From Hydrogenophilales bacterium 16-64-40 (GTDB lineage: Bacteria > Pseudomonadota > Gammaproteobacteria > Burkholderiales > Thiobacillaceae): 64,000 nt of DNA. This document shows, in pieces, positions 1 to 64,000 of the stretch. Each line of letters begins with the position of its first letter. Within the stretch, counting starts at the first letter, position 1. Made by a program: the position numbers and the translations under genes. The stretch covers positions 117,785-181,784 of the forward strand of contig NCGX01000001.1 of NCBI GenBank assembly GCA_002256995.1, written 5' to 3'. Under the pieces are notes generated by a model. It was not told where the DNA came from and ran no database searches. It saw only the letters and a program-made list of their open reading frames with translations.

Positions 1-525
1 GTCCGGTTCTTTCTCCGCCATGACCAGCATCCGAATGCCGGTAACGACCAGGAAAATGCCGAAGAGATAGAGCACCCAGCTGAATTCGCGCACCACCCAG
101 GCGCCGGCCAGGATCATGACGGCGCGCAGGACGATGGCACCGAGCACGCCATAGATCAGCACGCGGCGCTGGTACTCGGGTGCGACGTGAAATGAAGTGA
201 AGATGAGCAGGAAGACGAATACATTGTCCACCGACAGCGATTTCTCGATCAGGTAGCCGGTCAGAAATTCCAGCGCCTTCTGGTCGGCAAGCTCCGGGCC
301 GACTGTCCCGTTCAGATGCCACCACAGGCCGGCGTTGAACAGGAGCGCCAGACTGATCCAGACGCCTGACCAGACCGCCGCCTCCCTGACGCTGACCTTG
401 TGCGCCTTGCGACCGCCAAAAACAAACAGATCGAGCGCCAGCATGACCAGCACGAACGCGATGAATGCGCCCCACATCCAGGGTTCGCCGACGGAGAGTG
501 CGCTTTGGGTGCCTGCGTCTTGCAT
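1..525 (-). CDS. TerC/Alx-family integral membrane protein (3' end off window)
   Basis: The frame is open from an ATG at 525 down to the left edge, so 175 residues are visible and the C-terminus lies outside. It is very hydrophobic, with at least four membrane segments. It carries ALDLFVFGGR near residue 30 and EKSLSVDNVFVF near residue 90, the acidic intramembrane motifs typical of TerC/Alx proteins. The family is linked to manganese or other metal efflux and to tellurite resistance clusters; which one applies here is not decided. It is divergent from the CNNM-type transporter. I looked for a yybP-ykoY manganese riboswitch in the leader and did not find a convincing one. Confidence 0.85.
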   Translation of the reverse strand, partial: MQDAGTQSALSVGEPWMWGAFIAFVLVMLALDLFVFGGRKAHKVSVREAAVWSGVWISLALLFNAGLWWHLNGTVGPELADQKALEFLTGYLIEKSLSVDNVFVFLLIFTSFHVAPEYQRRVLIYGVLGAIVLRAVMILAGAWVVREFSWVLYLFGIFLVVTGIRMLVMAEKEPD

Positions 526-859
526 TGAAATACCTCGTCTTTGTCACGTTGCCTTGCAGGGTGCTGAAGCGGCACACTGATCTGCGCCCCTGCCGGGCGC
601 TGGGATCTTCTCGGGTATGCGCCCGTCAAGGAAAGAAACCCATCCAGCGGGTCATGGGCACGGTCGGCGGACGCGCTGCCTGAGCCCGTTCAGGGCGGTG
701 ATGATACTGTAAATTCGCAAGGCGCTGTCCAGCCCAGGCGGGCGGCGGCGAGGTTTGAACTTGCTGCCGCGTAAAGGCGGTGCTCAGAGTGGTTTTCAGG
801 CAAAATGCCGCCTTCACCACACTAGAGTCGCGTGCCCACGGGCAATGGGCGGCTTGCAT
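526..859. other. divergent intergenic region, 334 bp
   Basis: This region separates the TerC-like gene (minus) from the CNNM-type gene (plus) and must hold both promoters. On the minus strand a TATCAT box (about 702-707) could be a -10 element, but I see no good -35 partner. A short inverted repeat, GCCCGTTCAGGGC, lies near 684-696. An in-frame upward extension of the CNNM gene to 755 is possible, but the extra residues do not look like the family, so I treat the stretch as non-coding. Confidence 0.5.
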
Positions 860-2176
860 ATGGATATAGCGTTACTACTGTTCCTCATCCTGCTCAACGG
901 CGTTTTCGCCATGTCGGAGATCGCCGTGGTGTCCTCGCGCAAGGCCCGCCTGCAGCGGCTGGCCGACGACGGCAGCCCCGGTGCGCAATCGGCGCTTGCC
1001 CTCCACGCAGACCCTTCGACCTTCCTCTCCACCGTTCAGGTAGGCATCACTTCAATCGGCATTCTCAGCGGCGCCATCGGCGAAGCCGCGCTGGCCGACC
1101 CTCTGGCAGTCTGGCTGGCGCAGTTCGCCCTGCTCGAACCCTATGCCCGCGGCATCGCGCTCACGATCGTGGTGCTCGGCCTGACCTATTTTTCCGTTGT
1201 GGTCGGCGAACTGGTTCCCAAACGGCTGGGCCTGCTGGCACCGGAAGGCACCGCCTCCCTGATCGCGCGGCCCATGAACATGTTGTCGCGCCTCACGCGA
1301 CCTGTGGTGTGGCTGCTGTCTGCGTCCTCCACTTTGCTGTTGCGCATGATGGGTGCGCGCCGCAAGGAAGAACCGCCGGTGACCGACGCTGAAATCAACG
1401 TGCTGATGGGTCAGGGCGCCGAGGCCGGGATATTCCATCAAAGCGAACAAGAGATTGTCTCCAATGTGTTGCGCCTGGACGAGCAGCGCCTCGGCGCGAT
1501 CATGACCCATCGCACCGATATTTATCTGATCGATCTCGACGATCCGGAAGACGAGATTCGCCGTCTGATCGCAGAAAGCCCGTATGAGCGCATCGTGGTC
1601 TGCCGCGACGGGCTCGACCATGTCGCCGGGATCCTGCGCACGTCCGACCTGCTCAAGCCCGTGCTGGCCGGCGACCCGCTGAATATCGAAGCAGCCTTGC
1701 GCGCGCCCCTGTATGTGCCGGATAGCGTCAGCACCACCCAACTGCTCGAAAGCTTCCGCAAGGCGCGCATGCAGTTCGCGCTGATCGTCGATGAATACGG
1801 TGATCTGGAAGGCCTGGTGACACTGACCGACGTGCTGACCTCCATCGTGGGTGATTTGCCCTCCTACGATTCGCCCGACGAACAGGACGTGGTCGAACGC
1901 GAAGATGGTTCCTGGCTGGTGGATGGCAGCGTGACCATCGAACGGCTCAAGTCAGTCCTGGCGTTTGACGATGACCTGCCGGGCGAGGAAGAGAATGCGT
2001 TCAACACCCTGGGCGGATTCGTCATGCACATGCTGGGACATATCCCTGCCGTGGCCGACCATTTCGATTGGAAGAACTGGCGTTTCGAAGTGATGGATAT
2101 GGACCGGAACCGGGTGGACAAGATGCTGATCGCCAACCTCGCGCCGCCGCAGAATGCAGCAGAGATGAAACCATGA
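860..2176 (+). CDS. CNNM/CorC (HlyC) family transporter with CBS domains
   Basis: The protein is 438 aa from the ATG at 860. This start gives the usual MDIALLLFLILLNG opening; an in-frame ATG at 845 is the alternative, and starts further up add family-unlike sequence. The order is a DUF21/CNNM membrane domain (about 1-170, four hydrophobic segments), a CBS pair (about 210-335, with MTHRTDIY and DEYGDLEGLVTLTD) and a CorC_HlyC C-terminal domain (about 345-425, WLVDGSVTIERL). Characterised members export Mg2+ or Co2+, and older annotations say hemolysin; the ion cannot be read from the sequence. It is convergent with pdxJ. Confidence 0.92.
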   Translation: MDIALLLFLILLNGVFAMSEIAVVSSRKARLQRLADDGSPGAQSALALHADPSTFLSTVQVGITSIGILSGAIGEAALADPLAVWLAQFALLEPYARGIALTIVVLGLTYFSVVVGELVPKRLGLLAPEGTASLIARPMNMLSRLTRPVVWLLSASSTLLLRMMGARRKEEPPVTDAEINVLMGQGAEAGIFHQSEQEIVSNVLRLDEQRLGAIMTHRTDIYLIDLDDPEDEIRRLIAESPYERIVVCRDGLDHVAGILRTSDLLKPVLAGDPLNIEAALRAPLYVPDSVSTTQLLESFRKARMQFALIVDEYGDLEGLVTLTDVLTSIVGDLPSYDSPDEQDVVEREDGSWLVDGSVTIERLKSVLAFDDDLPGEEENAFNTLGGFVMHMLGHIPAVADHFDWKNWRFEVMDMDRNRVDKMLIANLAPPQNAAEMKP

Positions 2177-2252
2177 CAGTGGCCGTCGAGCTTTACTGAG
2201 TCCCGATCCGGTCAAACCCACCGGGCGCGTAACGCGCCGGCGCCCGGCCAGT

Positions 2253-2984
2253 TTATCCAGTTGCCGCTTCCACCATCAGCCGCTTCATCTCCGCCACCGC
2301 CTCTTTCCAGCCCACGAACAGCGCCTGCGCGACAATGGCATGCCCGATGTTGAGTTCATGCATGCCCGGCAGCGCCGCAATCGCCCGCACGTTGTGGTAG
2401 GTCAGGCCGTGGCCGGCGTTCACCGTCAAACCAATGCTGCAGCCGTAGGCCACCGCCTTGCGGATGCGCTCGAATTCGACGATGCGCGCGGCATCGGTTT
2501 CCGCGTCGGCATAGGCGCCGGTGTGGATTTCGATCACCGGCGCGCCGGCCGCGTGCGCCGCGTCGATTTGCGCAAAATCGGCGTCGATAAACAGCGAGAC
2601 GCGGATGCCGGCGTCGGCGAGGCGCTTGCAGGCATCGGTTATTTTCGGCGCTTGGCCTTTGACGTCGAGGCCGCCTTCGGTGGTGAGTTCCTCGCGTTTT
2701 TCCGGCACCAGGCAGACGTCCTGCGGCCGCGTGGCGATGGCGATGGCGAGCATTTCATCGGTCACCGCCATTTCCAGATTCATCTTGGTTTTCAGCACCT
2801 GCCGCAGGATCGCGACATCGGCATCCTGGATGTGGCGACGGTCCTCGCGCAAATGCAGGGTGATCGAGTCGGCTCCGGCGGTTTCCGCCACCAGCGCGGC
2901 CTCGACCGGGCTGGGGTAGCGGGTCTTGCGCGCCTGGCGCAGGGTGGCGATGTGGTCGATGTTGACGCCGAGATAGATGCTCAT
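2253..2984 (-). CDS. pdxJ: pyridoxine 5'-phosphate synthase
   Basis: PdxJ condenses 1-deoxy-D-xylulose 5-phosphate with 3-amino-2-oxopropyl phosphate to make pyridoxine 5'-phosphate, the last ring-forming step of the DXP-dependent B6 pathway. The 243-aa product has the usual length and opening ([16 protein letters not shown]), plus [13 protein letters not shown] and the glycine-rich [13 protein letters not shown]. It starts 4 bp after recO on the same strand and ends the long rpoE-lepA-rnc-era block. In many proteobacteria acpS follows pdxJ; here a convergent transporter gene lies next instead. Confidence 0.97.
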
Positions 2985-2988
2985 GGGT

Positions 2989-3744
2989 TCAGCCGAGTGG
3001 ATTCAGTTCTGTAAGTTCGCGTAACAGCTGGCGAGTATAAAGCGGCTTCCCGCCCAGGGTGTGGTTGATCAGGGTGCGCATCAGGGCCTTGGCCTCGACC
3101 AGCGTCGCCGGCCGTTCGAAGCGGCCGGCCGCCAGATCGATCAGGGTCTGGCCCGAGACCGGGCAGCCGGGCAGCCCGCTCTCGCGCAGTGCGCCGCGTT
3201 CGGGCTGGAACACATAGCGGACGCCAGGCTCGATCGGCACCCCGCTGTCGGCGTCGACATCGAAGGTGGCGCCGTAGCCGATCTCGGACAGCAGATTTTT
3301 CTCGAAGCGGCGCAATATCCGCTCGAAATAGCTGGCACGTTCGAAATCGGTGCCGCCCGCCTCGCCCGCCAGCTGGTCGAGGGTGTCGACATAACGGTCG
3401 TACAGCAACTCGTGCGCATCGCCGCGCGCCAGCAGGCGCAGCAGCAGTTCGTTCAGATAAAACCCGCACATCAGCGCGCGCCCCTGCGGGGCGATCAGGC
3501 CGCCCCGCCATTCGGCGCCATGCAGGGTCTTCAGTTCAGATTTGCCGAACCACGACAGCAGCAGCGGGGTGAACGGCTGCATCAACCCACGCAGCGCCGA
3601 GGTCGGCCGGCGCGCGCCGCGCGCGATCAGCGCCACCCGCCCATGGCTGCGGGTGAGCACCTCCGCCACCACACTGGTTTCCTTGAACGGATAGGTGTGG
3701 AGGACGAAGCCGGGTTCGTTGTTGATGCGGGCGTCAGAGGACAT
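2989..3744 (-). CDS. recO: DNA repair protein RecO
   Basis: RecO helps RecR load RecA onto SSB-coated single strands in the RecF pathway of gap repair. The 251-aa protein starts with an N-terminal OB-fold (about 10-85, with [13 protein letters not shown] and [12 protein letters not shown]), followed by a helical C-terminal region ([12 protein letters not shown]). Length is normal for a betaproteobacterial RecO. It lies between era (42-bp gap) and pdxJ (4-bp gap), the standard order for the class. Confidence 0.95.
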
Positions 3745-3786
3745 GAAATGCAGAAAAACGTTTATCCGCTTCGCGGATCAGGCCGT

Positions 3787-4671
3787 TCAATCCAGGCCGA
3801 GCGACCTCAGCATACGCACGTCGTCGGCCCAGCCGCCCTTGACCTTGACCCAGACCTCAAGATAGACCTTGCTGTCGAACGCGCGCTCCATGTCGAGACG
3901 CGCCTGGGTGGAAATGGTCTTGAGCTTCTCGCCGCCCTTGCCGATGATGATGGGCTTGTGCGTGTCGCGGTCGACCAGGATGGTAGCGAAAATGCGGCGC
4001 AGGTTGCCCTCTTCCTCGAACTTGTCGATGGCCACCGCCACCCCGTAGGGGATTTCCTCGCCGCACAGACGGAAGACTTTTTCGCGAATCAGTTCAGCGG
4101 CCAGTTGGCGCTCGGTCTGGTCGGTGACGTCGTCCGCCTCGAACAGCGGCGCGTTCTCCGGCAGGTGGGTTTGCAGGGTTTTCAGCAGTTCGTCGAGGTT
4201 GTTGCCCTGCTTGGCCGATACCGGGACGATCTCGGTGAACGCATGTGCAGCAGTGACCTCCTGCAGATACGCCATCAGTTCGGCGCGATCCTTGACCTGG
4301 TCGATCTTGTTGACCACCAGGATCAGCGGGCGATCCTTGGGCAGCAATTCCATCACCTGGCGATCCTCGTTCTTCAGCCGGCCCGCCTCCACCAGCATCA
4401 TCACCACGTCGGTATCCGACAGCGTTTCGCGCACCCGCTTGTTCATCGCGCGGTTCATGGTGCCGGTGTAGCGCGTCTGGAATCCAGGCGTATCGACAAA
4501 CACGAACTGCGCCTCGTCGGTGGTATGAATGCCCATCACCCGGTGACGCGTGGTCTGTGCCTTGCGCGAAGTGATGCTGACTTTCTGCCCGACAAGACGG
4601 TTGAGCAGGGTCGACTTGCCGACGTTGGGGCGCCCGACGATGGCGATGAGGCCACACTTGAATTCACTCAT
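3787..4671 (-). CDS. era: GTPase Era
   Basis: Era is an essential GTPase that binds the 3' end of 16S rRNA and assists 30S subunit maturation. The 294-aa protein has G1 GRPNVGKST at 13-21, G3 DTPG near 60, G4 NKID near 125, and a C-terminal KH domain with [13 protein letters not shown] near 240. The start overlaps the rnc stop by 4 bp (ATGA), which suggests translational coupling with RNase III, itself an rRNA-processing enzyme. Confidence 0.98.
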
Positions 4672-5381
4672 TTACGCACTTCACTCTTCTTTGCTGCCTG
4701 TTCATTTCGTAACGCGGCGCACGCCTGGCGTGCGGCCTCCTGTTCGGCGGCGCGGCGGCTCTTGCCGACGCCGCGCGTGCTGAGCGCGGGCTTGGTGAGC
4801 ACGCACTCGACGATGAAGCTCTGGTCGTGCGCCTCGCCCTCGGTGTCGACCAGCTGGTAGTCCGGCAGCGGCAGCCGGCGCGACTGCAGGATTTCCTGCA
4901 ATTCCGTCTTGGCATCCTTGCCCGAGGCCGTGGGGTCGATTTGCGCCACCAGCGGGGCAAACAGGCCGGTCACCACGCGCTGCGCTGCGTCAAACCCCGC
5001 TTCGAGAAAGATCGCGCCGAACAGCGATTCGAGCGCATCGGCCAGAATCGAGGGGCGGCGGAATCCGCCACTTTTCAGTTCGCCCTCGCCCAGCCGCAGG
5101 CTCTCGCCCAGCCTCAGGGCCGCTGCAATCTCGGCCAGGGTTTCCTGCCGCACCAGGTTGGCGCGCAGGCGCGACAGGCTACCTTCGGGCAAATCGGGAA
5201 ACGCATCGTAAAGCGCACGGGCGACCGAGCAGTTCAGCACCGAGTCGCCGAGAAATTCGAGCCGCTCGTTGTTGACCGCACCGTAGCTGCGGTGCGTCAG
5301 CGCCTGGGTCAGCAGATCGGCGCGGGTAAAGGTATATCCCAGCGCCTGCTGCAGGCGCTGGGTCAGCAAGGTGTTATTCAA
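4668..5381 (-). CDS. rnc: ribonuclease III
   Basis: RNase III cleaves double-stranded RNA and matures rRNA and some mRNAs. The catalytic domain carries the signature [11 protein letters not shown] and the acidic [15 protein letters not shown]-terminal dsRNA-binding domain begins at [11 protein letters not shown]. The frame is open up to 5507, but the extra residues are proline-rich and unlike the family. I place the start at TTG 5381, inside the stop region of the DUF4845 gene, which gives 237 aa, close to the usual 220-240. A second TTG four codons further in is possible. The era start overlaps its stop by 4 bp. Confidence 0.9.
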
Positions 5382-5775
5382 TCTGGGCGGGCGCGGCGCT
5401 GGGGTCGGTACTGGCGCTGAAGTCGACCACCAGGCTGACATTGCCAAAAAGCTTGGTGCGGAATTCGTAATCGGCGGAAATGACTGGCGTGCCGCCGCTG
5501 CGGTCAATCGTAAGATGCTCCGGCTTGACCACCGTCACATAGCCTGTGTTGGCGCGCTTCGCGAAATCACTGCGGAGCTCGCCATTGCTTTTCGACCGAA
5601 GGTCGGGCTCCTGCCCCATCGTGGCGAGAATTTTCTTCACCGAGAAATACTCGATATAGGCCGGCACCAGCTTCATTGCCAGCATGGCAATCGCCACCAG
5701 AACAGCGGCGACGAACAGGAAGCCGATCATGCTCAGGCCGCGTTGCTGGGACTGCATGGGGGGAGTGCGGGTCAT
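5374..5775 (-). CDS. DUF4845 family membrane protein
   Basis: This 133-aa protein has one strong N-terminal membrane segment (about 15-37, [17 protein letters not shown]) preceded by a QQRGLS motif that resembles a type IV pilin prepilin region. The soluble remainder would face the periplasm. Genes of this family sit between lepB and rnc in many betaproteobacteria; their function is unknown. The gap to lepB is 9 bp and it overlaps rnc by 8 bp. An internal ATG at residue 7 (5757) could be the true start. Confidence 0.88.
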
Positions 5776-5784
5776 GGTGTGTCC

Positions 5785-6594
5785 TTATTTAAGGGTGGTG
5801 CCGATGCGGCCAAAATCGTCGAAGTTCATCCAGATGAAGAAGGCCTTGCCGACGATGTTGCGGTCCGGGACGAAGCCCCAGTAGCGGCTGTCATTGCTGG
5901 CGTCGCGATTGTCGCCCATCATGAAATAGTGCCCGTCCGGAACCTTGCAGACGAAGCCTTCGCCCTCGGCATTGTAGGAGCAGTTTTCGCGGTAGGGGAA
6001 GTCCACCACCTGCGACGGGTAGACCGCGGGCTTGCCCGGCTCGGTCATCATGGTGTGGCCGACGCCGTTGAGATGCTCCTGGTACACCATGGCGGTGACG
6101 TAATTGAGGCCATTGCCAACATAGCTGGAAGTGCCAACGTTGACCGTGCGCACCGGCTGGCCGTTGATGCTGAGCTGCTTGTCGCGGTATTCGACCACGT
6201 CGCCCGGCACGCCGACCACGCGCTTGATGTAATCGAGACCGGGATCGGCCGGATAGCGGAATACCATGACGTCGCCGCGCTCGGGGTTGTTCAGCGCGAC
6301 CACTTTCTTGTTGATCACCGGCAGGCGGATGCCGTAGGTGTACTTGTTGACCAGGATGAAGTCGCCGATCAACAGCGTCGGCATCATCGAGCCGGACGGG
6401 ATCTTGAATGGCTCGACCAGAAACGAGCGCAGGCCGAACACGATCAGGATGACCGGGAAGAAGCTCTTGGCGTACTCGACCAGCAGCGGCTCTCTGGTGC
6501 CCTTTTCGCGGTAACGGCTGAACAGCAGCACGTCGAGCAGCCAGATGCTACCGGTGACGACCAACGCGATGAACAGGATGAGTGCGAAGTTCAT
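5785..6594 (-). CDS. lepB: signal peptidase I
   Basis: LepB removes signal peptides from exported preproteins at the periplasmic face of the inner membrane. Starting at ATG 6594 gives 269 aa: two N-terminal membrane segments, then the Ser/Lys catalytic dyad with PSGSM (Ser69) and YIKRVVGVPGD (Lys124), and the late box GDNRDASNDSRYWG. The open frame continues upstream into lepA as a shadow, so the ATG 5 bp after lepA is preferred. The neighbouring lepA is the classical partner in the lep operon. Confidence 0.97.
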   Translation of the reverse strand: MNFALILFIALVVTGSIWLLDVLLFSRYREKGTREPLLVEYAKSFFPVILIVFGLRSFLVEPFKIPSGSMMPTLLIGDFILVNKYTYGIRLPVINKKVVALNNPERGDVMVFRYPADPGLDYIKRVVGVPGDVVEYRDKQLSINGQPVRTVNVGTSSYVGNGLNYVTAMVYQEHLNGVGHTMMTEPGKPAVYPSQVVDFPYRENCSYNAEGEGFVCKVPDGHYFMMGDNRDASNDSRYWGFVPDRNIVGKAFFIWMNFDDFGRIGTTLK

Positions 6595-6599
6595 GGTGA

Positions 6600-8399
6600 T
6601 TACTTGTCCGAGACCTGAAGGATCGCAAGAAAGGCTTCCTGCGGGATTTCGACGTTGCCGACCTGCTTCATGCGCCGCTTGCCGGCCTTCTGTTTTTCCA
6701 GCAGCTTCTTCTTGCGCGAGATGTCGCCGCCGTAGCATTTGGCGAGTACGTTCTTGCGCAAGGCCTTGATGTTTTCCCGCGCGATGATGTTGGCGCCGAT
6801 CGCCGCCTGCACCGCCACGTCGAACATCTGGCGCGGGATCATCTCGCGCATCTTGGAGGCCAGTTCGCGCCCGCGATACACGCTGGTGGCGCGGTGCACA
6901 ATCAGGGACAGCGCATCGACCTTTTCGTTGTTGACCAGGATGTCGAGCTTGACCAGGTCGCCCGGGCGGTATTCCTTGAATTCGTAGTCGAGCGAAGCGT
7001 AGCCGCGGCTGGTCGACTTCAGCTTGTCGAAGAAATCCATCACCACCTCGTTCATCGGCAGGTCGTAGCGCAGCATCACCTGCCTGCCGTGGTACTGCAT
7101 GTCGAGCTGCATGCCACGCTTCTGGTTGCACAGGGTAATGACGTTGCCGACGAACTCTTCCGGCACGAAAATCGTTGCGGTGATGATGGGCTCGCGGATT
7201 TCCTCGATCTTCGACAGCTCGGGCAGCTTGAACGGGTTCTCGACATTGAGCAGGGTGCCGTCTTTCATCAGCACTTCATACACCACCGTCGGCGCGGTGG
7301 TGATGAGGTCCATGTTGTATTCGCGTTCGAGCCGCTCCTGCACGATGTCCATGTGCAACAGGCCGAGGAAGCCGCAACGGAAGCCGAAGCCCAGCGCCTG
7401 CGAGACTTCGGGCTCGAACTGCAGCGCCGCGTCGTTCAACTGCAGCTTGGTCAGCGCGTCGCGCAGCGCCTCGAAATCGTGCGACTCGATCGGATAGAGC
7501 CCGGCGAAGACCTGCGACTGCACCTTCTTGAAACCGGGCAGCGCCTCGGCCGCGGGCCGGTCGAGCAGGGTGATGGTGTCGCCCACCTGCGCCGACTTGA
7601 GTTCCTTGATGCCGGCGATCACAAAGCCGACTTCGCCGGCCGACAGGCTGGGCCGATCGACCGCCTTCGGCGTGAACACGCCGACGTGCTCGGTCAGGTG
7701 CTGCGCGCCGGACGCCATGAAGCGAATCTTGTCCTTGGGGCGCAGCGCGCCGTCGACCACCCGCACCAGCATCACCACGCCGACGTAGTTGTCGAACCAG
7801 GAGTCGATGATCAGCGCCTTCAGCGGCGCATCCTCGTTGCCCCGCGGCGGCGGCACCTGCTTCACCACCACCTCGAGAATCTCGGCAATGCCGATTCCGG
7901 TCTTGGCCGAGGCGCGCACCGCCTCGCTCGCGTCGAGCCCGACGATATCCTCGATTTCTTCCGCCACCCGGTCGGGGTCGGCCGCCGGCAGGTCGATCTT
8001 GTTCAGCACCGGGATCACCTCGACGCCGAGGTCGATCGCGGTGTAGCAGTTTGCCACCGTCTGCGCTTCCACCCCCTGCGAGGCATCGACCACCAGCAGC
8101 GCGCCTTCGCACGCGGACAGGGAACGCGACACTTCGTAGGAAAAGTCGACGTGGCCGGGCGTATCGATCAGGTTCAGGCGGTAGACCTTGCCATCCTGCG
8201 CCTTGTAGCTCAGCGCGGCGGTCTGCGCCTTGATGGTGATGCCGCGTTCCTTTTCCAGGTCCATGGAATCGAGCACCTGCGCTTCCATTTCGCGGTCGGA
8301 CAGACCGCCGCAAGCCTGGATGAGGCGATCGGCCAGCGTGGATTTGCCGTGGTCGATATGGGCGATGATGGAGAAATTGCGGATCAGACTCTGGGACAC
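6600..8399 (-). CDS. lepA: elongation factor 4 (LepA)
   Basis: LepA is a ribosome-associated translational GTPase (back-translocase or initiation-related role) of almost invariant length; this one is 599 aa. G1 is AHIDHGKST near 13, G3 DTPGHVDF and G4 NKIDLP, followed by EF-G-like domains II, III and V and the LepA-specific C-terminus ([26 protein letters not shown]). The start codon is GTG at 8399. There is no recognisable Shine-Dalgarno: the bases just upstream are CGTTTTGCT, immediately preceded by a stable hairpin. Confidence 0.97.
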
Positions 8400-8406
8400 A
8401 GCAAAA

Positions 8407-8426
8407 CGGGCACGTTTCCGTGCCCG
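8407..8426 (-). promoter_or_regulatory. GAAA-capped hairpin directly upstream of lepA start
   Basis: On the minus strand CGGGCACG-GAAA-CGTGCCCG forms an 8-bp perfect stem with a GNRA tetraloop, followed by TTTT and then, after four more bases, the GTG start of lepA. It could be a weak intrinsic terminator between the glutaredoxin gene and lepA, or an RNA element that affects lepA initiation. Both are inference; the hairpin itself is visible in the sequence. Confidence 0.6.
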
Positions 8427-8463
8427 GTCGGGGATGAGATAACTAGCCGAATTTTAACGGATT

Positions 8464-8709
8464 TCAGGGATTAAGGCGCAGCCATTCCTGCAGCGCCGGC
8501 AGATTGAGCTGATGGCGGCATATCTCGGTGCCACCGTCGAACAGCAGCGGCACGTCCCAGCCGAATCGCGCCTTGAGCGACGGATCGGCATCCACATCCA
8601 CGGGCGCCAGACGATGCCCGCTATTCGCGGTCAGCGCGCCGACTTCTGCCGCCATTTCCTCGCACAGCGGGCAGCCCGCCCGGGTATAAAGCGTGAGGGT
8701 TTTACTCAC
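8464..8709 (-). CDS. glutaredoxin family protein (DUF836-type)
   Basis: This 81-aa protein is a minimal thioredoxin-fold domain with the redox motif CPLC at residues 14-17 (YTRAGCPLCEEM). It ends soon after the last helix, typical of the small glutaredoxin-like proteins found between mucD and lepA in betaproteobacteria. Its substrate is unknown. It overlaps mucD by 8 bp and is probably co-translated with it, which suggests a place in the envelope stress operon. Confidence 0.88.
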   Translation of the reverse strand: MSKTLTLYTRAGCPLCEEMAAEVGALTANSGHRLAPVDVDADPSLKARFGWDVPLLFDGGTEICRHQLNLPALQEWLRLNP

Positions 8710-10096
8710 CCGATATCTTCAGCGGAATGTAGAGCGAGCCTTCGCCGCGCCGCACCAGGACGGCCGCGCTCTTGCCCTTGGGAATGGCGGCGATCGCCTT
8801 GCGGAAGGCCTCGACCGTGGCCACCTTGCCGTTGTTCACCGCGAGGATCACGTCACCCACGCGGATGCCTGCGCGCGCGGCGTCGCCAGTGACTTCTTCC
8901 ACCAGCAAACCATGGTCGATCCCGAGCTCGCGCCGCTGCTCGGCCGTCAGCTCGGCCAGGGCCAGGCCGCCTCGCGAATACGTCTTGTCGGGCTTGCCGG
9001 CAAGCTGCTCCTCGCCCGGCAACTCACCCAACTCCACCGTGATGTTCTGCAGCTTGCCGCGGCGCCATACCTGCAGCGGAATCTTCGCCCCCGGCTTGGT
9101 CATGCCGACCATGCGCGGCAGGTCGCCCGAGTTTTCAACCGGCTTGCCGCCGAACATGAGAATCACATCGGCCGCCTGCAGCCCGGCCCGGGCCGCCGGG
9201 CCGTCCGCCTGCACCTGCGCAATCAGCGCGCCACGCGGTCGATCCATGCCGAACGATTCGGCAAGATCGGCGGTCACTTCCTGGACCACCACGCCCAGCC
9301 AGCCGCGCGAAATCTTGCCGGATGCCTTCAGCTGTTCGGCAACTTCCATGGCAACATCGATCGGGATCGCGAACGACACGCCCTGATAGCCGCCGCTGCG
9401 GCTGTAGATCTGCGAATTGATGCCGACCACCTCGCCCTTCATGTTGAACAGCGGCCCGCCCGAGTTGCCGGGGTTGATCGGCACATCGGTCTGGATGTAG
9501 GGCACATAGCTTTCCGACGGCAGCGAGCGGCCCTTGGCGGAGACGATGCCGGCGGTGACGGAGTTCTCGAAGCCGAATGGCGACCCGATTGCCGCCACCG
9601 CTTCGCCTACCCGCAGCTGGGCGGGATCGCCCAGCTTGACGGCAGGCAGGTTGTTGGCGGTGATCTTGATGACGGCAACATCGGTACGGCTGTCGGCGCC
9701 AATCACCTTGGCGCTGAATGTGCGCTTGTCGATGAGCTTGACCGCCACTTCGTCTGCGCCACGCACCACATGGGCATTGGTCAGGATGTAGCCGTCGTTG
9801 CTGACGATGAAGCCGGAGCCGGCGCCGCGCGCGGGAATTTCCTCGATCGGCCCGCGTCCGGGACCGCCAGGCGGAAAAAAGCGGCGGAAGAATTCCTGCA
9901 TGTCTTCCCCATCGGGAATCACGAACGGAAAAGCTTCCACACCGCGCTTCACCAGCTTGGTGGTGCTGATGTTGACCACTGCCGGGCCGTGTTTTTCGAC
10001 CAGTTCGGCAACATCCATCGCCTCTCTTGCCACTGCCGGCGCAGACAGGGTCATTGCCAGTGCTGTTGCAGCCAACGCCGCTCTCATCATGATCAT
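8702..10096 (-). CDS. mucD: periplasmic serine protease, DegP/MucD type
   Basis: An HtrA-family protease that degrades misfolded periplasmic proteins and feeds back on the sigma-E response. The 464-aa protein has a signal peptide (1-24, cut after AVA), a trypsin-like domain with catalytic His109 (TNAHVV), Asp139 (TDVAVI) and Ser212 (GNSGGPLF), and two PDZ domains (about 255-350 and 370-455). Its position after rseC matches the algT-mucABCD operon of pseudomonads. It overlaps rseC by 4 bp and the glutaredoxin gene by 8 bp. Confidence 0.96.
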   Translation of the reverse strand: MIMMRAALAATALAMTLSAPAVAREAMDVAELVEKHGPAVVNISTTKLVKRGVEAFPFVIPDGEDMQEFFRRFFPPGGPGRGPIEEIPARGAGSGFIVSNDGYILTNAHVVRGADEVAVKLIDKRTFSAKVIGADSRTDVAVIKITANNLPAVKLGDPAQLRVGEAVAAIGSPFGFENSVTAGIVSAKGRSLPSESYVPYIQTDVPINPGNSGGPLFNMKGEVVGINSQIYSRSGGYQGVSFAIPIDVAMEVAEQLKASGKISRGWLGVVVQEVTADLAESFGMDRPRGALIAQVQADGPAARAGLQAADVILMFGGKPVENSGDLPRMVGMTKPGAKIPLQVWRRGKLQNITVELGELPGEEQLAGKPDKTYSRGGLALAELTAEQRRELGIDHGLLVEEVTGDAARAGIRVGDVILAVNNGKVATVEAFRKAIAAIPKGKSAAVLVRRGEGSLYIPLKISGE

Positions 10097-10527
10097 CCTT
10101 TCTTCAGGTGAAAAAGGTTGACGTCTTCACGCCTGAGCACGACCGGGCGCGCCGAGCGACCGCCGCGCGCGATCAGCCAGCCTGCCATGCCCCCGAGCAG
10201 CATGCCCACGAGTGCGGGGCCGTCGCCGGGCTGCACCGCCTGTGCCAGCAACGCGCCAGTGAGCATCAGCCCCAACGGCAGGCCATAGACCCGCAATGCG
10301 CTTCTGAGCACACTGCCGCGGGCAATCCCGACCACGACGCGGTCGCCTGGCGACAGCGACAAGTCGCAGTCGACCAGAAAATGCCGTGGTTTGCGCTGGA
10401 ATAGTTCGGCAATGCGGCGCGTTGCACAGCCCTGGCCGCCGCAGGTGCCGCAGCCAGCCGGCTCGACCGCCCTCACCCAGATGCCGTCTGAGGACATTTT
10501 GATGACTTCGGCGGTTTGCTCCAGCAT
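10093..10527 (-). CDS. rseC: SoxR-reducing system / RseC family protein
   Basis: This 144-aa protein has an N-terminal cysteine cluster (CGTCGGQGC, residues 27-35) of the kind thought to carry an Fe-S or redox centre. Two central membrane segments follow (about 82-120). The RseC/RsxC-associated family is linked to electron transfer to SoxR and to sigma-E operons. The gene follows rseB after 58 bp and overlaps mucD by 4 bp. Its precise role is not settled even in E. coli. Confidence 0.9.
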   Translation of the reverse strand: MLEQTAEVIKMSSDGIWVRAVEPAGCGTCGGQGCATRRIAELFQRKPRHFLVDCDLSLSPGDRVVVGIARGSVLRSALRVYGLPLGLMLTGALLAQAVQPGDGPALVGMLLGGMAGWLIARGGRSARPVVLRREDVNLFHLKKG

Positions 10528-10585
10528 GGTGCTGCTTAAGGCTCGTTAATGGATAAATGGGGCAATTTAATGATTAAAAAGCGCC

Positions 10586-11542
10586 CTATTTTCGCTTCAC
10601 CGAGTTGCCGGTTTCGATCAGCGCCATGTTCGGCACCTCGCCCAGCGTGGTCACGGTGTGGCCGTCGACCTCGCGCGCATAGATGCCGATCACGCCTTCG
10701 GCCGACAGGCCGCGCAGCGTTTGCACCTGGGGATCGACCGGCTCGACGAACATCGACAGCACGGAGAGTCCGTCCGAAAACACCAGATGGGTGACAGGCG
10801 CCTGCTTGCCCGGCAGCGAGCGCACCGCCTCCTGCACCCGCTCGAATCCTGGTGGCGGGGTCACGTTCCAGGCCACCTCGGCCGAGGTGCCGAGACTGGC
10901 TTGCTGAATGCGCTTGCCCGCCAGGTCGTTGCGGAACAGCTGAGCATCGGGTGCCTTGCCGATCTGGATTTCGGAGAACACGAACATCGACACCACGGCA
11001 CCGCTGTCGTTGACGACGCGGGACTTGAGCGGCAGTCCGGTTTGCTTGTCCAGCCACAGATGATAGGTATAACGATAGCTGTCACGCGGCTCCAGCTTCA
11101 CCACCTGACAGGGCCGCCCCGCTACCCGCTCGGTGCCGCCGAGCCTCGCCTCGTAATAGTCGAGCAGGCCGGCCGGCTCGGCGGGCAGCAGAGCGGGAAA
11201 GAAACGGCGCTGGGCATTGCGCTCCAGCCGAACGCTCTTGCCGTCGGGCAAGTGGCAGTAGACGTCGTTGTTGACGCGCAGGAACTTGCGCGGCGTGCCG
11301 TCCAACACCTCGACCTTTTCCATTTCGCCGGTCGCATCGGTGCGATGCAGCACGCGCAGCACTTCGACGTGTTCGCCGTGGTGGTAAACATAGACACCGC
11401 TGTAGTTCAACAGCTTGGCGGCCCCGGCCGCGCGATTGAGCCAATCGAGCGCGGCATCGGCTCGCGCCATGCCGGACAACAGCATCAGTGCAGCAAATCC
11501 TGCGGCCAGCCAGCCTTGCCGGCACGCGGTCATCGCCCGCAT
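10586..11542 (-). CDS. rseB: sigma-E regulator MucB/RseB
   Basis: A periplasmic sensor that binds the anti-sigma factor RseA/MucA and shields it from proteolysis until mislocalised lipoproteins or LPS displace it. The 318-aa protein has a signal peptide (cut after ARA near residue 28), a large LolA-like domain (LNYSGVYVYHHGEHVEVLR, RFFPALLP) and a smaller C-terminal domain (THLVFSDGLSVLSMFVEP). The start shares one base with the rseA stop, consistent with coupled translation. Confidence 0.95.
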   Translation of the reverse strand: MRAMTACRQGWLAAGFAALMLLSGMARADAALDWLNRAAGAAKLLNYSGVYVYHHGEHVEVLRVLHRTDATGEMEKVEVLDGTPRKFLRVNNDVYCHLPDGKSVRLERNAQRRFFPALLPAEPAGLLDYYEARLGGTERVAGRPCQVVKLEPRDSYRYTYHLWLDKQTGLPLKSRVVNDSGAVVSMFVFSEIQIGKAPDAQLFRNDLAGKRIQQASLGTSAEVAWNVTPPPGFERVQEAVRSLPGKQAPVTHLVFSDGLSVLSMFVEPVDPQVQTLRGLSAEGVIGIYAREVDGHTVTTLGEVPNMALIETGNSVKRK

Positions 11543-12093
11543 CAGCGCGGCTCCACCGCAACCGCCATCACGCGCTGGTAGGGCGAGGCCACCGCCATCG
11601 GGGCGAATTCCTGATGTGCCACCAGATAAGAGGCATATCGATCATCATCACGCGGCTCCGATTCCAGTCCTGCTTGCTGGAAGCCCGGCGCCACCGCCAT
11701 CGGTGCCGTGGAAGGCGCATCCGACAGCAGCCCGGTCAGCGCGACCACACCCCATACGGCGAACGAGGCAAATGATGCTACCGCCAGCCGTTGCGGCCAC
11801 ACGCTGCGGCGCGGCGCGAGCACGGTCGGCTCGGCCGCCAACTGCGCCGAGAAGCGCGCCATGAAGTCATCCTGCAGCGGCGCCACATCCCGCATCAGGT
11901 CGCCGATCAGGTGGTATTCGGACCAGCTCTGTCGCAGGCCTTCGTCGCGTTTCATCGCCGTGATGCAGGCCCCGGTCTCGGCGCGCGCCGTTTCGCCGTC
12001 GAGCGCCGCAGACAGCATCAACAGCTGGTCGTTCTCGGCCTGTTCAGCCTGGGGAAGGGTGTCGAGTTTGCGATGTGCTGACATGGTTACCAC
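11542..12093 (-). CDS. rseA: anti-sigma-E factor RseA/MucA
   Basis: The 183-aa protein has a cytoplasmic N-terminal domain that would hold sigma-E inactive ([11 protein letters not shown], then [12 protein letters not shown]), one membrane segment at about 103-123, and a periplasmic tail. The arrangement matches the RseA family, which DegS and RseP cleave under envelope stress. The start at 12093 lies 7 bp inside the end of rpoE. ATG at residue 4 (12084) is an equally good start. Confidence 0.93.
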
Positions 12094-12683
12094 CTTTTGT
12101 CCTGACCGGTGCCCAACATCGGGCGTATCTTTTCTGCAATAGCCTCACGCGCACGGAAGATCCGCGAGCGTACGGTGCCGATCGGGCATTCCATCATCTG
12201 CGCGATGTCTTCGTAGCTCATGCCTTCGATCTCGCGCAGCGTAATGGCTGTCCGTAATTCCTCGGGCAGCGCGTCGACTGCCTCATTCACTGCTTGGGCG
12301 ATCTGTTTGCTATGAAGTTCCGCTTCCGGCGTCGCAATATCGCGCAACAGGTCGCCCTCTTCATAATTCTCCGCGTCTTCCGCCTGCACATCACTCGACA
12401 CCGGCTGGCGCTTGTGCGCCACCAGGTAATTCTTGGCGGTGTTGACGGCGATGCGGTACAGCCAGGTGTAGAACGCGCTTTCGCCGCGGAATCCCGGCAA
12501 CGCACGATAGGCCTTGATAAAGGCTTCCTGCGTAATGTCTTCCACCTCCGCCGCGTCGCGCACCATGCGCGACAGCAGCCGACCGACCTTGCGGTGATAC
12601 TTGATCACCAGCAGCTCGAACGCACGCTTGTCGCCCTCCTGGGCACGTTCAACCAATACCTGATCTAGTTCGCGGTCTGACAT
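12087..12683 (-). CDS. rpoE: RNA polymerase sigma-E factor (ECF type)
   Basis: The 198-aa sigma factor has region 2 (about 20-90, [15 protein letters not shown] and [15 protein letters not shown]) and region 4 (about 135-185, [16 protein letters not shown] and [13 protein letters not shown]), with no regions 1 or 3. It directs transcription of envelope-stress genes and usually its own operon. It is the first gene of the rpoE-rseA-rseB-rseC-mucD-grx cluster; a sigma-E-type promoter lies 60-86 bp upstream. Confidence 0.97.
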
Positions 12684-12742
12684 ATCTCCCTGCTACATTT
12701 ATGTTTATGTTGAAAGTATACGTGACCGCAGCTTCCGGGACA

Positions 12743-12769
12743 TGAGAGGCGGCCCCGGCAAAAAAGTTC
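12743..12769 (-). promoter_or_regulatory. predicted autoregulatory sigma-E promoter of rpoE
   Basis: On the minus strand GAACTT (12764-12769) is followed, after exactly 16 bases, by TCTCA (12743-12747). This fits the sigma-E pattern GAACTT-N16-TCTGA with one mismatch in the -10. It lies 60-86 bp upstream of the rpoE start. A separate TATACT (12715-12720) closer to the gene may be the -10 of a housekeeping promoter, but I see no strong -35 for it. Confidence 0.72.
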
Positions 12770-12835
12770 ACCCTGCCGGCTTCGATGCAGCGGGGTGATT
12801 CGGGCTCGCCCAAGCCTGCTATCATCGCCCGACTC

Positions 12836-14461
12836 ATGCACAGACACGACGTCCTCATCCTCGGCAGCGGCCTCGCCGCGCTGACCACCGCGCTCAAGCT
12901 TGCCGACCAGCGCCGTGTCGCCATTGTCACCAAGCGCCAGATGATCGACGGCGCCAGCGACTGGGCCCAGGGCGGCATTGCGGCAGCCGTCGACAACGGC
13001 GACTCGGTGGAAGCCCATGTGCACGACACCCTGGTCGCCGGCGCCGGCTTGTGCGATGAAGCGGTCACCCGGCTGGTGGCCAGCCAGGCGCGCGAGATGA
13101 TCGCCTGGCTGACCGCCAACGGCGTCGCCTTCACCCCCGACCCGCAGGCGCCCGGCGGCCTGCATCTGGCGCGCGAAGGCGGCCATTCCCGGCGCCGCGT
13201 GGTGCATGCGGCCGACGCCACCGGCCACGCAGTTCAGACCAGCCTGCTCGAACGAGTGCGCGCCCATCCCAACATCGACACCTTCGAGCAGCACGTCGCC
13301 ATCGACCTCATCACCGGCAAGCGCGCCGGCGGCGAGGAACGGCAGGTTCACGGCGCCTATGCGCTGAACAAGGGCAGCGGCGAGGTCGAAACCTTCGCCG
13401 CAGGCCACACCGTGCTGGCGACCGGCGGCGCCGGCAAAGTCTATCTCTACACCACCAACCCCGACACCGCGACCGGCGACGGCATCGCCATGGCGTGGCG
13501 CGCCGGCTGCCGGGTGGCCAACCTGGAATTCGTGCAGTTCCACCCCACCTGCCTGTTCCATCCGCACGCCAAGTCCTTCCTCATCAGCGAGGCGGTGCGC
13601 GGCGAGGGCGGCCATCTGTTGCTGCCGGACGGCAGCCGCTTCATGCAGCTACACGACGAGCGCGCTGAACTCGCGCCGCGCGACGTGGTGGCGCGCGCGA
13701 TCGACTTCGAGATGAAGAAACGCGGCATCGACTGCGTCTATCTCGACATCAGCCACATGCCGCCCGACTTCGTGCGCGAGCATTTCCCAATGATTCATCG
13801 CCGCTGCCTTGAGCTCGGCATCGACATCACGACACAGCCGATCCCGGTGGTGCCGGCTGCGCACTACACCTGCGGCGGCGTGGTCACCGACATCGACGCG
13901 CGCACCGACCTGTGCAACCTGCACGCAGTCGGCGAAGTCACCTTCACCGGCCTGCACGGCGCCAACCGGCTGGCCTCGAATTCGCTGCTCGAATGCCTGG
14001 TATTCGGCCATGCCGCTGCGCGTGACATCCTGGCCACGCCGCCGGCACCCGCGCTCGACCTGCCGGGTTGGGACGCCTCGCGCGTCACCGACCCGGACGA
14101 GGAAGTGGTGATCTCGCACAACTGGGACGAACTGCGCCGCTTCATGTGGGATTACGTCGGGATCGTGCGCACCAACAAGCGGCTGACGCGCGCGGCGCAC
14201 CGCATCCGCCTGCTGCGGGCCGAAATCGACGAGTTCTACCGTCATTTCCGCGTCAGCAACGACCTCATCGAGCTGCGCAATCTGGTGCAAAGCGCCGACC
14301 TCATCATCCGCTCGGCCCAGTTGCGGCAGGAAAGCCGCGGCCTGCACTACAGCCGCGACTATCCCGAGACGCTGCCGATCGCCGGCAACACGGTGCTCAA
14401 CCCGCGTCCGGGGACGCTCTGTCCGAGCGTGTGCGGCGTGTCCAGCGAAGCGACACCCTGA
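12836..14461 (+). CDS. nadB: L-aspartate oxidase
   Basis: NadB oxidises L-aspartate to iminoaspartate, the first step of de novo NAD synthesis. The 541-aa protein has an FAD Rossmann motif [14 protein letters not shown] (7-20), the active-site block [12 protein letters not shown], the conserved HPTCLF, the [14 protein letters not shown] box and a succinate-dehydrogenase-like C-terminal domain. ATG 12836 gives the family start [12 protein letters not shown]. The 3' end overlaps the convergent ygfX-like gene by 65 bp. The gene is divergent from rpoE. Confidence 0.97.
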
Positions 14462-14831
14462 GACGGCGCAGGTCGTCGGCGGCCGCGCTGTCGGGCAACA
14501 GGGTCAGGGTTCGCACCTTGCCTGCCATCCGGTAGCGCAGCACGATCAACGCGGTGGAGGCGAAGCTGTCACCGAGGATTTCGGCATCGCACCACTCGTC
14601 ATCCAGGCTCTGCAGCCGGCCGTCGGCCGCAATACGCAGGCGGGCCAGCGGTCGCGCCTGCCGCCACCCCCACCCAACCAGACCCGCGACCGCCATTCCC
14701 AGCGTTAGCTGCAGGGGACCCGGCAGCGCGGCGAGCATCACGGCGGCCAGCGCCAGCAGCAGCATGCCCGCCAGCAACAGCCCCAACCGGCGTGAGGGTT
14801 TGAGCTCAATCTCGCGCATCAGCGTGTACAC
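14397..14831 (-). CDS. YgfX/CptA-like membrane protein
   Basis: This 144-aa protein has a basic N-terminus (ELKPSRRLG), two adjacent membrane segments (about 17-37 and 40-55), and a soluble C-terminal part with [11 protein letters not shown] and SLRWTRR. That layout matches the YgfX family, which in E. coli sits next to sdhE and ygfZ and was described as a toxin-like inhibitor of cell division. Here it is next to ygfZ, but no sdhE partner is adjacent. Its 3' end overlaps nadB on the other strand. ATG 14819 is an alternative start. Confidence 0.75.
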
Positions 14832-14870
14832 TTTTGGCCTTCATTGCATCCCTTTTGACTGGACCGTATC

Positions 14871-15899
14871 GTGATCGATTTCTGGAAAACCTTTCTGCAA
14901 TCCCAAGGCGCGGCAATCGAAGACGGCACGGTGCTGCACTATGGCGACCCCGCCGCCGAACGCACGGCTGCCACGGACGGCACCATTGTGGCGGATTTGT
15001 CGCAGCTCGGCGTGATCGCGCTGCGCGGAGAAGACACCGCCACCTTCCTGCAGGGCCAGCTCACCAACGACGTGCGGACGCTGCATGCCGACGGCGCGCA
15101 ATGGAGCGGCTATTGCAGCCCCAAGGGCCGCCTGCTCGGCAATTTTCTGATGTGGCGGCAGGGCGAGGACTATTGCCTGCAACTCTCGGGCGACATTCTT
15201 CCCGGCGTGCTGAAGCGGCTGTCCATGTTCATCATGCGCGCCAAGGTGCAGGGGCGCGATGCCAGCGTCGAAAACGTGCGCTTGGCGGTGGCTGGCAAGC
15301 AGGCGCTGGCGGCGGTGACCGCCGCGATGGGCGCCGTGCCGGATACCGCGATGCACGCGATCGCCGGCGAGGCCGGCCAGGTGATCCGCGTCGGCGACGA
15401 CAAGTTCGTGCTGTCGATCGCGCCCGAACGTGCCGCCGCCGTGTGGCTGGCGCTGCGCGAATCGGCCACCCCGGTCGGCGCCCCGGTGTGGGACTGGCTG
15501 CGGCTCAACGCCGGCATTCCGATGATCGTCGCCGCGACGCAAGAGCAATTCGTGCCGCAGATGGTCAACCTCGAAGTCATCGGCGGAGTCAGTTTCCAGA
15601 AGGGCTGTTACCCGGGCCAGGAAATCGTCGCGCGCAGCCAGTATCTGGGCAAGCTCAAGCGCCGCATGTTCCTGGCGCATGTGGACGCCGAAGCCGCACC
15701 GGGCGACCCTTTATACAGCCCCGACATGGCCGGCCAGGCCACCGGCACCGTGGTCAATGCAGCGCCAGCGCCGACTGGCGGCTTCGACGTGCTGGCCGTC
15801 GCCCAGGTCGAAAGCGCGACCACGCAGACGCTGCACCTGAAAGCCGCCGACGGCGCGGCCTTGTCCCTGAAGCCCCTGCCCTACGCGCTGCCCGAATAG
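14871..15899 (+). CDS. ygfZ: folate-binding YgfZ-family protein (Fe-S assembly)
   Basis: YgfZ is a GcvT-like folate-binding protein needed for activity of several Fe-S enzymes such as the MiaB-type radical SAM proteins. The 342-aa protein carries the diagnostic motif KGCYPGQEIVAR (about 244-255), together with FLQGQLTNDVR and YCSPKGRLLG near the N-terminus. The start codon is GTG at 14871. DUF4936 follows directly after the stop. It is divergent from the ygfX-like gene (39 bp). Confidence 0.95.
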   Translation: MIDFWKTFLQSQGAAIEDGTVLHYGDPAAERTAATDGTIVADLSQLGVIALRGEDTATFLQGQLTNDVRTLHADGAQWSGYCSPKGRLLGNFLMWRQGEDYCLQLSGDILPGVLKRLSMFIMRAKVQGRDASVENVRLAVAGKQALAAVTAAMGAVPDTAMHAIAGEAGQVIRVGDDKFVLSIAPERAAAVWLALRESATPVGAPVWDWLRLNAGIPMIVAATQEQFVPQMVNLEVIGGVSFQKGCYPGQEIVARSQYLGKLKRRMFLAHVDAEAAPGDPLYSPDMAGQATGTVVNAAPAPTGGFDVLAVAQVESATTQTLHLKAADGAALSLKPLPYALPE

Positions 15900-16175
15900 G
15901 TGAAGTACGCCTATGTCTATTACCGCATCGATCCGCTGCAGGCCGGCCTGGCTGCTGCCCGCATCGATGCGCTGCTGGAGACGATGGCCATGCATTGCAG
16001 CCAGCCGCCGCGGCGGCTGAGCCGCTGCGACGATACGGCGACGTGGATGGAGACTTACGAGGGTATTGCCGACTTTGCGGCATTTGCCGCGGCCTTGAAC
16101 TCGGCTGTCCAAGCGGTCGGCTGCGCGACATTCACCCAGGCCGAACGCCATCTGGAATGTTTCTTCCCGGGCTGA
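15900..16175 (+). CDS. DUF4936 family protein
   Basis: A 91-aa cytoplasmic protein of unknown function (YAYVYYRIDP, MHCSQPPRRLSRCDD, TWMETYEGI, ERHLECFFPG). The GTG start at 15900 is the base right after the ygfZ stop codon, so the two are surely co-transcribed and probably translationally coupled. The family is restricted mainly to betaproteobacteria and often sits beside ygfZ. A role in Fe-S enzyme maturation is a guess from context only. Confidence 0.85.
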   Translation: MKYAYVYYRIDPLQAGLAAARIDALLETMAMHCSQPPRRLSRCDDTATWMETYEGIADFAAFAAALNSAVQAVGCATFTQAERHLECFFPG

Positions 16176-16211
16176 CACGCGCCCATTAAAGAAAAATGGC
16201 TCGCTTCGCTT

Positions 16212-17279
16212 TCAGGCGATCTCTTCGACCGGGACGCGTGGAGCCAGGGCGCACAGCAGTTCATAACTGCTAGTGCCGGCGGCTGCGGCCACCACCTCCA
16301 CCGGCAGCCCCTCTCCCCACAGTACCACCGGGCTGCCGACGCCGGCATCGGCGCACTCGGTAAGGTCCACGCACAGCATGTCCATTGACACCCGACCCAG
16401 GGTTCGGCTGACACGAGCGTTGACCAGCACCGGCGTGCCCGTCGGCGCGTGACGCGGATAACCGTCCGCATAGCCGCAGGCCACCACGCCCACCCGCATC
16501 GCGCGTTCGGCGCGAAACAGCTGGCCGTAACCCACCCCCTCGCCTGCCTGCAGGGTCTGCACGCTGATGATCTCCGATTGCAGGGTCATTGCCGGCCGCA
16601 GCCCCAATTGCTCGGCCGGCACCTCGGCAAAGGGCGACGCGCCGTACAGCATGATGCCAGGGCGCACCCAGGCGCCCTGGGTCTCCGGATAACGCAGCAG
16701 CGCCGCCGAATTGGCGCTGCTCCACGTCAGGCCGTGGTCGGCCATTTCGTGTAGAAACGGCTGCAACTGCCAATCCACCCCCGCGGCCTCGTCTGCCTGG
16801 GCAAAGTGGGTCATCAGCGTGATGCCGGCCACCCCGGGCAGGCTGCGCACCCGCGCGACGACGGCGGCGTGATCGGCGAGCGGAAACCCCAGCCGGTGCA
16901 TGCCGCTGTCGAACTTGAGGAAGACCTGAAGCGGGCGGGCAGACGGCTGCTGCTGCAACCAGTCGAGATGCGCCGCATGGTGCAGCACAGGCCACAGGTC
17001 CAGTTCCGCGCAGGTGGCGATCTCATCCGCGCCAAATATCCCTTCCAGCAGCAGAATCGGCTTCCCCACCCCCATCAGGCGCAGGTTGGCGGCCTCCTCC
17101 AGCGTTAATACGGCGAAGCCGTCCGCTGCCCCCAAGGCGCGCAGCGCGCGCGACAATCCGTGGCCATAGGCGTTGGCCTTGACCACCGCAAACACGCAGG
17201 CCGTCCCCGCATGGCTGCGCGCCACGCGCAGGTTGTGCGCCATCGCACCGATGGAAATGCGCGCTTTGATTGGGCGCAT
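16212..17279 (-). CDS. alr: alanine racemase
   Basis: Alr interconverts L- and D-alanine with PLP and supplies D-alanine for peptidoglycan. The 355-aa protein has the PLP-lysine motif VVKANAYGHGL (Lys34), the MHRLGF motif, YGASPF, and the catalytic tyrosine segment GVGYGQLFRAE near 250. It lies 5 bp after dnaB on the same strand, an order common in betaproteobacteria (rpsF-priB-rpsR-rplI-dnaB-alr). Confidence 0.97.
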   Translation of the reverse strand: MRPIKARISIGAMAHNLRVARSHAGTACVFAVVKANAYGHGLSRALRALGAADGFAVLTLEEAANLRLMGVGKPILLLEGIFGADEIATCAELDLWPVLHHAAHLDWLQQQPSARPLQVFLKFDSGMHRLGFPLADHAAVVARVRSLPGVAGITLMTHFAQADEAAGVDWQLQPFLHEMADHGLTWSSANSAALLRYPETQGAWVRPGIMLYGASPFAEVPAEQLGLRPAMTLQSEIISVQTLQAGEGVGYGQLFRAERAMRVGVVACGYADGYPRHAPTGTPVLVNARVSRTLGRVSMDMLCVDLTECADAGVGSPVVLWGEGLPVEVVAAAAGTSSYELLCALAPRVPVEEIA

Positions 17280-17284
17280 CTGGA

Positions 17285-18676
17285 TTAGTAGGAGCCTGGC
17301 TGAGCCAGTGTCTCGAAGCGCGTGTATTCGCCGACGAAAGCCAGCCGCACCGTGCCGATGGGGCCGTTGCGCTGCTTGCTGATGATGATTTCGGCGGTGC
17401 CCTTGTCCTGCGTGTCGGGGTTGTAGACCTCGTCGCGATAGATGAACAGGATGACGTCGGCATCCTGCTCGATGGCGCCCGATTCGCGCAGGTCGGACAT
17501 CACCGGGCGCTTGTTGGGGCGCTGCTCGAGGCTGCGGTTCAGCTGTGACAGCGCGACCACCGGCACATGCAATTCTTTCGCCAGGCCCTTGAGGGCGCGC
17601 GAGATTTCCGAAATTTCGGTCGCCCGGTTTTCGCCCGAGCTGCTAGCCGACATCAACTGGATGTAGTCGATGATGATCATGCCGAGCTTGCCGCACTGGC
17701 GCATCAGGCGCCGCGCGCGCGCGCGCAGTTCCAGCACATTGAGCCCCGGCGTTTCGTCGATGAAGATGGGGGCGTCGTTGAGCTTGCCCAGCGCGTAGGT
17801 GAGCCGCTGCCAGTCGTCCTCGCCGAGCTTGCCGGTACGCAGGCGATGCTGGTCGAGCTTGCCGACCGAGCCGATCATCCGCATCACCAGTTGCTGGCCG
17901 CCCATTTCCATGGAAAAGACCGCCACCGGCAAGCCGGTGTCGAGCGCCACGTTCTCGCCGATGTTGATCGAGAACGCGGTCTTGCCCATCGACGGGCGTC
18001 CGGCGACGATGATCAGGTCGCCCGGCTGGAAGCCCGAGGTTTTCTGGTCCAGGTCGTGAAACCCGGTGGGCACGCCGGTGATGCCGGAATCGTTGTCGCG
18101 GTGATACAGCTCGTCGATACGCTCGACCACTTCTTTCAGCAGCGGCTTGATTTCGGTGAAGCCCGCCTGACCGCGGCTGCCGGACTCGGCAATCTCGAAC
18201 ACCTTGGCCTCCGCCTCGTCGAGCAACTGCGACGCGCTGCGTCCGGCCGGAGAATAGGCGGTGTCCGCGATTTTTGTTGCCACATCGGCCAGGCGCCGCA
18301 TCACCGAACGCTCGCGCACGATTTCGGCATAGCGGCGGATGTTGGCGGCCGACGGCGTGTTGCTCGCCAGCGCGACGATGTAGGCCAGTCCGCCCACGCT
18401 CTCGAGCTGGCCCAGCGATTGCAGCGCCTCGGTCACCGTCACCGCGTCGGCCGGCCGGTTTTCGGCAATCTGCCGCACGATCGCGCGCAGGATCTGGCGA
18501 TGATCCTGGCGGTAGAAGTCGCTTTCCGACACCACATCGCCAATGCGGTCCCATGCGCTGTTGTCCAGCAGCAGGCCGCCCAGCACGGCCTGCTCGGCTT
18601 CCAGCGAGTGCGGCGGCAGGCGCATTTGCGCCAGTTGGGGATCGGAATTTGCAGTCAGGGGGTGGATGGCGGCCAT
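17285..18676 (-). CDS. dnaB: replicative DNA helicase DnaB
   Basis: DnaB is the hexameric 5'-3' helicase at the replication fork. The 463-aa protein has the N-terminal domain (about 20-125, LPPHSLEAEQAVLGGLLLD) and a RecA-like ATPase domain with Walker A GRPSMGKT at 226-233, Walker B IIIDYIQLM, and the C-terminal ESGAIEQDADVILF. There is no intein. A strong terminator hairpin lies between this gene and rplI, so dnaB-alr probably has its own promoter. Confidence 0.98.
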   Translation of the reverse strand: MAAIHPLTANSDPQLAQMRLPPHSLEAEQAVLGGLLLDNSAWDRIGDVVSESDFYRQDHRQILRAIVRQIAENRPADAVTVTEALQSLGQLESVGGLAYIVALASNTPSAANIRRYAEIVRERSVMRRLADVATKIADTAYSPAGRSASQLLDEAEAKVFEIAESGSRGQAGFTEIKPLLKEVVERIDELYHRDNDSGITGVPTGFHDLDQKTSGFQPGDLIIVAGRPSMGKTAFSINIGENVALDTGLPVAVFSMEMGGQQLVMRMIGSVGKLDQHRLRTGKLGEDDWQRLTYALGKLNDAPIFIDETPGLNVLELRARARRLMRQCGKLGMIIIDYIQLMSASSSGENRATEISEISRALKGLAKELHVPVVALSQLNRSLEQRPNKRPVMSDLRESGAIEQDADVILFIYRDEVYNPDTQDKGTAEIIISKQRNGPIGTVRLAFVGEYTRFETLAQPGSY

Positions 18677-18765
18677 GGCAGGATTCTAGTCTTCAGCCCC
18701 CTCCCCACCAAGGGATAAGGCTGTGGATAAAGCGTGTACAGCCGGGAATATCCCGAGGGCTCGCA

Positions 18766-18795
18766 TAAAAAAAGGGAGCCTAGGCTCCCTTTTAA
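18766..18795 (-). terminator. Rho-independent terminator after rplI
   Basis: On the minus strand AAAAGGGAGCC-TA-GGCTCCCTTTT is an 11-bp perfect inverted repeat with a run of seven T ending the transcript. It starts about 20 bp past the rplI stop and would end the rpsF-priB-rpsR-rplI message before dnaB. Confidence 0.9.
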
Positions 18796-18811
18796 GCATA
18801 ACTGGCCGGCC

Positions 18812-19261
18812 TTACTGCAGGCCGGTCACCACCACCTTGATGTTGGCGGTGATGTCGGAGTGCAGCGCCAGCACCACAGGATATTCGCCGAGGGTCTTGA
18901 ACGGACCTTCGGGCAGACGGATTTCCGACTTGGACACTTCATGCCCTTGCGCCTGCAGCGCATCGGCAATGTCGGCGTTGGTGATGGAGCCGAACAGGCG
19001 ACCATCGACGCCGGCTTTCTGGCTGATCGTCACGCTCGTGCCTTCGAGCTTTTCGGCACGGCGCTGGGCGTCGGCCAGTTTTTCGGCGGCAGCGCGCTCC
19101 AGTTCAACCTTCTGTGCGGCAAACACTTCCATGTTGGCTTGCGTGGCGCGACGCGCACGGCCGGTCGGGATCAGAAAGTTGCGGGCGTAGCCGTCTTTTA
19201 CTTTAACCACGTCACCCAGGTTGCCCAGGTTGGCGACTTTGTCGGTCAGAATCACTTGCAT
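18812..19261 (-). CDS. rplI: 50S ribosomal protein L9
   Basis: The 149-aa product has the L9 signature block near the N-terminus ([20 protein letters not shown]), the long connecting helix ([18 protein letters not shown]) and the C-terminal RNA-binding domain ([16 protein letters not shown]). ATG 19261 gives the standard [13 protein letters not shown]; the longer open frame upstream overlaps rpsR and is not used. It is followed by a clear terminator. Confidence 0.98.
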
Positions 19262-19271
19262 GGCCGTCTCC

Positions 19272-19562
19272 TCAATGCAGGTCGGTGTAAGGCATGAGCG
19301 CCAGGAAGCGCGCACGCTTGATCGCGGTGCCCAGCTGGCGCTGGTAATGCGCCTTGGTGCCGGTGATGCGCGCCGGGATGATGCGGCCATTTTCGGCGAT
19401 GAATTCCTTCAATACGTCGATGTCCTTGTAATCGATCTCAACCACCTTTTCGGCGGTGAAGCGGCAGAACTTGCGACGCTTGAAGAGACCACGGTTGCCG
19501 CTGTCGCGGCCGCCTTTTTTGGCGAACTTGCCGCCGGTTTTACCACCCATGGGACGTGCCAT
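19272..19562 (-). CDS. rpsR: 30S ribosomal protein S18
   Basis: S18 binds with S6 in the platform of the small subunit. The 96-aa protein carries the conserved core [25 protein letters not shown] and [15 protein letters not shown]. Its N-terminal extension of about 20 basic, glycine-rich residues ([13 protein letters not shown]) is longer than in E. coli but common in betaproteobacteria. It lies 10 bp before rplI and 35 bp after the truncated priB. Confidence 0.98.
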
Positions 19563-19597
19563 GATTTATTCCTTTTCGATTCGATTCAATATCAGGA

Positions 19598-19795
19598 TCA
19601 GCTGAGTTGCGCCAGTTGGGTGGCAAGCGTTCCACTTGCCTGTACCGTCAACTCGCATTCCACCTGCCGGGCCTGCGTGGCGACTGTCTGACTGCTGCGA
19701 TGCAGGATCACCGCCTCGGCAATCGGCACACCCGCCGGACTGTAACGCACAGGATCAACCTGGATGAGCGTTCCGCTGATGCCCAGCTTATTCAC
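19598..19795 (-). CDS. priB: primosomal replication protein N (PriB), C-terminally truncated
   Basis: The 65-aa product matches the N-terminal two-thirds of PriB, a single-strand-binding OB-fold protein of the PriA-dependent replication restart primosome (LGISGTLIQVDPVRYSPAGVP, then RQVECELTVQASG). PriB is normally about 100 aa. Here it stops after TQLAQLS, and the final strands with the VxVxGFLA-type segment are missing. Only 35 bp separate the stop from rpsR, too few for the lost part; a short remnant, GAT ATT GAA (like the usual ...IE end), is visible in another frame. The start is GTG at 19795, 17 bp after rpsF. It may be non-functional. Confidence 0.75.
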   Translation of the reverse strand: MNKLGISGTLIQVDPVRYSPAGVPIAEAVILHRSSQTVATQARQVECELTVQASGTLATQLAQLS

Positions 19796-19812
19796 TCATT
19801 CAGCCCACGCGC

Positions 19813-20211
19813 TCAGGCGTCGGCTGGCTGCTCGACGACCACTTCCGGCTTGGCCGTTTCAGGCTTGGCGCTGTCCAGCATGTCGCGCGACTTTTCTTCC
19901 TTCATCATCGGCGACGCCGTGGTCACGGCGGCGGCGTGCTTGATGGTCAGATGGCGCAGCACGGCATCGTTGAACTTGAAGCCATGTTCGAGTTCTTCCA
20001 GGGTTTCCTGGTCGCACTCGATGTTCATCAGCACGTAGTGGGCCTTGTGGACCTTCTGGATCGGGTAGGCCATTTGACGGCGGCCCCAGTCTTCCAGACG
20101 GTGGACAATGCCGCCACGCGTGGTGATGTTGCCTTTGTAACGCTCGATCATGGCGGGCACTTGCTCGCTCTGATCGGGATGGACGATAAATACGATTTCG
20201 TAATGCCGCAT
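19813..20211 (-). CDS. rpsF: 30S ribosomal protein S6
   Basis: S6 pairs with S18 on the 30S platform. The 132-aa protein has the S6 core [30 protein letters not shown] and [10 protein letters not shown], then an acidic tail of about 30 residues ([17 protein letters not shown]) seen in several proteobacteria. ATG 20211 follows a good ribosome-binding site (GAAAGGAAAC). It is the first gene of the rpsF-priB-rpsR-rplI operon. Confidence 0.98.
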
Positions 20212-20275
20212 CAAGTTTCCTTTCGGTTCAGCCCCCCGCTGCGGTGCGGTAGAGCAAGGTAAAAAAGCCAAGTTC

Positions 20276-20303
20276 AAAAAAACAATCCCCGGCAAAGCGG
20301 GGA
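20276..20303 (-). terminator. Rho-independent terminator after the decarboxylase gene
   Basis: On the minus strand TCCCCG-CTTTGC-CGGGGA forms a six-pair stem, followed by TTG and then seven T. It is about 60 bp past the stop of the decarboxylase gene and 65 bp before rpsF, so it would insulate the ribosomal operon. Confidence 0.75.
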
Positions 20304-20362
20304 CTGCAAATCATACGCTTTTTACCTGACAAATCAAGCCGGTCAGCGCGCCAAACAGCAGG

Positions 20363-22606
20363 TCACATCACGCAATCGACGTAATAGATGGCCTTGCCAT
20401 CGACCATGTCCTCGACCAGCCCATGCACGTCGGTTTCAAAGCCGGGGAATTTCACGTTGAAATCACGGGTGAACTGCAGGTAGCGCACGATGGTGCTGTT
20501 AAAGCGCTCGCCCGGAATCAGCAAGGGGATGCCCGGCGGATAGGGCGTCACCAGCATCGCGGTGATGCGGCCTTCGAGCTGGTCGATCTCGACCCGCTCG
20601 ATCTCGCGGTGCGCCATTTTGGCAAAAGCGTCGGCCGGCTTCATCGCCGGCGCCATTTCCGACAGGTACATCTCGGTGGTCAGGCGCGCCACATCGTTAG
20701 CCTTGTAGATGGCGTGGATCTGGTCGCACAGGTCCTTAAGCCCGGTCTTCTCGTAGCGCGGGTGCTTCTCGATGAACTCGGGCAGCACGCGCCACAGCGG
20801 CTGGTTCTCGTCGTAGTCGGCCTTGAACTGCTGTAGCGCGGTCACCAGTGTGTTCCAGCGGCCCTTGGTGATGCCGATGGTGAACATGATGAAGAAGGAA
20901 TACAGCCCCGTCTTCTCGACGATGACGCCGTGCTCGGCCAGGTATTTGGTGACGATCGCCGCCGGCAGGCCCCACTCGGCAAACGCGCCGTCCATGTCCA
21001 GACCGGGCGTGATGACGGTGGCCTTGATCGGGTCGAGCAGGTTGAAGCCGGGCGCGAGGTTGCCGAACTCATGCCAGCGCTCGCCGGCTTTCAGCATCCA
21101 GTCCTCGCGGTCGCCCACGCCTTCGTCGGCCAGTTTCTCGGGCCCCCACACCTTGAACCACCAGGAGTCGCCGAATTCCTCGTCGACCTTGCGCATGGCG
21201 CGGCGGAAATCGAGCGCCTCCTTGATCGATTCCTCGACCAGCGCGGGGCCGCCGGGCGGTTCCATCATCGCCGCCGCCACGTCGCACGAGGCGATGATGG
21301 CGTACTGCGGCGAGGTCGAGGTGTGCATCAGATAGGCTTCGTTAAAGCGGGTGAAGTCGAGCTTGCGCGTCTCCGAGTCCTGCACCAGGATCTGCGAGGC
21401 CTGGGAGAGGCCGGCCAGCAGCTTGTGGGTCGATTGGGTGGCGAACACCAGCGCATCCTTGGCGCGCGGACGGTCACGGCCGATGGCGTGCATGCCGCGA
21501 TAGAAGTCGTGGAAGGTCGCGTGCGGCAGCCAGGCCTCATCGAAATGCAGGGTGTCGATGTAGTCGCCCAGCAACTCCTTGATCATGTCGACGTTGTAGA
21601 GGATGCCGTCGTAGGTCGACTGGGTGATGGTGAGGATGCGCGGCTTGCGCTTCACGTCCTTGGCAAACGGATGCGCGGCGATCTTCTTCTCGATGTTCTC
21701 GGGCCGGAATTCGTCCAGCGGGATCGGCCCGATGATGCCGTAGTGGTTGCGCGTCGGCGTCAGGAAAATCGGGATCGCGCCGCACATGATGATCGCGTGC
21801 AGGATGGACTTGTGGCAGTTACGGTCGACCACGACGATATCGCCCGGCGCCACGGTGGCGTGCCACACCATCTTGTTGGACGACGAGGTGCCGTTGGTGA
21901 CGAAGAACAGGTGGTCGCAGTTGAAGATGCGCGCCGCGTTGCGCTCCGACGCCCCCACCGGACCGGTGTGGTCGAGCAGCTGCCCGAGTTCGTCCACCGC
22001 GTTGCAGACGTCGGCGCGCAGCAGGTTTTCGCCGAAGAACTGGTGAAACATCTGGCCGATCGGCGACTTCAGGAACGCCACCCCACCGGAGTGGCCGGGG
22101 CAATGCCAGGAATACGAGCCGTCCGCCGCGTAATGGGTCAACGCACGGAAGAACGGCGGCACCAGCGATTCGAGGTAGGCGCGCGCTTCGCGTCCGATAT
22201 AGCGGGCGAGAAATTCCGGCGTATCTTCCAGCATGTGGATGAAGCCGTTCAGCTCGCGCAGGATGTCGTTCGGAATATGGCGCGCGGTGCGCGTTTCGCC
22301 GTGCAGGAAGATCGGGATCTCGGCATTGCGGAAGCGCACTTCCTCGACGAAGGCGCGCAGTTTTTGCAGCGCCTTGCTCGTATCCTCGTCGCTGCCCGCC
22401 AGTTCCTCGTCGTCGATCGACAGCACGAAGGCCGAGGCGCGCGCCTGCTGCTGGGCGAACGAAGTCAGGTCGCCGTAGTTGGTGACGCCGAGCACTTCGA
22501 TTCCCTCCTTCTCGATGGCGTCGGCCAGCGTGCGGATGCCGAGCCCCGAGGCGTTTTCGGAGCGGAAGTCTTCGTCGATGATGACAACGGGAAAGCGGAA
22601 GCGCAT
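20363..22606 (-). CDS. Orn/Lys/Arg decarboxylase, fold type I
   Basis: This 747-aa PLP enzyme has an N-terminal receiver-like wing domain (about 1-130), the catalytic core with HCPGHSGG (about 168) and FVTNGTSSSNK, the PLP-lysine motif STHKLLAGLSQASQ (near 385), and a C-terminal domain (MLVTPYPPGIPLLIPGE). The family decarboxylates ornithine, lysine or arginine; the members found throughout betaproteobacteria are usually annotated arginine/lysine/ornithine decarboxylase. Substrate cannot be read here. A spermidine-synthase-like gene 3 kb away fits a polyamine role. A palindrome and TATAAT box lie just upstream. Confidence 0.93.
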   Translation of the reverse strand: MRFRFPVVIIDEDFRSENASGLGIRTLADAIEKEGIEVLGVTNYGDLTSFAQQQARASAFVLSIDDEELAGSDEDTSKALQKLRAFVEEVRFRNAEIPIFLHGETRTARHIPNDILRELNGFIHMLEDTPEFLARYIGREARAYLESLVPPFFRALTHYAADGSYSWHCPGHSGGVAFLKSPIGQMFHQFFGENLLRADVCNAVDELGQLLDHTGPVGASERNAARIFNCDHLFFVTNGTSSSNKMVWHATVAPGDIVVVDRNCHKSILHAIIMCGAIPIFLTPTRNHYGIIGPIPLDEFRPENIEKKIAAHPFAKDVKRKPRILTITQSTYDGILYNVDMIKELLGDYIDTLHFDEAWLPHATFHDFYRGMHAIGRDRPRAKDALVFATQSTHKLLAGLSQASQILVQDSETRKLDFTRFNEAYLMHTSTSPQYAIIASCDVAAAMMEPPGGPALVEESIKEALDFRRAMRKVDEEFGDSWWFKVWGPEKLADEGVGDREDWMLKAGERWHEFGNLAPGFNLLDPIKATVITPGLDMDGAFAEWGLPAAIVTKYLAEHGVIVEKTGLYSFFIMFTIGITKGRWNTLVTALQQFKADYDENQPLWRVLPEFIEKHPRYEKTGLKDLCDQIHAIYKANDVARLTTEMYLSEMAPAMKPADAFAKMAHREIERVEIDQLEGRITAMLVTPYPPGIPLLIPGERFNSTIVRYLQFTRDFNVKFPGFETDVHGLVEDMVDGKAIYYVDCVM

Positions 22607-22654
22607 GGCCTGCTCCAGAGGGAAGCCGTTGGAATGGGCAGATTAAAAAAGCGG

Positions 22655-22685
22655 ATTATACGAATCCCGCGTGTCCCGCGGGATT
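22655..22685 (-). promoter_or_regulatory. palindrome plus TATAAT box upstream of decarboxylase gene
   Basis: AATCCCGCG (22663-22671) and CGCGGGATT (22677-22685) form a 9-bp perfect inverted repeat with a 5-base centre. On the minus strand it is followed two bases later by a perfect TATAAT (22655-22660), about 49 bp before the decarboxylase start. The repeat covers the expected -35 position and could be an operator. It also touches the dcd stop codon and could act as a hairpin at the end of that message. Confidence 0.5.
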
Positions 22686-23251
22686 TAAGTTTTCGGCAGG
22701 GTGACGCCGACCTGGCCCTGATATTTGCCGCCGCGATCGCGATAGGATATCTCGCACACCTCGTCGGATTCGAGGAACAGCATCTGCGCCACGCCTTCAT
22801 TGGCGTAGATACGTGCAGGCAGGGGAGTGGTGTTGGAAAACTCCAGCGTGACATGGCCTTCCCACTCGGGCTCCAGCGGCGTCACGTTGACGATGATGCC
22901 GCAACGCGCATACGTGCTTTTGCCAAGACAGATCGTCAGCACACTGCGCGGAATGCGGAAATACTCCACCGTGCGCGCCAGCGCGAACGAGTTGGGCGGG
23001 ATGATGCAAGAGTCGCCTCTGACCTCGACGAAGGAATTCGGATCGAACGCCTTGGGGTCGACGATCGTGGTGTTGATGTTGGTGAACAACTTGAATTCGC
23101 TGGCGCAGCGCACGTCGTAGCCGTAGCTCGACGTGCCGTACGACACGATGGGGCGGCCATCGGCCTGCTTGACCTGCCCCGGCTCGAATGGCTCGATCAT
23201 GCCGTGCTCCGCCGCCATGCGGCGGATCCAGCGGTCGGACTTGATGCTCAT
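22685..23251 (-). CDS. dcd: dCTP deaminase
   Basis: Dcd deaminates dCTP to dUTP, the main source of dUMP for thymidylate synthesis in proteobacteria. The 188-aa protein is the standard length and carries [13 protein letters not shown], the active-site segment [16 protein letters not shown] (with Glu138-type residue), and [13 protein letters not shown] at the C-terminus. Its start shares one base with the apbC stop, so the two genes are probably coupled. Confidence 0.97.
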
Positions 23252-24339
23252 CAGGTATTGGAAATGACGATGTTGGGAAACTTGGCGGAGTGGTCCACAG
23301 CGGTTTCACCGATCTTCACCGCCACACGGCGCGCGATCTGCTTGTAGATGTCCGTCACGCGGCTATCCGGAGCGGACACCACCGACGGCTTGCCGGAATC
23401 GGTGTCGGCACGGATGCTGCCATCGAGCGGCAGCGCGCCGAGAAACTCGACACTGTAGTCCTTGCACATGCGTTCGCCGCCGCCTTCGCCGAAAATGCGC
23501 TCTTCATGGCCGCAGTTCGAGCAGATGTGCAGGCTCATGTTTTCGACCACGCCGAGGATCGGGATGCCGACCTTCTCGAACATCTTGAGGCCCTTGCGCG
23601 CGTCGATCAGCGCGATGTCCTGCGGCGTGGTGACGATCACCGCGCCGGTCACCGGCACGCGCTGCGCCAGCGTCAACTGAATGTCGCCGGTGCCCGGCGG
23701 CAGGTCGACCACCAGATAGTCAAGCTCGCTCCAGTTGGTGTTGTTCAGCAACTGCTCCAGCGCCTGGGTCACCATCGGGCCGCGCCATACCATGGGGGTT
23801 TCGACATCGATCAGGAAACCGATCGACATTGCCTGAATGCCATGGCCGATCAGCGGCTCGAGGTTCTTGCCGTCGGTCGATTCGGGCTTGTCGGTGATCC
23901 CAAGCATGGTCGGTTGCGAGGGGCCGTAGATGTCGGCGTCGAGCATGCCGACACGCGCGCCCTCGACGGCCAGCGCCAGCGCCAGGTTGACGGCGGTGGT
24001 GGATTTGCCGACGCCGCCCTTGCCGGACGCCACGGCGATGATGTTCTTCACGTTGGGGATCAGCTTGACGCCACGTTGCACGCCGTGCGAAACGATCTTG
24101 AAGCTGACATTCGCGGTGGCGCTGGTCACGCCTTCGAGGGCGTTGAGCTTGTCTTCGACCTGCTGTTTGATGAGCGCCAACTGACTCTGTGCCGGGTAGC
24201 TCAGCTGGATGTCAACCGAAACAGCGCCGCCGTCGATCTTGATGTTGCGGGCGGATTTGGTCGAAACGTAATCCTTGTGGGTATTCGGATCGATCAACTC
24301 TTTCAGTGCGGTCTGCACCTGCAATTCGGAAACGGCCAT
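23251..24339 (-). CDS. apbC: iron-sulfur cluster carrier ApbC (Mrp/NBP35 family)
   Basis: A P-loop ATPase that binds and transfers Fe-S clusters. The 362-aa protein has an N-terminal MIP18/DUF59-like domain (about 1-90) and the ATPase domain with a deviant Walker [10 protein letters not shown] at 106-114, [16 protein letters not shown], and the cluster-binding pair CSNC near residue 275. The domain order is typical of bacterial ApbC. It overlaps dcd by one base. About 140 bp of non-coding sequence separates it from the unknown gene upstream. Confidence 0.96.
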
Positions 24340-24479
24340 GTTTGCTCCAGCGGGTTAATTAGCAATCGCTCATTTTAACGAATTCCACCGCTTTGGGTGA
24401 ACGGAAACGTAATAAGGACGTGGGATTCCCTGCCATTCGCAGGGGCATTCAGGGCGGGTCAGACGCACCGGAAACGCGC

Positions 24480-24842
24480 TTAGCGGGGGTCTGCATGATG
24501 CGCCACCAGCACCGCTTCGGGCACCCGCAGCCGGATCGCCGCGACCAACTCGCTGATCGCCCCCTGCCGCGGACGCAGCGATATCCACAGCAGATTTAGT
24601 TTGAGGTTGAGGTCGGCGAACACCACGTCCGGATGCAGCGCCAACACGGCCTGGATGTCGCGCGAGGCGCGCTCAATCTCGGCGCGCGGGCGGCTGCGCA
24701 AGCGGGGAATCAGCATCATGAAGTCGGTCAGCCGCTGGCCGGCGCTGTCGCGGGTGGGCGCGAGTTGCCACAAGGGCAAACCCGGCACAGATTCCGCGGC
24801 AGTCGACAACGTGGTTGAAGCATGGATCCGCATCTTCATCAC
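24480..24842 (-). CDS. hypothetical protein
   Basis: I do not recognise this 120-aa protein. It is same-strand and 19 bp downstream of rppH, so it is likely in that transcript. It has no signal peptide or membrane segment. The second half looks like an alpha/beta domain (RDIQAVLALHPDVVFADLN, then LRVPEAVLVAHH). The middle is basic (IPRLRSRPRAEIERASR). Opposite-strand frames in the same stretch are also open, so coding is likely but not certain; position and codon pattern favour this frame. Confidence 0.5.
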   Translation of the reverse strand: MMKMRIHASTTLSTAAESVPGLPLWQLAPTRDSAGQRLTDFMMLIPRLRSRPRAEIERASRDIQAVLALHPDVVFADLNLKLNLLWISLRPRQGAISELVAAIRLRVPEAVLVAHHADPR

Positions 24843-24861
24843 GCCTCCAGTGCCCCGACGT

Positions 24862-25413
24862 TCAGGGCTTCAACTGCATATCCAGCGCCGCGCCGCGCCG
24901 GTCGCACTGGCGATGCGCACGTTGCCGCAGAAAGCGCACGTCCTTGTGCAAATAGCGTTCGAGTTCCCCGAGCGCCAGGCGGTAGACCTCACGCTTGAAG
25001 TCGACCACCATATCCATCGGCACCCAATATTCGTTCCAGCGCCAGGCATCAAACTCGGGATGGCCGCTGGCGCGCAAGGAAACATCGCAGTCGCGTCCAG
25101 TCAGCCGCAGCAAGAACCAGATTTGTTTCTGGCCGCGATAGAGGCCGCGACTGTCGCGCCGCGTCCAATGGGTCGGCACGTCGTAACGCAGCCATTCGCG
25201 CGTGCGTCCGAGAATGCGCACGTGCGCGGGCTGCAACCCAACCTCTTCTTCCAGTTCCCGGAACATGGCCTGTTCCGGCGTTTCCCCTGCGTTGATGCCG
25301 CCCTGGGGGAACTGCCAGGCGTGCTGGTTGACGCGCTTGCCCCAGAAAACCTGGTTCTGCGCATTGCACACGATAATGCCTACGTTCGGGCGGTACCCTT
25401 CTCGGTCGATCAT
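24862..25413 (-). CDS. rppH: RNA pyrophosphohydrolase RppH
   Basis: RppH removes pyrophosphate from the 5' end of mRNA and so starts RNase E-dependent decay. The 183-aa protein has the canonical start [13 protein letters not shown], the Nudix box [20 protein letters not shown], and [17 protein letters not shown] after it. I use ATG 25413, the conserved position; a start four codons upstream is open. It is 153 bp from the aminopropyltransferase-like gene upstream; that gap holds its promoter. Confidence 0.95.
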
Positions 25414-25566
25414 GGCCGCCACCATCTAAAATATTCGATTACCTACATTCTTTCACACCCTTCGGAAATTGCAAACCTGCCGCGGCCGGAAATCTTCCGT
25501 TAAGCATTGTTTTAATTCGTATTTTTGCGCCAATACGGGCCGCACAAAGCCACCCGATTGGGCGCG

Positions 25567-26337
25567 TTATTCCAGCAGCGGCGCGATCCCTTCCGCCCAT
25601 TGAAAATCGCGTGCGAAGCTGCGCAGGTCGAGTCCCCACCGCTTCGACAGGTCTTCCAGCTTCGGCCGCGACGCATCGAGTCTTGCCGCCGCCCCCGGCT
25701 CGGTGAAGCCGAACACGATGACATTGGTTTTGTCCTGCACCGGAATCCAGCCAACTTCGCCATCGAACGCCCGGGTCAGGCGCGCGAAATACTCGGGGAA
25801 TTCGCTGTCGCGCCCCCATAAATTCACCACCAGCACCCCGCCCGGTTTGAGCGCGCGACGGCATGCCGCATAAAAAGTCTGGGTCGCCAGCGCCTCCACC
25901 TGGTTGCCGGCATCGAAGCCGTCGAGCAGGATGACGTCGGCACTGGCGGGATGCTGGCGCACGTACAGGGCGCCGTCAGCCTCGACCACCCTGAGTGCGT
26001 CGTCGTCAGGCGGCAACTCGAAATGCGTGCGCGCGGCGGCAATCACCCGCGGGTCGATCTCCACCGCGGTGATATGCGTCTGCGGCCGCTGCCGGCGGAT
26101 GAACTTGGCGAGCGAGCCGCCGCCGAGGCCGATCATCAGCACCGCCTGCGGCATCGGGTTGAACATCAGGAAGCCCATCATCGCCCGGGTATAGGCCAAC
26201 TCAAGATCCCAAGGCCGGCTGACCCGCATCGCGCTCTGGATCGCGCGGCTGCCCAGGTGCAGCGTACGCATGCCGCGTTCCTCGGTCACTTCCAGCCCGT
26301 CATCGGTTGCCCGGCGTTTCCCAAACTTCAAGCGCAT
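25567..26337 (-). CDS. spermidine synthase-like methyltransferase-fold protein
   Basis: The 256-aa protein has a Rossmann-like core with MIGLGGGSLAKFI (nucleotide or decarboxy-SAM loop), AVEIDPRVIAAAR, a DVILLDGFDAG motif and VLVVNLWG. This is the speE/fused-spermidine-synthase family. It lacks the extra N-terminal beta domain expected of a true spermidine synthase and has an unusual start (RRATDDGLEVTEERG), so it may be a paralog with another substrate. ATG 26337 is chosen because the frame further up runs through the antisense of proS. It is divergent from proS. Confidence 0.8.
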   Translation of the reverse strand: MRLKFGKRRATDDGLEVTEERGMRTLHLGSRAIQSAMRVSRPWDLELAYTRAMMGFLMFNPMPQAVLMIGLGGGSLAKFIRRQRPQTHITAVEIDPRVIAAARTHFELPPDDDALRVVEADGALYVRQHPASADVILLDGFDAGNQVEALATQTFYAACRRALKPGGVLVVNLWGRDSEFPEYFARLTRAFDGEVGWIPVQDKTNVIVFGFTEPGAAARLDASRPKLEDLSKRWGLDLRSFARDFQWAEGIAPLLE

Positions 26338-26418
26338 TGCCGTCCTGTCGCAAAAACGAGGGCGAAAGATTAACCGCACGCACGCTAAAATGCGCGTTTT
26401 CGTCCCGATTATTCCACC

Positions 26419-28161
26419 ATGCGCGCCACCCGCTTTTTCATTTCCACCACCAAGGAAGCCCCGTCCGAAGCCGAACTCGTCAGCCACAAGCTGATGCTGC
26501 GCGCCGGCCTCATCAAGCGCCTGGGGTCGGGACTGTATACCTGGATGCCACTGGGACTGCGCGTGCTGCGCCGGGTCGAGGCGGTGGTGCGCGAGGAGAT
26601 GAACCGCGCCGGCGCGATCGAACTCCTGATGCCGGCGGTGCAGCCGGCCGAACTGTGGGAGGAAACCGGGCGCTGGGCGGTGTTCGGCCCGCAGATGCTG
26701 AAAATCAAGGATCGCCATCAGCGCGATTTCTGCTTCGGCCCCACCCACGAGGAAGTCATCACCGACGTCGCGCGACGCGAAATCAAGAGCTATCGGCAAT
26801 TGCCGGTCAACTTCTACCAGATCCAGATGAAATTCCGCGACGAGATCCGCCCGCGCTTCGGCGTCATGCGCGCGCGCGAATTCCTGATGAAGGACGCCTA
26901 TTCCTTCCATGCCGGCAAGGACAGCCTCGCCGCCACCTATCAGACCATGTACGACGCCTACACGCGGGTTTTCAGCCGGCTGGGGCTGACCTTCCGCGCG
27001 GTGGCGGCCGACACCGGCGCCATCGGCGGCTCCGCCTCGCACGAGTTCCACGCGCTGGCGGACTCCGGCGAAGACCTGATCGCCTACTGCCCTGACTCCG
27101 ACTACGCCGCCAACGTCGAGCTCGCCGAGGCGCTCGCCCCTGCCGCGCCGCGCGCCGCGCCTCAGGAAACGCTGCGCGAGGTGGATACGCCGAAACAGAC
27201 CACCTGCGAGGACGTCGCGGCTTTGCTCGACATCCCGCTCACCCGGACCGTGAAGCTCATCGCCGGGATGGTCAAGGACGGCGCCGGCGAGCAGATGGTC
27301 GCGCTGCTGCTGCGCGGCGACCACATGCTGAACGAGGTCAAGCTCGGCAAGCTGCCCGGCATGGCGGACTTCCGGCTGGCGAGTGAAGCCGAAATCCGCG
27401 CGGCCTTCGATTGCCCGCCCGGTTTCCTGGGGCCGGTCGGGCTCGATCGCGCCAAAATCAGGGTCATTGCGGATCGCACGGTCGCGGCGATGAGCGATTT
27501 TGTCTGCGGCGCCAACAAGCCGAAATATCACCTGGCCGGGGTAAATTTTGGTCGTGACCTGCAGGAACCGGATGTTGTGGCCGATATAAGGAATGTGATG
27601 TCCGGCGACACCAGCCCCGACGGCCAGGGCACGCTGCAATTGTGTCGCGGCATCGAGGTCGGCCACGTGTTCCAGCTTGGCAGCACATATTCGCAGGCGA
27701 TGAACGCGACCTATCTGGACGAGGCCGGCAAGTCGCAGGCCATGGAAATGGGCTGCTATGGCATCGGCGTGTCGCGCATCGTGGCCTCGGCCATCGAGCA
27801 GAATCACGACGCCAAAGGCATCATCTGGCCGTCAACCATGGCGCCCTTCTTGCTGGTGATCGTGGCCATCGGCTACGGCAAGAGCGAGTTGGTTAGACAA
27901 GCTGCCGATACGTTATATGCTGAACTGGTTGCCGCCGGCCATGATGTGTTGCTGGACGACCGCGACGAGCGCCCTGGCGTGATGTTTGCCGACGCCGAGT
28001 TGATCGGTATTCCGCATCGCGTCACGGTGGGCGAGCGCGGCCTCACGGATGGCGCGATCGAATACCAGCCGCGCCGCGCCGCGCCGGGTCAAACCGGCGA
28101 AGCGCAGAAAATCGCGCTGGCCGATGCAACGGCATTTTTGACTGGAGTTTTAGGAGGCTGA
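26419..28161 (+). CDS. proS: prolyl-tRNA synthetase
   Basis: ProS charges tRNA-Pro. The 580-aa protein is the bacterial type. It has the class II core with motif 2 ([21 protein letters not shown] is split across about 145-165), an inserted YbaK-like editing domain (about 225-400, [15 protein letters not shown]), motif 3 [14 protein letters not shown], and the anticodon-binding domain at the C-terminus ([20 protein letters not shown]). ATG 26419 starts [20 protein letters not shown], as in homologs. The lytic transglycosylase gene follows 1 bp after the stop. Confidence 0.98.
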
Positions 28162-28162
28162 C

Positions 28163-28798
28163 ATGAAGCAGACAACGCACATCGGATTGCTGATCACCGC
28201 CCTGCTGCTGGCCCTGCCCGCCCAGGCGGGCAACCAGCGCGAAGAGGCCATGTCGGCCAATGTGCGTTCGTCCATGCAGCGCGGACTGGCCGACACCGCG
28301 GTCACCCGCACGGCGTTTCGGCAGGCTGCGGACGAGGCAGCCTGGCTGAAGGAGATGTCGAGTCGGCTCGCCAAGCGCATGCCAGACGAGGCCGAGCGGC
28401 TGGAGTTTCTGACCACCCTGCACTGGGAAGCCTCGCGCGCCGGGGTCGATCCGCAACTGATGCTCGGCCTGATCCAGGTCGAAAGCGGATTCCGCAAGTA
28501 CGCGGTGTCGCCGGTGGGCGCACGCGGTTACACCCAGGTGATGCCATTCTGGGCCAAGGCTATCGGCAATCCCGACCACAACCTGTTCCAGCTGCGCACC
28601 AACCTGCGCTATGGCGCGCTAATTTTGCGGCATTACATCGACATTGAACGCGGTGATTTATTCCGCGCGCTGGGCCGTTACAACGGCAGCCTGGGGCGCC
28701 CCGAATACCCCAACCTTGTGGTTGGCGCCTGGAAGCGCCACTGGGATTACACTCCCAGCACCCAACCGGCCGACACGACCGTCGCATCCCGCAGCTGA
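28163..28798 (+). CDS. lytic transglycosylase, SLT domain
   Basis: This secreted enzyme would cleave peptidoglycan with formation of 1,6-anhydro-muropeptides. The 211-aa protein has a signal peptide (1-23, cut after AQA), a linker, and an SLT/Slt70-type domain with the catalytic Glu in LIQVESGFRKYAVSP, followed by GARGYTQVMPFW and RTNLRYGALILRHY. It starts one base after proS with a good site (TTTTAGGAGGCTGAC), so the two are co-transcribed, an arrangement seen in other betaproteobacteria. Confidence 0.93.
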   Translation: MKQTTHIGLLITALLLALPAQAGNQREEAMSANVRSSMQRGLADTAVTRTAFRQAADEAAWLKEMSSRLAKRMPDEAERLEFLTTLHWEASRAGVDPQLMLGLIQVESGFRKYAVSPVGARGYTQVMPFWAKAIGNPDHNLFQLRTNLRYGALILRHYIDIERGDLFRALGRYNGSLGRPEYPNLVVGAWKRHWDYTPSTQPADTTVASRS

Positions 28799-29023
28799 AA
28801 CGTCCCCGGTTGGGACGCCAAGCTGGTTCGCCACCCTGGCGAAATTTCAACCAGCCGTCACGCATTCGTCACGTCTGCCGCCGTTTATCGATACGCCCCT
28901 CCACCGCCAACCGCGCTGCAAGCTGGCCGGTAAAGGGGAGGCGCGCAATCCACGCCCTGGCACAGGGCATGCTGGGCTGACACAGGTGCTTCACCTGCAC
29001 CACGATAACAATTGGAGGCGACC

Positions 29024-29542
29024 ATGGACATGGCAATGCAATTGTCCCGCACGGCTAAGGGACAGGATGAAATCTTCAACCACGGCCACACCCTGCGGCC
29101 CAAGCAGCGGCAAATCATGTTCGCGATCGGCAACGGTATTTCGTTGGGCGAACTGCGCAGCAAGCTGCCCAGTTGCGTCGAGCTGGAAACGATGGTGAAC
29201 GATTTGCTGCAAAGCGGGCTCATCGAGACGCTGCACAACCCGGCGGCGGCCCAGGCCGCCGCCGCACCCAGCCTGCCGACGGTCCCGGAGGTGGCTGCGC
29301 ACGCTGCTGCCGCGCCCCCTCAACCAGCAGACCGTCTGGAAGCGGGGCGCAGCTACGTGCTGGAATTCATGGCCACACTGGTGGGAACCAAATCACCGGC
29401 TGATCGGCAGATGAGCGAAGTGAAGGACCTGGCGAGCTTCAACACGGTCCTGCCGATGTGCCGCAGGGTGATCGCCGCTGTGGCTTCGCCGCATCAGGCG
29501 GCGGAAATGGAGGCGGGAGCCGCCAAGCGCATGACCGCCTGA
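29024..29542 (+). CDS. hypothetical protein with N-terminal winged-helix-like region
   Basis: A 172-aa cytoplasmic protein I cannot name. The start ATG 29024 follows a perfect GGAGG with 5-bp spacing. Residues 17-70 (LRPKQRQIMFAIGNGISLGEL, then VNDLLQSGLIETL) resemble a winged helix as found in response-regulator or DNA-binding proteins. An Ala/Pro-rich linker spans 72-101. The second helical part is 105-165. The upstream gap of 225 bp contains only a small hairpin (CAGGTG-CTT-CACCTG) before the ribosome-binding site. A regulator is possible; no partner is visible. Confidence 0.75.
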   Translation: MDMAMQLSRTAKGQDEIFNHGHTLRPKQRQIMFAIGNGISLGELRSKLPSCVELETMVNDLLQSGLIETLHNPAAAQAAAAPSLPTVPEVAAHAAAAPPQPADRLEAGRSYVLEFMATLVGTKSPADRQMSEVKDLASFNTVLPMCRRVIAAVASPHQAAEMEAGAAKRMTA

Positions 29543-29626
29543 TAGCTGCCCTGAGGGCAATGCCACGGGTTTGCCCTGTCGCGCGGTTCAAGTCGCCGGC
29601 GCGTCAAGCCAAACCAGCCCGCCCGT

Positions 29627-30142
29627 TCAGGGCGGACTCAGGATAACCAGCGTCTTCGGCTGGCAGTCCGCTGTCACCACGGTGCCCGCGCCACCCGGCA
29701 CCGAACTGACCACACCATTGAACGGCGCCTTCAGTTCAGCATCGCTGAGGTTCTTTTTCGCAATCACGAGGCGCGCATTGGCGCCCGACAGGGCGGATTT
29801 CGTCCGTGTGTGACGCAACGTGGCCGCTTCGAGTTCGCTGGCCGACGACACGGTGCGGTTGAACAACTCCTCCGCCCGCTCCAGTTCACGCCTGGCGTCC
29901 GCCTCATCGGCATCCGCCCGCGCGTGCTCCGCCGTTGCCTCATCAAGTCGGGCCTGCAGCACGGTCCGGTCGAGACGCAGCAGCACCGCGCCCTTCTTCA
30001 CCCGCTGACCGGACTTCACCAGGACTTCCTCGACCACCCCGGATACGCGGGTGGTGAGCTCGACCCGCTCGGCCGCCCATGACGAGCCGGCCGCCCCCAG
30101 ACACAACCCGGCCAGTGCGACCCCCACAATGCGCTGCTTCAT
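29627..30142 (-). CDS. minimal HlyD/RND-type membrane fusion (adaptor) protein
   Basis: The 171-aa protein has a signal peptide (cut after SWA, about 23), one lipoyl half (33-58, SGVVEEVLVKSGQRVKKG), a helical hairpin (about 60-132, rich in Ala/Glu/Arg) and the second lipoyl half (135-158, LKAPFNGVVSSVPGG), then stops. The beta-barrel and membrane-proximal domains of ordinary adaptors (350-400 aa) are absent. It shares one base with the tolC-like gene (TAATG), so translation is coupled. No inner-membrane pump gene is adjacent, so the transport partner is unknown. Confidence 0.82.
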   Translation of the reverse strand: MKQRIVGVALAGLCLGAAGSSWAAERVELTTRVSGVVEEVLVKSGQRVKKGAVLLRLDRTVLQARLDEATAEHARADADEADARRELERAEELFNRTVSSASELEAATLRHTRTKSALSGANARLVIAKKNLSDAELKAPFNGVVSSVPGGAGTVVTADCQPKTLVILSPP

Positions 30143-31407
30143 TACTGTGCTCCCTCAACAGGCGGCAGGTCGCCGCCGGACAATGCTTCCAGCCGCGCGA
30201 GCGCCAGCGCCAGGCGATATTCCATTTGTTTGCGCCGCAGTTGCGCTGCCTGGGTTTCCGCCATGCTGTTCCCGAGATTGGTTTTCAGTTCGAGCTCGTA
30301 CTCGGCGCGCGCGCGTTCCAGCGCCCAGTCGCGATATTCCACCTGCTTGTCGGCGGCGGCGATGCCACTGTCACGCAACCACTCGATCTCCTGCAAGGTG
30401 GCGAGAAGCGAGTCCGAAAGATCGAGCTTGAGTTTTTCCAGTTCGGCGGCGCGGCGCTCCTTCTGGGCCAGCTCGCGCGCCACGCGCGCATCCACCCGGC
30501 CGCCCTGGTAAAGCGGGATATTGAATACCAGCCCGGCGCTGATTTCATCGCGGGTGGTCGATTCGCGGCTAAAGCCGGCACCAAACACTTCAGCGTCCAG
30601 CGTCGGATTGCGTTCGGCGCGAATCGCGCCCAGCCGCGAATCGGACGCCGCGAGTTGCGCCTGCAAGGCCTGCACCCGCGGATTCTTCTGCATCATCCAG
30701 GCCTGCAGCGAATCGAATTCAGGCACCGGCCGGGTATTGTCCTGTAAGGCAGGTTCGGCGAGGGTGGCCGGCAGCTTGCCCGGGCGATACATGGCATGCG
30801 CGAGTTTCTGCCGCGTGCTGCGCGTGCGCTGCAGGCTGGCGTTGCGTCGTTCACGCCAGTCCTGATAGAACGCTTCCAGCCGCAACAGATCGGGCCGGTT
30901 GCCGACGCCCAGCTCAAATCGCTCGCGGGCCTTGTCCCAGTCGAGATAGGCCACCGTCATGAATTCGTTGTCCGCGACATACTGCTGGTCGGCCAGCAGC
31001 ACGTCGAAATAGCGGGCCATGATATCGATGCGGCGCAGGCTCTCGATGCTGAGCAGCTCGGCGTGGCGCGCTGCGATTTCCTGGTCGGCGGCGGCGACAG
31101 CCTGGTCGGTCCGCCCGAAATCCAGCAAGGGCTTGCGCGCGACGATGCGGCCGATATTGTCGGGCTTCCAGTCCCCATCGGGTTGCCGTCCCCGGCGCAG
31201 GCTGCCGTCCAGAAACAGGCTGAAATCCTGCCGGCTGGCCGCCTGCTCGCGGTCGGCGCGCGACAGCGCAAGGTCGCTCTCGGCCATGCGCCGGTCGGGG
31301 TGGGCGGCTGTCACGGTAGCCAGGGCTTCTTCCAGCGTCAGGCGCTCCGCCACGGCTGCGCCGGACAATGCCCACGCCAGCACCGCACAGCAAGCGGCGC
31401 GCTTCAT
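30142..31407 (-). CDS. TolC-family outer membrane channel protein
   Basis: The 421-aa protein has a signal peptide (1-20, cut after AVA) and the repeat layout of outer membrane efflux proteins: ALATVTAAHPDRRMAESDLAL at the start of the first half, long alpha-helical stretches, LVFNIPLYQGGRVDARVAR in the second half, and a C-terminal repeat of helices. It would be the outer membrane duct for the small adaptor that follows. It overlaps the upstream thioredoxin-like gene by 4 bp (ATGA) and the downstream adaptor by 1 bp, so three genes are coupled. Confidence 0.9.
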   Translation of the reverse strand: MKRAACCAVLAWALSGAAVAERLTLEEALATVTAAHPDRRMAESDLALSRADREQAASRQDFSLFLDGSLRRGRQPDGDWKPDNIGRIVARKPLLDFGRTDQAVAAADQEIAARHAELLSIESLRRIDIMARYFDVLLADQQYVADNEFMTVAYLDWDKARERFELGVGNRPDLLRLEAFYQDWRERRNASLQRTRSTRQKLAHAMYRPGKLPATLAEPALQDNTRPVPEFDSLQAWMMQKNPRVQALQAQLAASDSRLGAIRAERNPTLDAEVFGAGFSRESTTRDEISAGLVFNIPLYQGGRVDARVARELAQKERRAAELEKLKLDLSDSLLATLQEIEWLRDSGIAAADKQVEYRDWALERARAEYELELKTNLGNSMAETQAAQLRRKQMEYRLALALARLEALSGGDLPPVEGAQ

Positions 31408-31910
31408 TTGCCTTGCTTGTATTTGATGAAGTGCTGCGTCGTGTAGGCGCCTTCGCTGACATAGCGCCCCAGTAGCATGAATTCGTCCTTGTTCTTGACC
31501 GGGCCGGTATGGCGCGCCACCATTTTGCCGTCGAGATCGAAGAACATCAGTACCGGCGTGGCACGCACGCGCAGCCCGAAGGCAAACGCCTTTTCGGTGG
31601 TGTGATTGCCCTGGAAATCAGTCATTTCCGTGTCGCCGTTGACGTCGATCGGATACAGCAGGAATTTTGCGCGATAGTCATCCTGCACGTCGGACTGGTT
31701 GAGGATGGTGGTTTTCATGCGCTCGCAAAAGGGACAGGCGTCCATCTCGAAGAAAAGGAAGATGCCCTGCTTGCCCTGCTTTCTGGCTTCCTGCAAATCG
31801 GCCTGCAGGTCGCCGAACTTGGGCTGGAAGAAATGGTTGGCCGGGTCGCGCGTCTCCGCCCAGGCGGGCGCAGCCAATATCAGGAAGAACGCGATAAGCA
31901 TTTGGCGCAT
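31404..31910 (-). CDS. periplasmic thioredoxin-fold protein, SoxW-like
   Basis: The 168-aa protein has a signal peptide (1-18, cut after AWA) and a thioredoxin domain with the redox pair C59-P-F-C62 (FFEMDACPFCERMK), followed by DVNGDTEMTDFQG and the cis-proline segment RVRATPVLMFFDLDG. This is the SoxW/thioredoxin-like family linked to sox clusters in sulfur oxidisers, but no sox gene is in this window. It lies 23 bp after the TlpA-like gene and overlaps the tolC-like gene by 4 bp. Confidence 0.88.
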   Translation of the reverse strand: MRQMLIAFFLILAAPAWAETRDPANHFFQPKFGDLQADLQEARKQGKQGIFLFFEMDACPFCERMKTTILNQSDVQDDYRAKFLLYPIDVNGDTEMTDFQGNHTTEKAFAFGLRVRATPVLMFFDLDGKMVARHTGPVKNKDEFMLLGRYVSEGAYTTQHFIKYKQGK

Positions 31911-31933
31911 GGTGTCTCCTCGGTTTTGCAGAC

Positions 31934-32428
31934 TTATTTTTTCGGGCGGGCCGGCTTGCTGGCGATGTAGCTTTCCACCGACGCCCGCGTAATCAGACCC
32001 ACTTGCTGGGCGACCATTTTACCCTCAGGGTTGAACAGATAGGTGGTCGGCAAACCCTGCACCGGGCCGATCTGGCTGACGATTTCAGGGGTGCCCAGCA
32101 CGATCGGATATTCGACCAGCAGGCCCTCGGCGAAATCGGTCACCTGCTTGGCGTTGCGGTAATCCATGGCGACGCCGATGACCACGAGGTTGTTTTTCTT
32201 GTTTTCGTGCAGCGCGATCAGGTCGGGGATTTCTTCCAGGCAGGGGGGGCACCAGGTTGCCCAATAATTCACCAGCACCCATTTCCCCTTGTAGCCGGAC
32301 AGCGAATGGGGCTTGCCGTTGGTGTCGGTCACCTTGAAATCGGCGGCCTGCGCCGCCGAAACCATCAGGGCCAACAACAGCCCGGCCAGCCACATCGGAT
32401 AAAATCGACCGCTTTGTAACGTCTGCAT
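31934..32428 (-). CDS. TlpA-family thiol:disulfide protein
   Basis: The protein is 164 aa from ATG 32428. It is a periplasmic or membrane-anchored thioredoxin with the redox pair C60-P-P-C63 (NYWATWCPPCLEEIP) and a cis-proline region VQGLPTTYLFNPEGK. TlpA/ResA proteins reduce apo-cytochrome c or other exported thiols. The start at 32428 is only 12 bp from fumC on the other strand. An internal ATG at residue 12 (32395) gives a cleaner signal peptide (MWLAGLLLALMVSAAQA) and may be the true start. Confidence 0.9.
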   Translation of the reverse strand: MQTLQSGRFYPMWLAGLLLALMVSAAQAADFKVTDTNGKPHSLSGYKGKWVLVNYWATWCPPCLEEIPDLIALHENKKNNLVVIGVAMDYRNAKQVTDFAEGLLVEYPIVLGTPEIVSQIGPVQGLPTTYLFNPEGKMVAQQVGLITRASVESYIASKPARPKK

Positions 32429-32440
32429 TATTTTTCCACC

Positions 32441-33841
32441 ATGAACGAATTTCGTACTGAGAAGGACTCGCTCGGCGAAGTCAAGGTTCCCGGGAACGCC
32501 TGGTATGGCGCACAGACCGCTCGCGCGGTGGCCAATTTTCCCATTTCCGGCCGCCGCCCGGATAAGGATTTCGTACTAGCGCACGTGCGAATCAAGTTGG
32601 CCGCCGCACGTGCCAACTGCCAGCCGGGCTGGCTGCCCGAAGAGAAGCGCGACGCCATCGTCGCCGCCTGCGAGAAAATCCTCGCCGGCGAGCATGGCGA
32701 CGAATTCGTGGTCGACCGCTTCCAGGCCGGCGCCGGCACCAGCCACAACATGAACAGCAACGAAGTCATCGCCAACCTCGCCAACGTGGCGCTGGGCGGG
32801 GAAAAAGGCGCTTACCAGCCGGTCAACCCCAACGACGACGTCAACATGGGGCAGTCGACCAACGACACCATCCCCACCGCGATCCGGCTCGCCGTGCTGG
32901 CCAAGCTGCCGCGCCTGACCGCGGCGGTGCACGCCATGGCTGCGGAATTTTCGCGCCTGGCCGAGCGAGAGAAGGACACGGTGAAGTCCGGCCGCACCCA
33001 TCTGCAGGATGCGGTGCCGACCACGCTGGGCCAGGAGCTCGCCGGCTACGCCTGGACCCTCATGCGCTGCGCCGCGGCGCTCGACGCGGTGCGCCCGGCG
33101 CTATGCGAGATCGGGCTCGGCGGTTCCGCCGCCGGCACCGGGCTCAACACCTCGCCCGACTATGCGGCGCGCGCCGCCGCCGAACTGGCGACGCTCACCG
33201 GCGAGCCGATCCGCGTCGGCCAACTGGTCGCGCAGATGCAATCGATGAACGACCTGGCGCGGCTGTCGGGCGAGATCCGCAACCTGGCGCTGGAGCTGAC
33301 CCGCATCTCCAACGACCTGCGCCTGCTCGCTTCCGGCCCGCGCACCGGGCTCGGCGAAATCCAGCTGCCGCCGGTGCAGCCGGGGTCATCCATCATGCCG
33401 GGCAAGGTCAACCCGGTGATGTTCGAGATGCTGAACCAGGTGTGCTTCCAGGTGCTGGGGCAGGACGCTGCCGTCTCCTACATGGTGCAGGCCGGGCAGA
33501 TGGAGCTCAACGTGATGATGCCGGCGCTCGGCAGCGCGCTGTTCGACGCCATGGACTGGCTGACCAACGCGATGAACGCCGCCACCGACAGGAATCTCAA
33601 GGGCATCGTCGTCAACCGCGAGCGCTGCGCCTTCTTCATCCACCAGAGCGTCGCGCTCGCCACCCTGCTCAACACCCGGATCGGCTACAACCAGGCCGTC
33701 GAAGTCGCCAAGGAATCGGAGCAATCCGGGCGACCGGTGCGCGACATCGTCGCCGAGCGCGGGCTGATGAGCGCGGCCGACTTCGACGCGCTGGTGCTCG
33801 CTGCCGCGCACGGCGTGGGCAGCGGCGGCGGTGCCGGCTAA
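32441..33841 (+). CDS. fumC: class II fumarate hydratase
   Basis: FumC interconverts fumarate and malate in the TCA cycle and, unlike class I fumarases, needs no Fe-S cluster. The 466-aa protein has the superfamily signature GSSIMPGKVNP at 315-325, the substrate-binding segments AGTSHNMNSNEV, GQSTNDTIPTA and KSGRTHLQDA, and a C-terminal YNQAVEVAKES. The start MNEFRTEKDSLG matches homologs. It is divergent from the TlpA-like gene with almost no intergenic space, and ylqF follows 49 bp after the stop. Confidence 0.97.
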   Translation: MNEFRTEKDSLGEVKVPGNAWYGAQTARAVANFPISGRRPDKDFVLAHVRIKLAAARANCQPGWLPEEKRDAIVAACEKILAGEHGDEFVVDRFQAGAGTSHNMNSNEVIANLANVALGGEKGAYQPVNPNDDVNMGQSTNDTIPTAIRLAVLAKLPRLTAAVHAMAAEFSRLAEREKDTVKSGRTHLQDAVPTTLGQELAGYAWTLMRCAAALDAVRPALCEIGLGGSAAGTGLNTSPDYAARAAAELATLTGEPIRVGQLVAQMQSMNDLARLSGEIRNLALELTRISNDLRLLASGPRTGLGEIQLPPVQPGSSIMPGKVNPVMFEMLNQVCFQVLGQDAAVSYMVQAGQMELNVMMPALGSALFDAMDWLTNAMNAATDRNLKGIVVNRERCAFFIHQSVALATLLNTRIGYNQAVEVAKESEQSGRPVRDIVAERGLMSAADFDALVLAAAHGVGSGGGAG

Positions 33842-33890
33842 GCCCGGACTAGTGGGATAATCCCGGCCTTTCCCCCGAACCCCCTACCCC

Positions 33891-34805
33891 ATGGCGATCC
33901 AGTGGTTCCCCGGTCATATGACCACCGCGCGCAAAAAAGCCGCGGAGACGATGGCGCAGATCGACGTGGTGGTCGAGGTGCTCGACGCCCGCCTACCGGA
34001 AGCCGGCAGCAACCCGATGATTCACGAACTGCGCCTGCATCGCCAGCGCTCGTGTCTCAAGCTGCTGAACAAGGCCGACCTGGCCGACCCGGTCGCCACC
34101 CGCGCCTGGCTCGACTATTTCAACAAGCAGCCCGGCGTGCTGGCGGTGGCGATTTCCGCCAAGAAAGCATCCGACGTCGCCAAGCTGCCCGCGCTGGCGC
34201 AGAAACTGGCGCCGCACCGCGACGACACCTTCAAGCCGCTGCGGCTGATGATCATGGGCATCCCCAACGTCGGCAAATCGACGCTGATAAACACCTGGGT
34301 CAAGCGCCGCGTGGCGGCAGTCGGCGACGAGCCGGCAGTAACCAAGTCGCAGCAGCGCATCAACCTGTCGCCGCGTCTGATGCTGGTCGACACGCCGGGG
34401 ATGACCTGGCCGAAGATCGAGCACGATTCCGACGGCTTCATGCTAGCGGCCAGCCACGCGATCGGCCGCAATGCGGTGATCGACGAGGAGGTGGCGATTT
34501 TCCTTGCGGGCATCCTGCTCGAACGCTATCCGGCCTTGCTGAAGGCGCGTTACGGCTTTTCGCTGGCGGGGCTGGATGCGCCCGGGGTGCTCGAAGCGGT
34601 GGCGAGAAAACGCGGCTGCCTGAAGAAGGGGCGCGGCGCCGAGCTCGATCTGGAAAAGGCGGCGATGATCCTGCTCACCGATTACCGCAGCGGCACCCTC
34701 GGCCGCATCAGCCTGGAAACACCGGCGGCGCGCCAGGCGATGCTTGCGGCAGCGGCGAGCAGGCCCAAAAAAACGGTCGCCCCGAAACCCGACGCCGCCG
34801 ACTGA
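33891..34805 (+). CDS. ylqF: ribosome biogenesis GTPase YlqF/RbgA
   Basis: YlqF is a circularly permuted GTPase that acts late in 50S assembly. In this 304-aa protein the G4 motif NKAD (60-63) comes before G1 GIPNVGKST (123-131) and G3 DTPG (near 172). The start IQWFPGHMTTARK is typical. The C-terminal ANTAR-like helical part ends in a basic tail (SRPKKTVAPKP). Its stop abuts the stop of the convergent pgl gene with no spacer between the two. Confidence 0.94.
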   Translation: MAIQWFPGHMTTARKKAAETMAQIDVVVEVLDARLPEAGSNPMIHELRLHRQRSCLKLLNKADLADPVATRAWLDYFNKQPGVLAVAISAKKASDVAKLPALAQKLAPHRDDTFKPLRLMIMGIPNVGKSTLINTWVKRRVAAVGDEPAVTKSQQRINLSPRLMLVDTPGMTWPKIEHDSDGFMLAASHAIGRNAVIDEEVAIFLAGILLERYPALLKARYGFSLAGLDAPGVLEAVARKRGCLKKGRGAELDLEKAAMILLTDYRSGTLGRISLETPAARQAMLAAAASRPKKTVAPKPDAAD

Positions 34806-35498
34806 CTATGCCTCTGCCGGCCAGGCGGCTGCGTCCAGCCAGGCCGCGGTGTTCAACTTGCCCCGCACCGCAGCTACCGGCAGCGTCTCGCCGCTTTTCC
34901 AGCGCGCCAGTGCTTCACGCTTGCCCGAACCGGTGATCACGAACCACACACGCCGGCTGCGACGCAGCCGCGCTGCCGACAGGCTCACCCGCTCGGGCGG
35001 CGGCTTCGGCGCAGCATAAATCGCCAGCACGTCCGGGCTGCCCGGCGCGCCGCCCCAGTCGTGATCGGGAAACAGACTCGCGGTATGGCCGTCCTCGCCC
35101 ATGCCGAGCAGCACGACATCGAAATCGCCCACGTCCTTCAGCCAGCCGGCATAGCGCGTGGCAGCGTCGACCGCGCCACACTCGGCCGGGATCGGGCGGC
35201 GGCTTTCCGGCGGAATGCTTGACGCGGCAAGCCAGGCGGCTTCGATCATGACGTTGTTGCGCTCGGGATGGCCCGCCGGCAGGCAGCGCTCGTCGCCGTA
35301 CCAGGCCTGCCAGCGCGCATCGCCCGCACGCCGGTCAGCCAGCGCGCGATAGAGGGCCAGCGGGGTGGTGCCGCCCGCCAGCACCAGATGAAACACGCCG
35401 CGCGCGGCGATGGCGGTTTCGGCCTCGACGCACAGCGCATCGGCGAGCGCCGCCACGAGCGTGCCGGCATCGGCAAACACCCGCCAATCGGGCTGCAT
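34806..35498 (-). CDS. pgl: 6-phosphogluconolactonase
   Basis: Pgl hydrolyses 6-phosphogluconolactone, the second step of the oxidative pentose phosphate pathway. The 230-aa DevB/NagB-type protein has LVLAGGTTPLALYRAL, YGDERCLPAGHPERNN and VLLGMGEDGHTASLFPDH. ATG 35498 shares one base with the zwf stop (TGATG), so translation is coupled; the open frame further up is antisense-like and ignored. It is the last gene of the gnd-zwf-pgl operon. Confidence 0.95.
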   Translation of the reverse strand: MQPDWRVFADAGTLVAALADALCVEAETAIAARGVFHLVLAGGTTPLALYRALADRRAGDARWQAWYGDERCLPAGHPERNNVMIEAAWLAASSIPPESRRPIPAECGAVDAATRYAGWLKDVGDFDVVLLGMGEDGHTASLFPDHDWGGAPGSPDVLAIYAAPKPPPERVSLSAARLRRSRRVWFVITGSGKREALARWKSGETLPVAAVRGKLNTAAWLDAAAWPAEA

Positions 35499-36988
35499 CA
35501 CAATTCGTTGCGCCAGATCTGGTCGTCGCTGTCGAACAGGCGATTGGAATCGGCCGGCCCCCAGCTGCCGGCAGGGTAGGTCGGGATGTATTCGCGCTCG
35601 ACCGCCCAGTGATTGAGGATGGGATCGACGACCCGCCAAGCCCATTCGATTTCGTCGAAGCGCAGGAACAGCGAACGGTCACCCTCGATGACGTCGAGCA
35701 GCAAGGTTTCATAAGCGTCGAGCGTCTGCTCGTCGGTCTTGAGGAAACTCGCGTTCATCTGCATCAGCCGGGTGTCCATGTCGAGCCCGGGCTGCTTGAC
35801 GTGGATTTCCATGCGCATCGATTCGTCAGGCTGGATCGACAGCAGGATCCAGTTGGGATCGATCGACTCGAGCGGGGTCTCGCGGAACAGCTGCTGCGGT
35901 GGGTGGCGAAAGCGGATCGCGATCATCGAGGTCTGGTGCGGCATGCGCTTGCCGGTGCGCAGGTAGAACGGCACCCCGCGCCAGCGCCAGTTGTCAATGT
36001 AAAACTTGGCGGCGACGAAGGTTTCGGTGATCGAATTCGGTTCGACGTTTTCTTCCTGCTGGTAGCCCACTACGGGCTTGCCGTCGATCGTGCCGCGGGT
36101 GTATTGCGCTCGCAGCGCATGCGCATGCACTGCACGCTTGGCGATCGGGCGGATCGAGCGCAGCACCTTCACCTTCTCGTCCTGCAACGCGTCGGGTTCG
36201 AGCGCAGCGGGCGGCTCCATCGCAACGACGGTCAGCAATTGCATCAGGTGGTTTTGCAGCATGTCGCGCAGCGCGCCGGCGCGGTCGTAGTAGTCGGCGC
36301 GATTATCGATGCCGATCGACTCGGCCACGGTGATCTGCACATGGTCGATGAAGTTGCGGTTCCACAAGGGTTCGATCAGCGTGTTGGCAAAACGGAAAAC
36401 CAGCAGGTTCTGCACCGTCTCCTTGCCCAGAAAGTGATCGATGCGGTAAACCTGTTCCTCGTCGAAATGCTGGTGCAGCAGGCGATTGAGCATCTGCGCC
36501 GATTCGAGGTCTTCGCCAAAAGGCTTTTCAATCACCACCCGGTTCAGGCCGCGCGGCTTATTGAGCCCCGCGGCCTCGAGGTTCTGGATCACCGCGCCGA
36601 ATTCTGCCGGCTTGATCGCGAGATAGTAGACCGCGCTCGAACACGCCGATTCGGGCGGGAGCCGTTCGGCCAGCTCACGGTAGGAGGCCGCGTCGTTGAG
36701 GTCGCCCTTGAAATAGCTGAAGCGCGCAATGAAGCGTTTGAACACCGGCGTATCGAGCGAGCCCTTGATCTTGCCATCGAGCATCTTGTGCATATGCTCG
36801 CGCCAGTTTTCCGTCGTCCAGTCACGCCGCGAAAACGCGATGATCGAGAGCGACTCCGACAGCCGCCCGGCAGCCTCCAGGTGGTACAGCGCCGGCAGGA
36901 GCTTGTTGGTCGCAAGGTTTCCGGTCGCACCGAAAATCACGAAAGTACAGGGCAGATTGTCGGCTGCGGGATCTTGGGCCGGTTTCAT
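35498..36988 (-). CDS. zwf: glucose-6-phosphate 1-dehydrogenase
   Basis: Zwf oxidises glucose 6-phosphate with NADP+ and feeds NADPH and ribulose 5-phosphate synthesis. The 496-aa protein has the nucleotide-binding VIFGATGNLATNKLLPALY, VVIEKPFGEDLESA, the active-site RIDHFLGKETVQN, and RTGKRMPHQ. Length and motifs are normal. It lies 1 bp after gnd and shares one base with pgl. In an autotroph the pathway would mostly serve NADPH production or glycogen use. Confidence 0.97.
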   Translation of the reverse strand: MKPAQDPAADNLPCTFVIFGATGNLATNKLLPALYHLEAAGRLSESLSIIAFSRRDWTTENWREHMHKMLDGKIKGSLDTPVFKRFIARFSYFKGDLNDAASYRELAERLPPESACSSAVYYLAIKPAEFGAVIQNLEAAGLNKPRGLNRVVIEKPFGEDLESAQMLNRLLHQHFDEEQVYRIDHFLGKETVQNLLVFRFANTLIEPLWNRNFIDHVQITVAESIGIDNRADYYDRAGALRDMLQNHLMQLLTVVAMEPPAALEPDALQDEKVKVLRSIRPIAKRAVHAHALRAQYTRGTIDGKPVVGYQQEENVEPNSITETFVAAKFYIDNWRWRGVPFYLRTGKRMPHQTSMIAIRFRHPPQQLFRETPLESIDPNWILLSIQPDESMRMEIHVKQPGLDMDTRLMQMNASFLKTDEQTLDAYETLLLDVIEGDRSLFLRFDEIEWAWRVVDPILNHWAVEREYIPTYPAGSWGPADSNRLFDSDDQIWRNEL

Positions 36989-36989
36989 C

Positions 36990-37898
36990 TCAGCCCTCCT
37001 TCACGGCGTGGCCGCCGAAGCCCTGGCGCATTTTTGCCAACATCTTGTTGGCGTAATCGCCCTTGCCCTGGCTGGCAAAACGCATCATCAGGGACAGCGT
37101 CATCACGGGCGCGGGAACGCCCAGTTCGATCGCTTCAAGCGCAGTCCAGCGGCCTTCGCCGGAGTCGCCGACATAAGGCTGAATGTTCTCGAGCGTCTGG
37201 TCCTGTGCCAGAAAATCCGCCGACAAATCAAGCAGCCACGATTGCACCACGCTGCCGTGGCGCCACAGCTCGGCAATTTCGGCGAGATTCAGTTCAAACC
37301 CCGGCTTGTTTTTCATCAGCGCGAAGCCTTCGGCCAGTGCTTGCATCATGCCGTACTCGATGCCGTTATGAACCATCTTGGCGAAATGCCCGGAACCGAC
37401 CGAGCCGCAATGCAGCCAGCCGCGGTCCGCGGCGGGCGCGAGCTTTTCCATATAGGGCTTGAGCCGTGCCGCCGCCGCTTCGCTCGCACCGAACATCAGG
37501 CAATAGCCGTTCTCCAGCCCCCATACGCCGCCGGACACCCCGACGTCGGAAAACTCGATCTGGCGCTCGGCCAGCCAGGCGGTGCGACGCTGCACATCCT
37601 TGTAGAAGGAATTGCCCCCATCCACGACCAGATCGCCCGGCGCCAGCATCGGCCGCAAGGCTTGCAGCGTGGCTTCCGTTGCGTCGCCGGCAGGCAACAT
37701 CAACCACACGATGCGTGGCGTGGCGAGTGCGTCGACCAGGGCCTGCAAGCTGTCGCAGGCGAGATGGCCCGTTTCTTCAGCCAGGCTTTGCGTCACGTCA
37801 AAGCTGCGGTTGAACAGCGCAATCTGCGCGCCCTCGCGCGCCAGGCGCCGTGCCATGTTGCCGCCCATGCGACCCAGTCCGACGATACCGAATTCCAT
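36990..37898 (-). CDS. gnd: 6-phosphogluconate dehydrogenase (decarboxylating), short type
   Basis: It oxidises and decarboxylates 6-phosphogluconate to ribulose 5-phosphate. The 302-aa protein is the short GndA/YqeC type, often NAD-preferring, rather than the 470-aa E. coli form. Motifs are IVGLGRMGGNMARRL (dinucleotide loop), DGGNSFYKDVQ, SGGVWGLENGY and the catalytic-lysine region FAKMVHNGIEYGMMQ. ATG 37898 follows AAAGGAGTCAAGT, a strong ribosome-binding site. It heads the gnd-zwf-pgl operon. Confidence 0.95.
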   Translation of the reverse strand: MEFGIVGLGRMGGNMARRLAREGAQIALFNRSFDVTQSLAEETGHLACDSLQALVDALATPRIVWLMLPAGDATEATLQALRPMLAPGDLVVDGGNSFYKDVQRRTAWLAERQIEFSDVGVSGGVWGLENGYCLMFGASEAAAARLKPYMEKLAPAADRGWLHCGSVGSGHFAKMVHNGIEYGMMQALAEGFALMKNKPGFELNLAEIAELWRHGSVVQSWLLDLSADFLAQDQTLENIQPYVGDSGEGRWTALEAIELGVPAPVMTLSLMMRFASQGKGDYANKMLAKMRQGFGGHAVKEG

Positions 37899-38030
37899 AC
37901 TTGACTCCTTTGGGATGAATATTTGTTTGCATGGCGCAGCAATCGTGCCAGCTGTGAACACATGATAGAACGCGAGGATGGCGTGGGCATTGCGCAAGGC
38001 ATGCCCGCGGGCGGTGCACGACGCACCCGA

Positions 38031-38666
38031 TCAGGCCAGCAGACCCGGGAACAGCTTGCCCAGGCCGCCTGCGATCATCTCGACCGAAATCGCCGCGATG
38101 ATCAGCCCCATCAGGCGCGTGACGACATGAATTCCGGTTTTTCCGAGGCGCCGCGCGATCATCGGCGCAGCTCGAAACGCCAGCCACACCGACAGGGCCA
38201 CCAGCACCACCGGGATCAGCAGCAGACCCTGATGCAGCGCATCGCCCTGCGCCGCGCCCGACGCCACGATCACGTGGGTGATCGCGCCCGGCCCGGCCAG
38301 AAGCGGCACCCCCAGCGGCACCACGCCGACCGAGTCTTTCTCTTCTGCCTCCTGCGCCTCGTCCTCGGTCTGCCGCTGCGGGCTGATTTGCGCCCCCACC
38401 ATCGACAGCGCCAGCAACAGCAGCAGCAAGCCGCCCGCCACCGAGAACGCCGCAAGCCGGATGCCGAAGAACATCAGCAAGGGTTCGCCGGCGAAGGTAA
38501 ACAGCGTCAACACACCCAGCACCGTCAGCGCTGCGATACGCGCTGCTGCGTGACTTTGCGCCAGCGTGTAGCCGTGGGTGGCGAGGAGGAAAATCGGGAT
38601 GACGCCGACCGGGTCGACGATGGCAAACAGGGCGAATGCCGATTTGACGAGGGCGAGGATGTCCAT
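38031..38666 (-). CDS. MarC-family integral membrane protein
   Basis: The 211-aa protein has six predicted membrane segments, beginning ALVKSAFALFAIVDPVGVIPIFL, the family's N-terminal motif, then VPLGVPLLAGPGAITHVIV, which is the second conserved block. MarC/UPF0056 proteins were once linked to multiple antibiotic resistance, but the function is unknown; some are annotated NAAT transporters. The acidic loop with EDEAQEAEEKD in the middle is cytoplasmic by the usual topology. The 132-bp gap downstream holds the gnd promoter region. Confidence 0.88.
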   Translation of the reverse strand: MDILALVKSAFALFAIVDPVGVIPIFLLATHGYTLAQSHAAARIAALTVLGVLTLFTFAGEPLLMFFGIRLAAFSVAGGLLLLLLALSMVGAQISPQRQTEDEAQEAEEKDSVGVVPLGVPLLAGPGAITHVIVASGAAQGDALHQGLLLIPVVLVALSVWLAFRAAPMIARRLGKTGIHVVTRLMGLIIAAISVEMIAGGLGKLFPGLLA

Positions 38667-38696
38667 GCCTGCATCATAGCCGCATGATGCGGCTAA

Positions 38697-39398
38697 TCAG
38701 GCCCGGCGGAACACCAGGTCCCACACCCCATGGCCCAGGCGGATGCCGCGCTGCTCGAACTTGGTGAGCGGACGGGTGTCGGGGCGCGGCGCGTAATCCG
38801 CCACGGTGTTTTGCAAAGCCGGCTCGGCGCCGAGCACCGCCAGCATCTGCTCGGCGTAGTCCTGCCAGTCAGTCGCTAGGTGAATATAGCCGCCTGGCGC
38901 AAGGCGGCTGGCCAGCAGGCTCACCAAGGGCGGCTGGATCAGGCGGCGCTTGTGATGGCGCTTCTTGTGCCAGGGGTCGGGAAAGAAGATGTGGATGCCG
39001 GAGAGGCTGGCCGGCGCCAGCATGTTCGTCAGCACCTCGACGGCATCGTGCTGGATGACCCGCACATTGGTGAGGCCGCGCTCACCGAGCTGCTTCAGCA
39101 GTGCGCCGACGCCGGGCGTGTGGACCTCGACGCCGAGGTAGTCGTTTTCCGGATGGGCGGCGGCAATCTCGGCCAGCCCCTCGCCCATGCCGAAGCCGAT
39201 TTCCAGGATGCGCGGCACTGGTTTTGAATTTGCGGCGGTACGGCCGAACACCGCATCGAAGTCAAGCACGGCAGCCTGGTACGGCAGCATGAACTGCGGC
39301 CCGATTTCGGCCAGCGCACGCGCCTGGCCGGAGCCGACGCGGCCGGCGCGCAGCACATAGGAGCGGATGCGCGGGTGCGCGCCGGTGTCTGTCGTCAT
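38697..39398 (-). CDS. trmB: tRNA (guanine-N7-)-methyltransferase
   Basis: TrmB methylates G46 in the variable loop of tRNAs using SAM. The 233-aa protein has the SAM loop [14 protein letters not shown], the conserved [18 protein letters not shown] segment and [14 protein letters not shown]. It is 2 bp after thiG on the same strand, an order (thiS-thiG-trmB) that is very common in proteobacteria. Confidence 0.97.
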
Positions 39399-39400
39399 GC

Positions 39401-40204
39401 TTATTTGCTGCCCGCGCTTTTATTTCCAGCGATGAGGCCGCTGGTGGGCGAACTCGGGCTGGCCTTATAGATCTTCTTCGGCATACGACCGGCCAGATAG
39501 GCCTCGCGGCCGGCTTCCACCGCCTTCTTCATGGCCGAGGCCATCAACACCGGATTGCCGGCGCCGGCAATCGCCGTATTCATCAGCACCGCGTCGCAGC
39601 CGAGTTCCATCGCGATGGTGGCGTCGCTGGCGGTGCCGACGCCGGCATCGACGATCACCGGCACCGAGAGGCGGTCGATAATGATCTGCAGGTTCCACGG
39701 ATTGAGGATGCCCATGCCGGAGCCGATCAGGCTCGCCAGCGGCATCACCGCGACGCAACCGATGTCTTCCAGCTGTTTGGCGGCGATCGGGTCGTCCGAC
39801 GTGTAGACCATGACCTGGAAGCCGTCCTTGACCAGCACCTCGGCGGCCTTGATCGTCTCGGCCACGTTGGGATACAGCGACTCGGCGTCGCCCAGCACCT
39901 CGAGCTTGACCAGCGCGTGACCGTCCAGCAGTTCGCGCGCCAGACGCAGCGTGCGGATGGCGTCGTCGGCCGTGTAGCAGCCGGCGGTGTTGGGCAGGTA
40001 GGTGTATTTCGACGGCGGCAGCGCGTCGAGCAGGCTGGGCTGACCTGCATCCTGGCCGATATTGGTGCGGCGGATGGCGACGGTGATGATTTCGGCGCCC
40101 GAGGCTTCGACCGCGAGGCGCGTCTGTTCGAAATCCTGGTACTTGCCGGTGCCGACCAGCAGGCGGGAAGAATAGGATTTACCGGCGATGACGAGAGGGT
40201 TCAT
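39401..40204 (-). CDS. thiG: thiazole synthase
   Basis: ThiG builds the thiamine thiazole ring from deoxyxylulose 5-phosphate, dehydroglycine and ThiS-thiocarboxylate. The 267-aa protein has the Schiff-base Lys100 in [25 protein letters not shown], and the phosphate-binding [17 protein letters not shown] 40204 ([16 protein letters not shown]) is the conserved start; a longer frame would translate an inverted repeat and is rejected. It is separated from thiS by 107 bp that contain that repeat. Confidence 0.96.
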
Positions 40205-40220
40205 AAATTCAGGCAAAGCA

Positions 40221-40290
40221 TAAGGGGTGAGGAGTAAGGCACGGGGGTGAGAAGCGAGGGAGTCGGGCGGGGCTCCCACCTCACCCCTTA
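40221..40290. repeat. intergenic inverted repeat between thiS and thiG
   Basis: TAAGGGGTGAGG (40221-40232) and CCTCACCCCTTA (40279-40290) are perfectly complementary 12-base arms separated by 46 bases. The unit GGGGTGAG occurs again near 40244 (GGGGGTGAG). This G-rich / C-rich pattern looks like a dispersed palindromic element rather than a terminator, since no T run follows. It does not lie in the coding part of either gene. Confidence 0.6.
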
Positions 40291-40311
40291 CCCCCACACG
40301 CTTCACGCACT

Positions 40312-40515
40312 TCAGCCGCCGCCGACCGCGACGACGATTTCCAGGCGGTCGCCGCTGGCCAGCGGCGTGGTGGCATGCTGGCTGCGCGGGACAATCTCGC
40401 CGTTTTTTTCGATGGCGATGCGCTTCCCCGCCAGGTCCTGCAACTCGATCAGTTGAGCCAAGGTAAGCGGCGCAGGGAAGCTGCGGGGTTCGCCGTTGAT
40501 GACCAGTTCAATCAC
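40312..40515 (-). CDS. thiS: sulfur carrier protein ThiS
   Basis: ThiS is a ubiquitin-like carrier whose C-terminal Gly-Gly becomes a thiocarboxylate that delivers sulfur to ThiG. The 67-aa protein has [26 protein letters not shown] and ends [12 protein letters not shown], which is the active C-terminus (three Gly instead of the usual two). It is upstream of thiG in the same direction. I see no TPP riboswitch in the 59 bp between it and the divergent tRNA gene. Confidence 0.95.
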
Positions 40516-40574
40516 AAATCACTTCTTTTCTATCCGATGGGCATGAGTTTCAGTATCATGCCGAATTCTACCGC

Positions 40575-40648
40575 GCGGGCGTCGTATAGTGGCATTACCT
40601 GAGCTTCCCAAGCTCATGAGGAGGGTTCGATTCCCTTCGCCCGCTCCA
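40575..40648 (+). tRNA. tRNA-Gly, anticodon CCC
   Basis: The acceptor arm GCGGGCG (40575-40581) pairs with CGCCCGC (40638-40644), followed by discriminator T and encoded CCA (40646-40648). The anticodon stem TGAGC/GCTCA encloses TTCCCAA, anticodon CCC at the centre. The T arm is GAGGG-TTCGATT-CCCTT. All parts are in place, so it is a functional tRNA-Gly(CCC). It is divergent from thiS, with the DUF1631 genes downstream. Confidence 0.95.
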
Positions 40649-40726
40649 AACACTGCTTGCAGACAGGCCATCTGGCTGGCCGCAGTTCAATAATTCGCAA
40701 GTCATGGCCGTTATGACTACCAGGCC

Positions 40727-42760
40727 ATGAATACCCAATCGACTCCCCCGACGCCTGCTGCGCTGCTGTCTGAAGCCGATGCACGCATGGCGCAGGCGCT
40801 GGACAATTTTTTCCAGCGCAGCCATGCCCCGCTTCAGGGCAGCGTCTTGCGCGCCATTGCGCCGCAGATGACGTCTGTGGTCATCGCAACCGGGCAGACT
40901 TGTCTGGACTGGCTCAATAGCCGTCCGGACGTCTTGTCCGCTGCGTTTGCCGACCAATTCCGGCTTCACCTCGCCCGGCCCGAGACGTTTACCCTCCGCA
41001 ATGACAGCCGCCCGGCCGAACTGCAACTACTGGATGACGACGCGCTCAAGCGGCAACTGGCAGAAGAAAAAGTCGCCACCCAGCTGACCGAAGTCCTGCG
41101 GGCCGACATGTTGCTGCTGTTCGGCCGTTTGCAAGCGGTGCGGCGGGCGGCGTTGGACAATCCAGCAGACCATACCAAAACCTATGGCCCGCTGCCGGTC
41201 ATTCGCGCGCTGTCGCGCGCGCTCGATGCGCTGGGTATCGACTCGCGGTGCGGCACCCTCCTGCTCCAGTGTGTCGGCGCCCCCCTGCTCGACACGCTGA
41301 AGTACACCTACACGGCGCTCTACCAGTTTCTGGGCGCGCAGAACGTCCCTGAGCTCCCTCTAGCACACGCTGCCCCCCTGACCCGGCGCACGCCAAGCGA
41401 TGCCGGACAGGCCATCCTCAAACATATCCAGTCGGTGGCCACCCAAGCGAACGAAACCGGCTCGGCAGGCACAAGCGCGGCAACGGGCGGGCTCACGCCC
41501 GTGCCGAGCCGCCTGATCGACAGCCTGGCAGGCTGGCAAAACCGCCTGCTGGTCGCACCGTCAGACGCGCCCGCGCACATCCTGCAGCAATTGCAGCGGG
41601 GTGATCATTCCGGCACCGATGCACATGACCTCGCCGTGCTGGATGCCGTCGCCGGTCTGTTCGAATTCATTCTCGACGATCCGGGACTGTCGCCGCGTTA
41701 CAGGACCGCAGTCGCGCAGCTGCAAATCCCGGCCCTCCGGGACGCCCTGGTTGCGCCCGACTTTTTCAGCGCCGAGCAGCACCCGGCACGCCAGTTGATT
41801 GATCTGATGGGCCTGCTCTCGCGCCGCTTTCCGGAGCACGACGCCTCGCACGTCCATGCGCTCGAGCACATCGAGGCGGCCTGCGCCGCCCTCCACCACG
41901 ATCCCGGGCATCCCGCCGAGGCCTTTGCGCGGGCGCACGACAGCCTGGCCGCCTGGCTGGCCGACGAAGCGGCACGTCCTGACCCCGGGCTGGCTTCTGA
42001 AGTGGCGCGGATGGAGCACATCGAACGCCAGGAACTGGGCACCCTGCTCGCGCTGGAAAACCTGCAGGACCTGACCGAACGCTACCCTGCCCCGGAATCC
42101 GTTTTGCGGCGACTGGAAGCGGCCTGGGTGCCGCACATGGCTTCGCTGTATGTGGCCGAATCCGGCGAGGGCCCTGACTGGCGCACGGCCTGCCACACCC
42201 TGCAACAGCTTTTTCTCAGCCTGCAGACACCGGACAGCGACGCGACGCGGGAATCCCGCCTGCAATCGATACCGTCCATCAACGCCGCGCTGCGGCGCGG
42301 ACTGCTGGCGCAAGGGGCCGAACCTGCACAGCTGAAAGATTTTTTCGGCGCCGTCACCGCCACCCAGGAAAACTGGATTCGCCCCGCCCTCGGTCAACGC
42401 GAAAGAATGATCAGCTCATTCACGCCGCGCCGCGTCTCGGAGCAGATCGAGTCGCTGGCCCCCCAATTTACGGATACCCCGGGCAATGATTCTGCCCTAC
42501 AACAGGCACTGCAGTTGCGCGAAGGCGACTGGATCGATTTCGACCCTGCCTACGAGGGCCTGACGGCCGCACGCGCGCTCTGGGTGGGGGTGAATGGCCA
42601 CCTGCTGTTCTGCGACAGCGCTGGCGGGCGCCCTGTTGCGCTCGGCTGCGAACAGATCGCGGCTGAAATGCGTGCTGGCCGCGCGCGCATCCCGGAGCAG
42701 TCGCTGACTCGCAAAGCCATGCTGCGCCTCAAAGAAAACCTGCCGGCCAGCCCGCGCTGA
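40727..42760 (+). CDS. DUF1631 family protein (first of two)
   Basis: A 677-aa soluble, mainly helical protein of unknown function. Family-like segments are LDNFFQRSHAPLQGSVLRA (N-terminal region), LAVLDAVAGLFEFILDDP (about 305-325), LQIPALRDALVAPDFFS and RQLIDLMGLLSRRFPEHD. A C-terminal module (about 590-670: LREGDWIDFDPAYEG, ALWVGVNGHLLFCDSAGG) is shared with the next gene and recalls a small beta-barrel, but no RxxxR PilZ motif is visible. Old annotations call this family thymidine phosphorylase, which I do not support. It shares no riboswitch with its neighbour. Confidence 0.88.
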   Translation: MNTQSTPPTPAALLSEADARMAQALDNFFQRSHAPLQGSVLRAIAPQMTSVVIATGQTCLDWLNSRPDVLSAAFADQFRLHLARPETFTLRNDSRPAELQLLDDDALKRQLAEEKVATQLTEVLRADMLLLFGRLQAVRRAALDNPADHTKTYGPLPVIRALSRALDALGIDSRCGTLLLQCVGAPLLDTLKYTYTALYQFLGAQNVPELPLAHAAPLTRRTPSDAGQAILKHIQSVATQANETGSAGTSAATGGLTPVPSRLIDSLAGWQNRLLVAPSDAPAHILQQLQRGDHSGTDAHDLAVLDAVAGLFEFILDDPGLSPRYRTAVAQLQIPALRDALVAPDFFSAEQHPARQLIDLMGLLSRRFPEHDASHVHALEHIEAACAALHHDPGHPAEAFARAHDSLAAWLADEAARPDPGLASEVARMEHIERQELGTLLALENLQDLTERYPAPESVLRRLEAAWVPHMASLYVAESGEGPDWRTACHTLQQLFLSLQTPDSDATRESRLQSIPSINAALRRGLLAQGAEPAQLKDFFGAVTATQENWIRPALGQRERMISSFTPRRVSEQIESLAPQFTDTPGNDSALQQALQLREGDWIDFDPAYEGLTAARALWVGVNGHLLFCDSAGGRPVALGCEQIAAEMRAGRARIPEQSLTRKAMLRLKENLPASPR

Positions 42761-42778
42761 TTTTTGCAGGTTGCACGC

Positions 42779-42805
42779 TCAAGTTTCGCTCACCTCGGCC
42801 GATAG
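42779..42805 (+). promoter_or_regulatory. predicted sigma-28 (FliA) promoter
   Basis: TCAAGTTT (42779-42786) and GCCGATAG (42798-42805) are separated by exactly 11 bases. The enterobacterial FliA consensus is TAAAGTTT-N11-GCCGATAA; each half has one mismatch. Transcription would start near 42811-42813, about 30 bases before the c-di-GMP riboswitch and about 200 bases before the second DUF1631 gene. FliA transcribes late flagellar and chemotaxis genes. The match is by pattern only. Confidence 0.75.
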
Positions 42806-42840
42806 ATCAGTTGTACGGTTGTGTGTCGAGTTTCAGACAC

Positions 42841-42946
42841 GATCGCCGACCATCGAACAGGGCAAACCCGCCGCGAGGCGGGGACGCAAAGTTACCGGTC
42901 TCAGTCCCCGCAGCAGCGTGGCCGAGACAGCGGGGCCGCCGGCACC
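42841..42946 (+). promoter_or_regulatory. cyclic di-GMP-I (GEMM-I) riboswitch
   Basis: Conserved core elements appear in the right order: GGGCAAACC (42860-42868); a six-pair hairpin CCCGCC-GCGA-GGCGGG (42867-42882) with a GNRA loop; GACGCAAAG (42883-42891), the tetraloop-receptor strand; a stem GTCTC (42898-42902) with GAGAC (42924-42928); and AGCGGGG (42929-42935). A short closing stem GCCG (42845-42848)/CGGC (42940-42943) completes it. These are the landmarks of the GEMM-I class that binds c-di-GMP. I see no obvious terminator in the 66 bases before the start codon, so the output may be at translation. Confidence 0.88.
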
Positions 42947-43012
42947 ATTCCGGACACGCGCAAGTCATCCCTTTTCAGGTCAGCCAACCGCCGATACCGC
43001 GAGGTGATCCAA

Positions 43013-45205
43013 ATGGAGCGCGAAATGCCAGAAAACTCTGTCGTAGTTAACCTCAATCAATTTGAGCGTACGCGCCGCGCGCAGGTCTCCGCCGAGACCC
43101 TGTCGATCCTGCACGGCTGCCGCGACCTGCTGATCGAAGGCGCGACCCGCGTGCTGACGCGGCAGTCCGAGGCGATGGAAAACACCCTGCTGGCGATGGC
43201 CGACCGTTCGCCGCTGCTGGAGACGCGCAATTCGTATTACAGCGCCCAGGGCATCCTCAATACGCGGACCAATGAATTGCTGAGCGCGTGCAAGGATGCG
43301 TATTGCCAGACTTTCAACGATTTTTCCCACAACCGCGAAAAGCCCGCCGGCGGTGAACTGCTCGAGTTGTCCCTGCTGGACGACCAGGATTTCGAAATCA
43401 CGCTGGTGATCGACAAAGCCACCTCGCGGTTGCGTTACAACTGCGCCGAAGAGCTGGTCGCCCTGGATGCCCGCATCGCCCACCTGCTGGGCCGCTCCGA
43501 CCTGTCCGAAAACGACAGTCCGCTCGGCCCGCGTGTCCTGTGCGAAGCGCTGCTGGATGGCATCAGCCGCATGCAGATTGAACAGAACGTACGGATCGTG
43601 CTGTTGAACCAGTTCGATCTGGTGCTGACCACCGAACTTGCCCACATCTACCAATCCATCAACCGCTTCCTGATCGACCGTGGCATCCTGACCGATCTCA
43701 AGGTCGGCGCAAAAAGCCGGGCGCAAGGCACAACCCCTAACAGCGCCGGGACAGCCGGTCCGGCCCCGGCCATGCAAGGGCAGACGGGTGGCGACATGTT
43801 CAAGCTGTTCGAGCAGCTGGCGCACAGCGGTAGCACAGCGGGAGGGACGGGGGGGGCGCCCGCGGGTCTGGCCGGATTCAGCCTGCTCGACTCGCTCGGC
43901 CAGCTGCAATCCGGCGCCATGATGCTGCCCGGCGGCGGCCGCTTCGTACTGCCCCTGCTGGAAGCCGCCACGATCCAGAACGTGTTGCGCAGCCTGCAGC
44001 AAAGCCCGGTGATGCAATCGGCAAGCCCGCTCGACGCGGTGCTGGTCGATGCGGTGGCGATGCTGTTCGACGTGGTGTTCGAAGACGCGGCCATCCCGGA
44101 TCATCTCAAGACGCAAATCGCGCGCCTGCAGATTCCGGTGCTGAAGGCGGCGATGCTCGACCGCAACTTCTTCTCGCAATCGAACCATCCGGTTCGCCGC
44201 ATGCTGGATGCGATCGCCACGCTGGCCGTCCACCTGCCCGACAACGAGGCCGGCAATGCGCGGCTGGAAGCCATTTCGCAAGTGGTCAGCCGGGTGCTCG
44301 ACAGCTTCGAAAAGGACATCACCGTATTCGACTCCGCTGCCGTAGAGCTGGAAGCGATGGGCAGTCAGCTCGAAGAAACGCTGGAAGAAATCGTCGATGC
44401 CAGTCTGCAGCAGGACATCGCCCAGATCAGGCAGTCCGAACGCGCAGAGCTCGCGCCGGTGATCGTGCACGACTTCATCAATCGCGCGCTCAAGGAGCAG
44501 CCGGTGGTGGACGCCCTGCGCGAGTTTTTGCGGCGCGATTGGGCCCAGCTGCTGACCCTGGATTACGTCAACGAAGGCGAGCAGGGCGCGCATTTCAACA
44601 GCCATGTCGAAACCATGCGCGAACTGGTATGGAGCGTGCAGCCCAAGGCTGACATGGACGCACGGCTGATGCTGGTGCGCATCCTGCCCGGACTGCTGAA
44701 ACGGCTGCGCGAAGGGGTGGCCGAAATCGATCTGCCGCAAAAGCTGTCCGACCGCTTCTTCGCCACGCTGGTCATTCTGCACGCCAATGCGGTGCGTCCC
44801 AACGCCCAGCCGGTGCCGCTGCCCGACATCACGCCCGAGGAAATCGAGGAACTGACGCCCGCCCCGGCAGCTGCCGAGGCCGCCATGTCAGCGCCGGAAC
44901 CCGAAGCACCCGGTGTGGACGATGAGTTCGCGCTGCGCGCCCGCGCCTTGAGCAAGGGCGACTGGGTTGAATTCCACTACGACGACGGCACCTTCCGCTG
45001 GGCACGGCTGGGTTGGGCCAGCACCATCAAGAACACCTATTTGTTCTCGGACCAGGACGGCATGAACAGCTTTTCCATCAGCCAGCTCCGCCTGGCCGAC
45101 AAGCTTCGCCGTGGCGAAGCGGTGCTGGTCGAACGCAAATCCATCACCGAATCGGCGTTCGGCAAGCTGATGAACCTGTTCCGCCAGAAACTCGGCCACG
45201 CCTGA
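43013..45205 (+). CDS. DUF1631 family protein (second), riboswitch-controlled
   Basis: A 730-aa protein, homologous along its length to the preceding one (LIEGATRVLTRQSEAMENTLLA, LVDAVAMLFDVVFEDAAIPD, LQIPVLKAAMLDRNFFSQ, HPVRRMLDAIATLAVHLPDN). A low-complexity Gly/Ala linker lies near 240-290. The C-terminal module (about 645-725) has LSKGDWVEFHYDDGTFRWARL and TYLFSDQDGMNSFSISQL; I see neither RxxxR nor (D/N)xSxxG, so direct c-di-GMP binding is not supported. The ATG at 43013 follows GAGGTGATCC. Leader elements imply control by flagellar sigma-28 and c-di-GMP. ATG 43025 is an alternative start. Confidence 0.88.
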   Translation: MEREMPENSVVVNLNQFERTRRAQVSAETLSILHGCRDLLIEGATRVLTRQSEAMENTLLAMADRSPLLETRNSYYSAQGILNTRTNELLSACKDAYCQTFNDFSHNREKPAGGELLELSLLDDQDFEITLVIDKATSRLRYNCAEELVALDARIAHLLGRSDLSENDSPLGPRVLCEALLDGISRMQIEQNVRIVLLNQFDLVLTTELAHIYQSINRFLIDRGILTDLKVGAKSRAQGTTPNSAGTAGPAPAMQGQTGGDMFKLFEQLAHSGSTAGGTGGAPAGLAGFSLLDSLGQLQSGAMMLPGGGRFVLPLLEAATIQNVLRSLQQSPVMQSASPLDAVLVDAVAMLFDVVFEDAAIPDHLKTQIARLQIPVLKAAMLDRNFFSQSNHPVRRMLDAIATLAVHLPDNEAGNARLEAISQVVSRVLDSFEKDITVFDSAAVELEAMGSQLEETLEEIVDASLQQDIAQIRQSERAELAPVIVHDFINRALKEQPVVDALREFLRRDWAQLLTLDYVNEGEQGAHFNSHVETMRELVWSVQPKADMDARLMLVRILPGLLKRLREGVAEIDLPQKLSDRFFATLVILHANAVRPNAQPVPLPDITPEEIEELTPAPAAAEAAMSAPEPEAPGVDDEFALRARALSKGDWVEFHYDDGTFRWARLGWASTIKNTYLFSDQDGMNSFSISQLRLADKLRRGEAVLVERKSITESAFGKLMNLFRQKLGHA

Positions 45206-45288
45206 ACGCGTGGTTGCCGCATACGACGCCAACCCGTCCAGCGGCGCATCCCATTGATTCACCCGATCACCCCGGCTACCCTGCCGGG

Positions 45289-46323
45289 GTGAAATCATTC
45301 GCCTCCCGCATCATCCGCTGGCAGCAGCGCCACGGCCGCCACGCCCTGCCTTGGCAGTCCACCCGCGATCCTTACCGCATCTGGCTGTCGGAAGTCATGC
45401 TGCAGCAGACCCAGGTGGCCACGGTCATCCCCTACTTCGAGCGCTTTGTCGCGCGCTTCCCCGATCTGGCCGCCCTCGCTGCCGCGCACGAGGACGATGT
45501 GCTCGCGCTGTGGAGCGGGCTCGGCTACTACAGCCGCGCGCGCAACCTGCATGCCGCCGCGCGCACCATCGCCGAATGCCATGATGGAATGTTCCCGGCC
45601 GCGGCCGATGCCATCGCGCAGTTGCCCGGCGTCGGGCGCTCGACAGCTGCCGCCATTGCCGCGCTGGCGTTCGGCCAGCGCGGCGCCATTCTCGACGGCA
45701 ACGTCAAACGCGTGCTGGCGCGCCACGGCGGAATCGCCGGCTGGCCCGGCGACAAGAGCGTTGAAACGGCGCTATGGCGACTGGCCGAGTCGCATCTACC
45801 GCGCAACGCCATCGAGGCCTACACCCAGGGCATGATGGATCTGGGCGCACTCGCCTGCACGCGCAGCCGGCCCGCCTGCCCGGCGTGCCCGGTCAATACC
45901 GATTGCATTGCATTCACGCAGCATCGAACCGCCGAATTGCCCACGCCTCGCCCCAAAAAAGCCCTCCCCGAAAAACAGGTGTTGATGCTGCTGCTGCTTG
46001 ACCGGGGCGAGCTGATGCTGGAAAAGCGCCCCGCACGGGGAATCTGGGGCGGCTTATGGAGCCTGCCCGAACTCACGGTGGATGCCGACGCCGCCGCCCA
46101 CTGCCGTGACCGCTTAGGCTTCACCCCGCTCGCGCAGCAGGCGCTGCCGCAATTCAGCCACAGCTTCACCCACTTCAAGCTGCATATCCTGCCCATCCAG
46201 ATGCAGCTTGCGCCGCGCCAGATCACGCTGCCCGGCCAAATTTGGCTGGCCCCGGCCGACGCGCTCAGTGCGGCACTGCCCACGCCGGTACGCAAACTGG
46301 TGGCCCAGCTCGACCTCGCCTGA
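45289..46323 (+). CDS. mutY: A/G-specific adenine glycosylase MutY
   Basis: MutY removes adenine mispaired with 8-oxoguanine. The 344-aa protein has WLSEVMLQQTQVATVIPYF with the catalytic Glu, the helix-hairpin-helix LPGVGRSTAAAIAALAFGQ with the catalytic Asp in ILDGNVKRV, and a 4Fe-4S loop CTRSRPACPACPVNTDC (C-x6-C-x2-C-x5-C). The C-terminal Nudix-like domain recognises 8-oxoG (GGLWSLPEL, SHSFTHFKLH). The start is GTG 45289, because the longer open frame is antisense-like. It follows the second DUF1631 gene by 83 bp. Confidence 0.96.
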   Translation: MKSFASRIIRWQQRHGRHALPWQSTRDPYRIWLSEVMLQQTQVATVIPYFERFVARFPDLAALAAAHEDDVLALWSGLGYYSRARNLHAAARTIAECHDGMFPAAADAIAQLPGVGRSTAAAIAALAFGQRGAILDGNVKRVLARHGGIAGWPGDKSVETALWRLAESHLPRNAIEAYTQGMMDLGALACTRSRPACPACPVNTDCIAFTQHRTAELPTPRPKKALPEKQVLMLLLLDRGELMLEKRPARGIWGGLWSLPELTVDADAAAHCRDRLGFTPLAQQALPQFSHSFTHFKLHILPIQMQLAPRQITLPGQIWLAPADALSAALPTPVRKLVAQLDLA

Positions 46324-46400
46324 ACATCGCGCTGCCGCATCTGGCTGTCTGTGTAGGGAGTGCTATATATGTATTAAATCAGCCTGTCACAGGAGTTGAC

Positions 46401-46724
46401 ATGGACGCTTCCCCCTCCTCGCCCGGCCCCGCCATCTTCGATGCCGATGGTTTCCTGCTCGACCCGGCAATGTGGAGCGAAAGCCTGGCCGAGCGCGTCG
46501 CCCGCAGCGACGGCCTGGGTGAACTCAACGAATTGCAGATCGGTCTGCTGCACGCATTGCGGGGCGAGTATGCCAAGCACGGCAGCGTGACCGCGCTGAG
46601 TCACGTCTGTCATCTCACCGGGCAGGATGCCGACTGCATGCAGCGCCTGTTCCCCAGCCCGCGCGAGGCATGGCGGATCGCCGGCCTGCCCAATCCCGGC
46701 GAGGAAGCCAAGGCCTACATGTAG
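46401..46724 (+). CDS. DsrC/TusE-family protein lacking the C-terminal cysteines
   Basis: A 107-aa protein with the DsrC/TusE fold segments: FDADGFLLDPAMWSESLAER near the N-terminus, LNELQIGLLHALRGEYAKHG, and the family end LFPSPREAWRIAGLPNP. True DsrC and TusE end in ...GLPKPxxC with a penultimate Cys, plus, in DsrC, a second Cys eleven residues earlier. Here these positions are filled by other residues and the tail is EEAKAYM. The only cysteines are in CHLTGQDADC. Cysteine-lacking homologs are called RspA and may be regulatory. GGAG lies 6 bases before ATG. Confidence 0.85.
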   Translation: MDASPSSPGPAIFDADGFLLDPAMWSESLAERVARSDGLGELNELQIGLLHALRGEYAKHGSVTALSHVCHLTGQDADCMQRLFPSPREAWRIAGLPNPGEEAKAYM

Positions 46725-46792
46725 GTCTTCCGGCAGTGCGACGCCGGGCAAACCACCTTCCCAAGAGTCGTTCGCGTCAAACCATCACGATA

Positions 46793-47539
46793 CTAATCCT
46801 TCGGCGTATCGATATAGGCCTTCCCCTGCGGGCACCCCGAGTTGTAATGCCGGACCTTCGCACGGGTGTAGGCAAGCGGCTGCCCAGGCAACCCGGTCGC
46901 CGGGTCGCGCTCGAAATGGATCCGCACCTCGCGCAGCATGGGCCGGCGCTTGGCCGGGTCGGGTGTGCGCGGCGTCTGGCAGTCGAAGGTCACCGCATCC
47001 TTCAATGCCGGGTCGGCGCGGGCCAGCGTCTCGCGCAGGGAGGCCAGACTGATTTCGCGGCCCGTGTGGCGCGCGATCTCGCTGCCGATAGCGCGATTGA
47101 CGCGTTCGGTCAACGCGACCGAAGCGGCGAAATAATCGGCCTCGGCAAGCCCCGAGCAGCTGCCGTGCTTGGCCCACTGGTAGCGGTCGAGGCAGTCCGC
47201 CGCCGCCGGCATCACCTGACCCAGACGCGCATGCGTTACCGCCGGCAGGTGCAGTGGCGGCAAGCGACAGAATGCGCCGCTGGTTTCACCGCCGCAGTAC
47301 GAAGGATGCTTGCGGTCGGTGCGATTCGGCCATAGTCCATGCAGCGTCAGCGGCATCGCCCTGAAGCCGGCCTCGGACAGGACCTGGCATTGCGCGAACG
47401 CCTGCTTGCGTTGCGGTTCATCCTCGCAGAACGCCGGCGCCACGCTCAGGGCCAGCAGGTAATAGTCGAAGCGCGCAGGCTCGGCACAGCCGGCGAGCGG
47501 CGCCAGAAGCAGCACGAAAACCCAGCCTTTCCATCGCAT
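46793..47539 (-). CDS. ribonuclease T2 family lipoprotein
   Basis: The 248-aa protein has a lipoprotein-type signal with lipobox LAGC (Cys18) and the two T2 active-site blocks: TLHGLWP (His67, CAS I) and WAKHGSC (His126, CAS II), with Cys pairs. E. coli RNase I is the known relative; it degrades RNA in the periplasm. The lipobox suggests anchoring to a membrane facing the periplasm. ATG 47539 is chosen, since the frame above it is not signal-like. It stands alone, convergent with the DsrC-like gene and divergent from ilvE. Confidence 0.9.
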   Translation of the reverse strand: MRWKGWVFVLLLAPLAGCAEPARFDYYLLALSVAPAFCEDEPQRKQAFAQCQVLSEAGFRAMPLTLHGLWPNRTDRKHPSYCGGETSGAFCRLPPLHLPAVTHARLGQVMPAAADCLDRYQWAKHGSCSGLAEADYFAASVALTERVNRAIGSEIARHTGREISLASLRETLARADPALKDAVTFDCQTPRTPDPAKRRPMLREVRIHFERDPATGLPGQPLAYTRAKVRHYNSGCPQGKAYIDTPKD

Positions 47540-47641
47540 GTTCTGTCTCCCGTCTGACCGCATCGTGCCACAATGCGGCCGCCTCGCCGCGTCCGGATTC
47601 CGGTAAAATCGGCGTTTTCCATTCGTTAAGAGATTTTCACC

Positions 47642-48565
47642 ATGTCCATGGCCGACCGCGATGGCGTCATCTGGTACGACGGCAAACTCGTTCCCTGGCG
47701 CGACGCCACCACCCACGTCCTCACCCACACCCTACACTACGGCATGGGCGTCTTCGAGGGCGTGCGCGCATACAAGGCCGAACAGGGCACGGCGATTTTC
47801 CGCCTGCAGGAACACACCGACCGGCTGTTCCGCTCCGCTCACATCCTCGGCATGAAGCTGCCGTTCGACAAAGACACGATCTCCGAAGCGCAGCGCACCG
47901 TGGTTCGCGAGAACGGGCTCGAATCGGGCTATCTGCGCCCGATGGCGTTTCTCGGTTCCGAGGCCATGGGCATCTCGGCCAAGAACCTGTCGGTTCATGT
48001 CATCGTCGCCGCCTGGCCGTGGGGCACCTATCTGGGGCAGGAAGCACTGGAGCGCGGCATCCGCGTCAAGACCAGCTCGTTCTCGCGCCATCACGTCAAC
48101 GTCACCATGTGCAAGGCCAAGGCCAACGGCAACTACATGAACTCCATCCTGGCGCACAAGGAAGCCGAGACGGACGGCTACGACGAAGCGCTGCTGCTCG
48201 ACGTCGACGGCTTTGTCGCCGAAGGCTCGGGCGAGAACGTCTTCATCATCCGCAACGGCAAGCTCATTACCCCGGACTTGACCAGCGCGCTGGAAGGCAT
48301 CACCCGCGACACCATCATCACGCTGGCCGCCGAAATCGGCCTGCCGCTGGTTGAAAAACGCATCACCCGCGACGAGGTCTACAGCGCCGACGAGGCCTTC
48401 TTCACCGGCACCGCCGCCGAGGTCACGCCGATCCGCGAGCTCGACAACCGGGCGATTGGCGAAGGCACACGCGGCCCTATTACCACCCGGCTGCAGGCGA
48501 TGTATTTCGACTGCGTGCACGGCCGTGCCGCGGCCCACACCGACTGGCTCACCCCGGTCAGATAA
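47642..48565 (+). CDS. ilvE: branched-chain amino acid aminotransferase
   Basis: IlvE transfers the amino group of glutamate to the 2-oxo acids of Leu, Ile and Val. The 307-aa PLP fold type IV enzyme has HYGMGVFEGVRAY near the N-terminus, the catalytic-lysine segment MCKAKANGNYMNS (near 157), EALLLDVDGFVAEGSGEN and EAFFTGTAAEVTPI. The start is ATG 47642; an alternative ATG two codons on (47648) is in the same frame. The zinc-finger gene follows 11 bp after. Confidence 0.96.
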   Translation: MSMADRDGVIWYDGKLVPWRDATTHVLTHTLHYGMGVFEGVRAYKAEQGTAIFRLQEHTDRLFRSAHILGMKLPFDKDTISEAQRTVVRENGLESGYLRPMAFLGSEAMGISAKNLSVHVIVAAWPWGTYLGQEALERGIRVKTSSFSRHHVNVTMCKAKANGNYMNSILAHKEAETDGYDEALLLDVDGFVAEGSGENVFIIRNGKLITPDLTSALEGITRDTIITLAAEIGLPLVEKRITRDEVYSADEAFFTGTAAEVTPIRELDNRAIGEGTRGPITTRLQAMYFDCVHGRAAAHTDWLTPVR

Positions 48566-48576
48566 GCGAGACCCGC

Positions 48577-48780
48577 ATGAGCGAACGGCACGACAATACC
48601 CAGCGCGTCATCGAGGTCACCGAGGGCGACCTGCCCCTGCACTGTCCGATGCCGCAGCACGCAGACTGGAATGCCCACCCGCGCGTCTATCTGCCCATCG
48701 AATCGCGCGGCGAAGCGCTGTGCCCTTATTGCGGCACGCTCTATCGCCTGAAAGGCAAACCCAGCGGCAGCCATCACTAG
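48577..48780 (+). CDS. zinc-finger domain protein (zf-CHCC type)
   Basis: The 67-aa protein has a C-terminal zinc-ribbon-like motif: LHCPMPQHADWNAHPRVYLP (Cys and His ligands), then ALCPYCGTLYRL (CxxC). Similar small proteins are encoded beside branched-chain aminotransferase genes across betaproteobacteria and are related to the NDUFS6-type zinc finger. Function is not established. It lies 11 bp after ilvE and is convergent with hemW. Confidence 0.85.
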   Translation: MSERHDNTQRVIEVTEGDLPLHCPMPQHADWNAHPRVYLPIESRGEALCPYCGTLYRLKGKPSGSHH

Positions 48781-48821
48781 CAGTTTGCAGGCGGAGGCCG
48801 AAATCCGCTTCGCCTGCCCCG

Positions 48822-50000
48822 CTAGCCCGGCAAAAACAATTCCAGCAGATCGTTCAAGAAACGCTGTCCCTGCAGCGTCGGCTTGAGCCGGGTCGCGTCC
48901 CGCTCCAGCAAGCCCAGGCCGCGCGCACGCTCGAGGGCGGACGCGCAGACGATCAGCGGCAGCCCGGTGCGCTCGTCGAACAGCGCGGCAGGCACGCCCT
49001 CATTGAGGCGCAGGGCGTTCATCATGAACTCGAACGGCAGGTCGTCGCGCGTGAGCGCGCGGGCGTCGGCGATGTGCGCGCCCTGCGCCACGGCATCCAT
49101 ATACTGCTGCGGATGCTTGGTACGCATCTGCCGCAGAATGCGGTCGTGGAAGCTGAGTTTTGAATGGGCGCCGGCGCCGATGCCAAGATAGTCGCCGAAC
49201 TGCCAGTAGTTGAGGTTGTGGCGGCTGGCGTGGTGCGGCCGCGCATAGGCCGAGGTCTCGTAGTGCTGCATGCCCGCCTCGGCCAGCCGCGCCTCGATCG
49301 CCAGCTGCATGTCGGCAGCAAGATCATCATCCGGAAGGTTCGGCGGCGCTGTATGGCCGAACGGCGTGTTGGGTTCGAGCGTGAGGTGGTAGGCCGACAG
49401 ATGCGGTGGCCTGAACGTCAGCGCAGTCTCGAGATCGGCCAGCGCCTCGCCCAGCGTTTGCCCTGGCAGCGCGTACATCAGGTCGAGATTGAAGGTGTCG
49501 AAATGAGTGGCGGCAAGCTCAGCCGCGCAGCGCGCTTCGGCATCGTCGTGGATGCGCCCCAACGCCTTGAGATGACGCGGGTCGAAGCTCTGGATGCCGA
49601 GCGACACGCGCGTCACGCCCGCCTCGCGGAAGCCGGCGAACTTGGCGGCCTCCACCGTCCCCGGGTTGGCCTCCAGGGTGATTTCCGCGCCAGCTGCCAA
49701 TTGCGTCAACGTGCGCACGCCGGTCAGGATGCGGTCGATCCCCTCCGCTGAAAACAGGCTTGGGGTGCCGCCGCCGAAGAACACCGTATGGACCCTGCGT
49801 CCCCAGATATCGGGTAGCGCGCGCTCCAGATCAAGCAGCAGCGCATCAATGTAGGCGGCTTCGGGGATACCTTGCGCGGCATGCGAGTTGAAGTCGCAAT
49901 ACGGGCACTTCTTCACGCACCACGGCAGGTGGATGTAGAGCGACAGCGGCGGCGAAACGTTCAGGCCGCCGTTGAACACACGGATAACGGACTCAGCCAA
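48822..50000 (-). CDS. hemW: radical SAM heme chaperone HemW
   Basis: HemW is a radical SAM protein that carries heme to its targets; older annotation as oxygen-independent coproporphyrinogen oxidase is wrong for this branch. It has the CVKKCPYC motif (CxxxCxxC) after SLYIHLPW, GGGTPSLFSAEGIDRIL, and a C-terminal HemW domain (ELFLPG end). The length from TTG 50000 is 392 aa; a GTG seven codons on (49979) is also possible and gives the more usual N-terminus. The start region overlaps the rdgB stop by 8 bp. Confidence 0.93.
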   Translation of the reverse strand: MAESVIRVFNGGLNVSPPLSLYIHLPWCVKKCPYCDFNSHAAQGIPEAAYIDALLLDLERALPDIWGRRVHTVFFGGGTPSLFSAEGIDRILTGVRTLTQLAAGAEITLEANPGTVEAAKFAGFREAGVTRVSLGIQSFDPRHLKALGRIHDDAEARCAAELAATHFDTFNLDLMYALPGQTLGEALADLETALTFRPPHLSAYHLTLEPNTPFGHTAPPNLPDDDLAADMQLAIEARLAEAGMQHYETSAYARPHHASRHNLNYWQFGDYLGIGAGAHSKLSFHDRILRQMRTKHPQQYMDAVAQGAHIADARALTRDDLPFEFMMNALRLNEGVPAALFDERTGLPLIVCASALERARGLGLLERDATRLKPTLQGQRFLNDLLELFLPG

Positions 50001-50583
50001 GCCGCTTCAGCTTGTCGGCCAGTTCGCGCAAGGCCTGACCGCGGTGCGAGACGGCATTCTTCTGATCCTCACCGAGCTCGGCGCCGGTCTTGCCGAATTC
50101 AGGGACAAGAAAATACGGGTCGTAGCCGAAGCCGTTCTCGCCGCGCGGCGTGTCGATGATTTCGCCGAACCAGCGGCCCTCGGCGATCAGCGGTTCGGGG
50201 TCGTCGGCGTAGCGCACCAGCACCATCACGCAGTAGTAGTGCGCGCGGCGGTTGGGCTGTCCGGAGAGGGCGGCGATCAGCTTTTCGTTGTTGCGCGCGT
50301 CGGATTTCGGCTCGCCGGCATAGCGCGCGGAATACACGCCGGGCGCGCCGTTCAGGGCCTCGACGCAGATGCCGGAGTCGTCGGCCAGCGCCGGCAGGCC
50401 GGTGTGGGCGCTGGCGTGGCGCGCTTTGGCGAGGCAGTTTTCGACGAAGGTGACGTGCGGCTCGGGGCAGTCGGGGACGCCGAAATCGGACTGCGGCGCG
50501 GCTGCGATGTCGAGCGGCTCGAGGATGCGCGCGATTTCGCGCAGCTTGCCCGGATTGCCGGAGGCGATGACGAGTTTCTTCAT
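49993..50583 (-). CDS. rdgB: XTP/dITP diphosphatase (non-canonical purine NTPase)
   Basis: RdgB hydrolyses dITP, ITP and XTP to keep deaminated purines out of nucleic acids. The 196-aa protein has the family start [37 protein letters not shown] and [11 protein letters not shown]. It overlaps the rph stop by 4 bp and hemW by 8 bp, so rph-rdgB-hemW form a tight transcription unit, as is common in betaproteobacteria. Confidence 0.96.
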
Positions 50584-51311
50584 GCTGCCAGCGCCTCGTG
50601 CTGCGCCGTGGTGATCTGCTCGATGCCGGCGGTGGCCAGGTCGAGCAGCGCCTCGAGGGTGGCGCGGGAAAACGGTGCGCCCTCGGCGGTGCCCTGCACT
50701 TCGACAATGCCGCCGGTGCCCGTCATTACCACGTTCATGTCGGTGTCGCAGTCGGAGTCTTCGAGATAATCGAGGTCGAGCACCGGCTGGCCCTGATAGA
50801 CGCCGACCGAGACGGCAGCGATGCTGTCGATGAGCGGGGTCTCGGCGAGTTTGCCCTCGCGCACCAGCCAGCCGATAGCGTCGGCTACCGCGACATAGGC
50901 GCCACAGATGCTGGCGCAGCGGGTGCCGCCATCGGCCTGCAGCACGTCGCAGTCGATGTGCAGGGTGCGCTCGCCGAGTTTTTTCAGGTCGACCACGGCG
51001 CGCAGGCTGCGCCCGATCAGGCGCTGGATTTCCTGAGTGCGTCCCGATTGCTTGCCGCGAGCCGCTTCCCGATCACTGCGGGTATGGGTGGAGCGCGGCA
51101 GCATGCCGTATTCGGCGGTCAGCCAGCCCTCGCCGCTGCCTTTCTTGTGCGGCGGCAGCTTGTCGAGCACGCTGGCGGTGCACAGCACGCGAGTGTCGCC
51201 CATGCTGACGAGCACCGAGCCTTCGGCGTGCCGGGTGAACTGGCGGATGAAAGACAGGGTGCGCAGCGCGTCAGGCGCGCGGCCGCTGGGACGGGCAAGG
51301 GGAGCGGACAT
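50580..51311 (-). CDS. rph: ribonuclease PH
   Basis: RNase PH is a phosphorolytic exonuclease that trims tRNA 3' ends. The 243-aa protein has [42 protein letters not shown] (given here only as start of a longer conserved block), [12 protein letters not shown], and [12 protein letters not shown]. Length and motifs are standard. It is followed directly by rdgB, with a 73-bp gap to the PP2C gene upstream. Confidence 0.96.
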
Positions 51312-51384
51312 GGTGGGCGGTTCTAAACGGAAAACGCGATTTTACCGCGTCGCGTGCGCCCCACCCACAAAGCGCGCATCCGGG

Positions 51385-52293
51385 CTATTTGGCGGAGATT
51401 TTCTGGATGGCCTGCTGGATTTCGGCGATGGCGCGTTCGATTTCGTCGTCCGACACCGCCGCCGAGCCGGATAGGGGGCTCATTGCGTTGATCTGGGTGG
51501 TGACGCCGCCATCCGGTAGCGCCAGGGTGGAAATCGAGTCCTTGCTCGGCATCCGCGCCTCACCCCAGGTCATGGCGATCAGGCTGAGGTTGTCGCCGTG
51601 CTCGCCGCCGCGGAATTCGGCGTGATCCATCAGGTGACGCACTGCATCTTCCAGCGTGTAGGCATGCAGCAGGGCCGATATCTCAGGCATGCTGATCATG
51701 CCCCAGATGCCGTCGGTGCACAGCAGCATGGTGTCGCCGTCGTGCAAGGGGATCGGCGCGTTGCATTCCACCTGCGGCGGCACATACCCCCCCAGGCAGT
51801 TGGACACCTTGTTGCGCTCCGGGTGGGTGCCCGCCTCTTCTTCGCTGATGATGCCGTTGCGCACCAGCTGGGCCACCGCGGTGTGGTCTTCCGTGCGCGC
51901 AAGCAGACCGCCGTCGCTGAACAGATACAGTCGCGAATCGCCCACATGCGCCCAGTAAGCCGTGTTGTCCTGGATGACGGCGGCGACACTGGTGGTATGA
52001 GGGATTTCCAGCAGATCCTGCTCGACCGCGTAATCGTTGATCGCATAATGCGCACGCGTGGTCGCATCGGCCAGGAAGGCCATGGGGTCGTCCAGGCGCG
52101 GCTTGGCCATTTTCTGGAACTGGTCGGTCAGCGTCTGCACCGCGATCTGCGCGGCGATTTCGCCGTGCATATGGCCGCCCATGCCGTCCGCCACCACCAT
52201 CAGCAGCGCTTCACGGCTGTAGGAATAGGCAACCCGGTCCTGATTGTTTTTGCGCCCGCCCTGACGTGACGCCTGGTAGATGGTGAATTTCAT
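51385..52293 (-). CDS. PP2C-family protein serine/threonine phosphatase
   Basis: The 302-aa PPM phosphatase has the metal-binding motifs RQGGRKNNQDRVAY, MVVADGMGGHMHGE (Asp and Gly of motif 2), TDGIWGMIS and GGEHGDNLSLIAM, with DSRLYLFSDG between. It likely reverses the kinase encoded next to it. It ends in a helical tail (AVSDDEIERAIAEIQQAIQ). The 210-bp gap to the kinase gene contains no convincing terminator or other gene. Confidence 0.92.
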   Translation of the reverse strand: MKFTIYQASRQGGRKNNQDRVAYSYSREALLMVVADGMGGHMHGEIAAQIAVQTLTDQFQKMAKPRLDDPMAFLADATTRAHYAINDYAVEQDLLEIPHTTSVAAVIQDNTAYWAHVGDSRLYLFSDGGLLARTEDHTAVAQLVRNGIISEEEAGTHPERNKVSNCLGGYVPPQVECNAPIPLHDGDTMLLCTDGIWGMISMPEISALLHAYTLEDAVRHLMDHAEFRGGEHGDNLSLIAMTWGEARMPSKDSISTLALPDGGVTTQINAMSPLSGSAAVSDDEIERAIAEIQQAIQKISAK

Positions 52294-52503
52294 TGCAGGC
52301 TGGAACCTTCAGTTTGGCGCGCCCGATGGTCTGTCCGGACGGGTGTCTGCCGCGAAGCCAGGAGGCGGCAGGCCGGAGTCTGCAACGACGCGCGACAAAG
52401 GCAAGCGCCCGACGGTGCGGGCGTGATCGAAGGCAGAAAAACAAGCGTCAAACGGCATCCCATGATGTTTCAAGCGGTCAACTGAGGTTTCAGGTGCACT
52501 ACT

Positions 52504-53448
52504 TTAAAACAATTCGCGGCTCAGCGAGCGTTTGATACTGGTCAGCAGCGAAGAACGTGACGGTTTCATCGCGGTGCTGTCCATCAGGACTTTCTGCAGG
52601 CTGAACACGCTTTGCGGGCGTTCCATATAGTTGAGCTTGAGACACTGGTCGATGGTCTCCAGCAGCTGGTCGGAGTAGGCGCCGCGCCAGTTCACCGTTG
52701 CCGGCACCAGATTGTCGTTGAGCAGGCGCGCATCAGCCGCCTGCGGCGGGTAGCCGGCCAGGCTGGCATACAAGCTGGCGCCGACGCTGTAGATGTCGGT
52801 CCACGGCCCCAGCCGTTCGCGGTTGTGATACTGCTCGGGCGCGGCGAAGCCCGGCGTGTACATGGGTTGCAACTTGGTTTCCTCCTGGCTGAGCGTCTGC
52901 CGCGCCGCCCCAAAGTCGATCAGGACGGGCGAGCCATCCAGGCGAATGTATAAATTCGACGGTTTGATGTCCAGATGCAGCAGCTTGTGCGTGTGCACCT
53001 CGCGCAGGCCGTTCATCAAATGGGCAAACACCCGCCGGATGAAGCTTTCGCGGATGGTGCCGCGATTGGCCTGGATGTGCTGTTGCAGCGTTTTGCCGCG
53101 CTCGAAGCGCATCACCATGTAGACGGTGTCGTTGGCGCGGAAAAAGTTGGTCACGCGGATGACATTGGGATGGTCGATGCACGCCAGTGCCCGCCCCTCC
53201 TCGAAAAAGCACTTCATGCCGTGGCGGAAGATGTTGTTGTTCTCGGTCGAACTGGCCTGCACCAGGACCGAGCCCTCGGTGCGCAGCACCAGCTGGCCCG
53301 GCAGGTATTCCTTGATCGCCACCGACTGGTTGTTGTCGTCACGCGCCAGATACACCATGCTGAAGCCGCCGCCGCCAATCTTGCGCACGATCGTGTATTC
53401 ATTCAGCCGGTAGCCGTTGGGCAGCGCCTGGTTGGGTTGAGTCGCCAT
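52504..53448 (-). CDS. serine/threonine protein kinase (Hanks type)
   Basis: The 314-aa protein kinase has the glycine-rich loop IGGGGFSMVYLAR, VAIKEYLPG with the conserved Lys, the catalytic loop HLDIKPSN, DFG in VLIDFGAARQ, and GFAAPEQYHNRE. After the kinase domain (about 15-280) only a short basic tail follows, with no membrane segment or sensor domain, so it is cytosolic and its signal is unknown. It is upstream of and co-directional with the PP2C gene. Substrates cannot be inferred. Confidence 0.93.
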   Translation of the reverse strand: MATQPNQALPNGYRLNEYTIVRKIGGGGFSMVYLARDDNNQSVAIKEYLPGQLVLRTEGSVLVQASSTENNNIFRHGMKCFFEEGRALACIDHPNVIRVTNFFRANDTVYMVMRFERGKTLQQHIQANRGTIRESFIRRVFAHLMNGLREVHTHKLLHLDIKPSNLYIRLDGSPVLIDFGAARQTLSQEETKLQPMYTPGFAAPEQYHNRERLGPWTDIYSVGASLYASLAGYPPQAADARLLNDNLVPATVNWRGAYSDQLLETIDQCLKLNYMERPQSVFSLQKVLMDSTAMKPSRSSLLTSIKRSLSRELF

Positions 53449-53549
53449 AGTCGAACGTCTATTATCTTTGTCTGTTAATCGGCCATGCCGAAAAGCTTAC
53501 CCCGGTTCCACACCGGCAATCACATTCATAACGCATATACAGATCACCC

Positions 53550-54416
53550 ATGACAGCCAGCATGACCGGGTTCGCCGCCCACAGCCTCAATCTTGATCAT
53601 GCCAGCGTCAACATCGACCTGCGCAGCGTCAACCAGCGCTTTCTCGAACTGCATTTTCGCCTGGGCGACGAATTTCGCGCCCTCGAACCGCAACTGCGCG
53701 AGCTGATCAATCAACGTCTTGCTCGCGGCAAGGTGGAATGCCGCATCAGCCTGACCATGCCGCCTGCTGCCACGCTGGATAACGGCCTGAATCCGGATAT
53801 TCTTGAGCGCCTTGCGCACTGGCAGGCAGACGTGCTGCAGCGCCTGCCCGACAGCGCCCCGCTCTCCGTGAATGATATCCTGCGCTGGCCCGGCGCGGTG
53901 CCGACCGCCGCCCTGTCCCAGGACGCGCTGAACGAGGCGGCGCTGGCGGGCATGCGCGCAGCGCTGGACGAACTGGTGGAGAGCCGCCAGCGCGAGGGCG
54001 CCAAGCTGAAACAGCATATCCTCGACCGGCTCGCCGCTGCCGAAGCGCAGGTGGCGGGCCTGGCGCCGTTGCTGCCCGCGCTGGCTGCCGCCCAGCGCGA
54101 AAGACTGACGGAGCGCCTGCACGAGGCGCTGGGCGAGGCGGGACACGAACGACTGGCGCAGGAAATTGTGCTGGCGGCGCAAAAAGCCGATATCGACGAG
54201 GAATGCTCACGGCTGACCACCCACTTTGCCGAGGTGCGCCGCGTGCTGAACCAGGCCGGCGCCATCGGCAAGCGACTCGATTTCCTGATGCAGGAGCTGC
54301 ATCGCGAGGCCAACACCCTGGGCTCGAAATCGGTGGCGGTGGAGACCTCGCGCGTCTCGCTCGAACTCAAAGTGCTGATCGAGCAGATGCGCGAACAAGT
54401 GCAGAATATCGAATGA
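53550..54416 (+). CDS. yicC: YicC-family endoribonuclease-related protein
   Basis: The 288-aa protein starts MTASMTGFAAHSLN, typical of YicC, with RSVNQRFLELHFRLG, RGKVECRISL, and the C-terminal DUF1732 domain (RLDFLMQELHREANTLGSKS). E. coli YicC has been described as an RNase acting on small RNAs; that is not tested here. It is divergent from the kinase gene and leads into gmk across a 108-bp gap that holds a strong inverted repeat. Confidence 0.94.
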   Translation: MTASMTGFAAHSLNLDHASVNIDLRSVNQRFLELHFRLGDEFRALEPQLRELINQRLARGKVECRISLTMPPAATLDNGLNPDILERLAHWQADVLQRLPDSAPLSVNDILRWPGAVPTAALSQDALNEAALAGMRAALDELVESRQREGAKLKQHILDRLAAAEAQVAGLAPLLPALAAAQRERLTERLHEALGEAGHERLAQEIVLAAQKADIDEECSRLTTHFAEVRRVLNQAGAIGKRLDFLMQELHREANTLGSKSVAVETSRVSLELKVLIEQMREQVQNIE

Positions 54417-54422
54417 TTTTCG

Positions 54423-54487
54423 TCTGCGAAGGACGCGAAGAAAGACATCAAGGGGTTCCCTTTGCGTTTCTTCGCGTCCTTCGCAGA
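54423..54487. repeat. perfect 21-bp inverted repeat between yicC and gmk
   Basis: The arms 54423-54443 and 54467-54487 are perfectly complementary over 21 bases (core GGACGCGAAGAAA / TTTCTTCGCGTCC). The 23-base loop contains a smaller palindrome (AAGGGG-TT-CCCTT). No T run of useful length follows on either strand, apart from CTTTT six bases past the right arm. It looks like a dispersed REP-type element; it could also act as a processing site or partial terminator. Confidence 0.75.
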
Positions 54488-54503
54488 TAGGCTTTTACAT
54501 TGA

Positions 54504-55154
<651 letters not shown>

Positions 55155-55189
55155 GGCGCACCCGCGCCGCCTGAAGCAGGAGTATCCGT

Positions 55190-55393
55190 ATGGCCCGCAT
55201 CACCGTTGATGATTGCATTGATATGTTCCCCAACCGTTTCGAACTGACGCTTGCCGTGACCTACCGCGCACGCCAGCTGGCGCAGGGCTCGCAACCCATG
55301 GTCGAGTCCAAGGACAAAGCCATCGTCACCGCACTGCGGGAAATCGCTGCGGGCAAGGTCGGACGTGAAATCCTCAACCGGGGCCGTGCCTGA
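55190..55393 (+). CDS. rpoZ: RNA polymerase omega subunit
   Basis: The 67-aa omega subunit has [20 protein letters not shown] and the [10 protein letters not shown] core ([11 protein letters not shown]), and ends [10 protein letters not shown]. Omega helps assemble RNA polymerase and in E. coli is part of a ppGpp-binding site. It lies directly before spoT, the classical arrangement. Confidence 0.97.
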
Positions 55394-55439
55394 GCGGCTT
55401 CCCTCTGGTCAACCGGCGCACGCCAGCCGCGCGCCGGCG

Positions 55440-57584
55440 ATGACGCACGAATTCGAATCGCTGCGTCCGGCCCTGGCCTATCTGTCGCCTGACGAAATCA
55501 GCCAGATCGAGCAGGCCTACGAATTCAGCCGCAGCGCCCACGAAGGGCAGTTCCGAAAAAGCGGCGAACCCTACATCTCCCATCCGCTTGCCGTCGCCGG
55601 CATCCTCGCCGGCTGGCATCTCGACGCGCAGACCCTGTGCGCCGCGCTGTTGCACGACGTGGTCGAGGACACCCCTGCGACGGCGAGCGAAATCGAGGCC
55701 CGCTTCGGCAAGGCAGTCGCCATGCTGGTCGATGGGGTCTCCAAGCTCGACAAGCTGGCCTTCGCCTCCGAGCAGCACGCGCAGGCGGAAAACTTCCGCA
55801 AGATGCTGCTGGCGATGGCGCAGGACGTGCGGGTGATCCTGGTCAAGCTGGCCGACCGCCTGCACAACATGCACACCATGGGTTCGATGCCGGCCGAAAA
55901 GCGCCGCCGCATCGCCACCGAAACGCTTGAAATCTACGCCCCCATCGCCAACCGGCTGGGGCTGCATTCGGTCTACCAGGAACTGGAAGACCTCGGCTTC
56001 CGCTACAGCCACCCCAACCGCTACCAGGTGCTGGCCAAGGCCGTGAAGGCGGCGCGCGGCAACCGCCGCGAACTGGTCGACAAGATCAAGATCGCCATCC
56101 AGGAGAAGCTGGAGCAAGCCGGAATCGAAGCGGCCATCAGCGGGCGCGAGAAACACCTCTACAGCATCTACCGCAAGATGCAGGAAAAGAACCTGGCGTT
56201 CTCCGAGGTGTTCGACATCTACGGCTTTCGCGTGGTGGTGCGCGATCAGCCGACCTGCTACATGGCGCTGGGCGCATTGCATTCGCTGTACAAACCGATT
56301 CCCGGCAAGTTCAAGGACTACATCGCGATCCCCAAGGCCAACGGCTACCAGTCGCTGCACTCGATCCTGTTCGGCCCCAACGGCACCCCGATCGAGATAC
56401 AGATCCGCACCGCCGACATGAACCGGCTGGCCGAATCCGGCGTCGCCTCGCACTGGATGTACAAATCCGCCGAGTCCGCGCTCAATGACGTGCAGACGCG
56501 CACCCACCGCTGGCTGCAGTCGCTGCTCGACATCCACGCCGACCACGGCGATTCGCCCGAATTCCTCGAACACATCAAGATCGACCTGTTCCCAGACGAA
56601 GTCTATGTGTTCACCCCCAAGGGCAAGATCATGGCGCTGCCGCGCGGTGCCACCGCAGTGGACTTTGCCTTTGCCGTTCACACCGACGTCGGCCGCCACT
56701 GCATCGCGGTGAAGATCAACTACGAGCTGATGCCGCTGCGCACCCAGCTTCGCAACGGCGACCACGTGGAGATCCTCACCGCCGCCAACGCCAGCCCCAA
56801 CGCCGCCTGGCTCAATTTTGTCGTCACCGGCAAGGCGCGCTCGCACATCCGCAATTACCTGCGCAACACGCGGGTGGAAGAGGCGGCGGCGATGGGCGAG
56901 CGCCTGCTCAAGAACGCCATTGCCGCGCTCCATCCCGAACCGATCGAGCCCGACCCGGCGGTGTGGGATCGCGTGGTCAAGGACTATGGCCTGCAGACCC
57001 GCGAGGAATTGTTTGCCGGGATCGGCCTGGGGCGCAAATTGCCGCTGGTGGTGGCGCACCAGCTGCTGCACGTCCAGGGTGAAAAAACCGGCGAACCGGC
57101 GCATCCCCACGCCATCAGCATCCGCGGCACCGAAGGCGTCGCGGTCGAACTGGCGCAGTGCTGCCACCCGATTCCCGGCGACCCGATTCTCGGATTCATC
57201 CACAAGGATCGCGGCCTCATCATCCACACCCACGACTGCACCTCGATCCGCGCCTTCCGCACCGACCCGGACAAATGGCTGGACGTCGAATGGGAAACCG
57301 AGCCCGGCCACATGTTCGACGTTTCGATCAAGGTCGTCGTCGGCAACCAGCGCGGCGTGCTGGCCAAGGTCGCGGCCGCGATCGCCGAACACGGCTCCAA
57401 CATCGGCAACATCGCGATGGAAGAAGAGGACGGCAGCCCCTACACCGTGCTGTATTTCACCGTGCAGGTGGAAAACCGCATGCATCTCGCACGCGTGATG
57501 CGCGGCCTGCGCGTGCTGCCTGACGTGGTGCGGATTTTCCGCATCAAGGGCAAGAGGGACGGCCGCGCCGCGCCGCCCCAATAA
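55440..57584 (+). CDS. spoT: bifunctional (p)ppGpp synthetase/hydrolase
   Basis: SpoT makes and breaks (p)ppGpp in the stringent response. From ATG 55440 it is 714 aa: HD hydrolase domain (about 20-180, HDVVEDT and [10 protein letters not shown]), synthetase domain (about 220-360, [12 protein letters not shown] and [16 protein letters not shown]), TGS (near 380-440, [15 protein letters not shown]), and a C-terminal ACT domain ([20 protein letters not shown]). The hydrolase motif is intact, so it should be bifunctional. A GTG at 55386 inside rpoZ is an alternative start. Confidence 0.95.
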
Positions 57585-57609
57585 GCATCCCCCCAACCCG
57601 GAATCCAGC

Positions 57610-57990
57610 ATGAACAAGAGCATCATCCAGACCGCCGACGCCCCAGCCGCGATCGGCACCTATTCGCAGGCCGTGCGGGTCGACCTTACGGTCTATATGT
57701 CGGGGCAGATCGGCCTCGACCCCACCTCGATGCAAATGGTCGATGGCATCGACGCGCAGATCCACCAGGTGTTCAAGAACCTGGCCGCAGTGGCAACCGC
57801 GGCAGGGGGGTCGCTGGCCGACGTGGTGAAGCTGAACGTGTTCCTGACCGACCTCGGCCACTTCCCCAAGGTCAACGAAATCATGGCCGACTACTTCAGC
57901 CAGCCCTACCCGGCGCGTGCGGCAGTCGGCGTGGCCGCCCTGCCGCGCGGTGCACTGGTCGAGGCCGATGCTGTGATGGCGCTGGAATAA
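57610..57990 (+). CDS. ridA: RidA family reactive imine deaminase
   Basis: RidA hydrolyses reactive enamine/imine intermediates such as 2-aminoacrylate. The 126-aa protein has [40 protein letters not shown], the conserved Arg in [17 protein letters not shown], and VEADAVMAL. It lies between spoT and recG, a frequent position (spoT-ridA-recG). Confidence 0.95.
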
Positions 57991-57994
57991 ACAC

Positions 57995-60031
57995 TTGAAA
58001 ACGGCGAAGCCGTTTTCCTTCCCTGTCAGTCCGGCCCTCGCCGCCAAACTCGCCAAGCTCGGCCTCACCCGCGACGCCGATCTGGTGCTGCACCTGCCGC
58101 TGCGCTGGGAAGACGAAACCCGCCTCACGCCGATCCGCGACCTGCTGCCAGGCGCGACGGCGCAGGTGCAGGCGGTGGTGACGGACGCCAGCGTCACTTA
58201 CCGGCCGCGCCGCATGCTGGCGGTGACAGTGGAGGACGCCGGCGGCGTGCTTGGCATCCGTTTCCTGAATTTCTATCCCAGCCACCTCAAGCTGTTCCAG
58301 CCGGGCGAATCCTTCCGTTTCAACGGCGAGGTGCGCGGCGGCTTCCTGGGACTGGAGATGGTGCATCCGCGCTTTGCCAAAGCCGACGACGCCACGCCCC
58401 TGCCGGCGCAGCTGACCCCGGTCTACCCCACCACCGCCGGGCTCGGTCAGGCCACCTTGCGCCGCGCGGTCGAACGCGCACTGATGGCGCCGATTGCCGA
58501 CACCCTGCCCGCCGAGTGGCTGGCCGAACTCGGGCTGCCCGGGCTGGAAACCAGCATCCGCCTGCTGCACCAGCCGCCGCTCGATTGTGCGCTCGCCGAA
58601 CTCGAATCGCGACAACACCCCGCCTGGCAGCGACTGGCCTTCGACGAACTGCTGGCGCAGCAACTGTCGCTGGCGACCGCACGTCGGCAACGAAAGTCAC
58701 GCCCGACCCTGCCCTTGCCGCCACGGCAACAACTGACCGCCGCCTTTGCCAAGGCGCTGCCGTTTGAATTGACGGCGGCGCAGGCGCGTGCCTGGCAGGA
58801 AATCAGTGCCGATCTGGCGCAGCCGCATCCGATGCGTCGCCTGTTGCAGGGCGACGTCGGCAGCGGCAAGACCGTGGTGGCGGCGCTGGCCTGCCTGCAG
58901 GCGATCGAGAACGGGTTTCAGGCCGCCTTCATGGCGCCGACCGAAATCCTTGCCGAGCAGCATTACCGCAAGCTGGCGCCGCTCCTGTCCGAACTCGGGG
59001 TGCGCTGCGCCTGGGTCTCGGGCAGCCAGCGCAAGGCCGAGCGCACTGCTGCCTGGCAGGCGATTGCCGCGGGCGACGCCGAACTCGCGTTCGGCACCCA
59101 CGCGCTGTTTCAGGAAGCCGGCAGCTTCCTGCGACTGGGCCTGGCCGTGGTCGACGAGCAGCACCGTTTCGGCGTCGGCCAGCGGCTGGCGCTGATGCAG
59201 AAAGGCATCGAGCCGCACCAACTGATGATGAGCGCGACACCGATCCCGCGCACCCTGGCGATGAGTTTTTTCGCCGATCTCGACGTCTCGGTCATCGACG
59301 AACTGCCGCCGGGCCGCACCCCCATCGTCACCAAGCTGGTCAACGCCGCGCGCCGCGACGACGTGCTGGCGCGCGTGCGCGAGGCCTGCCTCGCCGGTGG
59401 CCAGACCTACTGGGTGTGCCCGCTGATCGAGGAATCCGAGAAGCTGCAACTGCAGACCGCGCAGGACACCTATGCCGCTTTGGTGGCGCAGCTGCCGGAA
59501 CTGCGCATCGGCCTGGTGCACGGGCGGCTGAAGCCAAATGAAAAACAGGCGGTGATGGCGGCATTCCAGGCGCATGAAGTCGACCTTTTAGTGGCCACTA
59601 CCGTCATCGAAGTGGGCGTCGACGTGCCCAATGCCGCGCTGATGGTGATCGAGCACGCCGAACGCATGGGGCTTGCTCAATTGCATCAGCTGCGCGGGCG
59701 GGTGGGGCGGGGCAGCCGCGAATCGGTGTGCGTGCTGCTGTACCAGACGCCGGTCTCGGAACTCGCACGGGCGCGCCTCAAGGTCATTTTCGAGCTCACC
59801 GACGGCTTCGAAATCGCCCGCCAGGACTTGTTGCTGCGCGGCCCCGGCGAACTGCTCGGCCACCGCCAGAGCGGCCTGCCGATGCTGCGCTTTGCCGACC
59901 TCGAGCGCGACGTCGCGCTGCTGGAAGCCGCCCGCAACCTGGCACAGCGCTGCCTGGCCAGCCATCCGGACATCACCGCCCGCCACCTGGAGCGCTGGAT
60001 CGGCAGCCGGCAATCGCTATCGACGATCTGA
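57995..60031 (+). CDS. recG: ATP-dependent DNA helicase RecG
   Basis: RecG remodels stalled replication forks and Holliday junctions. The 678-aa protein has the wedge OB-fold domain (about 60-150), Walker A LLQGDVGSGKTVVAAL (near 288), MAPTEILAEQHYRKL, DEQHRFGVGQR, the TRG-region VIEHAERMGLAQLHQLRGRVGRG and a C-terminal domain. The start is TTG 57995, 4 bp after ridA; an alternative start further in is not obvious. Length is normal for the family. Confidence 0.96.
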   Translation: MKTAKPFSFPVSPALAAKLAKLGLTRDADLVLHLPLRWEDETRLTPIRDLLPGATAQVQAVVTDASVTYRPRRMLAVTVEDAGGVLGIRFLNFYPSHLKLFQPGESFRFNGEVRGGFLGLEMVHPRFAKADDATPLPAQLTPVYPTTAGLGQATLRRAVERALMAPIADTLPAEWLAELGLPGLETSIRLLHQPPLDCALAELESRQHPAWQRLAFDELLAQQLSLATARRQRKSRPTLPLPPRQQLTAAFAKALPFELTAAQARAWQEISADLAQPHPMRRLLQGDVGSGKTVVAALACLQAIENGFQAAFMAPTEILAEQHYRKLAPLLSELGVRCAWVSGSQRKAERTAAWQAIAAGDAELAFGTHALFQEAGSFLRLGLAVVDEQHRFGVGQRLALMQKGIEPHQLMMSATPIPRTLAMSFFADLDVSVIDELPPGRTPIVTKLVNAARRDDVLARVREACLAGGQTYWVCPLIEESEKLQLQTAQDTYAALVAQLPELRIGLVHGRLKPNEKQAVMAAFQAHEVDLLVATTVIEVGVDVPNAALMVIEHAERMGLAQLHQLRGRVGRGSRESVCVLLYQTPVSELARARLKVIFELTDGFEIARQDLLLRGPGELLGHRQSGLPMLRFADLERDVALLEAARNLAQRCLASHPDITARHLERWIGSRQSLSTI

Positions 60032-60070
60032 TTTGCGCCAAGCCTGACCGGCACCGCGAGCTGCGGCATA

Positions 60071-60631
60071 ATGCAGCCTTTCCGCCTCGTTAACCGCGTG
60101 TCGCATTCCCGTCAGGGCTGGCTGGGCCACCCGCATCCCATACCGCGCTCGCTGCGTTCCTGGCTCAGCGACCGCGGCTCGCTCACCCAGCGCCTGAAAG
60201 CGCGCTGCGCCTCGTTTCGCGTGGTGCCGCTGACCACCGGCATCGCCCGCCCCAATCCGGACGAATACGCGCTGCTGGGCATGGCGCCCGGCAGCCGCGC
60301 CTATGTGCGCGAGGTCATGCTGCTGTGCAACGAGGTGCCGGTGGTGTTTGCCCACAGCGTGCTGCCGTACGCGGGCTTGCGCGGCGGCTGGAACGGCATC
60401 ACCCGGATCGGCAGCCGCTCGCTTGGTGAGGCACTGTTCAGCGACCATCGCATCGCGCGCCAGCCCCTGGCCTACCGCCAGCTCCGGCAGGGTCACGCAC
60501 TGTTCCATGCCATTGCGAGACAACAGCTGCTGGCAGCCAGCAGCCTGTGGGCACGCCGCTCGGTGTTCTGCCTCAACGGTCATCCGCTCCTGGTGACCGA
60601 AGTTTTTCTGCCTGCGATCGACACGCCATGA
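60071..60631 (+). CDS. ubiC: chorismate lyase
   Basis: UbiC splits chorismate to pyruvate and 4-hydroxybenzoate, the first step of ubiquinone synthesis. The 186-aa protein has [31 protein letters not shown] and RPRS-like [23 protein letters not shown]. Similarity is moderate, but the overlap of its stop with ubiA (ATGA at 60628) confirms it. It starts 40 bp after recG. Confidence 0.93.
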
Positions 60632-61497
60632 CCCTGACCGAACGCCTGTCCCATTACGAAAAGCTGATGCGACTCGACAAGCCGATCGGCATCCTGCTGC
60701 TGCTGTGGCCCACGCTGTGGGCGCAATGGCTGGCCAGCAACGGGCGGCCGGACTGGCTGATCCTGTGGATTTTCGTCATGGGGGTGGTGCTGATGCGCTC
60801 GGCCGGCTGCGTCATCAACGATTATGCCGACCGCGACATCGACCCGCACGTGGCGCGCACCCGCGAGCGTCCACTGGCCGCCGGCAAGGTCTCGCCCAGG
60901 GAAGCATTGCTGCTGGGGGCGGGGCTGTCGCTGCTGGCCTTTCTGCTGATCCTGCCGCTCAACACGCTGGTGCTGAAGCTGTCGGTCGTCGCGCTGTTTC
61001 TGGCCGCCAGCTATCCCTTCACCAAGCGCTTCTTCGCGATTCCGCAGGCCTATCTCGGCATCGCATTCGGCTTCGGCATCCCGATGAGTTATGCCGCACT
61101 ATGGGGCGATATTCCAGTGGAAGCCTGGATTCTACTGGCGGCCAATGTTTTCTGGGCGGTGGCCTACGATACGCAGTACGCCATGGTCGACCGCGCCGAC
61201 GACCTCAAGATCGGCATCAAGACCTCAGCAATCACCTTCGGTCGTTTTGATCTGGCCGCCATCGCGGTGTGCTATGCGACGACGCTGGGGCTGCTCGGCT
61301 GGATCGGGCAGCAGCGTGGGATGGGCGTGGCCTTCTACGGTGGACTGGCGGTGGCGGCGGCGATCGCGCTGTATCACATGAAGCTGATCCGGCATCGCGA
61401 CCCGCAGCAATGCTTTCGCGCCTTCCTACACAACACCTGGTTCGGCGCCGCGGTGTTCGGCGGCATTGCCCTCAACTTCCTGCTGCGCGGCTTCTAG
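60628..61497 (+). CDS. ubiA: 4-hydroxybenzoate octaprenyltransferase
   Basis: UbiA prenylates 4-hydroxybenzoate at the inner membrane, the second step of ubiquinone synthesis. The 289-aa protein has about eight membrane segments and both Asp-rich motifs: [11 protein letters not shown] (near 68) and [13 protein letters not shown] (near 190). The start overlaps the ubiC stop by 4 bp. Its stop overlaps the convergent SPOR-protein gene by 4 bp. Confidence 0.96.
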
Positions 61498-62150
61498 GCG
61501 TTCGACGGGCAGGCCACGCGCGACTGCTGACTGTTCGGGTAGGCCTGCTTGATCCCGCCCAGGTTCTTCAGCGCATCCGGGTCTTCGCTGCGGATCACAA
61601 AGTAAAAATCCGTACCCTGCCGCGGCTGCAACTCGACGCGCGTGCCGAGTACGCCCTTGTCCTCCACTTCGCGCACGCGCCGACGCGCCGCTTCATCGTT
61701 GGCGTACAGACCGAGCGAAATGGCGTTGCGCCACGACCCGTCCTTCACCACGAAGGCATCCTGAACGCCTGCCGCGGCCAGTTCGTTCAACTTGGCCACT
61801 GCCGACGGCGGGCTGGGTAACGGCGGAAAGATCACCCAATGCCGGGTATTCAGCGGCACCTCGGTGAACGACATCACCTGCTGTCCGACCAGGGCCTTGA
61901 GCTGTTCGCGCACCTGCGTGAATTCAACCCGATTCAAGCCGCGCCACTCCACGCACAGCGCCTCGGCCACCGCCACACGAGTCGGCGGCACGTCCTTCGA
62001 GGCCGGTGCAGATTGGCTATGGAGGCTGAGCCGGTCGACGTTCATCGGCGCATGCTGGTCCGATGCAGCCTGGGGCCAGTGGCTGCGGCCCATGAAAAGC
62101 CCCGCCACAGCCAGGTTCAGCACCAGCAATGTGCCAACGATCCATTTCAT
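61494..62150 (-). CDS. SPOR domain-containing membrane protein
   Basis: The 218-aa protein has one N-terminal membrane anchor (about 3-20, [18 protein letters not shown]), a linker (21-60), and a C-terminal SPOR-like domain (about 100-190: [39 protein letters not shown]). SPOR domains bind denuded peptidoglycan at the septum. The frame extends upstream, but ATG 62150 overlaps the coaX stop by 4 bp and gives the anchor at the right place. It is the third gene of birA-coaX-SPOR, a common betaproteobacterial unit. Confidence 0.9.
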
Positions 62151-62878
62151 CGAGCCATCCTCTCTCTTGCGACACAGTCCACCCCTTCCAGCACCAGGGC
62201 GGGAACCTGTTCGGCTGGCAGCGTTAAATGCGGCAGCACCACACCGGCATCCCCGCCCGTCAGTAGGCACTGCGGCACTGTTCCGGAAGCCCCGGCCAGA
62301 CGCGCATACTGTTGCTGAATGGCGCCGCACAGCGCCGCCACAATTCCGCTCTCCACCGCATCCGCCGTACTGCGCGGAAACGCCTGCCAGTGGCCCGGCG
62401 CGTCCGCCACCCGCGCCGTGCCCTGCTGCAGCGCCTGCCGCATCAAACGGACACCGGGCACGATCACCCCCCCCAGGAACACGCCATCGGCCGCCAGCGC
62501 ATCCACAGTCATCGCCGTTCCCACCGAGACCACCAGCACCGGCTCGGGGGTACGCCCGCGTGCCGCGATCAAGCCCATCCAGCGATCCGTTCCCAGTTGC
62601 AGCGGGTCCAGGTAGCTGTTCTTGACCCCGGCAAACTCCGCCTCTGCCGCCAGCCAGTGCGCGCTGCTGCCCGCCGCCGCCAGCAGCGCGGCAAGCGCTT
62701 GTTCTTGCGCGGGGCGTGCCACACTGGCGATGAAGCAAGGTGTGGCGGCCGTCAGCTGCGCCTTCAAGTCAGCCAAATCGGCATAATCGTTTCTGCCTTG
62801 CGCCCGCCACTGCCCATCTTCAACCAGGGCCCATTTCAAGCACGAGTTGCCAGCATCGATCAACAAGCGCCGATTCAC
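62147..62878 (-). CDS. coaX: type III pantothenate kinase
   Basis: CoaX phosphorylates pantothenate, the first step of coenzyme A synthesis. The 243-aa protein has the ASKHA-type start LLIDAGNSCLKWALVEDGQW, the GTDRWMGLIAARG motif and VSVGTAMTVDALAADG. It overlaps birA by 4 bp and the SPOR gene by 4 bp, so all three are coupled. Type III kinases are the common form in betaproteobacteria, where coaA is usually absent. Confidence 0.96.
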   Translation of the reverse strand: MNRRLLIDAGNSCLKWALVEDGQWRAQGRNDYADLADLKAQLTAATPCFIASVARPAQEQALAALLAAAGSSAHWLAAEAEFAGVKNSYLDPLQLGTDRWMGLIAARGRTPEPVLVVSVGTAMTVDALAADGVFLGGVIVPGVRLMRQALQQGTARVADAPGHWQAFPRSTADAVESGIVAALCGAIQQQYARLAGASGTVPQCLLTGGDAGVVLPHLTLPAEQVPALVLEGVDCVARERMAR

Positions 62879-63897
62879 CGCGCAGCACCCAGACGCAGGC
62901 TGATTTCCCCGCCGCTGTAAGGACGCAATGTCGCCTGCGCGTCACGCAGCAGGAAGGCGCCCGTCTCGTCGACACCCGACGCCATGCCGTGAACGCTGCG
63001 TGCGTCCGGCAAATTCAGGGACACCGCCTTGCCCGTATACGCATCCAGTGCCAGCCAGTCCTCGCGCAGGGACGCGAACCCGTGTTGGCGAAACAGGGTC
63101 AACACCGCGTGCAGTTCCAGCAGGCAGTCCGCCAGCAATCGGTTGCGCCCCACCGTCACCCCCATTTCAGCCAGGTCGACCACGGCCTGATCGACCGCAT
63201 CGCGCTGCGCTTCGTTCAGCCGGACATTCAATCCAATCCCCACCACCGCAAATGCAGCCCCATGCATGTCGCCCTGCACCTCGACCAGAATCCCCGCCAA
63301 TTTGCGGTAGTCCACCAGCACATCGTTGGGCCATTTCAATCTGGCCGGGTGGCGGCTATGGCGGTTCACCGCGCGCGCGATCGCGAGCCCCACCGCCAGA
63401 CTCAGGCCGGACAGCGACTGCAAGCCGTTCTCGAAACGCCACAGCACCGAGAAGGTCAGGCCGCCGCCGAGAACCGAATGCCACTGACGCCCCCGCCGGC
63501 CCTTGCCGGCTTGCTGGTGCTCGGTGCAGAACAAGGTTCCATCCGCTGCGCCGTCAAGGGCCGCAGCCATCAAGGCCGTGTTGGTCGAATCCACGCAATC
63601 AAGTACTTGAATCGTGTAGGCCTTGGATACCGTTCCCAGGTGGCGTGCGACTGCGTCGCCATCTAGCCACTCCACGGGTTCGGGCAAACGGTAGCCGCGC
63701 CCACGAACCGCATGGATCGTCAGGCCCATGGTATCGGCCTGGGTAAGTGCATTGAAGATGCTGGATCGGGAAAGATTGAATTCGCGCGCGAGCGTCTGAC
63801 CCGAATGAAATCGGCCATCGGACAGGCGACGCAGCAGTGGAAACAACGCTTGGTGGGTTCGGGCGGACACGAACGGAATTTTACATGGCTTGGCCAT
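62875..63897 (-). CDS. birA: bifunctional biotin operon repressor / biotin-protein ligase BirA
   Basis: BirA attaches biotin to acetyl-CoA carboxylase and represses biotin genes. The 340-aa protein keeps the N-terminal winged helix (LAREFNLSRSSIFNALTQ, about 35-60) and has the ligase core with CTEHQQAGKGRRGRQWHS, LKWPNDVLVDYRKLAGILVE and a C-terminal SH3-like domain. The HTH implies a repressor role. ATG 63897 is preferred to TTG 63909. It lies downstream of a strong terminator that ends the rRNA operon. Confidence 0.95.
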   Translation of the reverse strand: MAKPCKIPFVSARTHQALFPLLRRLSDGRFHSGQTLAREFNLSRSSIFNALTQADTMGLTIHAVRGRGYRLPEPVEWLDGDAVARHLGTVSKAYTIQVLDCVDSTNTALMAAALDGAADGTLFCTEHQQAGKGRRGRQWHSVLGGGLTFSVLWRFENGLQSLSGLSLAVGLAIARAVNRHSRHPARLKWPNDVLVDYRKLAGILVEVQGDMHGAAFAVVGIGLNVRLNEAQRDAVDQAVVDLAEMGVTVGRNRLLADCLLELHAVLTLFRQHGFASLREDWLALDAYTGKAVSLNLPDARSVHGMASGVDETGAFLLRDAQATLRPYSGGEISLRLGAAR

Positions 63898-63910
63898 ACG
63901 AATTCCCAAT

Positions 63911-63941
63911 AAAAAACCCCCTCTTTTAGGGAGGGGGTTTT
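63911..63941 (-). terminator. rRNA operon terminator
   Basis: On the minus strand AAAACCCCCTC-CCTAAAA-GAGGGGGTTTTTT is an 11-bp stem with a T run. A second short hairpin (GTGCCCATCGGGCAC, 63945-63959) lies between it and the 5S gene. Together they end the rRNA transcript about 25 bp past the 5S 3' end, before birA. Confidence 0.9.
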
Positions 63942-63966
63942 CATGTGCCCGATGGGCACGGATAAG

Positions 63967-64000
63967 GAGTCTGACGATGACCTACTTTCACAGGCGCAGT
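63967..64000 (-). rRNA. rrf: 5S ribosomal RNA, 3' end (gene continues off the right edge)
   Basis: The reverse complement of the last 34 bases contains GTGAAAGTAGGTCATCGTC and ends AGACTC, the conserved 3' end of betaproteobacterial 5S rRNA. The remainder, and presumably the 23S and 16S genes, lie to the right. It is followed on the minus strand by the terminator pair described above. Confidence 0.85.

What the first reader, a model, noticed from the sequence alone, without database searches (positions are those of the whole stretch)
42779..43012. A sigma-28 promoter and a c-di-GMP-I riboswitch in series control an uncharacterised DUF1631 gene
The leader of the second DUF1631 gene contains TCAAGTTT-N11-GCCGATAG, one mismatch per half from the FliA consensus. 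About 35 bases on lies the GEMM-I core: GGGCAAACC, a GCGA-capped six-pair hairpin, GACGCAAAG, a GTCTC/GAGAC stem and AGCGGGG. Sigma-28 directs late flagellar genes, and GEMM-I senses c-di-GMP, the motile-to-sessile signal. Having both ahead of one gene links this unknown protein to the motility/biofilm switch. Promoter and aptamer are seen as patterns; the functional link is inference.
Basis: partly seen in the sequence, partly recalled or inferred. Interest (0 to 1): 0.88.

Follow-up and report, generated by a model that had tools for sequence, protein, structure and literature searches.

The report
Flagellar promoter plus c-di-GMP riboswitch
In sulfur bacteria of the genus Thiobacillus, a gene of unknown function is preceded by a flagellum-type promoter followed by an RNA switch for the signal molecule c-di-GMP; most of the relatives compared keep both, which ties the unknown protein to the choice between swimming and settling.

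Summary
A c-di-GMP-I (GEMM-I) aptamer lies at 42852-42944 and a sigma-28-type promoter at 42779-42805 (consensus with up to 3 mismatches: 1 match in the window, 0.04 expected). Both precede a DUF1631 gene at 43013-45205 in a Thiobacillus genome. Comparison gives most of the support. In 34 aligned leaders the -35 core T[AC]AAGT is present in 34 and CCGATA in 25, while the spacer is 38% identical. GEMM-I passes Rfam's cut-off in 32 of 34. Three other families of the order have GEMM-I before DUF1631 without a visible sigma-28 site, so the promoter may be the later addition. G20 and A47 point to c-di-GMP, although Rfam's best label is the 'GGC' variant. Two points limit the functional reading. The genus mostly has two FliA paralogues, and its main flagellins use a different promoter sequence, so membership of the flagellin regulon is not shown. 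Switch direction is unresolved; I favour translational OFF (about 0.6). What DUF1631 does is unknown.

The parts
42779..42786 (+). -35 element TCAAGTTT of a sigma-28-type promoter
   Evidence: T[AC]AAGT in 34 of 34 aligned leaders
42798..42805 (+). -10 element GCCGATAG; transcription start inferred near 42812
   Evidence: CCGATA in 25 of 34, CGATA in 26 of 34 aligned leaders. The start site is inference.
42813..42850 (+).
   Evidence: Mean folding z -2.7, 41 of 42 non-identical leaders below -1; arms pair better in their own leader than when exchanged (0 of 5000 permutations as good). In the window itself z is only -1.1.
42852..42944 (+). c-di-GMP-I (GEMM-I) riboswitch aptamer
   Evidence: RF03167 61.0 bits; RF01051 56.8 bits, E 2.1e-10
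42867..42882 (+). P2 hairpin with GCGA tetraloop
42898..42928 (+). P3 helix GTCTC/GAGAC with variable loop
   Evidence: arms covary in the genus (0 of 5000 permutations as good)
42945..43012 (+). Expression platform with Shine-Dalgarno GAGGTGATC; no intrinsic terminator found
   Evidence: competing helices tested, unresolved
43013..45205 (+). Regulated gene: DUF1631 protein, 730 aa
   Evidence: PF07793 561.9 bits, E 3.3e-168
40727..42760 (+). Upstream DUF1631 paralogue, 677 aa, not part of the switch
   Evidence: PF07793 217.9 bits; in 8 of 33 named loci no paralogue is matched and a tRNA is the feature found upstream of the leader

Best explanation
The leader is a two-step gate. Step 1 (strongly suggested by sequence and conservation): RNA polymerase with a FliA-type sigma factor transcribes the DUF1631 gene from 42779-42805, starting near 42812. 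Step 2 (aptamer shown by covariance model; ligand inferred from G20 and A47): the nascent RNA folds a 5' hairpin, perhaps protective (inference), and then a canonical c-di-GMP-I aptamer that binds c-di-GMP. Step 3 (inferred, about 0.6): ligand binding fixes the short P1 helix, prevents its 3' strand from forming an adjacent small hairpin, and lets downstream sequence cover the Shine-Dalgarno, so that high c-di-GMP stops translation. DUF1631 would then be made only when the sigma-28 programme is on and c-di-GMP is low, that is in motile cells. The DUF1631 protein is probably a cytoplasmic helical adaptor with a C-terminal small beta domain that acts in that motile state (inference).
For: Aptamer. 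Promoter. Across 34 leaders the -35 region is 91% identical, the spacer 38%, the -10 77%, the aptamer core 91%, the sequence upstream of the promoter 45%. GEMM-I over Rfam's cut-off in 31 of 33 named loci plus the window. 5' hairpin. FliA in the genome. No sigma-70-like site and no intrinsic terminator found in 42600-43100, which points to control of translation. A like site lies 45-46 bases before a response regulator-HD-domain (HD-GYP-like) gene in 5 of 6 genomes examined (domains tested in one). OFF tilt: predicted Shine-Dalgarno exposure lower with P1 forced in 13, higher in 2, alike in 23 of 38 leaders. By analogy, Vibrio Vc2 is a translational OFF switch (PMC7371385, passages).
Against: Against OFF: the proposed anti-Shine-Dalgarno helix does not covary convincingly (3529 of 5000 permutations as good; 497 of 5000 with tighter segments), the P1-competing hairpin is borderline (171 of 5000), the local Shine-Dalgarno hairpin is negative (3345 of 5000), and two control pairings scored 317 and 1258 of 5000; in the window itself exposure is not lower with P1 forced (0.32 against 0.27). 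Against a simple FliA reading: the main flagellins use another motif; the loose motif AAGTT-N11..14-CCGATA is not clearly enriched over its reversed control (26 against 21 in six genomes); 8 of 34 leaders lack CGATA (L047, L048, L052, L056, L060, L061, L062, L066), and scores of 12 are reached by shuffled leaders too (maximum of 20 shuffles 10-12, once 14). Genomes with only B-type FliA have weaker sites (12-13 of 16), while the three with only the A type keep 13-14 of 16, among them G030, rated 100% complete.
Confidence: 0.72

Rival explanations
1. Same promoter and aptamer, but the switch is ON: c-di-GMP binding frees the Shine-Dalgarno, so that DUF1631 is made when c-di-GMP rises while FliA is still active, as a brief transition protein.
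For: No conserved sequestering helix could be proven; 23 of 38 leaders show no predicted difference and 2 favour ON. Riboswitches with highly similar aptamers can have either sign: Cd1 OFF, the cGAMP-sensing pilM ON (PMC9262584, passages).
Against: Where a difference is predicted, 13 of 15 point to OFF.
Confidence: 0.3
2. The promoter belongs to a second sigma-28 regulon read by the B-type FliA and separate from the flagellin regulon read by the A-type FliA; DUF1631 then marks a c-di-GMP/chemotaxis regulon and not late flagellar assembly.
For: Two FliA clades with full support among the sampled Thiobacillus proteins. 10 of 10 Thiobacillus main-type flagellin leaders with enough upstream sequence have TTAACTTT-N11-GACGATTC, while the one other Thiobacillus flagellin (G002) scores 15 of 16 and 11 of 15 scored flagellins of other families score 13 or more of 16 against TAAAGTTT/GCCGATAA (no shuffle control). 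DUF1631 and the HD-domain gene have the latter type.
Against: Three genomes with only the A type found (G021, G022, G030) keep the site; B-only genomes have weaker sites.
Confidence: 0.35
3. The promoter-like motif is a chance or relict match; DUF1631 is transcribed by read-through from the upstream gene and only the riboswitch matters.
For: The upstream paralogue ends 18 bases before the -35 element. In three other families GEMM-I precedes DUF1631 without a visible sigma-28-like site.
Against: Conservation of -35 and -10 against an unconserved spacer; 8 of 33 named loci have no matched upstream paralogue and still score 12-15 of 16; L045 and L048 keep the site although no aptamer is matched.
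Confidence: 0.06
4. The aptamer senses another cyclic dinucleotide (cGAMP or an unknown ligand of the 'GGC' variant class).
For: Rfam's best label is c-di-GMP-I-GGC.
Against: The window reads GACGCAAAG where the GGC model consensus reads GACGCGAAG, and has G at the position equivalent to Vc2 G20 (numbering recalled).
Confidence: 0.07

Closest known systems
Vc2 GEMM-I riboswitch upstream of tfoY, Vibrio cholerae (PMC7371385, passages read)
   Same: c-di-GMP riboswitch in the 5' leader of a motility-related gene; translation restricted when c-di-GMP is bound; several regulatory layers on one gene
   Different: Promoters there are not described as sigma-28 in the passages read; the regulated gene has TfoX-like domains; no 5' hairpin is mentioned in those passages
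Cd1 GEMM-I riboswitch before the flgB operon, Clostridioides difficile (PMC5386303, passages read)
   Same: GEMM-I linked to the flagellar sigma factor
   Different: Order reversed: a sigma-A promoter and the riboswitch control the operon that encodes SigD; premature transcription termination, not translation
FliA regulon and merRNA of Bdellovibrio bacteriovorus (PMC3627812, passages read)
   Same: FliA used beyond flagella, together with a c-di-GMP riboswitch RNA in the motile phase
   Different: merRNA has no conserved downstream gene and carries no FliA mark in that paper's Table 2
bifA of Pseudomonas putida, FliA-dependent phosphodiesterase gene (PMC5300878, abstract read)
   Same: FliA promoter ahead of a c-di-GMP-related gene
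   Different: No riboswitch is mentioned in the abstract; parallels the HD-domain gene noticed here, not DUF1631

Membership tests
c-di-GMP-I (GEMM-I) riboswitch, RF01051 | Covariance model score above the curated cut-off | tested here: met
   56.8 bits against 35, E 2.1e-10
c-di-GMP-I (GEMM-I) riboswitch, RF01051 | Ligand-contacting G20 and A47 (Vc2 numbering, recalled) | tested here: met
   Read from the sequence: AGGGCAAACC and GACGCAAAG. The third contact, C92, was not assigned.
c-di-GMP-I (GEMM-I) riboswitch, RF01051 | Binds c-di-GMP and changes expression of the gene | not testable with these tools
   Needs probing and reporter assays
c-di-GMP-I-GGC, RF03167 | Covariance model score above the curated cut-off | tested here: met
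   61.0 bits against 59
c-di-GMP-I-GGC, RF03167 | G in place of the first A of GACGCAAAG, as in the model consensus (that this defines the variant is recalled) | tested here: not met
   Window has A (alignment), so it is not filed as this variant
Sigma-28 (FliA) promoter | TAAAGTTT-N11-GCCGATAA type sequence with correct spacing | tested here: met
   14 of 16, N11; 0.04 expected in the window at up to 3 mismatches
Sigma-28 (FliA) promoter | Conserved at the same place in relatives | tested here: met
   12-16 of 16 in 34 of 34 aligned leaders, though 9 of 34 lack CCGATA
Sigma-28 (FliA) promoter | FliA encoded in the genome | tested here: met
   Two matches over the TIGR02479 cut-off
Sigma-28 (FliA) promoter | FliA-dependent transcription from a start a few bases downstream | not testable with these tools
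   Needs 5' end mapping and a fliA mutant
DUF1631, PF07793 | Pfam score above the curated cut-off | tested here: met
   561.9 bits against 33.7
PacR, NCBIfam NF058594 | Score above the curated cut-off of 1200 bits | tested here: not met
   143.9 bits: at most a distant relative

The most novel reading that the evidence does not exclude
Thiobacillus carries two flagellar-type sigma factors with different promoter codes: one for flagellin (TTAACTTT/GACGATTC), one for a lifestyle regulon (TAAAGTTT/GCCGATAA) that includes a phosphodiesterase-like HD-domain gene and, through riboswitch-bearing leaders, DUF1631 and a subtilase. Sigma factor choice and second-messenger sensing would be wired in series on the same RNAs, with a dedicated 5' hairpin as a third part of the device.
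Probability: 0.28. Interest if true: 0.72.

Novelty: new variant of a known kind. Interest (0 to 1): 0.55.

Why it matters
I found no described function for DUF1631: a full-text search gave three papers that mention it, and the passages read in two only list it. Two conserved, independently testable regulatory inputs give the protein a defined physiological window (sigma-28 active, c-di-GMP sensed) and thus a first assayable hypothesis. A promoter of the flagellar sigma factor in series with a c-di-GMP riboswitch would be a compact logic gate between motile and sessile life. It was rare in my class-wide sample of GEMM-I loci (1 of 22 that could be read, out of 29 examined).

Tried and rejected
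Switch sign: I tested a P1-competing hairpin (171 of 5000 permutations as good), an anti-Shine-Dalgarno helix (3529 of 5000, where one leader, L061, was cut at the wrong place; 497 of 5000) and a local Shine-Dalgarno hairpin (3345 of 5000). None is convincing beside P3 and the 5' hairpin (0 of 5000 each). The permutation tests treat related leaders as independent. RNAalifold on the whole leader did not recover the known aptamer helices together and was not used.

Literature: 'PacR' searches (25 of 184 papers listed) listed no title that I could tie to this family. Searches around riboswitch, FliA, sigma 28 and c-di-GMP (20 of 84 papers listed; 6; 9; 30 of 38 listed) listed no title describing a sigma-28 promoter ahead of a GEMM-I riboswitch. 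I read passages or an abstract of only a few of them, and subscription journals are mostly not held. Searches added nothing usable.

Motif pattern alone: the loose motif is not clearly enriched (26 against 21 in the control), so I relied on conservation. Only 16 of those 26 sites were read in context, because the script read one strand. Regex location of the aptamer missed 5 of 32 loci and 7 of 29; these are left out of the counts. The leader of G030 (L169) was fetched with a wrong offset and is cut inside the aptamer.

Full report
WHAT IS THERE. The window lies in contig C59 of a 3.10-Mb genome. A search of named genomes gave 34 loci with the DUF1631 gene, best-segment identity 50-94%; 18 of the 34 records are titled Thiobacillus, among them T. 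denitrificans RG and T. thioparus DSM 505, the rest mostly Hydrogenophilales or less precisely named bins. Rfam at its cut-offs finds two RNAs in the window: a tRNA at 40575-40645 and a c-di-GMP-I-type riboswitch at 42852-42944. Upstream, TCAAGTTT-N11-GCCGATAG sits at 42779-42805. The consensus TAAAGTTT-N11-GCCGATAA with up to three mismatches occurs once in the window, here, with 0.04 expected; 4 of 100 shuffles had a match. A strict form, TMAAGTT-N11..14-CCGATA, occurs three times in the genome against one for the reversed control: here, upstream of a response regulator-HD-domain gene, and within coding frames. The gene behind the leader encodes 730 aa of DUF1631.

CONSERVATION. Of the 34 named loci one, L063, is cut before the leader and was dropped; 33 plus the window were aligned. 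At the aligned place the site scores 12 to 16 of 16 in 34 of 34; T[AC]AAGT is in 34, CCGATA in 25, CGATA in 26. Mean pairwise identity is 0.91 for the -35 region, 0.38 for the spacer, 0.77 for the -10, 0.64 for the hairpin region, 0.91 for the aptamer core and 0.45 for sequence upstream of the promoter. GEMM-I passes Rfam's cut-off in 31 of 33 named loci and in the window. L045 and L048 have no GEMM-I match up to E 1, though aptamer remnants can be seen, yet keep a site of 13 of 16 each. A second set of 32 leaders from unnamed same-genus genomes gives the same picture: the best site is 80-83 bases before GGCAAACC in 29 of 32; two (G011, G015) lack the aptamer core and one (G029) has its best match elsewhere. 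Equal contig lengths show that the two sets share genomes, so they must not be added. Shuffled leaders reach 10-12 of 16, once 14, so the lowest scores count only through their position.

A THIRD ELEMENT. Between promoter and aptamer lies a hairpin (42813-42850 in the window). Over 42 non-identical leaders from both sets its mean folding z-score is -2.7, with 41 below -1, and its arms pair better with their own partner than with exchanged ones (mean -17.2 against -14.1 kcal/mol; 0 of 5000 permutations as good). The known aptamer helix P3 behaves the same way (0 of 5000). The window's own hairpin is ordinary (z -1.1), so the evidence is comparative, and the test treats related leaders as independent. 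That the structure begins about where a sigma-28 transcript would start fits the promoter assignment (inference).

LIGAND. The best Rfam label is the 'GGC' variant, by 61.0 bits against 56.8 for the ordinary family, and the label differs between close orthologues. The window has GACGCAAAG where the variant's consensus has GACGCGAAG, and G at the position equivalent to Vc2 G20 (numbering recalled). I therefore read it as an ordinary c-di-GMP sensor.

EVOLUTION. In three genomes of other families of the order (G045, G048, G057), GEMM-I also lies directly before a DUF1631 gene that is 33-34% identical to the window's. No sigma-28-like site is seen there: best scores 9 and 11 of 16 for G045 and G048, none by eye for G057. 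G045 and G057 have no FliA at E <= 1e-50; G048 has one. The riboswitch-gene pairing is thus wider than the promoter. In a class-wide sample 66 of 377 genomes had GEMM-I. Of 29 loci fetched from it, which are the best-scoring ones, 22 could be read and 1 (L212) had a sigma-28-like site of 13 of 16 that none of 50 shuffles reached; the others scored 8-11. Within Thiobacillus a second GEMM-I family, nine loci, precedes a gene whose product is a subtilase where tested (L011). CT[AC]AAG is present in all nine, with a CGTCGTTACTG-like box before the aptamer; at 10-13 of 16 it is only a lead.

TWO SIGMA-28 FACTORS. Of 35 same-genus relatives, 26 have two FliA matches at E <= 1e-50, 8 have one and 1 (75% complete) has none. 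The 22 sampled Thiobacillus FliA proteins form two clades with full support, 55-59% identical to each other's reference. Main-type Thiobacillus flagellins have TTAACTTT-N11-GACGATTC (L107-L114; 10 of 10 with enough upstream sequence, overlapping sets; two further loci could not be scored). The one other Thiobacillus flagellin (G002) scores 15 of 16 against TAAAGTTT/GCCGATAA, and 11 of 15 scored flagellins from other families score 13 or more (without shuffle control). The DUF1631 site is of the second type, as is a site 45-46 bases before an HD-domain response regulator gene in five of six genomes. This suggests, but does not show, that DUF1631 is outside the main flagellin regulon. Against a clean division of labour: three genomes in which only the A type was found (G021, G022, G030; 79, 75 and 100% complete) keep sites of 13-14 of 16, and the five with only the B type have weaker ones, 12-13.

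HOW IT MAY SWITCH. No intrinsic terminator or sigma-70-like promoter is found at 42600-43100, so I favour control of translation. The 3' strand of P1 can pair with a small downstream hairpin, and a downstream segment can pair with the Shine-Dalgarno. With P1 forced, predicted Shine-Dalgarno exposure falls in 13, rises in 2 and is alike in 23 of 38 leaders, the window among the last. Permutation tests do not confirm these helices. I give OFF about 0.6.

THE PROTEIN. The model is mostly helical with a C-terminal small beta domain; confidence is modest and fold matches are weak. NCBIfam's closest name is PacR, far below its cut-off (143.9 against 1200 bits). The reading as a motile-phase adaptor is inference.

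PRECEDENTS. Vc2/tfoY (PMC7371385), Cd1/flgB (PMC5386303), the Bdellovibrio FliA regulon with merRNA (PMC3627812) and FliA-driven bifA (PMC5300878) each share one part (passages or abstract only). My searches (two of them with capped lists) listed no title describing a sigma-28 promoter ahead of a GEMM-I riboswitch.

Noticed in passing
G000 C33:23657-23760 (L001): Second GEMM-I riboswitch of the genome (59.2 bits), ahead of a DUF1540 protein and further small genes; best sigma-28-like score only 10 of 16.
   Followed up: partly
L010-L013, L016, L022, L023, L027, L030: Second GEMM-I family in Thiobacillus ahead of a gene that is a subtilase (Peptidase_S8) where tested in L011; a conserved CT[AC]AAG and a CGTCGTTACTG-like box end close to the aptamer and may be another sigma-28-riboswitch tandem.
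   Followed up: partly
L107-L114 and Thiobacillus loci: Main-type Thiobacillus flagellins share TTAACTTT-N11-GACGATTC and a conserved leader, unlike flagellin promoters of related families.
   Followed up: partly
L077/L091 (G000 C23), L094, L098, L100, L105: Sigma-28-like site 45-46 bases before a response regulator-HD-domain gene in five of six genomes; Pfam tested in L077 only.
   Followed up: partly
L082 (G024 C1:1411034): Sigma-28-like site 109 bases before a PAS-containing chemotaxis receptor gene.
   Followed up: no
G015, G029: Genomes rated 97% complete with B-type FliA but no flagellin match.
   Followed up: no
L045, L048, L151, L155: Promoter-like site kept (13-14 of 16) while no GEMM-I is matched.
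   Followed up: partly
window 40575-40645 and 40727-42760: tRNA followed by a divergent DUF1631 paralogue; in 8 of 33 named loci no paralogue is matched and a tRNA lies upstream of the riboswitch leader.
   Followed up: partly
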